Source: Endocalyx cinctus (taxonomy: Eukaryota > Ascomycota > Sordariomycetes > Amphisphaeriales > Apiosporaceae). From it: a stretch of DNA of 64,000 nt. Below the pieces are notes generated by a model. It ran no database searches. It had not been told where the DNA came from and saw only the letters and a program-made list of their open reading frames with translations. The stretch lies in the NCBI GenBank assembly GCA_001600455.1, contig BCKC01000004.1, forward strand, positions 744,001 through 808,000, written 5' to 3'. Below are positions 1 through 64,000 of the stretch, piece by piece. Made by a program: the position numbers and the translations under genes. How positions within the stretch are numbered: the first letter of the stretch is position 1; each line of letters opens with the position of its first letter.

Positions 1-284
1 GTCAATGGGTTATCCATGCTTGATCCCGGTGGCATAATTACACCGCACCCGCCAAAGTTCCCAGCCTCGAAAACGATGCCATCGTTGAGCGAAGCTTGAG
101 TAAGGAGTGGACGAAGAAATTGAGGGAGCATCTTCTCCTGTTCGGATATCGGAAAGTCACTCAGGATCCATCTGTAGACTGGGTCACCATGGAAGGCGCG
201 TGACAATACCTCCACTGTCTTATCGATGGCGGTGAGGGGCTGATCGAGCTGCTGCGCCAAAGGCCAATCCGGGGTGCCAGCCAT
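1..284 (-). CDS. GNAT-type N-acetyltransferase, N-terminal part (cut by window edge)
   Basis: An open frame reads leftward from an ATG at 284 and leaves the window at position 1 after about 94 codons. The visible protein starts MAGTPDWPLAQQL and contains SRAFHGDPVYRWIL near residue 35. That segment resembles the N-terminal part of fungal GCN5-related acetyltransferases, where a 'F..DP..RW' motif precedes the acetyl-CoA fold. If so, the enzyme would move an acetyl group from acetyl-CoA to an unknown amine. The acetyl-CoA binding motif lies outside the window, so family membership rests on the N-terminus alone. No intron is needed in the visible part. Confidence 0.6.
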   Translation of the reverse strand, partial: MAGTPDWPLAQQLDQPLTAIDKTVEVLSRAFHGDPVYRWILSDFPISEQEKMLPQFLRPLLTQASLNDGIVFEAGNFGGCGVIMPPGSSMDNPL

Positions 285-3200
285 GGTTGCGAGAGACCTC
301 CTCTCAGACACTTTGCGCGCAAAGAAGCATGGCCCAAGACGGCGAGCTGAGCTTAACGGCCGTTGAAGATGGCTGATACGCTGTGTGGCTCCATGGATAG
401 GAAACGGCTTTGGCAACCTGGACAAGCTCCTAAGAGACATTGTAGGTCTCGTGCGGATTTAGGAGCGACTATTGAGCGTAAGGGCATGCGTCCCCTCACA
501 ATCATCACATGTAAGACTATCTCGCTTTATATGTGGCGGGCCCGACTTGAACATTACATTAGCATGATCCCTACATTTACCAGTCGTGGGAGCGCGATAG
601 GTATCTATCCCTAGTCTTGATAGCAGTCCCCATGATTTCAGGGACTACATATACGTCGGTATCTCATGTTTTACGAACTAATCTTATTCGTACGCTAGAT
701 CTGACTAAAGTCCCCAGATTCCAATTTAATATGTAGGCAAAACAGTCAAGAGAAGGGTTATACTATCCTTTACCAACTGATATAATGTATGACCAATAAC
801 ATTTACCATGGACGAGACCTGTGGGATATGACCGCGTAATGAAGCTATGAACCTATTAGAATCATTTTAAACCACTCCGCTATTCTCACAGTTTTGGGCG
901 TACGGTGTGAAGGCCTCGTGGTTACAGGGGTAGTCCTAGATAACTAGTTATCACGCAACCCCTGTCGTGTAAATTTTCAGAAATCATAGGACTTTCCACC
1001 ATTTGAATCTCAGATACCGGCACTTGCAATGCGTGTACATACACCACACTACATACATACATATAATATGGATATGTGTAACTACACGGGGGCTAAAGGG
1101 TCTTTGAGTCCCGTATATGTAGTCTTTCAAGAGTACCCTGTGGTTGACTCTACCACGATAGGGACACAGATAGTCTAGGTACTCGGAGATTGTCCCACGA
1201 ACACTTCATCATCTCCACTACTTGTAGTTTTCGCAACTTTGAAAAAAACTCGCAACCGACTACGGTTACGGGCTTAAGTTGCCGAAAAACCCAGACGCTA
1301 TTTATATTTTAGTGTATATATTTTACTCCGTGACAAGTACTTTGTATTTATCTTTCACGCGTTCGATTTTGCATTAACTTGTCAGCCCAAACGTAGTATC
1401 AAACGGATCGTTACCGCCAAGTAGAACACAACTTAGCCTCTTTCGTCTACTATACACGCATACCAGCTGTTCAATCATTGAGTACACTATGTAAATTATA
1501 TGAAAAGGGAAGATATGTAGAAGGCTAAATTCCCAGATCTCAAGTATAGTGAGACCGGTACGACGTTACACCCGCTCAAAATTTCAGCTTTCAACGCATT
1601 AAAATTACCTATTTGAACCGCAAAAACCGACTCTCCGCGGCATTTATCCACCTGTTGTAAGCACTAATCAAATGAGTAGAAGTCTCTCCGCTTTTGCAAC
1701 TCTCACAGGCTACCTACACTCACATCCTCAGCGGCGTCGCCTACATGTACATGCCTTGGACCTCCACATTCGAGCGGTGACAATCAACGATACATTCCAC
1801 CCCGCTTCTTCTTCGCTAGCCCATATACTCTCATAAAAGTCTAAAAGAGACATTCATCTTTATTTCCAAGCCGGAATGTTGGACGATATTTTCGCGTGAC
1901 GGTTATTCGCGACAGCTTATGTAAATTGTGCCTCCGATGCGCTTTCGCTAGTCCGAAAAATAGCGTATCTAGGCAACCGGAGTTGACGAGGCTTTTGATA
2001 TGCTCTTAGATCAGACAAGTATTATTTTTCTTCTGGAGTGGTGCTGGGTACATCGTGATGTTCCTATTTCAAGTTTACAGAACTATTTTCGGATTTTACG
2101 TTTTGGTATGTTATGTTCGACTCCGACTTGACGGCATTCCCATCTTAGTCCAAGCGCGACGGAAACCTATTCTCATCATTTGGAGACTCGGGTACGTTGG
2201 TATAAGCTGCGCACACGTCATGTGCATAGCCTGCTGATGTCGCCCTCGCAGAATAGAGGACCTAGCGTTACCTCCCGTTCTCGTCTCTGATCAACTCTTC
2301 CATTCACGGATCATCAAATTAGTTCATTCTGGTCTCGGCGCCCCCAGGCCGAAATTGATCTGAAATGCATTTAGGAACACCTCATTATTCTATGGCAGGA
2401 TACGCCAGCTAATAGTTGTATTAAAAAGTTTCTCCAGCTAATGTCGGATATGAAATTTATGTTTTCATCCATATTCAAATCAGCTGATTTTAGTTATTTT
2501 ATGAATTGAGTAGTTATTTGTCTTTTGTCAACATATAGTAAAAGAGCAACTACATCACTCTGTGCTTAAGTTAATTCAGGGGCTAATAGAGCGAAAGCCT
2601 CAGAGGTGGCTAGGTGTGGAGTACTCACCATGGCGGACGGAAAAGGGGTTATGTTCGCATGCTCTTTTCATTCCAATAGAACTGTCCATACGTATGACAG
2701 ACAACGAAGGTAGATTTGTAGACTTGTAAGTAGTAAGCACTAAATATAACGAGACATGTGTATCACAGGCGCTATTAGGCAAAAGATAGGTATGCAATTG
2801 CGTGGTGGTGTCGTATAAATTTTCATGCTTGCCGGTAATATTACATCAATACTATCCCCTCCGTAACACGCTTCCAAGCGAAGGCAGGCTCTGTCATCTG
2901 CATGACATGCCGAGCTGAAGACTAAAAACACACACTCAATAGTCAATAATTCCACGTTTTCACTCTATTATTTTGCTTTCGTATAAATACCCCGAACCTT
3001 ATCGTCCATATCTCTCATACGAATGTTGACAATGGAATATGTGCAGAGTGGATATCTTCTCTTCTCCGATTGAGTTTTGCTATTGGCTCTATGTTTGGCC
3101 ACGCTTATAGCGCATGTGGTGGCAGGATGTCCTTGACCGTCCATTCTGTGTAAGCGGCGCCCGAGATAGCATCATCGCATCTGCTACTATAACCCGACTT

Positions 3201-4563
3201 CCATTCTAGGGAGGTACATACTTATTGCCGACCGGCGAATTCGTGAACTGTCCTGGATACCGATCTAGATGGTTGTAACGAACGTAGTATTTTGGACCAC
3301 CGGCGGCTGGGATGGTTCCGAGAAGATGATGGACCTAAGTCCGCAATATTGCATTCATCTACCGGAAACAACTGGATCGTCACTCTTCTCTCGCGAGACA
3401 ATAAAATCCATAATTGTCACCATACAAGGCTTGCAAGCCGTAGTTGTGCTGCTTGGTGGAATCCACGACAAATTCGAAGACAGTTTTAATCCTGACGTCG
3501 CTCTAGATTTTATTTTGTGGACGTTGTCCGTTTATGGGATTGCTTCGACTATGTTGTGCTCTTTGGCTTACCAAAGAGTATGTTTTCGTTCCCCCTCACG
3601 CAACGCAGATCGACTATTATGTACTTGATGTGCCAATTCACCGCAATACCACTATCGACAGCTTGGTTGATCAGTCAGGCATTAACAATATTCAGCAGCA
3701 TGGCTTTCGGCCAGTCTCTTACTGGTTGAACAGAATGTTTCGCGTCGTACATCTTTTTCTTATTTCCGGAGTGGCTATTGAAGCTGCACTGTTGGCTATC
3801 TAAGTATAACATAGGTACCACTTACCATTTACTGCAACGGAATTCATGTTTGCTTGTTCTACCTATCATTCGCGCTCAGCACTGAGATTGTCATTGGATA
3901 CTACATAGCACGTGGAAAGACGACAAGTGATATTTCTTGTATTGATCGAACATGATATAAGGCCTATACATTCTTCCTCATGACGTCTGCTGTTTTTCTT
4001 CTTGTTTTTGCCTCCATCGAGACACGGAAAGCTCCATGTGGCACGTATACTAGCTCCCCCGTGGGGAAAATCAGGCATCTTCGAGATTGCTCCTCGGAAG
4101 GCTCGATAATCAAACTTAATAATTTTCAAGATGGAACCGCAGCTTTCTAAGACCGTTATACTGGCATAGTCAGCGTATTAAAGCTAGTAGATGTTACCAA
4201 CGACACTGGAAGTGTTGATCATCCAGATATATTAGGGTTTACGGGTACTTGCTTAGGACATGTTGCGGCTGAAAATAGTTTTTTTTACGTTTGCATAATG
4301 AAAGGGTGACAAATATAGGCGAGGATAGACTTGCCTTAAAAATTAGCGATCTAGGTTACGTTGTGTAAGGGCGGCGGTACGTTGGAATGTATAATAAACG
4401 CAGGTACGTAGACGGGGCTTAATGACTTGATAGAACCCTAAAGATAATTGCATTGATTCTTGAGCCCCCACACCCTATTATATTTTACGCGACGGGAGAA
4501 TCCCCTTATATAAAAGTAGCTTTGCTTAGGCACACGGCCTACTTATCACACTTCAACGGCTAA
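285..4563. other. gene-poor stretch without a convincing gene
   Basis: No open frame here has family resemblance. Overlapping frames at 3269-3628 and 3507-3803 (+) read moderately well but neither is recognisable. They could be remnants of one decayed gene. A perfect palindrome GATAACTAGTTATC (939-952) is flanked by ACAGGGG (924-930) and CCCCTGT (959-965), forming a nested inverted repeat. Confidence 0.5.
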
Positions 4564-6411
4564 CTAGTCGATATACATGTAATGAATCTCTTTGTCGTCT
4601 TGTGGTGCGTCAGGACCAAATCTCACTTTTGGCACGCCACGATCCCTTATAGAATTTATGAAACCTGTTAGTGCATCTCCATAAGGTGTTGGAGTGGCAG
4701 TATCTCCGGCTTCGCTATCCCAGTCGGACCAATACTCAAGAGGGTCCTCCCCAACAGCGGTGCTGCCATCGTTCTTGGTAAACTCCCACATACTAGTCTC
4801 TGCTTCTGCGGTCTTGGCGTGTTCTTCATCTACCTGCCAATAAATTATCTCATGACGTACGAAGCAATCCCACGACCAATAAGTTTTCTTCTGCCTAGAC
4901 TTGAAATCTTCTTCATCCGTAGAATCGTCCTTGGGATAATAATCATCGGGGTCGAGGTTCTCATCAACTCGGCTATCCGCCCAGATATTTGGGTCAAATG
5001 AGCTGCAGTGGTTGTATAGTCCAGGTTGTACATTGTTGTGACTACGGGTATGAATTACATGCAGAAGCTTGTGTTCTGATAAATCATGAACTGCCCCACC
5101 GTTAATGATGGAAAGGAGGACATCCTCTGGGACTTCTTCCCCAATTCGAGGTTCAGTGATCAGGATTGAACTGAGAGAAAGGTTTTTTATTTCTCTCATG
5201 GCGAGTATCGTAGAGTATGAGACACTGCACGTATCTAGTTCCACCTCGCGTAGAGTATCACTATGACGTTCCAGAAATGAAAAGAAGTCCGCTTCCACCG
5301 TATGTTCATCTTCTTCTGTGTCTTTCTTCACTAAGGCGTCATGTAGGCAGATTCGAGCGAGGCGAGGGCAATAACAACGCGATAAGATGTATTTGATCAT
5401 GGGAAATCGATCCACGGAAGAAGCAGATCTTGCAAAGCAAAGCTTCAGATATTTAAGCTCCTTGGCTGCAGACAAACACTGGACAAAGGAGGGCAATGAA
5501 CGTTCGCGATCCGCTTCCTTTCGAGAGAAGGTAGAGAGGCAGATATCGATAGATGTTAGTAAGGCGAAGGCCGAAGAAGCGCTCGCATCCAAGCAGGTCA
5601 CCATGCTTGATTGGATATCTTCATCAGCCCAGCATAATGAGCGAATGTTGGACTCCGGTCGACTCAAGGCTGGGACCAAGAAAGAAAAGAAACCGTGATT
5701 GCCATGCTCGACTGATGCATCCCCGGTAAGATAATACAGGTCGGTCTGAAATGGGTAGCCCTTGTAAGTAAATGTTCGATAATCGGGAATGCGACACGAT
5801 CCGAAAGTATGCAGATTTGGCATACGATCGAGGGCGTCAAAAAACCGGGGAAGAAAAGAGTCCAGAATCTTCTTCAATTCATTGGTAGGTGTCAGGCACG
5901 AAGGAACGGTACACTCATTACACTGTTGTGGGATCCAAAATAAATCCGAGTCTCTAGCCGCTTCGGCCATTCGGTCAGCCATGGGCCAACGATTAAAATT
6001 AGGATGTTGCTCGTCGTAGCTCTCGTCCAAGGGGTCATTGTTATGTCTGGTCCACCACTGATCTATTCCCGACCAGTTTGACAGATCTAGCTTGAACTCG
6101 TACCATGTCAGCTGGCGAACGTGCTCGGCTAGATGAGGACGGGAGGCGATATTTTCGAACGCATCTAGGTCTCGACGTAAGCGTGATAGACCGATATGGC
6201 GAAAAAGTACAGAGGTCGCAGGAGCGACGCAAGCGCGACAGACGAGTCGAAAAGCCTTTTGGTCGTCTTCATCGAGCGTGAAATCGGAGACAATCTGGCG
6301 GAGTATTTCAAAAGATAAGTCTTTCATGGTAGCTGTAACAGATTTTTTTGGTTCTATAGAGCATGGAAGTATCGGCGACATCCATGATGCCCAGGCGGAT
6401 TCTGACGACAT
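4564..6411 (-). CDS. F-box domain protein
   Basis: A single uninterrupted frame of 615 residues. An F-box-like segment occupies about residues 30-65, with the pattern LSFEILRQIVSD followed by LVCRAC. The rest has the leucine-rich, irregular layout of large fungal F-box proteins that may form LRR-like repeats. F-box proteins act as substrate receptors of SCF ubiquitin ligases by binding Skp1. The substrate cannot be inferred. The C-terminal third (about residues 460-560) is rich in Asp and Glu and probably disordered. The ATG at 6411 gives a 29-residue leader before the F-box; Met29 is an alternative start closer to the domain. No intron is required. It is isolated from neighbours by gene-poor DNA on both sides. 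Confidence 0.8.
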   Translation of the reverse strand: MSSESAWASWMSPILPCSIEPKKSVTATMKDLSFEILRQIVSDFTLDEDDQKAFRLVCRACVAPATSVLFRHIGLSRLRRDLDAFENIASRPHLAEHVRQLTWYEFKLDLSNWSGIDQWWTRHNNDPLDESYDEQHPNFNRWPMADRMAEAARDSDLFWIPQQCNECTVPSCLTPTNELKKILDSFLPRFFDALDRMPNLHTFGSCRIPDYRTFTYKGYPFQTDLYYLTGDASVEHGNHGFFSFLVPALSRPESNIRSLCWADEDIQSSMVTCLDASASSAFALLTSIDICLSTFSRKEADRERSLPSFVQCLSAAKELKYLKLCFARSASSVDRFPMIKYILSRCYCPRLARICLHDALVKKDTEEDEHTVEADFFSFLERHSDTLREVELDTCSVSYSTILAMREIKNLSLSSILITEPRIGEEVPEDVLLSIINGGAVHDLSEHKLLHVIHTRSHNNVQPGLYNHCSSFDPNIWADSRVDENLDPDDYYPKDDSTDEEDFKSRQKKTYWSWDCFVRHEIIYWQVDEEHAKTAEAETSMWEFTKNDGSTAVGEDPLEYWSDWDSEAGDTATPTPYGDALTGFINSIRDRGVPKVRFGPDAPQDDKEIHYMYID

Positions 6412-6918
6412 AAAGGTCGGCTATGCCTATTTATTTGAATAAAAACGGCTGACGAGAACTCTAGATGGATAATAAGCCGGATTTCTCGGGAAAATAATTG
6501 AAAGAAAGAGTAAAAACTGAATAATAATAAATAGACAAGCCGACAATGTGTATAAAGGAGGTGAGCGTGCCGCCCACAGTAAAGCCTGAGTTTTTCGTCA
6601 GACTTTACCTTAAAGTACCATCACCAGTCGATAAGAGGTAAATAGAGAACGACAGGAGTTTTTTTTTTTTTTCTTCCTCTTCCCTTCTTCTTTCACAACG
6701 AATTGTACGAAGAGATCTAACGAGGTGATTAAAATCAGGTATATTTCAGTTTTTTTTTGTAGATTGGTAGGCAGGTAGGTTGGCTGCCTAAATCCAATCA
6801 ATGTAAGAGTTACAGTAAATCCAATGAGGTCCCTACGGAGATAAGTGGTAAAAGTGGCATGTGCTTTACATATAGGGAAGTAATAGATTTACTGGAGAGC
6901 GGGTCGTTATAGCGCCTA
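6412..6918. other. intergenic, upstream of the F-box gene
   Basis: AT-rich DNA with T-tracts (around 6660-6671 and 6751-6759) and no gene. It probably contains the promoter of the leftward F-box gene and ends at the target site of the TIR transposon. Confidence 0.5.
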
Positions 6919-9616
6919 ACCGCTTTGACCACCTTTTGTAATATACCCCCATTTACAAGGGTCAATCATTTAATTTTTACCATTATTTTCACTATTATTT
7001 TATATTTCAAAACCTTCTCAAAATACTAATTTTAACTTAAAATATTTTAAAAAAAATAAATTTAAATAAAAAATACGAATCTTAAATAAATAAAGTTATT
7101 TTTTTATGTAAAAATAGCATATTTTAAGCTTCCGTAGCGGTTAAATTTAATATATATCTTTTTATCTTCTTACGATATATACAAAATAATATTTCTGTTA
7201 CAAACCCGCCAATACGTCGGACAATACTAGTCTACCTGACTTTGTCTGATTAATCGGTTCGTAGTGAGTCTTAATTTAAAGGTAACAATAAGTTAAGAAA
7301 TCTTATCAAGTAAAGTTCACGATGTTTATAAAAAAGGTTTCAAGGTACTCTATACCAATAGTCTATATTAATACTTAAGTTAATACTTAAATTGGAAGCT
7401 AAAGAACTAAGGTAAAAACTAACTAAATATAATAGGAAATCCATTATTAAATATTCATAACTTTCTAGCATATTAGTATGCTAAGACTGGTAATAATCTA
7501 TATAATCTATTAATCTAATAAATCACTCAGATCATTAGATCAATAGTCACGTGACTGGGGGCCTAGTTAATAAGGTTCCTTAGTCATACCATTTAGTAAC
7601 TAATCGAGTCAACATCCTGGGCCTGTTGAATAGGCCAACTTCTAATTTCGTAACAATTTCTTACTAATAAACTATAAAGGGCTTATAATAACTAAAGCCC
7701 GTATAAAAAAATATTATAATTAATTAAATATTATTAAAAAAAATATATAAAAAAACTTTTTTAAAACGTTTAGTTTAAATATACGTATAATATATATTGA
7801 GATGGTAATAGATTAAGACGGTAATGGGAAAGGATTAAGGATGACGTAATGATAAATGAATTAAAGATATATAGTTAGATAATTCTTTTTCGCCTTTGGC
7901 GAATCATTAGATAAAAAGAATCAACTATCTCTAATAACAAATTCTGACCATCACCAATTGTGACCATATCATATATTTTAAAAATAGGGTAATATATTTC
8001 CATTAAGTAAATATTAAATTAAGCACTTTATACGCCATTATCCTAATATTTAAATAAAATTCGGATATTATATCGATAATAAATATATTAAATATACAAA
8101 AAAAAAAAATTATAAATAATTTCTATTAACGTTTTAATTAAATAATAAAAAAATATAATATTAAGCCATAAAATATATATAATATAAACGAAATAAATAT
8201 TTAAAAAAGTAATATTTAAATAAAATATATTTGTTGATTATTAGTAGCTAGCTGGAGTATAAGCCACACCAGCCACATCACCAGCCACAGGCTGGTGTAT
8301 GTGACCAGTGCGGAGCTGGCCTGTGCGCCAGCTCACTTACACTCGAAATAATTCTGACTAGCAGAATTATTTCACATCAACATCAACAACAATAATAACT
8401 TCATTTTTCAGAACAGTAAAATCTTACGATTTTAACCCAACAATATTATTAAAACGTTAAAAAATAATTATACGTATATTATAAAGTCCCCAATTACGAA
8501 ATAAATCTCTTTTTTAAAATATATTAATATTACCGGGTATACTAATACTCCGATAATTATATATTTAAGGCATATATTCCAAACTTAATAATTTCCTAAA
8601 ATATACCCTAAATAGAAATATATAAATATAAATAAAAATTAAATTAATAATATTATTATTTATAAATAATTAAAAAAAATATTTTTACCGGAAATATATC
8701 TGGAAATATTAAATAATATACGATTATTTATATTAAATAATTATAATATATATATTATATTAGAATTTATATTTATAACCGATAATAACTATATATAATT
8801 ATTATATCTTCCTATTTATTATAATAATATATTATAACCTTTTAATATAGCTATTTTCGGGCTATTAAAAATATATTTTTATTAAAATATAAAAATATAA
8901 ACAATTATATTAATAATACCTATATATAAAAAATATATACTTAAAATATATAATATAATATATACCTAAATTTTTATACGTGGAAATATTAAAATAGGTT
9001 AATAACGAGCTAAAATATACCTATATAACTTTAATATAGTAATTAAAAGTTTAATAATACTAAAAATAAACCTAATTATATTTTTATTATTTAATATATC
9101 TATTTTTAAGTTTTCCGAAATAAATATTATAACGTTTATAAAAATAATAAATTTAAATAATATATTATAAAAAATTAAATAAAATAAAGGTTTTATTTTA
9201 TAATTTATTTATATATTAATTAATAAGGTTGGGAAAATTATCGCTAAAAATATAGTTAAAATCGTAAAATTATAATAAAAAAATAATTAAAAAAATATAA
9301 ACTTAATAAACGTTAAGAATTAAAAAAAAACCTAAATAAGATATTTTTAAGTATACGAGAAATATGTATAACTTAGGAGAAAAAAAATAAAAGGTTATGC
9401 CCAATAAAGCCTTTAAAATAAATGGAAATAAATATATATATTAAACGATAATTTAATAAAAATCGTAAAGTTTAGAGAAAAAAGTAGAACTAAGTTTTAT
9501 TTTTATAATTATAATAATTACTTAAAAAATGAAATTTAAAGTGGTGAGATTAATTTATTTAATCCATGATTGACCTTTGTAAATAGGGGTGCATTGCAAA
9601 AGGTGGTCAAAGCGGT
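6919..9616. mobile_element. RIP-degraded TIR DNA transposon, TA target duplication
   Basis: Terminal inverted repeats of 51 bp lie at 6919-6969 and 9566-9616. Both begin ACCGCTTTGACCACCTTTTG and end GGTCAATCAT. The arms differ at five positions, all transitions. The element is flanked by TA on both sides (6917-6918 and 9617-9618), the duplication typical of the Tc1/mariner/pogo superfamily. Its 2698 bp length suits an originally autonomous element, but the interior is so AT-rich and full of stops that no transposase frame survives. Extreme AT bias with transition-only differences is the mark of RIP. A solo LTR is nested inside at 8232-8442. Family assignment beyond TA-duplicating TIR element is inference. 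Confidence 0.85.
8232..8442 (-). mobile_element. solo LTR-like element (copy 1), nested in the dead transposon
   Basis: A 211 bp unit that on the minus strand begins TGTTGGGTTAAAATCG and ends ATAATCAACA, the TG..CA ends of an LTR. A perfect 5-bp duplication ATATT flanks it (8227-8231 and 8443-8447). It matches 54869-55072 closely on the opposite strand. No second LTR or internal coding sequence is near, so it is a solo LTR or a very short non-autonomous element. Unlike its AT-rich surroundings it keeps GC-rich stretches, so it inserted after most of the RIP damage or escaped it. Confidence 0.85.
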
Positions 9617-10478
9617 TAGATAAGTAGCTAAAGTACCTAAGAAGCTCTTATTACAGTATATGCTTAAGCACCTAGGTAAAAAATCCTGTCTTTTTCTACA
9701 TTTATATCTTACCTAACAATAAGAAAAGGAAGGAGAAGGGGCGCCCTGCCTGTTAAAAATGGATCACGTATTTAATGCTACTGTAGCAGGCTAGGTATCA
9801 ATTACCAACTATCGTATGGTACATTTACGAAACCAGCCCTGGGTCGATGGATAAAAAAGAGAGCAATGAGCAAATGATTGAAATTGAAATTGTAATATGT
9901 AAATTAAAATAGGGATGTGTAGGAGTCGGGGGGAATACTATGTACAGAATAGGGCTTCGAGGTATGTAATAATACGTGTAGAACGCGTTGGGAAGTTTCC
10001 AAGACGCATTGAAAGTGGGGTAAATTAATAGGTAACGCTTCCCCTAATACTGTACGGAGTACACAGTAGACAGAACCTTGAAAGGTTGCAGAGTGACTCG
10101 TACATTAGTGTAAGATCCACTAAAAGCTGTCGCTAAGGACGGTAAGATCGATGGATATTAACACCGAAGGCTGGCATTCAAGTGATAGGAAGTCATCAGA
10201 ACATGACCGACATCACCTGCCGAGCCCGTAACGCGCAGTACATACCCGTGGACATGAAGGCGTGAGACGTCATACCGTCTGACCGTAGCTAACGGGCAAC
10301 GCCATCTGAAGACCCGAATCGAATCACGTGATTGAGCTAAGAAGAAAAAAAGAATGGGTCACAGTATATTTTCCACATCCATGTAATTATAACTTATCTT
10401 CCTTCCCCTGTAAGACGCCTTCATCTTTTTCATTTCTTACGCAGTCATTGTTACTGAGCAACACCTCTTGCACCCGTC
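9617..10478. other. intergenic, contains promoter of the Zn2Cys6 gene
   Basis: No gene seen. The right half returns to normal base composition and includes the 12-bp E-box palindrome listed separately and a pyrimidine-rich stretch (about 10390-10440) just before the regulator's start codon. Confidence 0.5.
10322..10333. promoter_or_regulatory. AATCACGTGATT palindrome upstream of regulator gene
   Basis: A perfect 12-bp palindrome with a CACGTG E-box core, 146 bp before the ATG of the Zn2Cys6 gene. CACGTG is the usual site of bHLH regulators such as Cbf1/Pho4 types. Function here is inference. Confidence 0.3.
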
Positions 10479-11888
10479 ATGGACCTATCTGCCGCTAGGA
10501 AGCGTACATCGAGAACTGCATGCGACAGATGTTATAAACTCAAAGAACGATGTGTACGCGTATCAACATTCGTCTGCTGTGGGCGGTGTAATCGGCTGGG
10601 TTTGACCTGTTTAACTATCCGGCCGATCCGGCCTTCAGGTAGGAAGCCACATCGTAGTACAAATTCGGAGATCAGGCGAAATGAGCCGACACCCCTTCAA
10701 CCTGGTATCGACGCATGTCTGAATATGGCCCCAGAGCTACGGCCAGAAGAAAAAGAGTTGCTGATATTTCTCCTAAGCCAAAGGGGAAGTTTAGACGATT
10801 ATGTTGCTTTTCCGAGTTTCCAAGATCAGCAGCGGCGGCAGTTGTTTTCTGTTCAGCTCATAGCTGCCATGCCATCTTTCAAGGATGCTTTTCTCGCATG
10901 TGCTACGACGGTAAAGCAGCTGCAAGCCGGAAATACGGCAGACGCGGATACCACTCTCAGTGTCCAGTACATAGTGAAGGCCATCGATGCACTACGCTCG
11001 CTCCCTGTTTTATCTTCACAAGATGTGATTCTATGCCATTCTTTGGGAGGTTTACTATCTTTCTCCATATCCTCGGCCATCGGTGTAGGTGTTCCAGATA
11101 TCAGCCGTCATTGTCTCGGTACAACAACTCCGTTAATGTATGAAACGACACCCGATCCACGAGAAGATCCGTGGAAGAGCTTTTTGATACTGGTTGATAC
11201 CATGGACTGTCTCGTTTATCGAAAGAAGCCAATATCGAGGTTTCAAGCACCCTCTTTGACTGCTATTGACTGTCGCCTCGGCCTCTGCTTACCTTTATTA
11301 CCCCAATACCACGATTTGTGTGTAATCAGCAACGCACTTCTCAGTACAAACGACGCAGGAACTCTGGTTCGCTTACAAAAACAGCTGGATGATATCCGTT
11401 GCCTCGTTGAACCATGGCAACCCTCTAACTTGGATCAACTCGCTGAGAAATTTGATTCGGCAGAAATCGTCCACCTTCTCACGCAAGCAAAAGTATATCG
11501 TTTAGGAGCACTCCTAGTAGGCCACCGGTTACGATTTCCATTTTCTCAGGAGGATTCTCAGGCCGCAATATGGTCGAAGGAAATTATGATGGAACTTGAA
11601 ATGGCAAAACGAGTCACGAAGCGACCGATGCGTTTTGTGTCCTTACCATTCATGCTAGCAGCTGTTGAGGTTCGGGATCAAAGTCTACGCCTCAAGGCAC
11701 TCAGGCTTGTGGACGATTGTGTCGATCGTTATACTCCGTTTTTGCAGAAGACGGCCAAGACATTCTTGTCGAGAATTTGGCACGAGCGAGATCTAAATCT
11801 TACCACCTGTTGGTTTGATTCAATCCATAAACCATGTCCTATCATGGATTCTCTTCGTGAAGCCTGTACCGGTAACGCATATATCTAG
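10479..11888 (+). CDS. Zn2Cys6 binuclear-cluster transcription factor
   Basis: A single exon of 469 residues. The DNA-binding motif is at the N-terminus: Cys15, Cys18, Cys25, Cys34, Cys37 and Cys44 follow the Cys-X2-Cys-X6-Cys...Cys-X2-Cys-X6-Cys spacing that binds two zinc ions. A basic stretch (RPSGRKPHR) follows at about residues 52-60. The remaining 400 residues are helical in character and fit the variable middle region of fungal regulators. It acts in the nucleus as a local or pathway regulator; such proteins often bind CGG half-sites. It is tail-to-tail with the amidase gene, with 42 bp between stop codons, so the two may be functionally linked, but convergent neighbours do not share a promoter. 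The target is unknown. Confidence 0.88.
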   Translation: MDLSAARKRTSRTACDRCYKLKERCVRVSTFVCCGRCNRLGLTCLTIRPIRPSGRKPHRSTNSEIRRNEPTPLQPGIDACLNMAPELRPEEKELLIFLLSQRGSLDDYVAFPSFQDQQRRQLFSVQLIAAMPSFKDAFLACATTVKQLQAGNTADADTTLSVQYIVKAIDALRSLPVLSSQDVILCHSLGGLLSFSISSAIGVGVPDISRHCLGTTTPLMYETTPDPREDPWKSFLILVDTMDCLVYRKKPISRFQAPSLTAIDCRLGLCLPLLPQYHDLCVISNALLSTNDAGTLVRLQKQLDDIRCLVEPWQPSNLDQLAEKFDSAEIVHLLTQAKVYRLGALLVGHRLRFPFSQEDSQAAIWSKEIMMELEMAKRVTKRPMRFVSLPFMLAAVEVRDQSLRLKALRLVDDCVDRYTPFLQKTAKTFLSRIWHERDLNLTTCWFDSIHKPCPIMDSLREACTGNAYI

Positions 11889-11930
11889 TGAAATTCAGTG
11901 TGAATTTAATTTCCAGTACACAAAGCAACT

Positions 11931-13753
11931 CTACGCCTTGTTTATGATTGAATCAACTACGGCTGCCGCCTTTACCAAAGCTTCATCCCTATGCCTATAT
12001 CCCACAATCTGAACGGACACCGGCGCGTCCTTATACGGTTCCGGCCCGGTATCTTTGTCCTCAATCGTTAGCTTCAGATATACTACATGATTGGAAAAGT
12101 AAAAGTTGATGGTACCTACAGCGGCTGTAAAGTTCCTTGTCCTCCGGACCGAATTTGGCGTTGCTCAATTCATCGGCGAAGTCCGTATCTCGCACCTGGT
12201 CCACAGGAATTACAATAGACGGGTAATCGAGATAATTCCACAGACACGTATACGCCATTTTATTCCAACTGTCCAGGGGAACTGCTGTGTGTGCTGCCGG
12301 GAGCATCAGAATGATGTCTAACTTGTTCTCACGAAATACTTTAAGGTATGTCTTTGCAGCCTCGGCTCGGCGGTGATTCATATCGAAAAGTCGTTCAAGG
12401 GTCGTCCCTGGTAAGGATAGAAGGCCGCTACCCGCCAGTGATGGGATGATCGGTTCTCCCGCTCGGTTGAACTGTTCGTAATAGTTCTTTTTCACGGTTA
12501 GTTTGTATCTAATAATATGCCACGGTTCTTTGACAAGCTCACATCGCTTCCTAATAGTGCCATGTAGCTGATAAAGTCTTGATAAATCTCTTTAGTATCA
12601 GGCACACTGATATCAATGAGCAGAACGTCTTTATTTCCACTGAGTAGCTCAACAGCCTGCTTCAACCCACGTCTTATTGGAGGTGACAGAGTGTAGGCGC
12701 CATCGTCCTGAACCACGCCAATCCGAAGCTTTTGAGAGGGCTCTAGGTCCACCCACTGAACCGAAACCGTGGTGCTGTCGTACTTCCACGGTTCTGCTTG
12801 TAGTATCGACTTTAGAAAGAGAGCACAGTCTCGGACTGAGGTCGCCATAGGTCCTGCGGTGGACCGCACGATATCCGTGCCTGGCGGGGTGATATCTCGC
12901 ACACCACCATGGGGAATTAAGCCAACGCTGGGCCTGAATCCGTAGATGCCGTTGCATAACGATGGAATGCGGATGCTACCACCGATGTCCGTCCCAACTC
13001 CGAGAATGCTGCCTCGAAGGGCGAGGAGAGCACCTTCGCCCCCGGTGCTTCCACCAGCGGTGAGTAGCTTATTACGAGGGTTCAAGGTCCTCCCGAAGAT
13101 ATTATTATGGCTATCGCCGGTCATTATTGACTGGGGTAGATTGGTCTTACAGTAAAGAACCGCACCCAAGTCAATCAACATAGCTGCAAGCGCGCTATTT
13201 TCCTCGGCCGGTTCGTCGACGTAGCATCCCAGCCCAGTTGACGTGTCGTATCCAGAGACTTGAAAGCTATCCTTCAGTGAGATTGGTAGTCCAAATAAGG
13301 GCGGGAGGGATGTATGTCCACGAGAGCCAGGGTCATATTCCCTGTCTAGTTTCTTCGCTCGTCTAATAGCATCGTTGAAGAATATCTCCGTCAGACAATT
13401 CGTCTAAACATAGGGAATCCGAACTAATTAACGATCTATTCTTTGACAAGAGGCGCCTCCAATGAACTCACCAGCTGATGAGCAATTGCAGCTCTTTTAC
13501 AGAATGCGATAGTCACCTGCTCAACGGACCAGACTCCAGCCTTCAAGTTTTCAAGAAGTGCTGTTGCATCGTAGTCAGAAGTGATCCTGGATTCCGTCTC
13601 ATCTAAAAGCCCGCATGTGAGTGGCACATCCATGACATTGGTCAAGTTCTGGAACTTCTCGCTAGAAATCCTCCAGTCATTAGGAATATTGTCCCTCTGC
13701 TGAGTTTTCTTCTTTGCCGATAGGGTCTGGTAAAGTTTCATCTCTGCTGCCAT
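11931..13753 (-). CDS. amidase (amidase-signature family, acetamidase-like), four exons
   Basis: Exons: 13753-13472, 13403-12543, 12486-12120 and 12052-11931, giving 543 residues, the usual length for fungal AmdS-like amidases. The amidase signature is clear: Lys138 in PISLKDSF, Ser213 in GGSTGGEG and Ser237 in DIGGSIR form the Ser-cisSer-Lys triad that hydrolyses amides to acid and ammonia. Intron 2 (56 bp) runs GTGAGC to AAAAAG with branch CTAAC. Intron 3 (67 bp) joins to a final exon encoding the family C-terminus (APVSVQIVGYRHRDEAL). Without introns the frame seems to stop early at 12498 and 12061, but every join keeps frame. The protein has no signal peptide, so it is probably cytosolic. 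The substrate is unknown. The 3' end meets the convergent regulator gene. Confidence 0.9.
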
Positions 13754-14427
13754 TTTGATTATCCAAAAAAAAAAAAAATCGTGCTAGAAAGGAATAAATA
13801 TCGATAGTTGAGGGATAAGTATTTATTTTTCGAATCAGAAATATTTCAAACTTGACGTGAGAATATCTAGCACTACTTATAGTCACCGAAGATGATAAAG
13901 GCTGTTAACATGATCCACGAGGGACGGCACATATCATAGAAAAACATCCGGTTCCGGTTCCGGTTCTAGTTCCGGTTCAGATTGGTTTAGCTACACGTCT
14001 ACTGTAGATCATTGAATGCAGCTTAACCTCAAACTAGTTCTTCGCATCCATCATTCAAAAGTGTGTATGACCCTTGATGTTCAAGTAATGTTTGTTAATA
14101 TGGAATAGCTTCCAGATCTGAGCCACCTTGGCCTTGACTGGTTGGCGGTTTAAACCCTGTTCGTCGGTGGTTGGGTGGGGTAAAAACCAGGTATAACCTC
14201 CGGTCAAACTTCCGGTTCACTACGATAAACAAGTGTACACCTATTTGAAATATGCAATATCTAATCATTAAATTTCGTTGGTCACACCCGAGATACTTAA
14301 TGTATATGTGATATTGTGTTTTAGAATTAAATCGTTTAATTGCGCTTGGGAGAACGGAGCTACAAGCGTAAATTCATAAGAACATATGACTCCTGTGCTT
14401 GTACTAAGACTGCATTAAAAAGCTAAG
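13754..14427. other. intergenic with short CCGGTT repeat
   Basis: No gene seen. It separates the amidase start from the end of the NmrA-like gene. It contains a small hexamer repeat (13948-13979) and an A-tract right upstream of the amidase ATG. Confidence 0.5.
13948..13979. repeat. CCGGTT hexamer repeat
   Basis: Three consecutive CCGGTT units and, after a short break, a fourth. A related CCGGTT occurs near 14211. It may be a small expansion or a cluster of CCGG-containing sites in the amidase upstream region. Confidence 0.6.
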
Positions 14428-15498
14428 TTAATGCCTCTTATATGTGTCTGGATTCTCAATTGCCTCTTTTGTGAGTGTGTCCAAATCCTCCTTTGGTAAA
14501 CCCAAAATGGCATTGTCTAACTTGCCGCCCCTTCTCACTTCGTAAGCCATCGTACCCCAGGTACCGTCCCCCTCGGGGTAGAAGCTGCGCGTATACATCG
14601 CACGGACGTACGGACTCGGGTTCCCTTCTTTTAATTCTTCTTGCATAATACCCAAAGCAGCTTCGTACCGAGTTTTCGACTCCTCGTGCTTGATGGTCCA
14701 GTCTTTTTCCTGAGTATTCGTTACTCGCAAAATCGAGTCGAACATATCTCGCTGGCTGATTAGGAGCGATGAGATATAAACATAGCCATTTGCAAACTTC
14801 TCCAGCGTCGGTACATCAGCTGAATCTCCGAGTTCGGGTTTCGTCTTCAGGGATAATAAATTAGCAACGGCTTGGCCGGTTCGCTTGCAAGTCGTGACGT
14901 TGATGCGGGCTTTACCCTCGTCGAAGAAAGTTACGGAGCGATTTGGTACGTTGAATCCGAACGTGTCTGGTGATCTCGCGAGACTGAACTCATACCAATA
15001 ACCCGAAACAATCTGCATCCACGTGCTCTTGCCGAGCGATTGGATGCGCTGCTGGATGGCACGCTGGCCCGGCCCGAGGAACATCTCGTCGGCCCCGGGG
15101 GCGCTTGCATCGTAGCCCCATCCGTTAGTTATGACGTACGGAACATCTGCAGCTGCAGCTGCGTCAACGAGGCTCTCATGTACGATGATAGGTACCGTCG
15201 CCCCTAGTGTGATGATGAGCACGTCTTGACCGTGGAGGGCTTCGGTGAGGCCCAACTGATCGTCGTACTTGACCTTGGCTACTTTGATTCCAGATGGTAG
15301 AGTAGCAGAGCTATCGACCCTGGTGATGGCTGTCACCTCATGCTTTCCGGTCTGAAGAAGCGCTTCAGCAATTGGCTTGCCTACAGTGCCACCGGCCTAA
15401 GGAGTTTATTAGACACGTATTGAAAGCATGCACCTTGAAGAGTAATTATATGAATCTCAACTTACTCCGACAATAGCGATTTTCTTTACATAAGACAT
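14428..15498 (-). CDS. NmrA-like / isoflavone-reductase-like NAD(P)-binding protein, two exons
   Basis: Exon 1 is 15498-15466 and exon 2 is 15396-14428, joined in phase 0 across a 69 bp intron (GTAAGT..TTAG), giving 333 residues. The first exon supplies the missing Rossmann strand: residues MSYVKKIAIVG join AGGTVGKPIAEAL, so the glycine-rich GxxGxxG loop straddles the splice junction. The open frame in exon 2 alone lacks it. The body fits the atypical short-chain dehydrogenase group that includes NmrA and isoflavone/pinoresinol reductases, which either reduce aromatic substrates with NADPH or sense the NADP/NAD ratio. No YxxxK catalytic pair of classical SDRs is evident, as expected for this group. 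Probably cytosolic. Substrate unknown. Confidence 0.87.
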
Positions 15499-15583
15499 GA
15501 TTACTTTTTCTCTTGACTCTTCGTGCCTTATTCGATGAAGACCAAAAGTTTTGATTCAAGAAAATACTAGAGAGGATCATCGT

Positions 15584-15592
15584 CTTTATATA
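15584..15592 (-). promoter_or_regulatory. TATA-box-like TATATAAAG upstream of NmrA-like gene
   Basis: On the minus strand TATATAAAG lies 86 bp before the ATG at 15498, a usual fungal TATA-to-start distance. Assigned by sequence and position only. Confidence 0.4.
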
Positions 15593-15737
15593 CACCGAGA
15601 GTCCACAGGTATTTAGTATGAAACTTGGACCTTAATTCCGCATTTAATATCCTTTCCCCATTCGGACGCAAAGTCTAAAACAGATCAGTGAACATTTATC
15701 CTAGCAGACTTCCTAAGCCCTTTTGCCCCCTAATCCC

Positions 15738-16120
15738 AAATTCGTAGCTGACCAGGGGGTCTAAAAAGCTGCCAGGGGGAGGTCAACGGAGGTTAGCTGA
15801 GCCCGGGTGTAAATTTTATACTCGGGTTAACTTTTACTCCACCCAACAGCAGCTCAAAACCAGTCCAGCGACCAGCAGCCAGCGGCGATAATCACGCGCA
15901 GCGCGGATTAGGGTCAGGGTTAGTTCCCGGCGATATGGTGGGCAGTACGGGTCTCCCCATTAGTGTACACGATATTATTTCATGATATGTGTCGTGTTAT
16001 GAATTTTTTTATCTTCAACGGAAGCTTAACATTTTAGGTAAAAGTTGAACCCGGGTCCAGCTAACCTCCGTTGACCCCAAGGAGCTGTTAAGATCCCCTC
16101 CCTAATCAACTGCGAATTCT
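15738..16120. mobile_element. MITE with long imperfect terminal inverted repeats
   Basis: The ends are inverted copies of each other. Left AATTCGTAGCTGA (from 15739) pairs with right AATTCGCAGTTGA read on the minus strand (to 16118). Further in, a perfect 19-bp arm GGTCAACGGAGGTTAGCTG (15781-15799) pairs with 16058-16076. Short indels lie between. The probable 8-bp flanking duplication is CTAATCCC (15730-15737) versus CTAATCTC (16121-16128), one transition apart. At 383 bp it has no coding capacity. An 8-bp duplication suggests mobilisation by a hAT-type transposase. The interior includes a telomere-like stretch (GATTAGGGTCAGGGTTAG, about 15907-15924). Confidence 0.65.
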
Positions 16121-16470
16121 CTAATCTCCAGAGCTCTTCGCACACCATCGGAAATAGGCCATTGAAAGCGGAATTAAACAGTCGGAGATCAGCAGCAACG
16201 GATATTGTAAATTTCCTAAACAAGTAATACCTTTCGTTTGGTAAACTGCAATATCCACGAATATTCTTTGCCTGAGTTTACGAAGGGTCTTCTACACGCC
16301 TCTACGGAACCATCTTTAAAAAACCCCGTCGTTTTCTTATCTTATCTTTTCCGTGTAACATAGTAACAATTGTAAACTCTGGACGTTCTGTGGGCTGCAA
16401 GCTCACCTCCCGTATTCATTTAACTCACAATTAATATACAAGTCCAGGTGTGTCTGCGCAAATATTTACC

Positions 16471-16995
16471 TTAATCCTGCATTTGCTCTAAAATTCGTAC
16501 TCGATAGTGTTGCGCTGGTCGTATTACCGAGATCTTCCATCGTTCGCCGACTTTGACGAAGGCATGCTCCATGCAGCTATTTCCTTCAGACATGGACCAG
16601 ACCTTACACAAGGGGGATGCGAAGTCTTCACCATCAAACCTATGACTATGGCCTGCGATTTGCTGCCACTCGACGATAATCGTTTCAGTTGAGACGAATT
16701 TGAAATAAGGCGTTCCTAGGATATGACGGGTAACCACAGAGTCGACGCCTAAATACCCTAGTCCCAGCCAATCATAGACAAAAGCATCGGCCCCAAGTGT
16801 TCTTCTCGTCCAGCTAGGGTCCACGGTCGTGAAATATACTAGGACTTTGGGGGCCAATGCTGCCAGTAATAAGGCGTTTTTTATCCTATACAGAGGGTTC
16901 AGTGAAGTGGACGAACAGCTTCCTAAAGGTTCTGTCTGATTATACTTTACGGTAAATGTATTCATTAGCGTGCGTGAAGTTTGACTAATAACCAA
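16471..16995 (-). CDS. scytalone dehydratase-like (SnoaL/NTF2-fold) protein, probably 5'-truncated
   Basis: The open frame encodes up to 174 residues. From LAALAPKVLV onward it follows the layout of scytalone dehydratase, a melanin-pathway enzyme that removes water from scytalone. There is an ALAPxxxV strand, a histidine in RHILGTPYFK, a second in AGHSHRF, and a terminal VKVGERWKISVIRP segment like 'R.VDG.WKFAG.KP'. In the true enzyme an N-terminal helix carrying a Tyr-Asp pair (SYD..DW) is essential. No such exon is found upstream to about 17330, and the first 40 residues here look unrelated. The gene is therefore probably truncated, or the family assignment is to a divergent SnoaL-like protein. 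It lies alone and no other melanin gene is in the window. Confidence 0.5.
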   Translation of the reverse strand: MVISQTSRTLMNTFTVKYNQTEPLGSCSSTSLNPLYRIKNALLLAALAPKVLVYFTTVDPSWTRRTLGADAFVYDWLGLGYLGVDSVVTRHILGTPYFKFVSTETIIVEWQQIAGHSHRFDGEDFASPLCKVWSMSEGNSCMEHAFVKVGERWKISVIRPAQHYRVRILEQMQD

Positions 16996-19433
16996 GTAGT
17001 CTACATACCAGTGTTAGAATTTAAAGCTGCCTAAGTTTATAGCCAGCAATACGAACAACCCAGAATCTAGACTAACCTTTATATGTTAAACTCTTCGGGA
17101 TATGAATTTTGAACGTAGTTTTTGATATGATGTCTGCCGTCGAGGATCTCGAAGAAGTCGAAGGCATCGGGTAATTAGTAATTGTATAAATTTACCAAGA
17201 TATTCGAGGATAAAAGACAGGTGATGGGAGATATGTATTGAGTAGTATATTAATAAACTTAGAAATACTAAGTTGAGTATCGTAGTATGATTAATACATA
17301 ATCCATGCAACCTGCCTGATCAGGATTTTTTTTTTTTCGTTCCATTAACAACTAGAATATACGGAACCTTGCTGCCCCTTGGCAAGATTTGTACGGCAGA
17401 GTATCTGGTTGAGATAAGCTCGCATAGCTCCTAATATCCTTTTACTCTCTTTAGGGCAATACTTGGGTTATTCACGGACAATATAATATCAACGACGAAT
17501 ATTAAGTCAGACTTTCCTATATCTCTTTCTATATTTACTATCTTCTGAGCGAGTTCTTCCGGTTAGCACTGTTAGTACTTGAAGAGTAGCCATTAAGCTA
17601 TTATAAAGAGCTTGATCCAATTACCACTTCCAGCCCGAAGTCATGTATGATATATTTCTTTTACCACGAGCTGCGTAGTCTATCCTCCCGCATTTTAGAT
17701 CCATAGCAATATCTGCAAATAATTTATTAACCTTATATTGATAGTTGAATTTCTGACATGGTAAGTATACTATCTAGATTCATTCTAGGGTTAGTCATAC
17801 CCAAATATATGCAGGCAGCATGCCTACATCCTAATCGTACGACTGCCAACTGAATTGTGCGACATATGTATAGGATAGACTGCTTAAGCAAGCACACCTT
17901 CGTCATTTCATCTTTTTTTCGTCGCTGTTTCTTCGTGATTAATGACAGATGGTGGTACTTGTATGTAACTAAGCGAATTCTTCGTGCTTTCTTTTTCCGC
18001 CGCGGGGGGACGGGAGGATTTCATGGACACTTGAAAGTGTCCGGAAGGATGTTAAAATTAGAAATATGATGCCCACCAAGGAAGGCTGTAAGATATATAT
18101 AGAGGCAATAACAGCAAGCTACAGATTACTTTTACTCCGTGGCATGCTCATAGTAGCTGATACCGGGTCGCTGCAGACTAGTCCTATGACCCAGACATAG
18201 GACCTACATGTATTATATGGAAACCTCGCGTTCATTACGTCCATTAATAAAGACGACAATAAGCCCACTGAGCTGAACCTAAGCATCATCCCGTATCCCA
18301 GCCTCGTTAGACAGCGGTCATATGGATTTGATCTATATTTATTGTCACGTGGATTGTTCTGGCTTTGAGGCTCAAAGAGTTTTTAATAGGACTTAAATTA
18401 GTAGTACAGCCCTACCGGATAATATTGGATGGCTCTGATGAGACCCGGGCTATGATATCTCACTATCCCCACCTTGTAACACGTGGAAACGGTAAGCATA
18501 GAGGATCGAGCGTGAAAGATCAGATGCCACCAATTACGAGTGAAGGAACAAAACCCTGCCGTAATCCCACCATACAGCGCGTACTTTGACCAAGTTATCA
18601 AAGTCGATGTACACCAGATGAAAATATAATTACACGTATTTGCTTATCCATTTTTAGATCCGATTGGTGGCTATCTGTTTTGTTCCGGTGACACCAAAGA
18701 TGGCTAAATCAAATACACAACTAACTGTTTAATTTAAGTATTGTTCTCATCATTCCCATTCCTATTATCGTTGGTTTCTTGTCTTCCGAGTGGCGCACGT
18801 TTACGTTAATCACGCGGCGCTTAAACGAGGGGCGCACGTTTGGTATGTATGAGATATGGTGGAGGTTCCATGATCTTTGTGTTGCATTAATAAGGAAAAG
18901 GAAAGGTAAATTCTGATCGAATTATTCTTAGTAAAAAAGAAAGAAAAAAAAAAGAGGAGGGGATAGTTATGAATATACCTGAGTAAATTACCAAAATTCT
19001 AGAAGAACAATAAGACCTGGTTTAGACTAAGTTTTATAATAGTGCTATTATTTCTATCTTGATGGAAGAGGATAATTATCGACATTGACGAGTAGCAAGG
19101 CTCCATTTTCCCCAGGGTTAATTAATCCATTTCTCTTATAACTTAAGTACTAAAGATAATTAGGGGTACCTTAATAAGATATGAATAGCCAATCAACTAA
19201 TTGGAATAAGCGACGATAACTCACCAATTTGTACCTGCGACTACACGTGATGGAAGTATTAATTAATTCAAGTATGCGACTATGATGTACAAATTTTATA
19301 TCTAACAAGACCTATTACCCCCGTGTTATTAATACATGATAAGCACCAAGAAGTCCTAATGATGCCGTAAAGTACCCTATTATGAGCCAACCAGAACTCC
19401 CTCATCTGCCACCATAATCTCCACCAATTTCTC
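16996..19433. other. gene-poor intergenic stretch
   Basis: About 2.4 kb without a recognisable gene. Short frames (for example 17086-17310 minus and 17857-18069 plus) lack family resemblance and conserved context. Confidence 0.5.
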
Positions 19434-20279
19434 CTATTCCTTATGACCAGGCGCCGTTGGATTAATATCGAAATCCATCACCGAGCTTGCGCGGTTACCT
19501 AGAGATTCAAGAGGTTGGTTGACATAGTTATCTGGATTGTTGTTTTCCTCGTTCGCCTTAGCTGCATTGTAGCGCTTAAAGGCGCTCTCAACCAACATGC
19601 CAACCTCCTTCCTATTTCGGCCTACTACTCCCACAACCAACAGCGCCTCCGTTTCTTCGATCCAATCCTGCAATTTTCGATATCCGATGCGATCCTGACC
19701 GAGCTTCTGCGGTTGTCCCAACCCCTTGATCAGAGCCAAGACTCCCGCTACCGCTGTGTTGATGGCCCCGAGGAGGGTGATGGGCACCTCGTATCGGGCT
19801 GCGTTCGGCCCCAGCGCCGTCAAAGCCGCGCCGAAGACGACCTGAGAGAAGTATAGGATGTAGACGAAAGCCTGGAGAAGGGCGTATCGCGTTCGCAGCT
19901 TGCTGTTTGTGTCGATTACTGATTTGTAAATGCCGACCGCGCAGTTGCGTCCTTCCTCGAGGGTACCGTGATCTTTGGCCTCCTGATGGCTGTTGATTCC
20001 TAGGGCTTTTCGGAATATTATGAGATTCTCGTCGTTGGCACCGCGAGGCGCGAGTCCAGCGGGCGATCCCCACGACATATTCGTCATGACCTTGTGCGGC
20101 GCCTCGGCGACTGGAGTGAGGGTTGATGAAGGATTGGAAGAAGACCTGGCCGGAGGCGCCGCCGCCGAACCGGCGGGTGTCGTTGCCTCCGCGGCTTTAG
20201 ATTTTGCTGTAGCTGTAGTCGCAGACATTTCTGGAGTTGTGCGTGAGGAGAGAAGAGGTGTAGTTGAAGTGGGTTCCAT
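19434..20279 (-). CDS. SLATT-like two-transmembrane protein (fungal type)
   Basis: A single exon of 281 residues. Residues 1-62 are low-complexity (Ser, Thr, Ala, Pro) and probably disordered. Two hydrophobic helices follow at about 132-157 (RYALLQAFVYILYF...) and 165-187 (VPITLLGAINTAVAG), joined by a short loop with TALGPNAAR. The C-terminal part (about 188-235) is a soluble helix pair and the tail is acidic. This layout (short 2TM hairpin, 'LG.INT..AG..AL.KG.G.P' motif, then a charged helix) matches the fungal SLATT domain family (SMODS- and SLOG-associating 2TM effector). SLATT domains are predicted membrane effectors in bacterial nucleotide-signalling defence; their role in fungi is not known. 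No partner sensor gene is adjacent. The assignment comes from motif memory, without a profile search. Confidence 0.72.
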   Translation of the reverse strand: MEPTSTTPLLSSRTTPEMSATTATAKSKAAEATTPAGSAAAPPARSSSNPSSTLTPVAEAPHKVMTNMSWGSPAGLAPRGANDENLIIFRKALGINSHQEAKDHGTLEEGRNCAVGIYKSVIDTNSKLRTRYALLQAFVYILYFSQVVFGAALTALGPNAARYEVPITLLGAINTAVAGVLALIKGLGQPQKLGQDRIGYRKLQDWIEETEALLVVGVVGRNRKEVGMLVESAFKRYNAAKANEENNNPDNYVNQPLESLGNRASSVMDFDINPTAPGHKE

Positions 20280-22819
20280 TTTGGATGAATTGAGGCGCTT
20301 TGTCTACGATGTTTATAACAACAGAATTCAGGGGGAACCGGTTTGGCGTCCATAGCTCGTCTAAAATATGCAGCTAACAACACGGAGATCTATTCTTATT
20401 TTGGGGGCCCCGCAAATGCAGGTGTCAGGCTACAGGAAGGATGTCACATGGGTGCCTGCTTGCTGACCTCCGTTTCCTCTTTATATACGGCGTATGCCAA
20501 GATAAGCACGTTCTCATCCCCCTTTGAGACCTTTCATCCCCAATCACGGCATTTTTTAAGCCTTATCTTAGTCAGGAACGAATATTTGGTTACTTTGTTC
20601 ACTATTTCAACTTATCTTGGGTAGTCACACAACGGCCGCAAAAACGCTCTAAGCCCTGGGTAAGCCGTGATGCTACTTATACTACGGTGGTATGTCACGT
20701 TCGTCTGACCACCCCCACTCCCCCAATAAGCATAACGTCGTATCAAAGGGTAACATACCAAATTGTTACTTTCAATCCACTTTCCAACATTAGGGAATCG
20801 TGGAAACTGTCCAATGACATTTCAGACAGGTCTTCAATTAATACGCTACCTTGTTGCGCCCTGTGATGTCTTTTTTTGGCTAGGTTCGCAGATGCCAGGC
20901 GCAACACCACAGGTCAGTGATATTTCGGACGAATTATCGTGTTGAAAGTACTAAATATATAAAATGTAAAAATTATGAATAACATCCTCATTTCATAATT
21001 ACTATTATCAGTCAATCTTACAAATGATTTTGTGGTAAATAAATTACTCTTGAGTACTATCGAATATATTATATATTATTTTAATTATAAAAGCCTCACT
21101 CTGTAATGACAACGATATCTTTACGAGTATAATATAAAGAAAATTAGATTGTTTAGTTCTTTTTATGGGGACAAGAATTTTCCACTGACGAGCGATATTG
21201 TTTTTTGCTATGTCTGGCTTGAATGAACTTGTATCGACGCACTTGGGGTTAACGTCAGCTTTTGTGGATAACACCGCGAATGCAGTATATCTGACACGGC
21301 CGAGTCACCGCCAAATAGACGATAGTATCTAAGAAATTTATAGGGGAAAAAGCGGCAATGATGAGAGCTGCGTATATGACACGTTATTCACCGTCCGAGT
21401 GACGAAGGGTCCCTCTGCTGCCACAGCGACCATATTAAATGGAGCCAGATTCATAGGTAAGCTTTAAATAGTAGACTGATCAGCGATGAATCATAGTTTT
21501 CTTAGTTTTCTGAGGTTAGTTTTGGATCAAGATCCAGTCGTAACCCAATATAAATCTTTTACAAGATGGATAACTGCTAGTGGTCAAAAGCTCGAAACCA
21601 CTAACTAGACTTATTTCCAACATACATACTATGAGACGAAACCATTCAGCAAGCCGCTCGGGAAAGACGTCTTAAGACGCAAGAGTAAGAATTTAAGTAG
21701 ATCTAATCGATGTGCGATTTATTTCGCTGGTAAGACCGTTAACATTATTACAAGTAGCTTGATGTAGATAGGAAGTTTACATCACCAAGTAGCCTGAGAC
21801 GAAAAGTGAAAGGGCTACTACAATATATATTCACTAATATTACTCAAGTCAGTGGATGAATATCATCATTCTTGCTTTAAACGATATTATCACTAGTATT
21901 TAGTCTTTTCTTTGTTTCCTAGAAACAACACAGTAAATATATTTATATGAGATTAATTTAACCCTGTCAGGTAGGTGTCACGGGGGCTAGGGTATGTGTC
22001 TGAAGCTATTCTCCGGGTAGGGCCAGCAGGATACGTCTATATAAGGGAGGGCTTCCACCCCGAATAGGTAGATGAGAAGGTCAATAATTAATGCAATAAT
22101 CATTCGACTGTTAAACTACACCCCTGTCTCACTTCTAAGCCCGTCTACGTAACTGCGCTGCCCTACACTCCAACGTACTCCCAACCTCTTACAAAACCTC
22201 TTAACAAGTTTAAAAATATAGCTTACTTATAAAAATCAATAAATATATAAAATTAATGATAGAATATGAAAAACTAGAAATCTTGAATTTTTTCACATAA
22301 TTAAGAACCGCGCTTATTCTTCCTTGGTACGTGGAAGTCAGAAGCAGGTAGTTAATACGCATAGAAATTATGACCGAACCAAACATGATTTACCATGATT
22401 TCATACCGCTACCTAATTACTAAAGTACTCAAGTGCTCAAGTATTTAAGCATGCCTTTAATTATAATCAGATGATGCTTCGAAAACAACATTGTCGCACC
22501 AAGTTGCAAATTTGTGAGTGAGAATCTAAAGACTGTTATAATGATCAAGTATATGGACAAGACTAAAATAAATTGCTTTCAAATTCATTTACAATAGTAA
22601 AAGAAATCATGAGTGCTAATTAGCTGAAGAGATCAAAAATAATTACTAGAATTCAATTAATTTTAACGGGTATCAGTAGATCTAATTAGGTCGAATGCAG
22701 GAAAATAAGACTTAGGACAAATTCATCTACCCACAGGCAGACGATTTTCAACTCATCCTTGAGCTGATGCATGGAATTTCTCTTGACGGCTGCAGATAAT
22801 TATATGCTGATTACTACTT
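20280..22819. other. gene-poor intergenic stretch
   Basis: About 2.5 kb with no recognisable gene. The right part (20950-22800) is AT-rich and reads as decayed sequence, probably partly RIP-affected. Frames at 20343-20624 (+) and 21044-21274 (-) have no family features. Confidence 0.5.
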
Positions 22820-23083
22820 TTAGGCTGCCTCTTCTTTCTCGCTAACTTCGACGGTCGGGAATGTTCCCTCGTCTTTTTCACTTACCTCCTTGCCTTGCAC
22901 CTTACTTTGTGATTTAGGTTTGCTTGCTTTAGGGTTTTGTTCTTTCGGCGGTTCTTGACTGAGAGGGGATGGTTCTGACATATATCCTTTTCGGTTCATT
23001 ACGAGACGACGGTAGTCATTGTCGGCGTTATTTTCTGCTGCCATTGACTCGTACTCCGAGATACGGTCTTGGACAGAGACCAT
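22820..23083 (-). CDS. small hypothetical protein, Lys/Glu/Pro/Ser-rich
   Basis: A frame of 87 residues from an ATG at 23083. The first 35 residues (MVSVQDRISEYESMAAENN...) look like an ordered helix; the rest is rich in Pro, Ser, Lys and Glu with a repeated EVSEK motif and is probably disordered. Codon use is even and unlike the surrounding AT-rich DNA, which supports coding. No signal peptide, membrane segment or recognised domain. It may be a complete small gene or the first exon of a longer one, although no good splice donor forces that. Confidence 0.4.
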   Translation of the reverse strand: MVSVQDRISEYESMAAENNADNDYRRLVMNRKGYMSEPSPLSQEPPKEQNPKASKPKSQSKVQGKEVSEKDEGTFPTVEVSEKEEAA

Positions 23084-23087
23084 CTTT

Positions 23088-23584
23088 CAGCCAGAGATGA
23101 TGACCAAAAGAAGATAATTAAATGTGCTAGGGTACAAGTTGTTCTAGATTTCTTTCCGATTTCAGGAACCTGAGATTGATAATTTAGTGTAGTAAATATT
23201 TGAAGTTCGAATATCTCTGGAGTATTTCGTTAGCCGGCAGATAGTGTTTGTGTTTTATTGTCCCATTCTGTCCAATTCAAGCGGGTAACTACATCCTTAT
23301 ATATATGTAAAACGACGATTTGTAGCCACGAACGCTGGTCTCTGGTCAATTGAGTTGCACAATGGAAGCATTGTTTATGTCTTTCTCTTTACAAGTGTAA
23401 TATGATTATGGTCCAAACACCTTTGTTAGATAGTAATTAGTTTTAGGACGATGAAAGACGATAGGCTAGGAAATAAAAGAATTGTTACCCACTACTGTAA
23501 AGAGTACAAAGACGTATAGTTCAATGCATTGTTAAAGCATGATATAACTACTAATTACGACTAAACTAATATTCCTCCGGTCCT
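23088..23584. other. intergenic
   Basis: No gene seen. It lies between two weakly supported hypothetical genes. Confidence 0.4.
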
Positions 23585-24220
23585 TTAGAAACCCCCGATA
23601 GAAGCAACGGATAGATACAAGGGTAAGCTCGAGATAGAATTAGTCGAATTCGCCGTCAGTGGAGGGCTTCGGATCGTTGATTCACTCGTAGTCCGCTTGG
23701 TATCCTTCACGATTTTGAAGATAATCTTGGCGTACGGAAATTCCTCAGTTTCGGTCTCTTCGGGATCTTGAGACTTATATAGCTTGAACTCGCCGGTGAC
23801 CGGATCGTAGCGGATAGGAGCTAGATAGTCAATAACGAAGCGGATGAGGTCCGCTGAGCTAGTCTTAATGATTACGCGGAAAGTCCGATATAATTATCGA
23901 CATTTTCCAAGTTACACTGGCCCAGCGCATATTATGAAAGAAATAAAAGAAAAGAAAATAGGGAGTAGGTCGATAGATATGTACTTAGGTACTTGTATAA
24001 CAGAGGATAGGGGCATTGATATAATAGGCTCCTCATAGAGCTTCGGGTCCTGTAAAATTGGAGTAATGACGAACTGAGTGTTAACGGGAACAAGTAAACT
24101 TACCTGGGTACCTAGGTACCTACCTAACGGATCGGTAATCTGCAGAATACAGTTACAGTAGCTCATCATTTGAAAACTTTGGAAATATGGATTTAACAGG
24201 TGATGAGCGTGCTGGCTCAC
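23585..24220 (-). CDS. hypothetical protein, probable multi-exon gene
   Basis: Two coding-looking blocks lie on the minus strand. The upstream block (24220-23993) includes MMSYCNCILQITDPLG and DPKLYEEPIISMPL. The downstream block (23863-23585) includes TSSADLIRFVIDYLAPIRYD and EEFPYAKIIFKIVKD and ends at a TAA. A 129 bp intron from a GTACCT donor at 23992 to an ATTAAG acceptor joins them in phase 0. A second, optional 54 bp in-frame intron (GTAAGT..ACAG) lies in the first block. The downstream block has strong codon character and few alternatives. No family is recognised. A perfect palindrome GGTACCTAGGTACC (24107-24120) sits in the first block. The start codon is uncertain (ATG at 24220 or near 24167). 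Confidence 0.4.
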
Positions 24221-26512
24221 AGAAAGGCCTGAGTCTCAAGCATATTTAAAAATCTGAAAAAAAGGCAATAAATAATAAATATAGACTTGCTCCCAGCTGA
24301 TAACAGCTACATAACAACTACAGTAGCACTAGCATTAGTATAAATCAGTGGTTTGTGTGCACACAAACAATCAATCAATCAACTTTCATACCTCACAATC
24401 CTAACGCACGAATTGAGCGATGTAAGGTATAGCGCGCTGGCTGGCTGGCTGGCTGGCGAGGGCCTATCGTGGCTACATCATTTGCCTATAAAGGAGAACT
24501 GGGGGTGGTCAGGGATATTTTTTCTTGCTTGATTGAACCACCTGAGAGTAGGTTTCAGGATGATGCCACTATGCCCGTATATATGTAATGTTTTAATAAG
24601 TAGAAGGTGATAGAGTAAGGAATATGTATTTAATTAGCAAGAACATTAGTTATGTATAAATCTGAACTCTACCTGAGAGACTCTGGCATTCTGGCATCTC
24701 ACGTCATATAGAAAATTAAACGGTTACCCCTTTTGGAAGATGCTCATAAACAAAGAGGATATGATAGATACTGACCGACGAGGGAGAACCCCAAGGAATT
24801 GATTTGTTATTGATGATGGTTCTTGTTAAAGCTATGAATAATGCACCGCAAAGGATTCCTATTCTCAATTGAATCAAATAATTAACCTTTCTTCTAGCAA
24901 ACTTTCCCTTCCCCATCATTATGATATAGTTGTTGTCGGTTGATAGATGAGTGAATTAGCTAGGGCGGAGTCACATTAAATCACCACATTGCGGAATACC
25001 CGCGAATGAGGTAAAAGCTATAGGAATGACAAACAATCAATCACAGCTAACACCTCAGTACATAGTAAATACGCCAGCCTTAAGCTAGTGAATGTGGTAC
25101 GTGGATAGTTGGCATATGCACCAGCCATACTACCTCAGAATTATCCCAATCGGCAGAATCACTCCTACATTCTCATTCTCATTCTCATCAATAAAACAAT
25201 CCAATTCACCAATATATCAGTACTGAAAAGTAAGGATTTTCACCAACACTAAGTTTATGAAGTAATTTATTGTGGCCAAGGTGGTAAAACTTAACAATAT
25301 CCATTTCCCCGCGCCTAGAAACATAAGCTCAAAAAAAGGCAGGCAAGTTATTCTTTTTACCTAGATCCATTCCACCGGTAGTTATATGATATCACGTGCC
25401 GTCTCGTGATCCTCTCGTCAAGGGGGAGATAAATATCAATATGAAATAAATACATAATATGATATTTACAGATTTCAAAAACAGCCGAAACTCGGCATAA
25501 ACACTATTGGAGATGAATTGTATCATGGCGGTCTCTAAAAGACGTATCAAACCGTCAACTAAGCATCTGCCTCAATGTCAAAGGAAGAAGTGTTGTGATG
25601 TCAAAGGTCGAGGGAGATATGACCTAGCACCTATTCACTCTCCTAGTTAATCATAATATAGTTAATGTTGAGATAATTTGGCAAGGCTGGAATAGTAATA
25701 TGGTTTTTGTAAAAGATAACTTTTTTTTTTTTTTGAAAAAAAAAAAGGACAGGAAAGTTTGCTTTTCTCATAAGTGTCCTTTGAGCTTTCCTGTAAACTA
25801 ACCGTTTTCTACTTCTCGCTAAACAACTCTAAATATTTGCGTTATGACAGAAATAATTAGCTGAGACCTTGTGGTTGAATCTCCATGTGTTTGTAATAAG
25901 GCATAACGCCATTATACCATTGTACCATTATACATATTGATCATGATAATGAATAATGAAGCATCTAGTATATCATAAGCCACTAGATGTGCTTTTAATA
26001 TTCACTAGATAAGAAAGATAGCAATCTCGATATGAATAATACTCTTCTGCAAAGCTTTAAGTTAAAGCATTAGCATGGTAGTGCACGTTGGGTATCTGTC
26101 ACATTATATATATATATATCCGTGGACCTAGGTAGCCGACCCGAAACGGTGTCGTAATTATTATTCATTTCATTGAATGAATCGATAAAACACGGTCAAA
26201 AATACACACTTAATTACATTAATTCACTAACTTCTTTTAACCCAGCCCTTGAGAAATTCTAAATAAATTCAATCTTGTAGTTAACTGAATAGTACATCAA
26301 CAACACTCATTCACCACATCTTTAATAATCCTAGGATATTGATTATAAAGGAATCTTTTCTCTTTTTCTTCCAAATTATCTTTCACTTCGTAAACACAAC
26401 AGTCTCGAAAAGTACACAAGACGAATATCTTTATCTACTTTGACCTACATCGATAATTCTATTCTCCTAGATTATTCCACATCACCTCTCTATCCAAGAT
26501 CTTCAATACAAG
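24221..26512. other. gene-poor, AT-rich intergenic stretch
   Basis: No convincing gene in about 2.3 kb. It contains a GCTG tetranucleotide run (24436-24457), an ATTCTC triplet repeat near 25165-25187 and a T-tract facing an A-tract near 25721-25747. A 67-codon minus frame (24716-24919) has one hydrophobic helix but no other support. Confidence 0.5.
24436..24457. repeat. (GCTG)n microsatellite
   Basis: About five and a half perfect GCTG units in otherwise AT-rich DNA. Confidence 0.8.
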
Positions 26513-28162
26513 ATGCAGGATCATATTTCTTTTCTGTGCAGACAGCATGTCTGCTCTACCACTGTTCTCGTCTTTTACCAATTTCTTTTGTTCCTGTACT
26601 CGTTCTATAGATGCTTAATCACTCGGGTATTCATCGATACTTCAAAGATGATTAGTACCGGAGATTCTCTTGACGCGAAGAGCCGCATTCATATTAATTT
26701 AAGACAATCCTGTTTCCAGGAAACAGAAAACTCAATCTCGGATGGCACCGTCGTCGAAACGTCCTCTACAGACCAGGACGACGAGTTTACTTATGCGACT
26801 ATAGAGAATACTTCCGATGAGACGGTCTTTTCGGAGTTATCAGCAGAGGCTTCAACCGATTTGACAGAAAAGTACGTAGACGAGACAGATACCACTGTTG
26901 AGGAAGACCTGTCTGAAAAGTCAGTAGAAGACAAAAACAAAGACACTGTACAGGAACTTCAATGTGAGATTTGGGATAAATGGGACGACCGCGTCAATAA
27001 GTCTCGATATAAACGCGTGATTGTACTCCTCATCCAGTGGGAGGAGCATGATCTCGACAAGAGTGATATCGAAGAAGCGGTAGCGAAATATACGTGGATG
27101 TTCAAGAAGTTATATCAGTACGAAGTATGGAGGTTCCAGATTCCGAGCGAAAAGCCTAGTCTCGCAGTAACTAGCAAGTTGGTTCAATTAGCCGAAAATG
27201 ATAGCCCCGAGACTTTGTTTATAATCTGGTACGACGGCCACGGTTCTGAGCACCCGGACCGAAGAGGTCCACCCAGATGGTCTTCGCATTCTGATAGCAA
27301 GTAAGTATAATCAACTCCCACCGCCCCTCCTTTTTTTTTTTTTTTTTTTCGGCTCTTCAGATCCTTTTTAACACCGTAATTAATTTACTCAACTTATACT
27401 AACTTATATACCGAAGAAGTCGGCACGTAGATTCTGGTATCGTCTCTACAATATTAAGTGACTGTGAGGCCGATATTTTGTTGATCAACAACTCGTGCGA
27501 CAGTCTGACCTGCAGTCAATTCAACGGAAAAGGTGTGGTGGAGTGCATAAGCGCCAGTGCATTTAAAACCAACTGTTACGGGTCAGCGACCGCCGATGAT
27601 TTGTCACCCAGTATGACGTGGGCCGCGCTCAAAATCCTAAAGAACAAGACGTGCGTGATAGAAGGCATAACCATAGCCGAACTGCACCGTAAGATCTGCG
27701 TGGGAACTCAATGGGCAGGCTCCTCTACGTATCCAGAAATCAGTGAAGGCAGCAATTACGGTAAGTTAAAACAATCAACCTCGTATTTTCCCTCTTTTCC
27801 TAAGAGACCTACGAGGATAATAACAACAACAACAATAATGATAATAATTTATACTAACTATCTCTCCAGTATCCTGGAATAATTCACATACACGTACGCA
27901 ACCTGTGTATACCAGACTTTCGGCGAATGACACAATCGGTCCCCGCGGAGAAATGAGAAGTATTGTGCTTCGCAAGTTATATGACCCGGATCTAGACATT
28001 TCTGGTTCTGATACTTCTTATGGGAATAAAAGGCTCCCAATTATTGTCACCGTGAAAAATATCGCTGAAGTCAATATCAAAGAGTGGACAGGTTGGATTG
28101 TTTCGGCACCTTCTGATGTTATCCGTGTCAACTTGGGAACACCAGAGGACTCTCCTTGGTGA
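26513..28162 (+). CDS. caspase-like (peptidase C14 type) protein, three exons
   Basis: Exons 26513-27300, 27417-27760 and 27870-28162 join in frame to 474 residues; both introns have an ACTAAC branch site. Residues 15-40 form a hydrophobic, probably membrane-anchoring helix. Residues 65-150 are acidic and Ser/Thr-rich. The caspase-like fold starts near 166 (YKRVIVLLIQWEEHDL). Catalytic His243 sits in WYDGHGSE and Cys290 in LLINNSCDS, the positions of the caspase dyad. The residue two before the cysteine, usually Asp in this family, is Asn288. The third exon carries the TQPVYTRLS...RSIVLRKL region seen in fungal caspase-like proteins. Proteolytic activity is plausible but not assured. A start at Met46 would remove the membrane helix. 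Confidence 0.75.
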
Positions 28163-28872
28163 ATACCTCGGGAGTAATAAGCGCTTTACAATGAATGATT
28201 CGGAGTTGAATAATGAATATAGAGGGCTGTGACTGGTTTCGGCTTTTCGCACTAGGAGTAAATATAGAAAAGAAAAATAGGGTAAAAGTCACAAGAGGCC
28301 TAGAAGGGTGTGTCACTCTATAAGTTTAAGGATATTTAAAGATTAACAGGCTATATAGTTGCGTGCTGAGATCAGTATGCTCGTTGAAACGAAACGTAAT
28401 TTTTTTTTCACGCGATGGGAAGCTAAAAATGTTATTTTTATTAATATAGAATTTAATTCTACGTTGTTCATTCACGAGTTTCGAATAAAAAAAAAACAAG
28501 GTGTGTATAATAAAATGGTGACGATAACAAACAGGAGGTCAAATCTAAGAAATAGTCACTACTTAGATTAGCCATCTTCTCTATGAAACCCTTCACCGAA
28601 TTTTGCATCACGTTAAATCTCTTGTCCAGGCAAAGCTGGAAAGATGATGGAGATCAATCACTTGATACTTTTCTTAACGATTATGAGATAAAATAGGCGA
28701 AATAATTCATTGTACCGATAAATAAGTTATTTTACACTGGCTAGCCATTTGAATTATGATATCAAATACAGCAAAAGGGTATACCTGGTATCTTTGAGCA
28801 ACCTCGGTGAATTTACAACTCGTGCATGCTTCCAATGGAAATAAAGGTAAATCGTACAATCTAAAATAGTCT
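28163..28872. other. intergenic between convergent genes
   Basis: Both neighbours end here (caspase-like plus, DJ-1-like minus). No gene seen; it presumably holds both 3' untranslated regions. Confidence 0.5.
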
Positions 28873-29690
28873 TTACCGTCGTTTTGAAAACAGTCCTTTA
28901 ATAATGTACCAAACCATGCTTATACCAAACATAGCTTGACTCTCATCATAGAGCTGTGGACGATCTCCGACATCTGCCATCTTACAGACTAATTCTACCA
29001 CGGCAGAGGGGAAATGCTTTCCGGCTCGGGCGTAAGCAATAACCATATCGTTTCCATTTGTGATCCCACCTGTACAAGATAATTAGCGACAATTAATTCC
29101 CCGTCGATCTTCAAATTTTGCATGCGATAGGAGTTAATGATGAACGTACCACTCGACCAAAAATTGCCGTCTTGGATCCATCTGTTCTTCTCTCCGACGA
29201 GCTTAGCACTCGGATGCAATTTATGAATCTTGTCTTGGATGCCCCTCGGACCGCAGACGGTGCGGTTATCAATTAACCCGGCCGCGCCGCATAGAAAGAT
29301 ACCGGTGCAAATACTGAGTACGTCTGTTCTGTCCTGCTTCGCATGCGCGGCGAGGAATTGGAGAACTGGTTCTGACCATGTACTTGAAGGATCGGGACCC
29401 GGCACTAGGAGAATATCTAGCTGACCAGGCTGTACTTCCTCGTTCGATATGACGTGTGTGGCATGAAGAGTCACGTCCGCAGTAAGAGGGATCTTGGACT
29501 TGTTCTCAGGAGAAGTAATGTAGAAAATCTTGACACTAGGAGCGATGGCGACGATATGACTTGGAAGCATGGGTAATAGGGATAGGTATTCTTTGCTCAT
29601 CATGCTGAATAAGTCGACGCAAGCGAGATCGAGAACTTGGGCATCTCCGGGAATGTAGACGCCAATCTTGATTGGGTCGGATGTAGACAT
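28873..29690 (-). CDS. DJ-1/PfpI (ThiJ) family protein, two exons
   Basis: Exons 29690-29150 and 29069-28873, joined in phase 1 over an 80 bp intron (GTACGT..TACAG), give 245 residues. The frame without the splice ends in an unrelated tail; the spliced tail (GGITNGNDMVIAYAR...) restores the family C-terminus. The nucleophile elbow is SICTGIF with Cys128, and an N-terminal Glu/Asp-rich strand pattern (KIGVYIPGDAQVLDLACVD) fits the class I glutamine-amidotransferase-like fold. Members act as glyoxalases, isonitrile hydratase-like enzymes, chaperones or transcriptional co-regulators. Single-domain fungal homologues of this length are common and mostly uncharacterised. No signal peptide, so it is cytosolic. 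The extended C-terminus (MFGISMVWYIIKGLF) is hydrophobic. Confidence 0.87.
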
Positions 29691-32600
29691 AATGATTATG
29701 AAGAAGAAAAAAGTAGATTAGACGATAATTAATTAATGGGAGAGGGTTAGAATGAGTGAAGTTTTTTTTCTCATAATTATTGATAAGAATCGAGAAAGAA
29801 GAAAAACAACAAGATGATTTATCGCAAATAATGGTAGATGTATATATACTTATATACGTAACCGCTCATTATATACGATTTCATCGATTTCTCCGGGGTA
29901 CTTCGGACAATTTCATGATGAGACGGACCACTTATTTGACCGTGTATATAAATATGTAAATGCAACCTCGACTTCTCTACTCCGGCGTGCTTCGTTATTA
30001 AATATAACCCAGGATTAATTTTAACAGTCTTTTTTTTTTTTATTATTTGTCTCCTTCTCTACGGAATATCAATTGATATACGGGGTAGGGTGCTTAGGTC
30101 TCTCAGGTCTTCATCGCGACGAAGTTCTTCATAAGGCAGCTTAGCAGTTTACCTCCAGTAATATAGATCCCTGTTTCAAAAAAGATGCCCTATCAGCGCC
30201 ACACACTAGGTACCCCGCCCCAACTATGTACATTGGTCAGTACCAATTCTGGAGGCTTGATCTCTCCCCTCCCCCCCTTTTTTTTTTTTTTTTTCAAATT
30301 AACTGTATAATAATTTAAGTACAAAAGAGATTGTAGGCTTAAGACTCAAGACTCGGAGTTTTCTGTAACCTGCAAACTCACGTCTCATCTCAGTTTAAGT
30401 ATTAATAGTCTTGTAACGATTGATTCAAGAAATGATATAATTAAGTCTTCAGATGCTTGATAATAATGCACTGCAGTTACAGTATAGTTATGAAAAAGTA
30501 GCGTTCGTACCGCAGTACGTAGTATTCGAAATTACCAATGACGGTTGCACGTATATGTAGATCTAGTACGTAGGATGGGGAGGAAAGAATATTTTAATTC
30601 TTTTACGCTTTAGGGAAGTGATGAATGAAAGCCAGGTCTTATATAGGTGCGCGATGACTGGAAAATGGGTAATACTGTAGGGTGGTATATGATCATATAT
30701 ATAAACGAACCTACCAGCCTAACATTCATTATATGTAAACAGTTTTCAGGGTTCCTTTTAGCTTTCACTATACTATTTTAGGCTAGCTTTATCATCCCCG
30801 TACTGTAATGGATGTTTCTCCTCATGTCCACTATGTATATGTCCACTATGTATATGTAAGTCATAGTGCTCCGCTAGATCGTAAGAGAAATCCCTGCTAA
30901 GTTGCCGGAGAGGAGAACTAGCACGGTTATTTCGGTGTCGGGATGGCTCGGGATGGCGTAACTAATCCTATTGGTACCAGTTGTCCACGTACGTATATTC
31001 CTTCCGAAAGCTGCGTGTTAGTGCGACTATGGATAACCCTTATCATCATGATCCATCGTCATAATCGTCAGAGGCACGCGAGACAGGCAGATCTTTGCAT
31101 AAACAAACAAACGTTCTCTAACAATTTTTTTGGTTGATGATTGGGGATACTCACGGCTGCTCATGATACAGAGGAGTCTACTATTTTCTTTCTTAACTTA
31201 GTACCGAAGTAATAACTTAAGTGCCTACCTATGTGCCGTGCAGTCTACTATCTAAAAACAAATGTACTTATTCGTGAAATAATGAACCGGACGCATTATG
31301 ACCACAGTTTACGGCTTGAAGATCGTTTTTAATCCCGATGGAAATTTAGGTATAACATATAACACTTCATCAATTTGAACTACGAAGCTAGTACTCTAAC
31401 CGCCGACAGCTCGAGAATTTTGTCGAAGAAGTCAGGTTAGTGTGCCCTCGAATAAGGGGCTTAGGGCCAACTCTGTGAGGGGGCTAACATACCGCTACAA
31501 GTTATTCGTCTAGCGGCCTATAAGACAATACATACAGTAACATTATCCACTATATAACAGAGTTTTAATGGTCTAACGGTTCATATCACAAAATATTATA
31601 TTTTTAGATCTCCTGACTCGTGCCCCGAATCACACTTACAATGGATACAGGTAGCAGTGGGAGAACTTTTGTTGGTCATATACTTATAATATGTATACAG
31701 ACATATATCATAATTACCACTTCTACATTCGCTTGTGACCTCTTAAAATCTAACATCGCACAATACGATACTGTGAGGCTACAGGGGCAAAAAAATTAAA
31801 AAAAAAAAAAAAACATCCAGTTTCTTTTCCTTAAGTCTACAGTATTTTCACACTCCAATGAGTAAAAATAAGTGTTTGGATCTTCTAATACATAATTATG
31901 GGCAAGCATACATAAAAATTTTTCATCTTCGGCTTCAATGATAACTGGAGTAGTGGATAAGAATATCACGATGGTGCCACTTTGCGTATCTGAAGATTGG
32001 CGCTCTGTATTAACTATGGAGCAGGGCGGGTATCGCTTTGACTCTGATCTATATACCAAAGATAAGAGGATATACAAAGTAGAAAATGCTATAGTATATT
32101 CGCTGACTGATAAATCTAAATTCCTTTTTTTTTTTTTTTTATCTGGCTGTGGGTACACTTTCGAGAAGACCTGCCCCTCTGCATTTACAGCGTAACCGAG
32201 GTCTAAGTATCCACGGTATTCCTAAGAACTCTCTCCCCTTCAGGTACTATGTTGGCCACAATTGGAATCACGGGGATTTTCTGACCCCGTGGTTTGCTGG
32301 CCTTCGCATCGGGTGCCATATTTAGCACCATTGCACATTCGGGTTCTTCGAAACTCTGTGCTTACGACCAGATGACAGACGGCACAGAGATGATTGATAA
32401 CTTTTCCAGTACACATATTCGCGTCGTTTCTTTCCTTTTCTTTTCGTTTTGATTCGTATAGATAGATTTGAGGGAGGGGGTGTAAATATTGGCTCGTCTT
32501 AGCTGATATGCCGCTGGCTATACGTATTTATACGTGTTCCGATATAGCTTGATGATATGTAAGCGTTATGCCACATCCCCTCACGACTAGGAAACTGCTT

Positions 32601-34670
32601 GGCTTTATACTCAAATTTTCTCATTAGGACCAAACTTGCAACTATTCTAAAATACGAATAGTCCTGTTTCCATTCAATGTTTAGAACCCACTTTGAAGCA
32701 CTGACTAGTCTTTGTAGGGCTAACTGACTTATTTAGTCAAGAACAGTAGTCACGGCGTTCATGAATCAAGATGTCATAATGGCATATTATCATGCCTATT
32801 TGTGCCCAATGGCTCACATTTATCCTGATGTTGGGTTGTCATTATCGTCCGTTCAAATTCATTCCTTTTTACGCACGTGTTTTCATTACTTCAAGGATAT
32901 TTGACGCCTTACTGGTAATATCTGGACCTTGAACACCTAAAATTAATCATTCCTGTAAAATTCCTTTGAGATATTGCATACGAAATAGACTCCGTCATTC
33001 TATCCGCTACGCCGTAATCCATCGTGATAAGAACGATGTGTTGTTGTGCCAGGGCAAGCTACGGTTGGACGTGAATACCCGAACATCCTACGAGACCCGA
33101 AAAACAGTATTATTAAATTAATGAGAAATGACCTCAATAATTATGAAATTGAAAATGAGAATAATTTCATTCTGACAGGCTTTTGGTTAAAAAAAAAAAA
33201 ACACCATAGTAACTCTCGGGTGAGCGGACTGTGGGGAATTCGGGATCAGACTAAAAGTTCCGAACGGGATATGGAGCCGGAGCCGCACGGAGGCCAGCAT
33301 TGAAGAAGTTTCATGCACATATGATATGAGCAGGAACACGATGGACGAATATATATAGATTGCTATATCCCATTCTAAAATTCCCTTTTAGATAATCATC
33401 CGTTTATTTTACTTTGTGGACTTCGTCATAATAATGGCGCAAAATGATTCATCTCCCATCAATGTAATATGATGTTGCATTTGCTCCTGCAGATACTCAA
33501 ATTGAAGGCCAATGATATTCGAGCATGTCAGGCATTTTGTTTTAGGTGGTCAGATATTTTTTTGTGTCTTTACTCTTTTCAGCCTCAATTCCGAATGTAT
33601 CATCCCATTCGGTACTGTTTACGTACATGAATCTTGCATTGAGCAGTCTAGTTGTCTTGGAGCGCCAGCTTGCTAGTCGCGTACATAAAAGTTTGCCAAT
33701 GCGGAACATTTTAGATTCGTACTTTTTCGAGAACATTTTATCAGAGGTATTGAAACTTGGAGGTATTCAAATATATATTTTGATTTTAATACATGGTTCG
33801 TACCAGCGTAAATAAGATCTAGGAAAATCGCATCTACATATAGGTAGGTACAGTAAGAATGGAGCGGATAACTATATAATCCCATAGTTGCAAGAAATAT
33901 TTACTCGCCTGCACATGAAGAAGAACACGATAGGCATATTCAGTGGCCTGATATAATATGATACATAACACAATTGCATGGAGGGAAGAGTATGGAAACC
34001 TCGTAGATATTCGGTTACGGTACGAGAGCCGCGGCCGCAGTACGGGTCAGCCAAATATAACTTTTCTGATATCAAATTATTTTCCGAGCACTGATCGGCA
34101 ATGATGAACACATACTCCATGTACGTACCGCACAGCACACCGCCGCTGTAAGCATTATGCGCAAGGGCTGACACTCGCCTTATTGGAATTCAACGACAGA
34201 TGGAACATGTAATAAGAATTATACGAATTTTCTCCACTGTATAACCTTCAAGGCACGTTACATGGAAGCTCCTATTAATAGGATAAGTTGACTCGGCTAA
34301 TGCGTACCGTGATAAAATGGCTGTGACCCCGAATTCCTTTCAGCGCACGGTGCGTGCACTATCGTGAACCCTAGTTAGAAACTGGCAAATTTCAGAAAAC
34401 CGATCAGAGCAGTTGTATTTACTTGGATCCCGGAAGTACCTCACCCTGCGGCCATCGCGGCCGAAATATCTCGTGTCCAGAGATGAAAGGGACTAATAGT
34501 AAGCAGAAATATAAAGATAAAAAGGCAGCATTTCCCATCGAAAAGGAAAAAGAAGATTTACCATCATTAGGTTACAACAAGATTCATCGCATCATCGCAT
34601 CACCAGAACCGGCAACTCCTGAATCACTTCAAATATAATAATTCTAAAACTAAACCAAATCTATTCAAAA
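29691..34670. other. long gene-poor stretch
   Basis: About 5 kb without a supportable gene. It is AT-rich with several T- and A-tracts (30031-30041, 30277-30294, 31796-31813, 32126-32141) and a 15-bp tandem duplication GTCCACTATGTATAT at about 30826-30855. Frames at 31938-32195 (+), 31796-32158 (-) and 33542-33815 (both strands) overlap each other, which argues against coding. It probably consists of old, mutated repeats. Confidence 0.5.
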
Positions 34671-35039
34671 ATGCGCACGTCAGCTTTCGTTCTCGTATCT
34701 GCCGCTTTCACCGGCCTCGTCTCGGCTCAGACCGGACCCGCTGCCATAGTCACGGTCGAGACAATCCTCGGTGGCACTGGCCAAGACCGCACCAGCAAAA
34801 ACATCACGGTTCCTATCGATGCCGTCTACGTGAACCCTACGGACCTTGCAGCCGTATCCAACCTTTATCTCAGCGACGCCATCGAGGGTGCCGTTCTCGG
34901 CGATATTGTCTGTATCCCATATCAAAACACTACCGGCTACGGACTTGGCGGTCGCCCCTTCATTGAGCGCCTGCCTTCCAACCTTTCTACCAACACTGTC
35001 GTCGTTGGAAGTATCGTCTGTCTCCAGGCTGAGAAGTAA
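34671..35039 (+). CDS. small secreted protein
   Basis: A single frame of 122 residues. Residues 1-20 (MRTSAFVLVSAAFTGLVSAQ) are a good signal peptide with an A-X-A-like cleavage region, leaving about 102 mature residues. There are three N-glycosylation sequons (NIT, NTT, NLS) and two cysteines, in similar contexts near the middle and the end (DIVCIP and SIVCLQ), able to form one disulfide. No catalytic motif or known domain is recognised. Such proteins are candidate effectors or wall-surface proteins in plant-associated fungi. Codon use is clearly coding (C-ending codons), unlike its AT-rich surroundings. It is isolated from other genes. A TATAAAG lies about 155 bp upstream. Confidence 0.75.
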   Translation: MRTSAFVLVSAAFTGLVSAQTGPAAIVTVETILGGTGQDRTSKNITVPIDAVYVNPTDLAAVSNLYLSDAIEGAVLGDIVCIPYQNTTGYGLGGRPFIERLPSNLSTNTVVVGSIVCLQAEK

Positions 35040-36754
35040 TGGACGTTACGGTTAGCGACGGCCGCCGTAATAGGAGGATGGGGCATGGAGACCAGGATTA
35101 AGGGGGGGGGGGGGGCTTAAGAATTCGCATTACTGGAGTTTGATGTAAATGACTTATTTCATTTTGAATAGGCCACGGTTATTATTAAATTCACTTCATG
35201 ATCATATTACTATACATAATGAGAAGCCCTTGTAGCAGTTTTGATTATGATAACCAACACAAAATACACTTTCAGAAACACGATTACATATCTCCCTATC
35301 TGTCTTTTCTAAAAGCATAACTAATTCATTATAATATAAATTCCCCATGTTCAAATTGAGTGGATTCCAAGTAGAGAATCACTACCGATATTCTCCTGTT
35401 ACGTGAAGAATATTAAATTCCAAACATCGCATGAAGAAGAAAATCCCCCCCGTGACGGTCGGCATTACTAAGCCTCTGCGACCAAAAGTGCGGACTGTTC
35501 AATCGGTCAAGTCGGTCTTCCTATCGGGACGCCGAAAAATCCACTCATTTGGGCCGTGACGGGAGCGAATAATGAGCAGTGGTCGTACATATGATCCCGC
35601 AAGGAATTTTAAAATTTAAAATGCCGTGCACAAGTTGAGATCTTGTGAAGAACATGGTCTGTGTTCTTGGCTTGATATCGAGAAGTATAGATGATCAGCG
35701 TTAAAGTTGTGCGACGACCATCTCCTTACTAAAGTTACAGAATATGACTCTATCCTGTGATATGCTTATGGTATACGTAACAGTCTCAATATATACGAAA
35801 CTTATGATATACTAACCTAGATATCAATGTCTGTTTGTGTATAAAATCGCATATGAAAACGCCGTTTCCACCTGCGTTGTCAGAACTTAGAAGGAGATAT
35901 CTGATTCGGCCAAGTCCGAGTTTGGATGGATTCTCCGTGGTGGGGGTAGAACTCCATGAGCTTTCAAGGTCATCTAGATGGACACGTCAGATCCTATCCT
36001 TGGCTGATTCTGAATTGGGTAGTTGGGTGGCAGAATTAATTTAATCGTTATCAGCTCTCCTTATCTAAATTTATCATCATCTTTCTCCCACAAAGTCTTT
36101 TCTCCAGTGCATCCTCTCTACTACCTATTACGATAGTGTACAATAGCGGAAACTTGGACTTTCACAGCTTACATTTCGGGAGCTAGGAACCGAGATATTG
36201 GGGATATTTGATGATCCCATGGCTCAGGGTAAACCTTGAGGCTCAAATCACCCCCGATGCATGTGACGTGAATGACGGTTAGTGGTTGACCGGTGATAGC
36301 ACGTACGTGTAGAATGTTTGATAGAGAATGAGTATCGCGATGTCCCATTTAAGATGAATAAATTTGATTGAAGAACCTTTGAATGCCTAAGGTGTCCTGA
36401 GTGTCCGAGGTCCTGCCAATTATTAACACGGGCGTATACAGACCGTAAGAATTAGCGGGCTGCTTAACGTGGGCTTGCCTAGGTGCCCAGATCCAAGCTT
36501 AAGTCGGCCAAGGTTCTAAAGTGTGCATGTTCCATGACGCCAAGTATTGATATTATCGTGAACAAGGTTATATTAAAATTGGCCGTACCCCGTCCTGCCT
36601 GTGCGGATCAAGATCTAATTGAGGTCAATCTCAATATATATTTATATGTGCATCTCTGGATCTCTCCTATCTTATTCTTGTTACGGTGCTCTCACTTTTT
36701 CGTCGACGTGAACTGTATTGCTATTTACGCCACGTCAAGATTCGCTTGCTCGCC
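35040..36754. other. intergenic with poly-G tract
   Basis: No gene seen. A run of G lies just downstream of the small secreted protein gene (about 35102-35116). The 3' part contains the promoter of the M28 gene. Confidence 0.5.
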
Positions 36755-38550
36755 ATGAAAACCTCCTTTTCTTCACGCATTGTTGCTGCGACAGCAGTGG
36801 CACGCTTTGGCGTCGCCACCGAAGCGAAGGCCAACGACACTCGTCTTCAAGATCTGGAATCCGTAAGTCAATGCGATTCGTACTGAAAATACCGAGCGCT
36901 ATCTTGAAAGCGCTAACAGCAGCAACAGACCACCTTTCAAGAGACGATTGAAATCGAGAATCTCATGGCTAAGGCACAAGCTCTGCAAGAAATCGCGTAT
37001 GCTACTCCAGGTCGTAATCGGGAGTATACGACGATCGGCTTCAATGATACCATCGACTGGCTGGTCGAGGAACTACAAGCTGCTACAGGAGACTACTTCA
37101 ATATAGAGATTGCGCCTACCGTATTTGATGTCCCAATGAACCCCGCACCGTTTGTCTTCGGCGGGTTGACCTACGAGACGAGACCCATGTCCAAGGAAGC
37201 AGGGGGCCCGTTTGGTGTAATTGAGGATGCCCCTGTAGCGGTCGTTGCCAACCTGGGATGCGATCCTGTGAGTCATTATATATATATATTGTTGGCGAAA
37301 TGGCCCATGCCCGCGGAGATCTAGTTAATTGCTAACTTCTAATTATAGACTGATTTCCCGGCGGAGGCGGCTGGCGCCATTGCTTTGATTGCTCGCGGCG
37401 ACTGTACGTTTGAGCTGAAATCGCAGAACGCTGGCGCAGCAGGTGCTTTGGGTGCGCTCATTTATAACGTCGAAGGCGATTATGCGCTACCAAGTGGTAC
37501 CCTTGGGGAGGGTGAGGGTACTGTTCCCAGTGCGTCTCTGTACTACGATAACGCCACCGCAATCATGGAGTACCTCGAAACTACGCCCGAAGCTACGGGC
37601 AGTTTAACTTTGGCTCTCATCCAGAATTATAGGTACGTAAGCCGGCAGACGAATTTGACGCGTATGAGGTCAGCGACAGGAGGACTGAAGCTAATATCGA
37701 ATTTGATAACGACAGTAAGAATCTCATCGCCACGAGCAAAGGTGGAGACCAGAACAACGTCTACATGCTTGGCGCTCACGCGGACTCGGTCTCTGCTGGG
37801 CCAGGAATAAACGATAACGGCAGTGGGTCGGTGGCCTTACTCGAGATTGCTATCCAACTGTCCAAGTTCGAGTTGAAGAATGCGGTACGATTCGCGTGGT
37901 GGACAGCGGAGGAGTCTGGTCTGCTGGGCTCCTACTATTATACTGACCATCTCACGCCCGAGGAAAACTCGCGCATCAGACTGTACATGAACTTCGACAT
38001 GGTAGCCTCTCCTAACTACGTCCTGAGCATATACGATGGCGATGGCAGCGCATTCAACCTGACGGGTCCTGCTGGTTCTGGCGACGCCGAGAAGATGTTC
38101 GAGGATTATTTCGCCAGCGTCGGACTGCCCTCGGTTCCCACCGAGTTTAGCGGCCGTAGCGATTATGCCGGGTTCATTGACGCGGGAATCCCGTCTGGCG
38201 GACTATTCAGCGGTGCCGACGGAACTAAGACCGAGGAGGAGGCAGAGCTGTTCGGTGGCGAAGCAGGCACCATCTACGATATTAACTATCATCGAGAGGG
38301 GGACACGGTTGATAATCTTGACCAGACTTGTTTTATCCAGATGAGCAAGGGTATTGCGCACTCGGTCGCCTTGTACGGTACCAGCTTCGAGGGCTTCCCT
38401 GGTCGTAACACGACTATATCGACGCGCAGACGGTGGTTAGCGAGTCAAGTCACCAAGAAACACGATCACACGAGTCAACATAACGTCCGAGACCTGAGCG
38501 GCGATGTTCACTCAACTGCCGGATGCTCGCATTTTCTTGTATCTATGTAA
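36755..38550 (+). CDS. secreted M28 zinc aminopeptidase with PA domain, four exons
   Basis: Exons 36755-36862, 36929-37267, 37349-37632 and 37716-38550 join in frame to 521 residues. The first exon encodes a hydrophobic signal-like leader. A protease-associated (PA) domain spans about residues 105-235. The M28 zinc ligands are visible: His265 in LGAHADS, Asp277 in INDNGSG, catalytic Glu309 and ligand Glu310 in TAEESG, Asp338 in NFDM and His436 in NYHREGD. This is the layout of yeast aminopeptidase Y and fungal Lap2, which remove N-terminal residues from peptides outside the cell or in the vacuole. The serine and histidine-rich C-terminal tail after residue 465 is unusual and probably disordered. 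Each intron has clear GT..AG borders. Confidence 0.92.
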
Positions 38551-38589
38551 AGACGTATGTGTCAAATTATGAGAATGTGATATAAAATG

Positions 38590-38625
<36 letters not shown>

Positions 38626-39143
38626 ATAAATTATCCGAAATATAGGTAGGTAATGAATAACTTTAGTTTACCGTGATACATTACTACTTTCAGAGTTAAA
38701 TGTGAAATTTTGAGAAAAGAAAAGAAGAATAATAATGAGTCTTACGAACTTCGCTGCCTCGTTGTCTTATCACCTGTCGGTGTCCACTATGGAGTACTAA
38801 CAGTCTAACAGGGCCTTATCTTATCATCTCCTCAGCTCTTACAATAGCGTATCAAAACCACTGTAGCATCGCATCTATCACTGATAGGTACTGACCCTCT
38901 ATCACTTTAAGTTCCTTTTAACCTTGGTACCTTAGAAGCTTAGTCCTAGTCTCATTCCAGAACTTAAACTATTAAACTAACCTACCAGATACATCGCCAA
39001 ATATCCCCCCCCCCAAACCGATAATGATTTGTGCGAAGTAGGCTTTTTTCTTTTTCTTTTTATTCTTTCCCCCCTATACCCTGTTGTTTGTTTGTTTGGT
39101 TAAACTTGTCTTTATATATAAGTATATATGAATATAAGTATAT
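38551..39143. other. intergenic with TA microsatellite
   Basis: Terminator region of the M28 gene and promoter of the next F-box gene. It holds a (TA)14 run and a C-tract near 39006-39015. No gene seen. Confidence 0.5.
38595..38622. repeat. (TA)14 microsatellite
   Basis: Perfect dinucleotide run 45 bp downstream of the M28 stop codon, likely in the 3' untranslated region. Confidence 0.9.
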
Positions 39144-41009
39144 ATGATAATGCATCCTATGTACCATAAACGAAAGCGCACCGAAACCGACGAAAGATCA
39201 CTCTCATCGACCAAGAGAACCCGCCACTTCGCGAAGACAGACCGCTTATCGAGTTTATCCGACGAACTTCTCGTGCGCATCCTCTCCTTTCTCCCTCTTT
39301 CCGATCTTCTCAACATCACCCCGATATCCGAGCGCTTCTATCATTTATCGGGCGATTCTCAACTATGGAAACAATTATATTATACCCGCTTTGTCTTACC
39401 CCGCCTATCGCGCATTCCTGGCTTCCGCGACCGCCCCGCAAGGAATAGTAAGCTTCATTATTCGTCGCGCAGGGCGACATGGGCGAAGGGAGGTCGTGGT
39501 GGGTGGTTAGCTATTCGAGATCGCTCGGGAGACGGTCATATTTCGTTAAACTGGAAAAGACAGTTCAAATTGCGACATAATTGGTCTAGAGGAAAATGCG
39601 TCGTCGAGGAGCTTCAAGTTGGGAAAGAGTTAGGGGCATCCTCCGACCATGAGACGACATGCCGCAAGATGCTGGTCAAAATATCGGAAGGTGTCGCTGT
39701 GACGGCAGACAAAGCGACGGGCTTGCGAGCTTGGGACCTGAAATCAAAGACCGTTTTAGCTCGGATCAGCCTGGATGACCCAAATTCACCCGCCTCGCCG
39801 ACATGTATGGCGATAGACGATCAAAACTTTCAGTCGAAAATCATGGATATTTCTGTAGGATTTGACGACGGTAGCTTCGGGACATGGCAGTTGGATATAG
39901 AGTCGAGGAGCCTTGTCCAAGCATACCGGCATGAAAAATCAAGTAATGGAGAACTTGTCAGCATCGCATTCTCATACCCTTACGTGTTGACTGCCACGAA
40001 ATCCGTACTTATATCGTTATATACTTTTGAAGGTCCCTCTAATGGAGATGATGATCGCTCGGAGTTACAGGGAAGCGACAGTGAGAGTCTACACGGATCC
40101 GAGACCGAGGCTGCCGGAGAATCAGATGATGATGATGATGATAATGATAATGATGGCGATGATAGGCCAGCAGCCGAAAGTCAATCCTATCCATCTACAG
40201 CAAAATCAAAATTGATATCACATTCACCATATCTTCTTACATCCCTCAAATCACATACCTCGAGGGCTCCACTAGCTCTTTCTCTAAGGAGAATAGCTAA
40301 CAACACAGTTGCATCCATCGTGTACACGTTTTCCACGTTACAAGGATGGTCACTTGGTATCCAGAACTTATACTTGCGCCCCGTTCAATCAAATTCAAAG
40401 GCACTCCCCGAAATTATTACCACCAGATTAGCATATACGACCTCTGTGACTAAGAACGCGAGACGGGTGCAAAGTCCCACATTGTCGGCTAATAACGTAG
40501 TGGAAAGTCATGCGTTCAATGCTGTCGATAGTCCCGACGAAAATGATGGGCCGATTAATTTATGTTATACGCATCCCTATCTACTCGCAACGTTACCAGA
40601 TAACACTTTAATCTTGTATCTATGCACGTCGAACACTTCCTCGCTATCTATCTCACCAGGTATCCGCCTGTGGGGACACACTTCCGGCATTAGCGACGCC
40701 GAAATTACCGCGCAAGGGAAAGCCGTCAGCGTCAGCTGTCGAGGCGAAGAAATTCGAGTCTGGGAATTAGAAGGGAGGGCCAATGGACAAAGCATCGAGG
40801 TTAGGCCAACGACCAGTACGAAAGCACTTGTGGATGGCAAGAACCAGGACACTCTCGACAGGAGCTTTTCTACAGCTGATAGTATCTCTTTAACCGCCGC
40901 GCAATGGGACGAGAAACGAAACTGGGTCGGCTTCGATGACGAGATGGTTATCGTCCTCAAGGAGTGCGTGGACGGAAGAGAGAGCTTAATGGTTTACGAT
41001 TTTACATGA
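39144..41009 (+). CDS. F-box protein with WD40/propeller-like body
   Basis: A single exon of 621 residues. An F-box lies at about residues 34-80 (LSSLSDELLVRILSFLP, then LWKQLYY), preceded by a basic nuclear-localisation-like stretch (KRKRTETDERS, SSTKRTR). The remainder has beta-propeller character: repeated strand motifs such as GLRAWDLKSKTV, FGTWQLDIESR and EIRVWELEGR, close to WD-repeat endings. An acidic insert with a run of Asp and Asn lies at about 325-345. It should act as an SCF substrate receptor. The motif NWKRQFKLRHNWSRG after the F-box also occurs in other fungal F-box/WD proteins, as far as I recall. The substrate is unknown. Confidence 0.85.
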   Translation: MIMHPMYHKRKRTETDERSLSSTKRTRHFAKTDRLSSLSDELLVRILSFLPLSDLLNITPISERFYHLSGDSQLWKQLYYTRFVLPRLSRIPGFRDRPARNSKLHYSSRRATWAKGGRGGWLAIRDRSGDGHISLNWKRQFKLRHNWSRGKCVVEELQVGKELGASSDHETTCRKMLVKISEGVAVTADKATGLRAWDLKSKTVLARISLDDPNSPASPTCMAIDDQNFQSKIMDISVGFDDGSFGTWQLDIESRSLVQAYRHEKSSNGELVSIAFSYPYVLTATKSVLISLYTFEGPSNGDDDRSELQGSDSESLHGSETEAAGESDDDDDDNDNDGDDRPAAESQSYPSTAKSKLISHSPYLLTSLKSHTSRAPLALSLRRIANNTVASIVYTFSTLQGWSLGIQNLYLRPVQSNSKALPEIITTRLAYTTSVTKNARRVQSPTLSANNVVESHAFNAVDSPDENDGPINLCYTHPYLLATLPDNTLILYLCTSNTSSLSISPGIRLWGHTSGISDAEITAQGKAVSVSCRGEEIRVWELEGRANGQSIEVRPTTSTKALVDGKNQDTLDRSFSTADSISLTAAQWDEKRNWVGFDDEMVIVLKECVDGRESLMVYDFT

Positions 41010-41355
41010 TGGACGATTCGAGGATATATATGCACGCACTTCAATCAAATCATGTTAATATATGCGCCGTCCTACCTAATAATCAAAGGTGAACATTTCA
41101 GTACGCTAACTACTTTTCTTCCTTTCTCCTGTCGGATTGCCGTCTTTGTTCCCTCAAAGCCGCACATCTCTCTCTTTGTCATATTTCGCGTATATGATTG
41201 TCGCCACCTGCTAGTGAATGGCATTTAGCGATAATTAATATATTGTTATTTCTATCTGTTTCTATCTATTCAGTTGAATGATATCGCGACAAGTCAGTGT
41301 TTTGACGTTTTATCGACAGATAGTCATCTGAATCATCGTGATAGCCTCTTACGCA
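41010..41355. other. intergenic between convergent genes
   Basis: No gene seen. It holds the 3' ends of the F-box gene (plus) and the SRR1-chromo gene (minus). Confidence 0.5.
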
Positions 41356-42630
41356 CTAAAGTGTCAAGTCTTCATCGTCATGTTCGGCCGGGAATACTCC
41401 ACTATCACGGCACCGAAGCCAAGACTGAAGACGCTTAGGGGGCCCCTCGGCATCGGGGTTTCTTTTGTGGAATTCGTCTAATAAGTCTGCATTACCTTTA
41501 AAGGTCGAAGCTGGGTAGAAGGTATTATCGTCTGGATACCCGCTAAATCTTGCCCTGTAAGAGAGAATTCTAGTCCTTGCGTCCAATCTGGACTCTAAGA
41601 TCTCGTCAACCCAAGAAATCTCTCCCGACTCCGTCCTTAGGGGCACGGGGTGGTCCAAAACTACGGCTGGTATCACTTGGTTTACTCTGCGAAAAGCGAT
41701 TCTTGTACGATTCACCCCCGGCTCGGCATCGTTGTCGTTCGTATGCTGGAAATTGAGAGACCTGGCAAACGTCCTCGCTTCCTTGAAAACGTAATTTTGC
41801 TCTACAAGGTCAAGCGCGTGTTTTTCACCGGCGGTCCGTGCTCTAACCGCGGCTCGGTTAGTTTTCACGGAAAGTACGAAACCGGCCGGTCGATTGGTTT
41901 CGAGGATCACTTGTTCCATCTTGGCCTCCGGCGCCATCTCCACGGAGAAGATGAATGTCTCGTGGTCGATTATGGCGAAAGCGGTACGTTTGTGCGGGTT
42001 CAACACGCCGATCCCGAGGTGGGTCAGGAGGGCGATGTCTCGCAGGTGAAGCTGGGGCTCCGATGCGTAGACGTCCGGGCGCGGATTGTTTGTGATTGTC
42101 ATGTATAGGTCCGCAAAGTCCAGCGCCGCTGCATACTGGAACATTGACCGTGGGCTCCCTGTAGGGACGCCGAGGCCAAAACATACGATCTTGGTGATGA
42201 TCGGCAAATGCTCATCCATTAGGAGCTCCATCATCGCTCCATTCAAATCCACTTTGTGTTCACTATTCTCCCAGTCTTCTTGGGCTTCTCTGAACTGCTG
42301 CTGAGCTTCAGCTTCGGTGATTGTGTCGTAGTCGCGCGGTCGGTTAAAGGCATCCTCCTCGAGATCCCTCCGTCGCGTTTGCAGTCCATCAATATATTCA
42401 TCGTAGGTTATCGGGTTAGTGTACCCTACCTCAAGCCAGCGTTTGCGCTGCCTAGGTTGCAGGTCTGGCTCGAACCCCCCCGTGCTACTGAGGCAATTCG
42501 CCCTTTGCAGGACGGTCTCGATGCGCCGCCGGTCGTTCGGCCGCATAGTGAGAAGTCTATGTGTTCGGGGAGCCGTCGGCAGAGAGCTCGTCACGAATGG
42601 GATGCGACGTTCAATGCTATTGTTCGTCAT
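41356..42630 (-). CDS. SRR1-like protein with C-terminal chromodomain
   Basis: A single exon of 424 residues with two recognisable parts. Residues about 145-235 fit the SRR1-like domain (TKIVCFGLGV, then LLTHLGIGVL and HETFIFSVEMAPEAK), named after the Arabidopsis circadian regulator SRR1. Residues about 339-391 fit a chromodomain (WVDEILESR, then YRARFSGYPDD, NTFYPASTFKG, LLDEFHKRNPDA). The closing 'LL.EFH.RNP' and 'GYPDDNT' are typical of chromodomains at the end of Gypsy chromovirus integrases. Two aromatic-cage tryptophans are replaced by Phe (RFSGY and NTFYP). Chromodomains bind methylated histone tails. The join looks like an exon-capture or domestication event. A role in chromatin-linked regulation is inference. 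Confidence 0.7.
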   Translation of the reverse strand: MTNNSIERRIPFVTSSLPTAPRTHRLLTMRPNDRRRIETVLQRANCLSSTGGFEPDLQPRQRKRWLEVGYTNPITYDEYIDGLQTRRRDLEEDAFNRPRDYDTITEAEAQQQFREAQEDWENSEHKVDLNGAMMELLMDEHLPIITKIVCFGLGVPTGSPRSMFQYAAALDFADLYMTITNNPRPDVYASEPQLHLRDIALLTHLGIGVLNPHKRTAFAIIDHETFIFSVEMAPEAKMEQVILETNRPAGFVLSVKTNRAAVRARTAGEKHALDLVEQNYVFKEARTFARSLNFQHTNDNDAEPGVNRTRIAFRRVNQVIPAVVLDHPVPLRTESGEISWVDEILESRLDARTRILSYRARFSGYPDDNTFYPASTFKGNADLLDEFHKRNPDAEGPPKRLQSWLRCRDSGVFPAEHDDEDLTL

Positions 42631-43048
42631 TTTCGATATGTTTTGATATATTTAAATTAATGAAACCGTCTCTCTTTCTTGACATGTGACGTCTTCTTCA
42701 AGTGAATAGAAGATGAAATAAATACTAGTTTGAGCAACGATAACGAAGGTTTCATGGTGCATATGCTATACTCTATATATACCCTCGGCTTTAGACGTGT
42801 TGTTTATCTAGACAATATACGATATTTTCCAACGTCTCTTCTGTACAAGAACAATCGAACAAAGAATAAAAGAAAAAAGAGAAAGAGAAAGAACATGTTC
42901 GGACGCAAGTCGTGGACAATGCACATTCAGTCGAGAAAATATGGTGCGAATACCGGCGCAATAGCTGGGTAAGTATACCAAGCCAATATCAATTTCATAC
43001 GGGCGTAATGCTTGCTCACGTCATCTAGTAATTATCATCCCCACAAGT
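42631..43048. other. intergenic
   Basis: Upstream of the SRR1-chromo gene and downstream of the SDR gene. A plus-strand frame at 42730-42972 is low-complexity lysine-rich and unsupported. Confidence 0.5.
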
Positions 43049-44080
43049 TCAAGAAGTACCCTCTACTTGCTTAGCATGCAACAACTGGACGTACGTGTCC
43101 TTAATAGTGTCCTTCAGATCGTGATACTTTACCCCTAAGACCTTCGCAGTCTTCGACCCATCAACCTCGTATGCAGGCTCAATGTGGCCAGGCATACCCT
43201 CGGGCATGCGGGTCTTCATCTCCGGAATGGTCTCCCTCGCGAAGTCCGCCGCATGCTGGTATCGAAACCCGATACCGACCAAGAAGCGTTCACCGGCGGC
43301 CTCGGGGATCTCAAGCGCCCGCACGTGCGCCTTGGCGACGTCGCGCGAGTCGGCGCACCCGCCAAAATCGAAGTCCGGAAGCTTCGGGGCGTCGATAATG
43401 CCCGCTAGCAGCTCGACCGACTCGCTAAGGTGCTTGGTGTCCGACAGCGCGGCCACGTACGGGCCGAAGACCCAGGGAGGGCAGATGGTCGCGAGCGTGA
43501 ACGTGATCTCCTCCTTGTTCGCCTCCATGAAATCCCACATGGCCCTCTCGGCTAGGGCCTTGCTGGCGCAGTAGGCGACCACTCCGGGCGCCTTCGCCGC
43601 CTGCTCGTAGGACATAGGATTCCAGTCTTTTTCCGAGTAGACGTACCCCTCGCGCTTGCCCTTCTCCACGTCGACGATGCTGGCGAAGGAGCTGGTAGCT
43701 ACCACGCGTTTGACGTTCGGACCCCAGCGCTTGACAGCTTCCAAAATCGATACGGAGCCCTTGATGGCGGGTTCGAGAAGATCACGAACGTTATCCTCCG
43801 GCTTCAGGTTGAAGGGCGAAGCGGCGTGGACGACGCCTGTGATGGAGTCGTCGAACACAGTCTTGTATGAAGTTACATCGGTGATATCGGGCACGATCGC
43901 TGTCGTCAGCTGAGGCGTGTTGACGTATGCGGGGTGCAAAGCAGCGGCTTTGTCAGCGGATGCTTGGGATCGTGCTGTTAAGCGGACGGCGTAACCATGG
44001 TCTAAAGCTGCGCGCACGATATGTCCGCCTACGTAGCCGCCTCCGCCCGTTATGATCAGAGTGCCTTTGTTGGCTGACAT
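43049..44080 (-). CDS. extended short-chain reductase (dihydroflavonol reductase / Gre2-like)
   Basis: A single exon of 343 residues. The NAD(P)-binding motif TGGGGYVGGHIV is at residues 11-22, and the catalytic YxxxK is in VVAYCASKALAER, preceded by a serine in ATSSFAS. This is the pattern of extended SDRs of the dihydroflavonol-4-reductase and yeast Gre2 (methylglyoxal/carbonyl reductase) group, which reduce ketones or aldehydes using NADPH. The usual length for the group is about 340. The region is notably GC-rich compared with its surroundings. No secretion signal; cytosolic. A TATA-rich stretch (about 44116-44125) lies just upstream. The physiological substrate cannot be read from sequence. 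Confidence 0.9.
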   Translation of the reverse strand: MSANKGTLIITGGGGYVGGHIVRAALDHGYAVRLTARSQASADKAAALHPAYVNTPQLTTAIVPDITDVTSYKTVFDDSITGVVHAASPFNLKPEDNVRDLLEPAIKGSVSILEAVKRWGPNVKRVVATSSFASIVDVEKGKREGYVYSEKDWNPMSYEQAAKAPGVVAYCASKALAERAMWDFMEANKEEITFTLATICPPWVFGPYVAALSDTKHLSESVELLAGIIDAPKLPDFDFGGCADSRDVAKAHVRALEIPEAAGERFLVGIGFRYQHAADFARETIPEMKTRMPEGMPGHIEPAYEVDGSKTAKVLGVKYHDLKDTIKDTYVQLLHAKQVEGTS

Positions 44081-45672
44081 GGTATTTATTTCTCAGCTGG
44101 TCGTACGGACGTAAGGTTATATATATAAACAATAACGATATAATCTAGATATTTGTTTTATTAAAAAATTTTAGGTGTTTCACAAGGTAGAGGGTGGAGC
44201 AGTGGTCTGATGCGTTGATGATCTGGGTTTTCTACTTCAACTTGCCAGGACTAGTGCAGGTTTCCATCGCCATATATATACTAAATTGACCCGCACCCAC
44301 TTCAAACCGATATACCTCCGCTGCTATATAGACGTCTAACCTAAATACGTCAATGCCTCCCTGGTCTGATGTAGACAGTCCCGAATATGATATCATGGAT
44401 CTCGCGGGAGACTTGGGTGTATGGAGACCGAATTCTATCCAACGAGCTCCGATTCGTACGAGAGATAGTTTAGGATCCTTGAGCACGTATCTTTGGTGCA
44501 AGGACAAAAATAGATTTTCTAAATAGCGAACAAGCGATGCTATCCAGATTTATACTGAGTATCAAGGGGCTCAATACTGCTGTATCCAATCAAATCGCCA
44601 CCCAGTAGCCTATTACCTGCGGGTGATGAACTTCACGATGCTTAGATATTGGTGCCAAGTGAATCTACCGCGAAGAACGGTCGTGCTTGATTTATTTTGA
44701 CCTATGAGATGCCATATATCAGCTGTTTGGTCCACTTATGGCTCGATGAGGCTTGCTTCGGAGAGCCGGATCTACTTCGTCGTTTGTGATATGATTCGGA
44801 GTTAAAAACAACAACAACAAATCAGACTTATCAATTCAGCGGCGATAGCGACACATTTGCATAATACCTACTATGTATTTATAATAAATTATGGGGCATA
44901 ATTAAGTACGGTATATCAACTCCGTAGCTCCGATAATCGAAATTCTCTTTGAAAGGCTTCTCCATAAGAATGACGCTGGATGGATAAAATTACTTGAAAC
45001 TTATTTTCCTCCGGGATTCATCAGCTAAGCAATTCTGTTCTTTTCCATTTATTTATTTCTTCGTTACCTAAACCTTTAAGTTTAAGGTGCAGCTAAGAAA
45101 AGAAAAATCAAGGTGTAAGTATAATTACTCTTTATTATCCGATTTGTTCTTGGAGTATAACCGCGGTTATATTATTCCTTGGAGGATTCTGTACCCCAAT
45201 CATGGGCTTCGTACTAGGTTATTACTAAAGGCATGGAACCCGAGGAAGAACGCGGTATGGGGCACTGGAAGATGGCGTGCGACTGTTGTGAGGAGAAGTG
45301 GAAGCCCCATCTACATTGAAGCTTCTTTCTATAAAAACGGACGAAAATGACATTGGCCTACTATTATGTAATAATTAGATTTTCTGTCACCGATGACTGA
45401 GATAAAGAGTAGTAGTGGAACATTTACTTTATATAAGAATGCTACCTTCTAGGTATGGTCTTGGTAACATATCGAGTAAACATATATTCCCACCAGCTCC
45501 GCGTCTCTTTCTATAAAACCAATACATTCCCTGTTGAAAACCGAAAGAAGAACATTCGTGATGAAGCGTATCTAGATACCAATAAATCTGGCAAGTATCC
45601 TCCGTAGACGCTTCCCCTCCCCCATCCCTTCGCTCGCTGGAAAGACGAGACCTATATGTGATGTGCTGATCT
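44081..45672. other. intergenic, no convincing gene
   Basis: Weak frames at 44232-44507 (-) and 45087-45350 (+) show no domain or splice context. Otherwise nothing seen. Confidence 0.45.
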
Positions 45673-46821
45673 TCATTTTGAGTCTGCTGCTGCCTTATTG
45701 GCGAATTTGACGTGAATAATAAGTCTCTCTAGCATAGTAAGATCTGAGCCGAGTCTATCAAGAAGCTCAGTCGGAGTAGTTAAGGATGGTTCGATGTCGA
45801 ACAATCTAGGAATACGCCGATTGGTGTTCATGGTTATTTCGAGCCCCTCTTTTATGAGTTTATCCAAGCTCCGTGCCTTATCCTGCAACGATGGCGTGTG
45901 TTCATACGTGCCGGCCTGTTCACCTGCTTTCTCTAAGTCTTCGCAAGGTTAGTACTGGATGCAAGCATGACTTATAAAGCGAAATAGTATCTGGCGGATA
46001 AAACGCACCTACGCCACTGCTTATCGAAATAGCGACCCCTATTAATAACTCTAAGACTGTCTCCCCTAGTTCGCGATAGATATCAACCCGACTTTCTAGG
46101 AGGCTGTCTAAATCCCGGTTGTAGAACTCAGCCTTCCAAAGGCAGAATCTATCACGTTCTTCACCAAGAATTCGGCGCAGGTCGTACCATAAAGCCTGTT
46201 CGTCTTCCGTCGATCTAGAACTCGAAGCATCTTCAGCACGGCGTGACTGGATCTCGTCTCGCGCGTCTCTATCGACGTCGTGCTTTGACTCGGCGTGGTC
46301 CCGGACGTGGCGGTCTTCAGAGGAGCGGGGTTAAACACGAAAGGCCACGAGGCCTTTTCTAGTATCAAGAGCCAGAAACCAACCGTGCCGAAGAATAGCT
46401 TAGATGTGATTCTCGGCGGGTCCTCTTCTGGAGAAATCAAACGCTTAGCCCGTTTCGGAGGGTGATTTATAAGATAGATATCTCTGGGTTCTAGTTTGAG
46501 ATTCTCGGGCTCGCTACTGCCTTTCTTTCTGAGTATTTGACGGGTTCGCTCGGGATGACCCAGCTTCATTCGGTAAATTATTCCATCCTGTGATAACGTT
46601 GGCAAAGAAGCCTTTGAGGGGCGAATTTGCAGGCAGGAGTCAAGATGCTTGGGGGCGCGGAGGTGAGAGACGAGTCGAGGTACAAGATAAGTAGAAAGGA
46701 CAACTTTGGGGTGGAGGTCTCCAAGATAGACAGAAGGTGACTTTGTAGCCTCTGGCAGTGGACATAAATTGGTAGGTCTTGGCTGGTAGTACGCATATGA
46801 TACGGCTAACTCCCCCCTCAA
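45673..46821 (-). CDS. fungal-specific hypothetical protein, multi-exon
   Basis: The best coding frame changes within the locus, which implies introns. The last exon (45938-45673) is joined in phase 1 to a preceding exon ending at 46009 by a 69 bp intron (GTGCGT donor, TACTAAC branch, GCGAAG acceptor). That preceding exon encodes LWYDLRRILGEERDRF and RELGETVLELLIGVAI, a pattern seen in helical fungal proteins of the HeLo/DUF7580 neighbourhood type. Further upstream a second frame (46821 to about 46380) is basic and includes PPKRAKR, a nuclear-localisation-like motif. It would need a roughly 65 bp intron with a weak GTTTCT donor. The start codon is unsettled (46821 or the internal Met near 46576). 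No catalytic residues are recognised. Confidence 0.5.
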
Positions 46822-47624
46822 TACTCAATGGTAGTACGCGGGGTCACAGTGCATGCAGAGTCGGTTTCATGCATGATACGAACTCTAAGGCCCTGCCAAT
46901 CGGAGCTGGATAATATTATTAATTAAATTTTAGTTATGTTTAAGGTTTGTTTGCCTACTTATAGCCTTGTCTATGCTCGTATTCAGACCGTATGTGGTAA
47001 CAATGGGGATTTGTAATCATTAGTCCTAGTTATCTTACCTACTTGGAACTATTTACCGAAGTGCAAGGAACAAGTGTCTCTTGGAATTCAACGGCACTGC
47101 ACTACCTCCACCCTCCATTCGCATTTTGATCGAGGTGTGACATACCAACGAGAAACGACTAGGCCAGCCCCGTTCCTGATTTTCCTTTGCTCCTTCATTT
47201 TTCATCCTAGTATTCTGGAAATCGATTGAGTCCTAGATATTTGAGAAAGGACGTAGAGGAGAGAAGGGAGCTTAATATCATCGACATTAATACGTCTAGA
47301 TCTACTCAAAAACACAAAGATATTGGATGAACTGAAGTCAACATTTTCTAAAACATGAAGCTGTCTTTTACATTAAACAAATAACCGCTGAAAAAGTTTT
47401 AATATGGAAAGCATGACAATTGATTAACTAACAACTACCATAGATCTTTATTCCTTCATAGTGAAAGGGTACGATGGATCATTAATTCAGCAGCTTCTCT
47501 ATAATTTGTCTCTCTAACGACTCTAGAAGACTCGTCGAGTTTGCGACGAAGTTCAATATGAGTTGATACCGAACTGATCTGTACGTTTATCGATTAGCCT
47601 ACAAAAGGTTTAGCGGCATCGGCG
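46822..47624. other. intergenic between divergent loci
   Basis: No gene seen. It lies between the leftward hypothetical gene and the rightward mutated gene. Confidence 0.45.
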
Positions 47625-49320
47625 ATGCTGAATTGGCTATCAAGGGGGTTAAGCCAACAAGAACACTATCCACCCACCGGTGATACGAGATTTTCTGAAG
47701 GTCAACGTCCCCAGATACCAAACGACAAGTATACACACCTAAGGACTGTCAAGGAGCAGAATGTGAAGGAAATCGCCGTGAGATATGAGAAGGTCCAGAA
47801 TTACTATGGTGTTCCCCAGACTCTCTGTATGCGAACGTGACGAGAGACTTAAATCAAGAATATCCATGTATCGCGGTCATTTTGCGGTCAATTCAAGTGC
47901 AGGAACTTCGATTCAACATCACCAGCACAGCGCTTCTTGATGGAATGAAAAATACCCCCTTAAAAGAAGCACTCGGTAACGTCCTAATTTATAGTCAATT
48001 GAAGCTGCAGTTAGAAACTGTCGTCAAAGTGTTGAGTGATGTCCCAAGCCACCTTGAAATAATACTAGATAAGTTTCGAGAGATTGTGAGTAGCATATTA
48101 TTCCCCACGTTTGTCAATCTGCTAAATAATCTACCAGCCAAAAGCGATGCCGACTATCGAAGACGAGGCATATTCTCCCGAGCAAGAATTCAAAGATGTC
48201 CTATCGAACGTTGAAATAGATTTGGATCGACTCGATTTCCTGTCTAGCCCACTCATTAGACAGTCAACCACGATGGAGGAAGTAGAATAAATGAAACGAT
48301 TACACACCGAGGGCGTGGCCGCGAGTGTTTTGCTCCGATCTCTCAGTCGAGCCTGTCCAGTCGATAGACACGAAAGGCATCCCGTTTATCTCGAAGTCTC
48401 AACAGATGACACCTTTGTTTATCAGTCGTCTATCCACGAAACTCATATGGACATACAATCAAGAGAGAAGCGAGAAAACCTAGTCTAGCTTCGTGTGAAC
48501 TCAGTTGTAGATCAAGCAGCGCCAACTGAGACGGGGGATAGTACGATTGTGAAGGCCTCTCCAAAATCCACCAGAAGCATCAGCGTCTCCTATGCCTCCA
48601 TCAAAAACCCGTAGGAGGAAGAGGATGGGGGCCGCGACTCAAAAGCAAGACGTCAACCGTGATGATACTCTAAATGACTCGTTACGAGCCCCCTTAAGTC
48701 AAATTCAAGTATGCCCTGAGTACCTCAGACAACACGACGGCTCTAGTCTGTTGGTGATGCGGTTGAGGGGCGGGGCAAAAAAACGCCACGACATTTATTT
48801 CCTAGAATCGGAGCAGTGCCCGACAACAGAATCCGCTCCAATGGGCATGGCCAGTCTGTTGAGGCATATAGACTATTTTAACTTCTCCTGGAGGGTCCGT
48901 ACGGCGCGGCTCATTGCGGAGGCTGTTTTCCGCATACAGTACACACAGAACCCACCCCGCAGGTGCGAGACGAACGTCGTCTTCTACCAGTATGGCAGGG
49001 AGCTTAAGCCGTTCCTCAAAGTAGAAATCGAACAACAGAAAAGCAAGCTCACGCCTATAAATATGGAGGCCTCCAAACGGGGGCGATGGCTCCTAAACCT
49101 AGCGCTCATTATCTTACAGCTTGGCCTTTCCAAACGCTCGAGGGCGACTCCGGAGGATACGGGTGAAGAGTTGTACCGAGCAGAAATCCTTCACTGTATA
49201 AAGAGAGAAAGTCGCAAGTCCTTGGAGAAATATCTCAAAGTAGTACGCATTGTCGTGAAACTCGATCTAGACGAGCCCGAGTTAGAGAGATCTATTACAA
49301 ACGCATCATTGCCCCGCTGA
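47625..49320 (+). pseudogene. mutated fungal DUF7580-like gene
   Basis: Four blocks in three frames read as one degraded protein. They are 47625-47840, 47837-48150 (LLDGMKNTPLKEALGNVLIY...), 48150-48605 with two in-frame stops (TAA at 48288-48290, TAG at 48486-48488), and 48592-49320 (242 residues). The last block has MRLRGGAKKRHDIYFLES, WRVRTARLIAEAVFRIQYTQ, ETNVVFYQYG and WLLNLALIILQLGLSK. This follows the end of fungal DUF7580-type proteins: an 'RH.vy' strand, a helix with 'r..lA..lA.svLql..tPwl', then 'N..LlaLGi.LLEL'. Both in-frame stops are one C-to-T change from glutamine codons, as RIP would produce. Alternatively, 48592-49320 alone is a functional short gene. The family name is from memory. 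Confidence 0.5.
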
Positions 49321-50221
49321 AGATGATGGAGGGAATAGTTGAGAGCGGGAATGTATAGTAATACTAGCTAGAGAGGTAATGAGAACACGACTTTGATAGA
49401 TAAATGATGCCAATATCTGCCGTAAATGCAATGTGCAAAACTGGATCGTCAAGAAGTCGTTTCGAAGTTTTTACTTATCTATACAACTTGAGGAAGTACA
49501 TAACTACTTCTCAAGTCTCAAGCACGCTCATTTGTATGAAGAGTCGGCGAATTCCACCTGGTCGACGTTGCTACTCTTACAGACCTCCTTAGGACGCTAA
49601 GGATGCTTTATCTTACCTTACGTAAGGACCGACTTTCTCACAAGATAGTTTCGTATTTTCTTTTCAATGTCGTGAATTATCATTCAGAATAAAAACACAT
49701 CACACAAGCTTACGGTTGTAATAATAAAACTTATCAGTACCGCTAAGTATACGAGGAAAAATACGCGGTAATAATCCGCCCTGTCGGATATTCATAGGCT
49801 GAGGTCATGTCAGCTAAAGCTGCTGACAGCGCTGAGCCGTACAATACCCGGATACATCATAATCGAAACTTTCCTACTGGCGTCATCAAATGTTCCAGCT
49901 TAACCCTACTGGATCAAACTATTTTTGTCAATATATCAGTTGCTTGTTTAGGGAGCTCGCTTGCTCTAGTCTCCTATGTAAGTGTCTAACTCGTTCACAT
50001 CATATCTCTCAAAAGGGTTTCGGCTTAGTGATATCTTTCGAGCGGATATCTCTGTTGGTTCTATAAATACCAAGCAAGTTCTATCGTATTTTGAGATATC
50101 CGATCATAACCAACACAGCAGAGCCAATTTTTCATATTAATATTTTGGTTAACCCTTCATTATCCCATTCTAGCCTTGAAATTATCGTACTTTGAAGAAA
50201 ATCGAATATTCAATATTCATA
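49321..50221. other. intergenic, promoter of the LPMO gene
   Basis: No convincing gene. The last 160 bp include a TATA box (listed separately). Confidence 0.5.
50062..50069 (+). promoter_or_regulatory. TATA box (TATAAATA) of the LPMO gene
   Basis: TATAAATA lies 153 bp before the LPMO start codon. Position and sequence fit; the transcription start is not visible from sequence. Confidence 0.45.
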
Positions 50222-51412
50222 ATGAAGTCCGCCGTGCTCGTCTTGCTAGCGACTAGCCAGTACGCTCACGCCCACGTAGCAGCATGGGTGAAGGGCATGT
50301 ATTGTTTGGTATGTCTGTTTCACCTAATAACATTAATCAGATCGGTACTGAACAATATTAGGGTGGTAATGTAATTGGCGAAGACAATCCAAACACCAAC
50401 ACTGCAGTGGATCCGCTATTCAACTTGGCGAAGAGTGATTGGTGGATGCAGCACGATCGTGGATGTGATCAAGTTCCTCCCGCCGATGGAGACTCCCTGG
50501 AATTGCCAGCAGGTGGTTCTTTCACCGTCGAGTTGGCCCATAACCGGGGGCAAACCACTCTCTCCAACAACGGTGCTGATACCTCGGAGTGGCCCGATGG
50601 AAACCAGCATCCGGAGGACTGGCATGAGGCAACTCCAGGGGCCTGTCTAGACGATGGCGCCATGCACGCTCACAATCAGAGCACGGCTTCTGGCAGCGCT
50701 TTTGCTATTTCCTACAACTCAGACATCTCCAAAGTTACCATGGAAAACCTCGTTGTGTTTACCGTCCTGGAGAAGTAGGTGAAAATCTATGGCCTAGGAG
50801 AGTCTCTAACTCACTTACTCACATCCTTATAGCACGCCATGGAAGCGCATAGCAACTTATGATGTTCCAGCTGACTTACCTCCTTGCCCCGATGGAGGCT
50901 GCTACTGTGCATGGCTCTGGGTTCCTGATGGATGTAAGCTATACAACGATGTCCAACCTGAAGTTTTTCACGCTAACTGATGCCTCGTAGGCGGTCAACC
51001 GAACATGTACGATAATTATCGCCCTCTAATAAAGTTTAGATGACAACTAATAGTGTGATAGGTATATGCAAAACTTGAGATGTCATGTTACCGGCTCAAC
51101 CTCCACCAAGACGCTTGCAACTGCAAAGGCCCCTGCCTACTGCGGTGGTGGAACCAATACACCCTGCGTCAGTGGCGCGAAGCAGATGATCGCATGGAAC
51201 CGTAAGTACCTAGTGAACCCAGAGGTTTCTCAAACAACTTTTCACCTGTTTATCTTTGGCACCTTCCCAATCTACAAAAAGGAAAACACTCTAATATATG
51301 CATTTTAACAGAGCTTGATGGAAACAATGTCGAACCTCCAGATGGCGTCTCACCGTGCTATAACGAGAACATGGGCTTCGCGCCTGGTGCCCAGAACGAT
51401 ATTTTCCAATAG
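50222..51412 (+). CDS. AA14-like lytic polysaccharide monooxygenase, six exons
   Basis: Exons 50222-50308, 50362-50774, 50833-50933, 50991-51006 (only 16 bp), 51062-51201 and 51312-51412 give 285 residues; every junction keeps frame. The 17-residue signal peptide ends ...SQYAHA and the mature protein starts [10 protein letters not shown], placing the required N-terminal histidine of the copper histidine brace at position 1. The second brace histidine is probably in ELAHNRGQT. The stretches [25 protein letters not shown] and [25 protein letters not shown] match the AA14 family as I know it. Cysteines are numerous, as expected for secreted oxidases. AA14 enzymes use copper and a peroxide or oxygen co-substrate to cleave recalcitrant xylan on cellulose. 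The next gene is a pectate lyase, a fitting neighbour. Confidence 0.88.
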
Positions 51413-52439
51413 GCGATCTATCTATCGTGGGCTGAGAGACTGAGTATTGGAGAAGCTATTTTAACAGCGCTTGTAAATACGAGGGATTATCATTCTTTAC
51501 CACTATTATAAGAGTACGGGGTTTAAGTTTTACTATGTTTCCTTGGTACAGATATATGATTCAGGGTTGGAAATATAGATTGAGTAGAGTAATACTGTTA
51601 TTTATGTGTTGAGTTTGAAGTACACGCCAAAATCAACGAGGTTACTTTATCTTATCTTGCAGGAGGTAGTTTTGACTTCTCCTGGCTAGTACTACTTACC
51701 AGGGTCATCAGGTCAGAAATGTTCTTTTTGGAATTCTAGAAAAGACGACTGAAGGTACGATCGGCTGTTCGGCACACTTTATAAAATCTTGGAGGAGCCA
51801 ACGCTAATCCCGTGCAGTAGTATGTATTATATATTTACGGGCACTGAGCATATGTATAGTTTTAATATGGCAGTTGTTAATTACTGTTTATACAGCACAA
51901 CTCCCGCTAACATTGAGACGAAACGTGGTAGCTAGTACTTGTTGATCTGGAGAGAAGATAATACTTTTAAGGTTGTGGGACTGCTGATCATCCCCTGTCA
52001 AGGGCGGAGTGCATAATTTTCCTCCAATGGAAGTTTCTCCTCTCCCGGCTTATCCTTGCGATCCGGACTTGTAGGATACCTTTTTTCAGGTACCATTTTC
52101 GGGTATTTTCATACTAATCAACTGATCCCGCATCCGGCTAGATATATCGAATGTTATGGTCACTCTATAAGCCTGTAGTCGGGTTGGAGGTCTCCACATC
52201 TTCTTGCCAAAGCCGGCCTCCGTGGGGGCAATGATGCCGATTCGAGGAATTTCATCATCAAATTTCCAGGGTGCTATTCTCCAACACATTCAAGAGATCA
52301 GTTAGGAATATTTTACCTGGGTTACATATAAAAGTGATGGCAGCTTCTGAAATGCAGCGATCATCTCCATCTCAGACGCGCTTACACTATTCCTCACGGA
52401 AATCATATCAGCTAGCTTTGCGATTTTTTTTATATCACC
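51413..52439. other. intergenic, promoter of the pectate lyase gene
   Basis: No gene seen. A TATA box is listed separately. Confidence 0.5.
52327..52334 (+). promoter_or_regulatory. TATA box (TATAAAAG) of the pectate lyase gene
   Basis: TATAAAAG lies 106 bp before the start codon, in the usual fungal range. Assigned by position and sequence only. Confidence 0.45.
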
Positions 52440-53696
52440 ATGAAGTTCATTAGCGCAGCTCTCCTTGTCTCCGGTTTGGCAGCCGCTACCCCGAGCCCGA
52501 CGGAGAATGAACCTCTTGGCTCTCGTACAATTCAGAAGAGAGCCACTATCACTGATGCTTGTGAAGTCGGCTACTGTACCGAGAATGGCGGGTAAAGTAG
52601 CATTTCACTTGGACTTGAATGATATGTCTCGCTAATGATCGACTGCATAGGACTACTGGTGGTACGGGTGGTACGACGACTACGGTTGCCGACTTGGCTT
52701 CTTTCACCGCGGCCGTAGGTGCCGATGGCCCCGCCGTTGTCGTTTTGGACGCCGCGCTGTCTGGAGAGGCCAAGATCCATGTCACTTCTGACAAGACCAT
52801 CATCGGGATGCCGGGATCAAGTGCGCTTTTTTTCCCATGAAGACTGTGTTCGATAACCGCACATATGCTAATATTAGTTCCTTGCAGGTCTTACCGGTCT
52901 CGGATTGACCATTCTCGAGCAATCCAACGTTATTGTCCGAAACATGAAGATTTCCAAAGTCCTGGCCGACTACGGAGACGGTATTACGGTGCAAGCGTCT
53001 TCGAACGTCTGGATCGACTCGTGCGATATTTCGAACGACCTTGACCATGGCAAGGACTATTATGATGGCCTTATTGACATTGTCCACGCCTCTGAGTGGG
53101 TAACAGTATCTAACACTTACCTACACGACCACGTACGTAGTGCCTCTTGCTTTCTGTCCCTATTTCTCTGTCACACTTCTTGTAATTCTTTTAACAAGAA
53201 AAATAGTACAAAGGCTCACTTGTCGGCCACTCGAACGACAATGGTGACGAAGACACCGGTCATCTCCATGTGACGTACGTAGGTGTTTGGTTCGATAACA
53301 TCAACAGCCGTACACCGATGTACCGATTTGGAGAAGGTCACGTGTTTAAGTAAGTATTCAGCTAATGAGAAGTTCTTTTTTATTTGCCAGCACTGATTTT
53401 TATTTTTCCGTAGCTGCTTTTTCTCCGATCTCATCGAGACTGGAATCAACACGCGAGCCTACGCCCAGATGCTGATCGAGAGCTCGACCTTCGAGAATCC
53501 ACCTATCAAGGCGATTTTCAGTAACGATAATGGTGGTTTGGGCGGAGCCGTAGTCAATGATGTAGACCTTGGTGGAGGTGAAAATCAGGCCCCTGAAGGA
53601 ACCCTGACCTCGGTACCCTACTCGTACACTTTACTCGGATCAGCGAATGTGAAGGCCTACGTGACGGCTAACGCCGGACAATATCTTACTTTCTAA
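52440..53696 (+). CDS. secreted pectate lyase (polysaccharide lyase family 1), five exons
   Basis: Exons 52440-52591, 52651-52820, 52888-53132, 53207-53349 and 53414-53696 join in frame to 330 residues. A signal peptide (MKFISAALLVSGLAAA) is followed by a short propeptide ending in KR. The parallel beta-helix core is typical of PL1: VIVRNMKISKV, NVWIDSCDIS, DYYDGLIDIVHASEWVTVS, YLHDHYKGSLVGHS, HLHVTYVGVWF and NSRTPMYRFGEGHVFN. The arginine in RTPMYRFG corresponds to the catalytic base, and the Asp cluster around DGLID binds calcium. The enzyme cleaves polygalacturonate by beta-elimination at alkaline pH with Ca2+. A glycine/threonine-rich stretch (GGTTGGTGG) precedes the core. It lies 1.0 kb from the LPMO gene, on the same strand. 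Confidence 0.93.
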
Positions 53697-53854
53697 TTGG
53701 GAAGGCATTCTAAGTAGCTCTCCTGTGAGAAAATAGGGGGGGAGGGGGCGTACCGGAGTGAGGGTACATCATGCATGATACCAGCTAGGTAGATGTAATT
53801 ACAGGGCTCAATGAGATATTGATTCCTGGCTCTCCTCTCATACTGAATCTAAAA

Positions 53855-54538
53855 GAGTCTTGCTATTTGCACCTTGATTTTTCAACCTTAGCTGCACCTT
53901 GATTTTTGACAGCTGCATTGTAGCTGCACACTAAGCCTAATCTAATAAAGTATATGAGATTATAATATCGGAAAAATATATTTTTAACTATATTTACTTA
54001 TAACGGCATATTTCTTCTAATGGACATATTTTATATATAATCTATATGGCATTCTTGTCGTTAATAGGACTATTAAGTATGCATTATTTTCGGATTTACG
54101 TTAAAGTTGAATATGATAGTAACTTAATTAGCTGTGAATATGATAATTATCGTAAGTTAGCTAATAAACCCCCTATACCCTTAAACGCACTAAAACTTAG
54201 CGCTTAGTCCCCTAATTTATAGGGGTATTACAGGGGACATACCCATTAATCGCACTATAACGTACCGCGGATTATCACGGCTTATATCAATAAATAACTA
54301 ATTAACACTCAGCAATAACTTTACAAATAACTTATCAATTCTTTTAATATATATATCGTTCAATTGCGATTTTCAAGATATATTTAATTAAGTAATCTCA
54401 CACTTTTACTTATATTTTTCGGTTAGTTAATAATTATGTAAAAAAACAGTATATTTGTATGTAGCCAGTTATATCCAGACTTAGAAGTGTACAGCTGTAC
54501 TGCAGCTGTCAAAAATCAAGGTGCAAATAGCAAGACTC
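53855..54538. mobile_element. hAT-like MITE with 8-bp target duplication
   Basis: The ends are inverted: GAGTCTTGCTATTTGCACC at 53855 and its complement ending at 54538. The arms share further sequence inward (CTTGATTTTT, and GACAGCTGCA nearby). A perfect 8-bp duplication ATCTAAAA flanks both ends (53847-53854 and 54539-54546). At 684 bp with an AT-rich interior and no coding frame, it is a non-autonomous element; an 8-bp duplication is typical of hAT transposases. The left end contains two tandem copies of GCACCTTGATTTTT. It lies downstream of the pectate lyase gene. Confidence 0.85.
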
Positions 54539-54546
54539 ATCTAAAA

Positions 54547-54868
54547 ATGGGAGGGAGGCCGTATATATATACACATCGTAATAATACATTCACACCAGGG
54601 TAACTAGTAGCTACCTGGCACCTGATATCTGACCCTGAAATCTCCAAATAGGGGACTAATAAATAAAACTATTGCCTCCCAACTAATAATACTTTTTATT
54701 TATGTGAGAAATTGGGGACGGGGGGTTAATTTTGAAGATGATAATCACGCTGCGATTTTTTGGATGGAACAGACAAATCTTATATGCGATGTTACGAAAT
54801 ATTACCGGTGCAGTAGGTCTATTTGAGCATTAATTTTGTAGCAGCGATTTGAAATTGTTTACATGAAC
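54547..54868. other. short intergenic segment between two mobile elements
   Basis: No gene seen. It contains a G-tract near 54720-54727 and ends at the LTR target duplication TGAAC (54864-54868). Confidence 0.4.
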
Positions 54869-55072
54869 TGTTGGGTTAAAATCGTAAGATTTTACTGTTA
54901 AAAATGAAGTTATTATTAATTGATAATGTGAAAATAATTCTGCTAGTCAGAATTATTTCGAGTGTAAGTGAGCTGGCGCACAGGCCAGCTCCGCACCGGC
55001 CACATACACCAGCCTGTGGCTGGTGATGTGGCTGGTATGGCTTATACTCCAATTAGCTATTAATAATCAACA
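54869..55072 (+). mobile_element. solo LTR-like element (copy 2)
   Basis: A 204 bp unit from TGTTGGGTTAAAATCG to ATAATCAACA with TG..CA ends and a perfect 5-bp duplication TGAAC (54864-54868 and 55073-55077). It is a close copy of 8232-8442 in opposite orientation. Three perfect hairpins stand in a row: ATAATTCTG/CAGAATTAT (54934-54956), GAGCTGGC/GCCAGCTC (54970-54991) and CACCAGCC/GGCTGGTG (55007-55025). All three are kept in both copies. It ends 47 bp from the stop codon of the MFS gene, so it probably lies within or beside that gene's 3' untranslated region. Confidence 0.88.
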
Positions 55073-55119
55073 TGAACAATATTGGTGTATGAAACTTATG
55101 ACTTGGCGGCCAGCCAGAA

Positions 55120-56883
55120 TTACGCAATCTCAGCATGCGCCGTGTTAGTCTTGGGTACGGTAGGCTCCGTCCCGGCGTCCTGCCGCATAGCTGCCATCTT
55201 CTCGGGTGGAGGAGGGGTCCAATTGGACGAGGTCCTGGGATTCACGTGCTCTATATACATGGTGTCGATCTCCTCCAGCGTGCGCCCTTGTCCCTCAACG
55301 ACGAAGTAATAGACCAGAAGGCCAGCCACTAGGTTGGTCCCGGCGAATACGTATCCATAACGGAAGTCGATCGCCGAAGTAATAAACGGAGAAAAGAACG
55401 CGATCAAAAAGTTCCAGGTCCAATTGCTAGCTGTCGCCAATGCCATCGCTCGTGCTCGATATCTCGACGGGTAAATTTCAGCGATTAATGTCCAAATTAC
55501 AGGTCCCCAAGTTGCTCCGTAGCCGAGAACGAAGAGAGCAGCGAAGATAATCAAAACTATGCCTGCTGTGGGTGTGTTAGATGGTGTTTCGAGATCTAGA
55601 AGGAAGTGGCCGACGGAGGCAAATATTAGGAAGCAGATGAACATCCAGATGCTCCCAGTAATCAGGGACTTGCGTCGACCGTAGTGTTCAACTATGTATA
55701 GTCCAATAAATGTTACCCCAAAGTTGATACCATTGAGTATGATCTGTGTTATGAACGACTCGATATTTACGGACTTGAAGATAGTTGTTCCGTAATAGAA
55801 GAAGTAATTAGCACCCGTTAGTTGTTGGAATGCCTGTAGTAACACGCCAAGAACTATGCGGTAGGTCATGCGTGGGGCCTTGAACATGGAGATCGCGTCG
55901 GCGATAACCCCTTGCGGGACTTGTGCTTCGGCCCGTAGTTTGCTTCCTATCTCTTCCATCTGAGCGTGAATAGCGTAGTGGTTTGCCGGTGCACCATAGA
56001 CTTTCATCAAAGTCTTCCTTGCCTCATCCACGCGTCCTCTCCGGTAGTCAAATCGAGGTGTTTCGGAAAAGGCAAGGATACCAAGACCTAAAATCAAAGT
56101 CCAAAGCCAGCCTAGGCCAATCACAATGCGCCATGATGCGGAATTGTTCTTTTGGTGTGAATATGTGCCATAGTTGAAAGTAGCGGCAAGGAAGATACCA
56201 AGAGTAATAAATAGTTGATAAGTGCAGACCAACGCACCACGAATCCACGGAGGCGCCGTCTCGGCTTGATACATAGGAACGAGGAGACTGAGCGCGCCAA
56301 CGCCCCAACCGGCGACAAGGCGACCTATCATGATTTGCTCCCACGCGTCCACAGATGCGATCTGAATAACAAACCCGATCGCGACGACGATGCACCATAT
56401 GCAGATAGACCAGCGTCGACCTATCCTATCGGCTACGGGAGCAGCGGCCAAGGCACCAATGAGAGTGCCTATCGAAAGAAGGCCTACGATGAGTCCTTGC
56501 CTGACGTTACTAAACGAGTAAGATCCGTCCGACTGAAGTTCTCCAAATCGCCGAAGAAAATCGGGCATTTCGAGAAATCCGGAAATTTGACCAGTATCGT
56601 ATCTGCGAGTCTATTAGTAAGATTCAGAGCGGAAAATGACTGTTACGGGTTGACTGTTACGAGTTCACAGAGACTCTTACCCGAAAATTAAGCCTCCCAT
56701 TGAGACTAGGAAAGCCATCATAAGCGAGGTGCGCGTAATTCGCGGTAGTGGCGAGTAGTCAAAGGATTCATCATGCTCGGATGAATTTTCCTTGTGTTCG
56801 TCGAAGTATATGTGCGTAGTTAGTCCCAGCATGGTTGGATCGGTTGGGTTGGTGTTGGATTGAGACAAAATCTGAGCTAGCAA
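55120..56883 (-). CDS. MFS sugar transporter (sugar porter family), two exons
   Basis: Exons 56883-56681 and 56602-55120 join in phase 2 to 561 residues. The splice rebuilds GGLIFGYDTGQISGF, the conserved end of helix 1 in sugar porters, which neither frame holds alone. Other family motifs: DRIGRRWS between helices 2 and 3, a degenerate PESPR (SETPRF) after helix 6, and QLTGANYFFYYGTTIF in helix 7. Twelve hydrophobic segments are visible. It resembles fungal hexose transporters that import glucose or related sugars by proton symport at the plasma membrane. A 50-residue hydrophilic N-terminus and a 40-residue C-terminal tail are cytosolic. It shares its strand with the large isocyanide-synthase gene, 1.4 kb away; a role in exporting its product is possible but the motifs favour sugar uptake. 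Confidence 0.92.
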
Positions 56884-58274
56884 GTTCCTTCTTCGAGGCG
56901 ATGAAAAATTAAAGAATCAGAAGAACACGAGACACTATTCAACGATCTTTAAGAATTGCTATCTGATCCAAACCTAAATGATCCCACGGGGCATCCACGG
57001 GGTAATGCATGCGAGGGCGGAGGGAGAGATAGCATAGTAATACATACGTACGTACATAATATGATAATTCGTCATAGCCCATAAAAGGACCGAATGAAGC
57101 ATTAGAAAAAAATACAGTCAGATACATATTAAATGCAAGTATAAAAAAGAACCGTGAGATCAAAAGAATATTATTACTATGGATTAGTGACGTCATGAAG
57201 CCGTGTCCATAGGAGCGCCACGTGGATCCGCTATGACGCTGTTTAGACGACGACAGGCCCTTGTCAACCCCGTTGAGAACTTCCAAACAAGGAAACATAT
57301 GGGACAAACTCCGGTGAATAAACCGGACCCGATTCTTAAGATCACGGATAATGCACGGGCAGAATTAATGAAACCGGGCGATCCGGTGCTGGTTCAGAAA
57401 TTATATCGCTCATTATTCTGAAACAGAAATTACCGGAGAAATCCAGATATCAAAGATTTCTAAGCTTAAGTTATACCTGCGATGGACGAATAGACTTAAC
57501 CGAGCTCTCTAATGTGAAGATGTGCATAGCCCTGGAGCAGCACCGATGGAGAAATGGATGAGTGACGAGGGCATACGATAACCGATAATATGCATAATGA
57601 ATTGAAGGTTTAAAGTATAATTTCAACCTAAATAATTATTTACTTAGCAGCCAGTCGCAGTGTTTAGCTAACTTGACAATTTTAGATTTACGAATTTAAT
57701 CCATATCCGTGGATATATGTATATTGGATACATACTGCTGTTAGTTGTAAATAGCACGTTATCTCGATCTTTTCAGATTTTCGGATGCTTCCGTCATTAA
57801 TAGTTAGATTATGACTATTTATTTCTCGATTGCAGGATGGATCGTAGTCTTGGGGATATCTGTAAGTGTTTTTTTTCGGTCTTCTCCATTAAAATTTGGA
57901 TAAATAGAATTAGTAATAACGAACAGTTCTTGCATAATTCTGGGGATAAATAGTAAATACATCTCGACACGCCATTGAGTTGAAAAAGAGAACAAAACCG
58001 TCCGTATAATTAGATGAGGAAAGCTACGAATATTGAGATCTTAATAATTACACTCTGCGTACGATATTAATGCTATCCCGAACTTTGCTCCGCATTGCGA
58101 CTCATTGTACGTATGGTAAAATGATTATATGATTCTCTAAACCTAAACCAATAATATATGCTTGATCGGGAATTGACGCTATTTATCCAACCAGCCCAAC
58201 TCCATCAGTCGCCAGCTAAGCAACTATCATATAGAAAAAATAACTAAATCCCAAACTCCTGAATTTATATCGTA
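56884..58274. other. intergenic between the MFS and isocyanide synthase genes
   Basis: No gene seen with confidence. A plus frame at 57203-57421 (72 codons) and an opposing minus frame at 56939-57307 overlap and lack family features. It holds the 5' region of the MFS gene and the 3' end of the isocyanide synthase gene. Confidence 0.45.
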
Positions 58275-61200
58275 TCAGCAACTTCGCACTATCTCTGCAT
58301 ACCTCATAAACTCCTCATCCCTCAACAGCACATCCAATTCCTCCGGATGCGTCCCCACTGAGAACTGGACGCTGCCGTCCCTGCCCAAGGGGAATATGTA
58401 CAACACCCTTATACCGCGGTTCATGCGATCGAGTTGCGGTCGCATAGATTCGGGAGATCCCTTTTCGGTCGCGAAGAACTTGTCTCCGAACCGGATCTCG
58501 TCGTGCGGGTATAACATCATGTTAGCCATCATGGCGTTCATATGGTGGTCGAGTCCGACGAAGGACTTGACAATCTTGCGGTGATCGGGCACCGATTTCA
58601 GGATTGTGAAAGCGTCGTGCACGAGTGAAGGCGTGATGTACCCTCGGTATTGACGCATTAGGTTGGCGACGTGTCCAAGGCTCGTTGAGCTCGAGCATAG
58701 CTCTTCGACGGACATGGTGGGTCGATTCGTGAGCATGATCGTGCCGATATAATTCTCGGGAAGCTGCGTGGAGAAGTAAGGGCGGCCGTCGATGGTTAGT
58801 TCGAGGATAGTCTTATCGTCCGGTCCGAAGGTTACGTTGTGGACTTCCTTGGCTGCCTGGTAACGGGCTTTCAGAGCAGATCGCCATACGAATGCCTGCA
58901 CGATATCGTTCTCCGATAGCTTGACCCCTTGGACTTCGGCGTCTGTCGTGATATCTGCCTTCAATTTTTCTAACATTTCAGGCTGAATCTTAAACATGTT
59001 CGTCGTCAAGGATCTATCATCCCGTGGGGGTACCCAGGCAGAAGAGAATTTGGGTTGAGGCGGGAGAGTCCATTGTTTTGAAACTTCTGGGGAGACAGCA
59101 AGAGAAGCCGCCTCGACCTCGGATGGTGGGTTGAATGGTATGAATCCCCACGTACCAGGGTCGACCTCTTCAGCCGTTCGTTGAGCAGCCCAGCCTTCTT
59201 GCTCGTGAATGATGTCCAATAAGTCATGGTTGAAACTCATCTCCGGATCGTACCAGTCGCACGTAGCCTCCTTGTCTCCTTGGAGGTACCGACAGTTCTC
59301 AGCCCAGGCCTTGACGATGGTCATGGCACCTATACCATCAATGCAAGCATGGTTGATCTCGACGGCAAGAATGCATCCCCCCTTGACAAAGTTGGCCTGC
59401 GCATTGAGCATGTCCGCTGGTAGTTGAGGGATGAGGTCGTCTCGCATGAGAAGACTATCCTTAACGGAATTGGGGTGGAATTCGGCGTTACGCAGTTGTT
59501 CAAATGACGGCAACACGTCTGATAGATCCTTGTAGACGAGACGATTGTGCACAGAGGCGGCCATGGATAGCGGAGGGATGGTTATGCACAGGTCTCCTTG
59601 AGAGTATCCGATTTCCGCTTCCGGACGTGGGATCACCTTGCCACTTAGGGCAGGGATCATGTCAAATGTACGGTTGAGACCGTCGCTCAAATTGGCAAAC
59701 ACGTCCTGAAAGGAGACACCCTCGTGGATTGGCAAGTATGCGGTCAGACACATGGCACTGTGCGAGCAGGTATAGTCAAACGCATTTAATTTGAACGTTT
59801 GTCGTGCTCTGTGCTGGGCCATCATATCCCTCATCTTAGACGAGGCATCATTCACCTTCTTGGTGGGTGAGGACTGTGAGATTTTCGACTCCTCTACCAG
59901 TTGTGCAATCACGTCAGAGAGTTTGGCTACGGTGGAGTTAGCGTAAACGTGTCGAACAGCGATCTGGTCGCCCAGCCCCGTGCCGGCTCGAATCTTCTTA
60001 ACCGCCGAGACAACACCTAGGGAGTCTAGCCCAAGGTCGAAGAGATTCGCGTCCAGGGGAATATCATCCCCCTGGGATTCGTGTAGCAAGGGGCGAAGGA
60101 TCTCGCAAACACCATCCTGTATCGATTTAATTGAGATGGTGCCAAGGAGGTTTACGGTGGAGAAAACGTCATTTATTCGAGAGTTGTAGAATCTCTCAAT
60201 ATAATCGGTGTAGAGCGCTAGGGTGGCTGGTCTCTTTACCGTACCCTTGTCTGTGCGGAAGAAAGGCTTGTCGGGTGATGCGAAAGTGACATATTCTCTC
60301 AAAAGCTGGTTCTTGTGTCGAGACATCGAGTTAGCTTTCTTGACGATCTCCCAAATACTCTCAATCATCTCGTCCGATTTATTGGTCGGATCCTTCAACT
60401 CGATCAGCAGACCAGCTTGGGGCTTTCCAGTTCCGAAAACTAAGCATCCCTTAATGGCCGGATGAGTAGTCACATAAGCTTCAGTTTCCAGAGGCGAGAT
60501 CTTATATCCGTTGGAAAGGACGACAAGATCATCACTTCGTCCCTTGAAAGCCCATAAGTTAGACTTAGTTGGGTGTCTCATGTACAAATCCTTAAAGTTG
60601 ATAGTTTCTTTTTCCGGGAAAGTGTGAAATATTCCCTGGAAAAGAGGCCAGTGTGGGTTACGATGCACCCAGTGCTCATACGTGTCCTGATCAAGTTGCT
60701 TGAACTCGAAACCGGAGTAAGGGTGGAAGCAGAACCAGAACCAGTCTTCCCTTGCTGGGACTAGATTGCCTATAAATAGACCCTCCGTTGTGCCGGTCAA
60801 ATTCAGCACTCTGATGACTTCGTTGACCTTTCCGGCACTAAGAGGACTGACGGGACCGCCAGACGCGCAGATGAATTTGGATGGCTTAAACTTCTCCAAC
60901 ACATCGGGCGTCTCGCCAAGTTCGTCAACCAGGGAGGGTACCATGCTCCAGATATCGATCTTCGCCTGCTCCGCGAGGGTTTCTATGAGGTTCATGTTAG
61001 GCAGTGTACCGGAGGGCCCCAAAATGCAGTGCAAGTTGAAGAGTGCGGGCATCAGAATATCCATGATGATGCCGGCTCCCTAATGTCATCACAGTTAGCC
61101 AAGAGATGTTTATCTAGCTGGATGCATGTAGTACGTACGTGGCTCATGGGGAAAGATGAATAAATCCTATCTCCTTCTTTCCAGTCAGATGTCCACGGGA

Positions 61201-63450
61201 CTAATCCGTCATCTCCCTCGACAGGAGGCAGCAACCGCACCGCGTCCATGGTACCAATAAGACCATGAGACCAGGGAATGGGTTTAGGTACTCCCGTAGT
61301 TCCGGAAGTGTGTAGATAGCAGAACGGGTCATCAATGGCTTGGTCGAATGTTTTCGTATATGGGAAAGGCACAGTGGACTCGGCATCGAGAAGTTCGTCG
61401 AGTGTAGGCATCTTCAAAACGTTCATGGAACGTTTCTGTAGAACCTCTTTGACTAGAGGTACTGGAGACGCATCACCTGCATTAACCCAGATGTCACACT
61501 TGGTTGCCTCGAGAACTGCTAATGCCCCTTCGGTGTTATTTTTGGGCGACAAGAATAATGCCTGTTGAGAGGAATACGTGTTAGCCTGTTAAGAATATCC
61601 GTAGATGCTTTGCTATAGCACCATAGACGTACCGCATAGCCAACTTTGACACAGGCATATGTTAATAAAATGTGTCTCAGATCATCTAAATATGTCAGTC
61701 ATTTTGATCCCCGACTTCATAAGAGTATCGAACTTACGAGGTCCTATGTAGCCCACGGGCTGAATCGAGCTAGGTTTTCCAACCTTCTCCACAAGCCACC
61801 AAGCAGTCCTATCAACAGCCTTGGTGAATGCACGTGCAGAAATGTCCGAGAAGCTAAGAGAGCCGTCGCTGGAAACCTTAGCAAGCGAGAACACGACGCG
61901 TTCTGGCTCAGTAGCAGCCAAGCTATCCATGATCTGCGGGATAAGCCGCCGACCGTACGGCTCCACCTCGGCCTCTTCCGTCAACGACACAGTGCTGATC
62001 TTGTCCTCAGCCACAAGGTCCGGACTGCTAAGCGTAATACTAGGAGGGCTATCGATTTTTGGGGTCGAAGTGCCGGCGCTCGAGCGAGCCGAAAAGACGG
62101 AGCTCTTACCCGGTGACGAGGGGGGCGAAGAAGATACCGACCCCGCAGAAGATGCCGAGGGTGTAGAAGCCCGGCTAAGGTACTCGCTAGCAGTGAGGGC
62201 TTTGGCGGGAGCGAGGTAGCTTGCCGGTGCTTCGGTGATACCGACGCCGTCGGCGGATGGCTTTTCCTTGAAGTGGCTGGGGACACCATCGACGTATACT
62301 GTCTCTAGCCTATCGTCCTTGCTGAACTCGCCCATGGGCGCGCTAATCCATTCTCCGGTAGCTAATTGGGCAACACTGCAGTGCCACGGAGTGGTGAAGC
62401 CGGTCTTGGTATTGAGGAGAGATATCGAAATCTTGGAACCGCCGCCCATAGATTCGTGGATGGAAAGTCGTAGATGATTAGGGAAGGCGTTCTTGACGGC
62501 GCCGGCAAAAGCCTAATTTAGGAAACGGGAAGTTAGAAATCGAAGAAAACGGGTTAATGCGATTTGTTATTTTCACTCACATATCCTCGTATCAGCATTT
62601 GCTTGGCAAGGTACTTGCAGTCTCTCTTATAGGCGTTGCCACTTCGCTCAGCGCCTTGAGGGAAAATGTGCTTTAAATCCGACTCGAGGAACCTTTTGTA
62701 TCCTAGGTAGGTTAGCTTCGTATCGGGATTGTTGGCGATCTCGTAGTCAATGTCGAGATCTTCTCGACCGTATCTATTCAGAAGCAGGCGGCGGAAGTTC
62801 GTGCAGTTGGCTACGTAGATGATTTCCTTCATCTGGGCCGGTAAAGGGAAGTCGAGCAGATCACGCATTCTAGAGAACCCAATGCAGTTGAACTTCTTTC
62901 GGATGGCCATTTTTCTCAGGGCCTCTCCATACGCCCATGTGTCCTGATCGGATATGCACAATAAGTCTGATATAACAGTTAGTCAAGTGTTTCCCCGGCT
63001 GCGTAATGATAGTATATGGGTGCAAAATGTACCATTGTATGTGATACCATCCGAGATGATGGTAACCCTAGCTCCCGGCTGGTAAACCTTCTGTATGCGC
63101 TTGCACATCGTGTTCAGCCGGTCGAGGGCTAGCTCTTCGGCTTTATCCGGAAGACTTCCTAGAACCTTGTACACCTTGTTCGCGGATTTGAAAGGGAACG
63201 CAGGTAGACAAGCCTCGACCCGCTCCCCAGCCGCGACGAATCGACCGACGACGGGGATAAAGTGCTCGATATCTCGCTCTACCTCTCCTTCCGCGTGGTC
63301 GATTTTGTTTAGTGCATACTCGAAGACAATGTCTAAGATAAGACGAGATGTTTCTCTAACGGTGTCTTCGATCTGGTTAGTATCGGGGGCCGTTCGGTCC
63401 CCCGAGCGAAGGTCACCCATGGGGCGGACACCGGCGTGCGCCAATTCCAT
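58275..63450 (-). CDS. isocyanide synthase / NRPS-like megaenzyme (ICS-A-T-acyltransferase), CrmA-like architecture, six exons
   Basis: Exons 63450-63033, 62966-62581, 62512-61738, 61685-61633, 61561-61139 and 61079-58275 join in frame to 1619 residues. Residues about 25-345 are a DIT1/PvcA isocyanide synthase (GARVTIISDGITYND, CISDQDTWAYGEALRK, FPNHLRLSIHES, TPWHCSVAQL), which makes isonitriles from amino acids with ribulose-5-phosphate. After a Ser/Pro-rich linker, an adenylation domain (about 440-1000) shows A3 YLHTSGTTGVPKP, A5 NLTGTTEG, A7 GRSDDLVVLSNGYK and A10 GTVKRPAT with Lys967. A carrier follows with LFDLGLDSLG (Ser1038). The C-terminal 500 residues are a BAHD-type acyltransferase with His1262 and Asp1266 in NHACIDGIG. 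There is no condensation domain. This order is that of Aspergillus CrmA, which makes a valine-derived isocyanide. Substrate and product here are unknown. Confidence 0.92.
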
Positions 63451-63600
63451 GATGACTATGTCGAGTGGAACATCCTGTGGAGCGGTTAGTTAAGTTATGA
63501 TGTGATGTATACTAGTAAATTAGGTTCACAACTTACCAATGTTGGTACAAGCTATCTAGCAACGTCGCAAGTAACGGCACCCAACAGCTTCCCGCTATAC

Positions 63601-63712
63601 AGAATAACAAAAGAAATAAAGAAAGAAAGAAAAGAAAAGAAAAGAAAAAATATAGGAAAAGGAAAAGGAAATGAAAAAAAAAAAAGGAAAAGAGAAAAGA
63701 GAAAAGAGAAAA
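63601..63712. repeat. polypurine (A/G) tract, AAAGA-type repeats
   Basis: Over 100 bp of almost pure purine with AAAGA and AGAAA units, interrupted by TATA near 63650. On the coding strand of the gene below it is a CT-rich tract, common near fungal transcription starts. Confidence 0.75.
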
Positions 63713-63956
63713 CTGGTCAGTTCGAAGGTAGTTTACACATAACTACTTAGTTAAAGGTAAAACGGGTGTAGAGTAAGGCTAGGTTGATTCACGCCAGCTT
63801 TATAGAAGCTGTGATGAAGATTGCGTTGAAGATTGATAGTATATCTTGAAGATATTCTATTTCTGAAACCTAGTCCTCAGCGCATACTTGACAAATCGAG
63901 TTGCTTGGCGTAGTATAGATATCCTGTCAGAGTCAGAAACAATTTTCGAGTTGATA

Positions 63957-63982
63957 TATCTCGGTAGATTACTACCGAGATA
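63957..63982. promoter_or_regulatory. perfect 11-bp inverted repeat with CGG-N10-CCG, upstream of the isocyanide synthase gene
   Basis: Arms TATCTCGGTAG (63957-63967) and CTACCGAGATA (63972-63982) with a 4-bp ATTA spacer. Inside is CGG-N10-CCG, a form bound by Zn2Cys6 dimers (Put3 prefers this spacing). It is about 510 bp from the start codon. Binding is inference. Confidence 0.45.
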
Positions 63983-64000
63983 AATATGGTTATTTTTAAA

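Follow-up and report, generated by a model that had tools for sequence, protein, structure and literature searches.

A crmA orthologue that seems to stand alone in Endocalyx cinctus, and a proposed route from isocyanide to polyol ester

Introduction

CrmA of Aspergillus and other fungi makes an isocyanide from valine (PMC5974471, PMC9381783), and the crm group is reported to be widespread in Ascomycota (PMC10153163). Three architectures of isocyanide synthase (ICS) proteins are named in surveys PMC5974471 and PMC10153163. A. fumigatus MacA binds TGTGCTCA (PMC6514546). For Fusarium oxysporum, the Mac1 consensus is described with the core TGCTCA, and the crm cluster with up to three sites per promoter, one promoter excepted (PMC11563359). 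Won et al. did not settle which enzyme joins the isocyanide to mannitol. Here we compare these systems with a locus of Endocalyx cinctus. The window, that is, the whole stretch of DNA analysed, is 64,000 nucleotides long (C4:744001-808000; the genome is 44.8 Mb in 15 contigs).

Results

The gene is intact and encodes all four parts of CrmA

The coding region, the six exons of the gene model and a possible intron in the leader are as follows.

58275..63450, minus strand: coding region of the crmA orthologue (six-exon gene model, 1619 aa)
63033..63450, minus strand: exon 1, start ATG at 63450
62581..62966, minus strand: exon 2
61738..62512, minus strand: exon 3
61633..61685, minus strand: exon 4
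61139..61561, minus strand: exon 5
58275..61079, minus strand: exon 6, including the stop
63475..63536, minus strand: possible 5'-leader intron (GTAAGT..CACAG), 62 nt

All five introns (66, 68, 52, 71 and 59 nt, from first to fifth) begin with GT and end with AG, and the spliced frame runs through 1619 residues without an internal stop. The residues flanking the five junctions align unshifted with those of six relatives; the one exception is P0014, which has a gap of six residues at junction 1. The gene model and this alignment confirm the six exons, clean splice signals and 1619-residue product described in an earlier note made from the sequence alone. In an alignment of 89 rows, 18, 8 and 4 extra columns stand at junctions 1, 3 and 4; they are caused by other rows, perhaps by introns retained in the gene models of those rows. 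Reading upstream from the ATG at 63450 in the same frame, a stop is met before any other ATG, whether the leader is spliced or unspliced. A long purine-rich (A/G) tract lies directly upstream of the leader, at 63600-63715 on the plus strand.

The domains and predicted catalytic positions map to the window as listed below.

62306..63249, minus strand: ICS domain, residues 68-337, split by introns 1 and 2 (Pfam DIT1_PvcA; PvcA structure 3e59, E 3e-36)
60180..61849, minus strand: adenylation (A) domain, residues 490-985, split by introns 3, 4 and 5 (Pfam AMP-binding, AMP-binding_C_3)
59907..60110, minus strand: carrier (T) domain, residues 1009-1076 (Pfam PP-binding)
60021-60023, minus strand: codon of the predicted attachment residue Ser1038 (Ser in 87 of 88 relatives, gap in one)
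58284..59810, minus strand: BAHD acyltransferase domain, residues 1109-1617
59349-59351 and 59337-59339, minus strand: codons of BAHD residues His1262 and Asp1266

In the Pfam search every domain scored above its cut-off: DIT1_PvcA at residues 68-337 (E 2e-100), AMP-binding at 490-817, AMP-binding_C_3 at 868-985, PP-binding at 1009-1076, TRI-like_N at 1135-1281 and Transferase at 1242-1483. The order ICS, A, T and BAHD acyltransferase, which the note had recognised as that of CrmA, is borne out. The last domain has a BAHD fold with the TRI101 type as its closest match, rather than a condensation domain of the NRPS kind. TRI-like_N, Transferase and the HxxxD motif are all present; the note was right to call a BAHD-type transferase and to state that a condensation domain is lacking.

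The gene belongs to the CrmA family

A protein search with the window's CrmA scored 7,989 candidates and gave 126 matches at E <= 0.001, the best 120 of which were listed. Among the matches listed, rows P0001-P0098 make up the CrmA-type set; they are 45-68% identical to the window's protein, and two of them (P0014, P0097) are already called crmA by their source. For motif counts, pocket comparison and the CrmA tree, 10 of the 98 rows were excluded as shorter than 1500 aa, leaving 88 relatives; the T-BAHD alignment holds 77 of the 98 rows and the T-BAHD part of the window's protein. Lys88, Asp134, His312, Ser1038, His1262 and Asp1266 are all present in the window's CrmA and kept in 86 to 88 of the 88 relatives, and the HxxxD motif is kept in all 88.

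In the CrmA tree (89 rows, midpoint root) the window's protein groups with 12 Xylariales rows at an SH-aLRT of 100, a placement pointing to a fungus in or close to the Xylariales. Counting the protein itself, this closest group has 13 rows and comprises Xylaria, Nemania, Astrocystis and other Xylariaceae (X. grammica is 68% identical); the end branch of the window's protein, at 0.4, is longer than those of the other clade rows except P0067 (0.55). In a tree of the ICS domain (49 rows) the window's ICS likewise falls inside the CrmA group; the placement of row own_C8, faulty through a crude exon join, was ignored. A. fumigatus CrmA (P0021; AFUA_3G13690/13700) resembles the window's protein in domain order and in the ICS, A, T and BAHD motifs, is 66% identical over 98% of the query and differs from it by one residue in the adenylation pocket. 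The ICS domain also resembles bacterial PvcA (3e59, E 3e-36), but PvcA is a single-domain protein, and its product is a different isocyanide.

Domain order, identity and tree position support the kinship to the Aspergillus type that the note had claimed, and the gene is almost certainly a crmA orthologue. Since CrmA has already been described (PMC5974471, PMC9381783), the window's protein ranks as a further member of a known family, and it is an ordinary and intact one.

We considered a second CrmA in the same genome and rejected it: two other ICS genes, at C5:3216k and C8:1041k, are without an A-T-BAHD part, the matches of that query among the best candidates lying elsewhere. A TauD match adjoins the C5 gene; next to the C8 gene there is none among the 36 matches listed. 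At C5:3192486-3217009 an AATase (crmB family) match lies ~23 kb from the ICS gene with TauD. At C1:3708117-3712997 an NRPS-like frame matches the A-T part of CrmA, and a convergent neighbouring frame weakly matches the BAHD domain (E 4.5e-4); these frames are perhaps an unfused counterpart of CrmA.

ICS domains also occur in apparent fusions with transporters

Four CrmA rows (P0019, P0052, P0059, P0078) share their first four parts with the window's protein, save that the Pfam set of P0078 is without PP-binding, and end in an MFS domain, which in our judgement resembles CrmC as described.

Among the 120 matches listed, at least 19 rows (P0100-P0116, P0118, P0119) combine an ICS with ABC transporter domains; A, T and BAHD domains are absent from their listed domains. 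The ICS is N-terminal in 20 of 20 rows P0100-P0119 and 55-69% identical to the window's; in the seven rows inspected it is followed by a stretch resembling the start of a PDR transporter. These proteins group with the CrmA ICS at 100/100 in the ICS tree. Because the ABC label takes 3 changes there, the tree does not establish a single origin of the fusion. The word ABC is absent from the main text of both surveys, PMC5974471 and PMC10153163, and the ICS-ABC proteins fall outside the three architectures named there; further literature searches gave no title on such proteins among the best-ranked. The rows are possibly merged models of neighbouring genes, yet the pattern recurs in many genera.

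crmA seems to stand alone

A sugar porter gene lies 1.4 kb downstream of crmA on the same strand. Its first exon and its intron were read by eye.

55120..56832, minus strand: sugar porter gene of the SP family, two exons (56681-56832, 55120-56602; Pfam Sugar_tr E 9.5e-124, TIGR00879 above cut-off)

We asked whether the porter could be the missing CrmC or correspond to the MFS domain of the fused CrmA proteins, and rejected both: unlike the fused domain it is a separate gene, and it has no significant match to that domain (best blastp E 0.03). The right side of crmA shows a CorA-like frame, followed by a squalene-hopene cyclase and a P450. The cyclase matches Pfam SQHop_cyclase_N and _C and carries a DVDDT motif; with the P450 next to it on the same strand it forms a candidate triterpene pair at C4:814003-818583 (L010:3-4583), about 6.5 kb past the crmA start.

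The note had placed the rest of any cluster beyond position 64000; C4:804001-844000 and genome searches gave no crmB, crmC or crmD homologue nearby. No crmC-like sequence at E <= 1e-3 occurs in the window or in C4:804001-844000. The genome-wide search for AATase (crmB family) gave, among the best candidates, 7 matches, none on C4, and that for Ctr gave, again among the best candidates, 7 matches in 5 genes, the sole C4 one lying 3.36 Mb off. We therefore rejected the idea that a crm cluster continues past the window's right end, where no crmC-like, AATase or Ctr match was found; the listing of open reading frames on that side covers the sequence outside L012 (834001-844000). The window's crmA, in contrast to that of A. 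fumigatus, thus seems to stand alone in its genome neighbourhood. The genome's strongest crmC-like MFS match lies on C13 at 125449 (L047), far from crmA, with 54% identity over 126 residues; that locus (3,378 bases) holds three TGCTCA, each of them upstream of the match and one near the likely start codon.

The Mac1 core site is missing upstream of crmA

TGCTCA occurs 30 times in 70,000 bases of background and four times inside the crmA gene. The 2,374-base region upstream of crmA has none, a difference from A. fumigatus, and there is none between 54,824 and 58,730, a span that covers the upstream side of the porter. The missing upstream site is weak evidence, because only ~1 would be expected there by chance (probability of absence roughly 0.36). 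Elsewhere in the same genome, three of five Ctr genes carry TGCTCA in the 1.5 kb preceding the Pfam match, with 5, 4 and 2 sites, and two have none. One Ctr gene (C1:3937065, L024) has three tandem TTTGCTCA sites upstream, at locus positions 3096-3117, a candidate Mac1 control region.

An intact crmA might act outside the copper response and yield a product set by the context of the gene in this fungus, the sugar porter being one conceivable partner. The absence of the core site upstream of crmA and between its stop and the porter, its presence at three Ctr genes and the lack of neighbouring crmB, crmC and crmD homologues all fit such a setting. Yet the chance expectation is low, two Ctr genes likewise have no upstream site, Mac1 may bind other sites, and distantly related species are in any case reported to show poor conservation of crmB, crmC and crmD next to crmA (PMC9381783). 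We regard copper-independent action as possible but doubtful.

The adenylation domain may load a finished isocyano acid

The adenylation pocket of the window's CrmA equals that of a proven producer. In A domains that activate amino acids, Asp235 grips the alpha-amino group. A profile alignment with EntE puts Gly686 at position 235, with Gly in 87 of 88 relatives and a gap in one. In the MAFFT alignment a gap opens at this position: the EntF Asp falls on Pro682, a proline in 87 of 88, and the EntE Asn on residue 692 (codon 61059-61061). Residue 692 lies seven residues past the A4 His; 67 of the 88 relatives have Asp there and 21 have Asn. With EntF, global hhalign returned no alignment, and the local run aligned a short C-terminal stretch only, leaving position 235 unreached. 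For position 517 the EntF alignment indicates Lys963 (kept in 88 of 88), and a reading at Lys967 also gives Lys. The A domain most likely has Gly at the Asp235 position, a placement that is insecure, the profile and MAFFT alignments disagreeing.

Because the aspartate that grips the alpha-amino group seems absent, we propose that the A domain adenylates an isocyano acid; the pocket suggests loading of the finished isocyano acid instead of an amino acid. Loss of Asp235 would show what the domain does not bind, not its ligand. Alternatively, the A domain could activate valine itself, the ICS acting on the carrier-bound amino acid and the BAHD domain then releasing the product. A, T and ICS do share one chain in which the carrier serine is kept, and residue 692 as aligned by MAFFT could replace Asp235. 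Against this stand the Gly of the EntE profile alignment, the ICS-ABC proteins, whose CrmA-like ICS comes with no listed A or T domain, and the report of valine isocyanide and N-formylvaline as metabolites (PMC9381783), and we consider valine loading unlikely.

A proposed four-step mechanism

With loading of the isocyano acid as the preferred reading, CrmA could work as follows. On the basis of published CrmA work, the ICS domain would act on a free amino acid, most probably valine, and yield 2-isocyanoisovalerate as the isocyano acid. The A domain would adenylate this acid or its N-formyl hydrate, not the amino acid, and the acyl group would move to the phosphopantetheine on Ser1038. Finally, His1262 would serve as the base while the BAHD domain acylates a polyol hydroxyl, for instance one of D-mannitol; the resulting ester would be fumicicolin/brassicicolin-like. 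To CrmA orthology and these four steps as a whole we give a probability of about 0.55, a value lowered by the disagreement of the two alignments at position 235.

The TRI101-type BAHD fold and an HxxxD motif kept throughout the relatives are the grounds on which the domain may itself form the ester. Three points speak against the mechanism. TRI101 is an acetyltransferase that works with acyl-CoA, and the BAHD domain of CrmA may likewise bypass the carrier. The crmA gene of F. oxysporum has a transferase-family gene of its own beside it (PMC11563359). In Alternaria brassicicola with both known mannitol routes mutated, brassicicolin A is still made while mannitol traces remain (PMC3652318).

The ICS half might also yield a free isocyano acid while the A-T-BAHD half adds another acyl, for example acetyl or 2-hydroxyisovaleryl, to the polyol. 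Heterocicolins bear acetyl and/or 2-hydroxyisovaleryl groups (PMC9381783), and the nearest fold, TRI101, belongs to an acetyltransferase, but the adenylation pocket is nearly invariant over the 88 relatives; transfer of another acyl is in our view improbable.

Discussion

We tentatively suggest that CrmA could be a self-contained ester-forming line in which the A domain no longer binds amino acids but loads the ready-made isocyano acid and the enzyme's own BAHD domain esterifies mannitol, and that in E. cinctus a single gene, outside a crm cluster and possibly outside Mac1 control, could suffice; this is a possibility to which we give less weight than to the four steps themselves. The family-wide pocket without a clear Asp235, together with the invariant HxxxD, offers a specific test of whether CrmA itself performs the mannitol attachment. 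The lone crmA is a convenient natural case, because no crmB, crmC or crmD was found alongside. Bacteria are inhibited by valine isocyanide, and isocyanides in general can bind metals, copper included. What makes the finding of interest is a mechanism that can be tested for the whole family, together with a solitary, possibly copper-independent setting.
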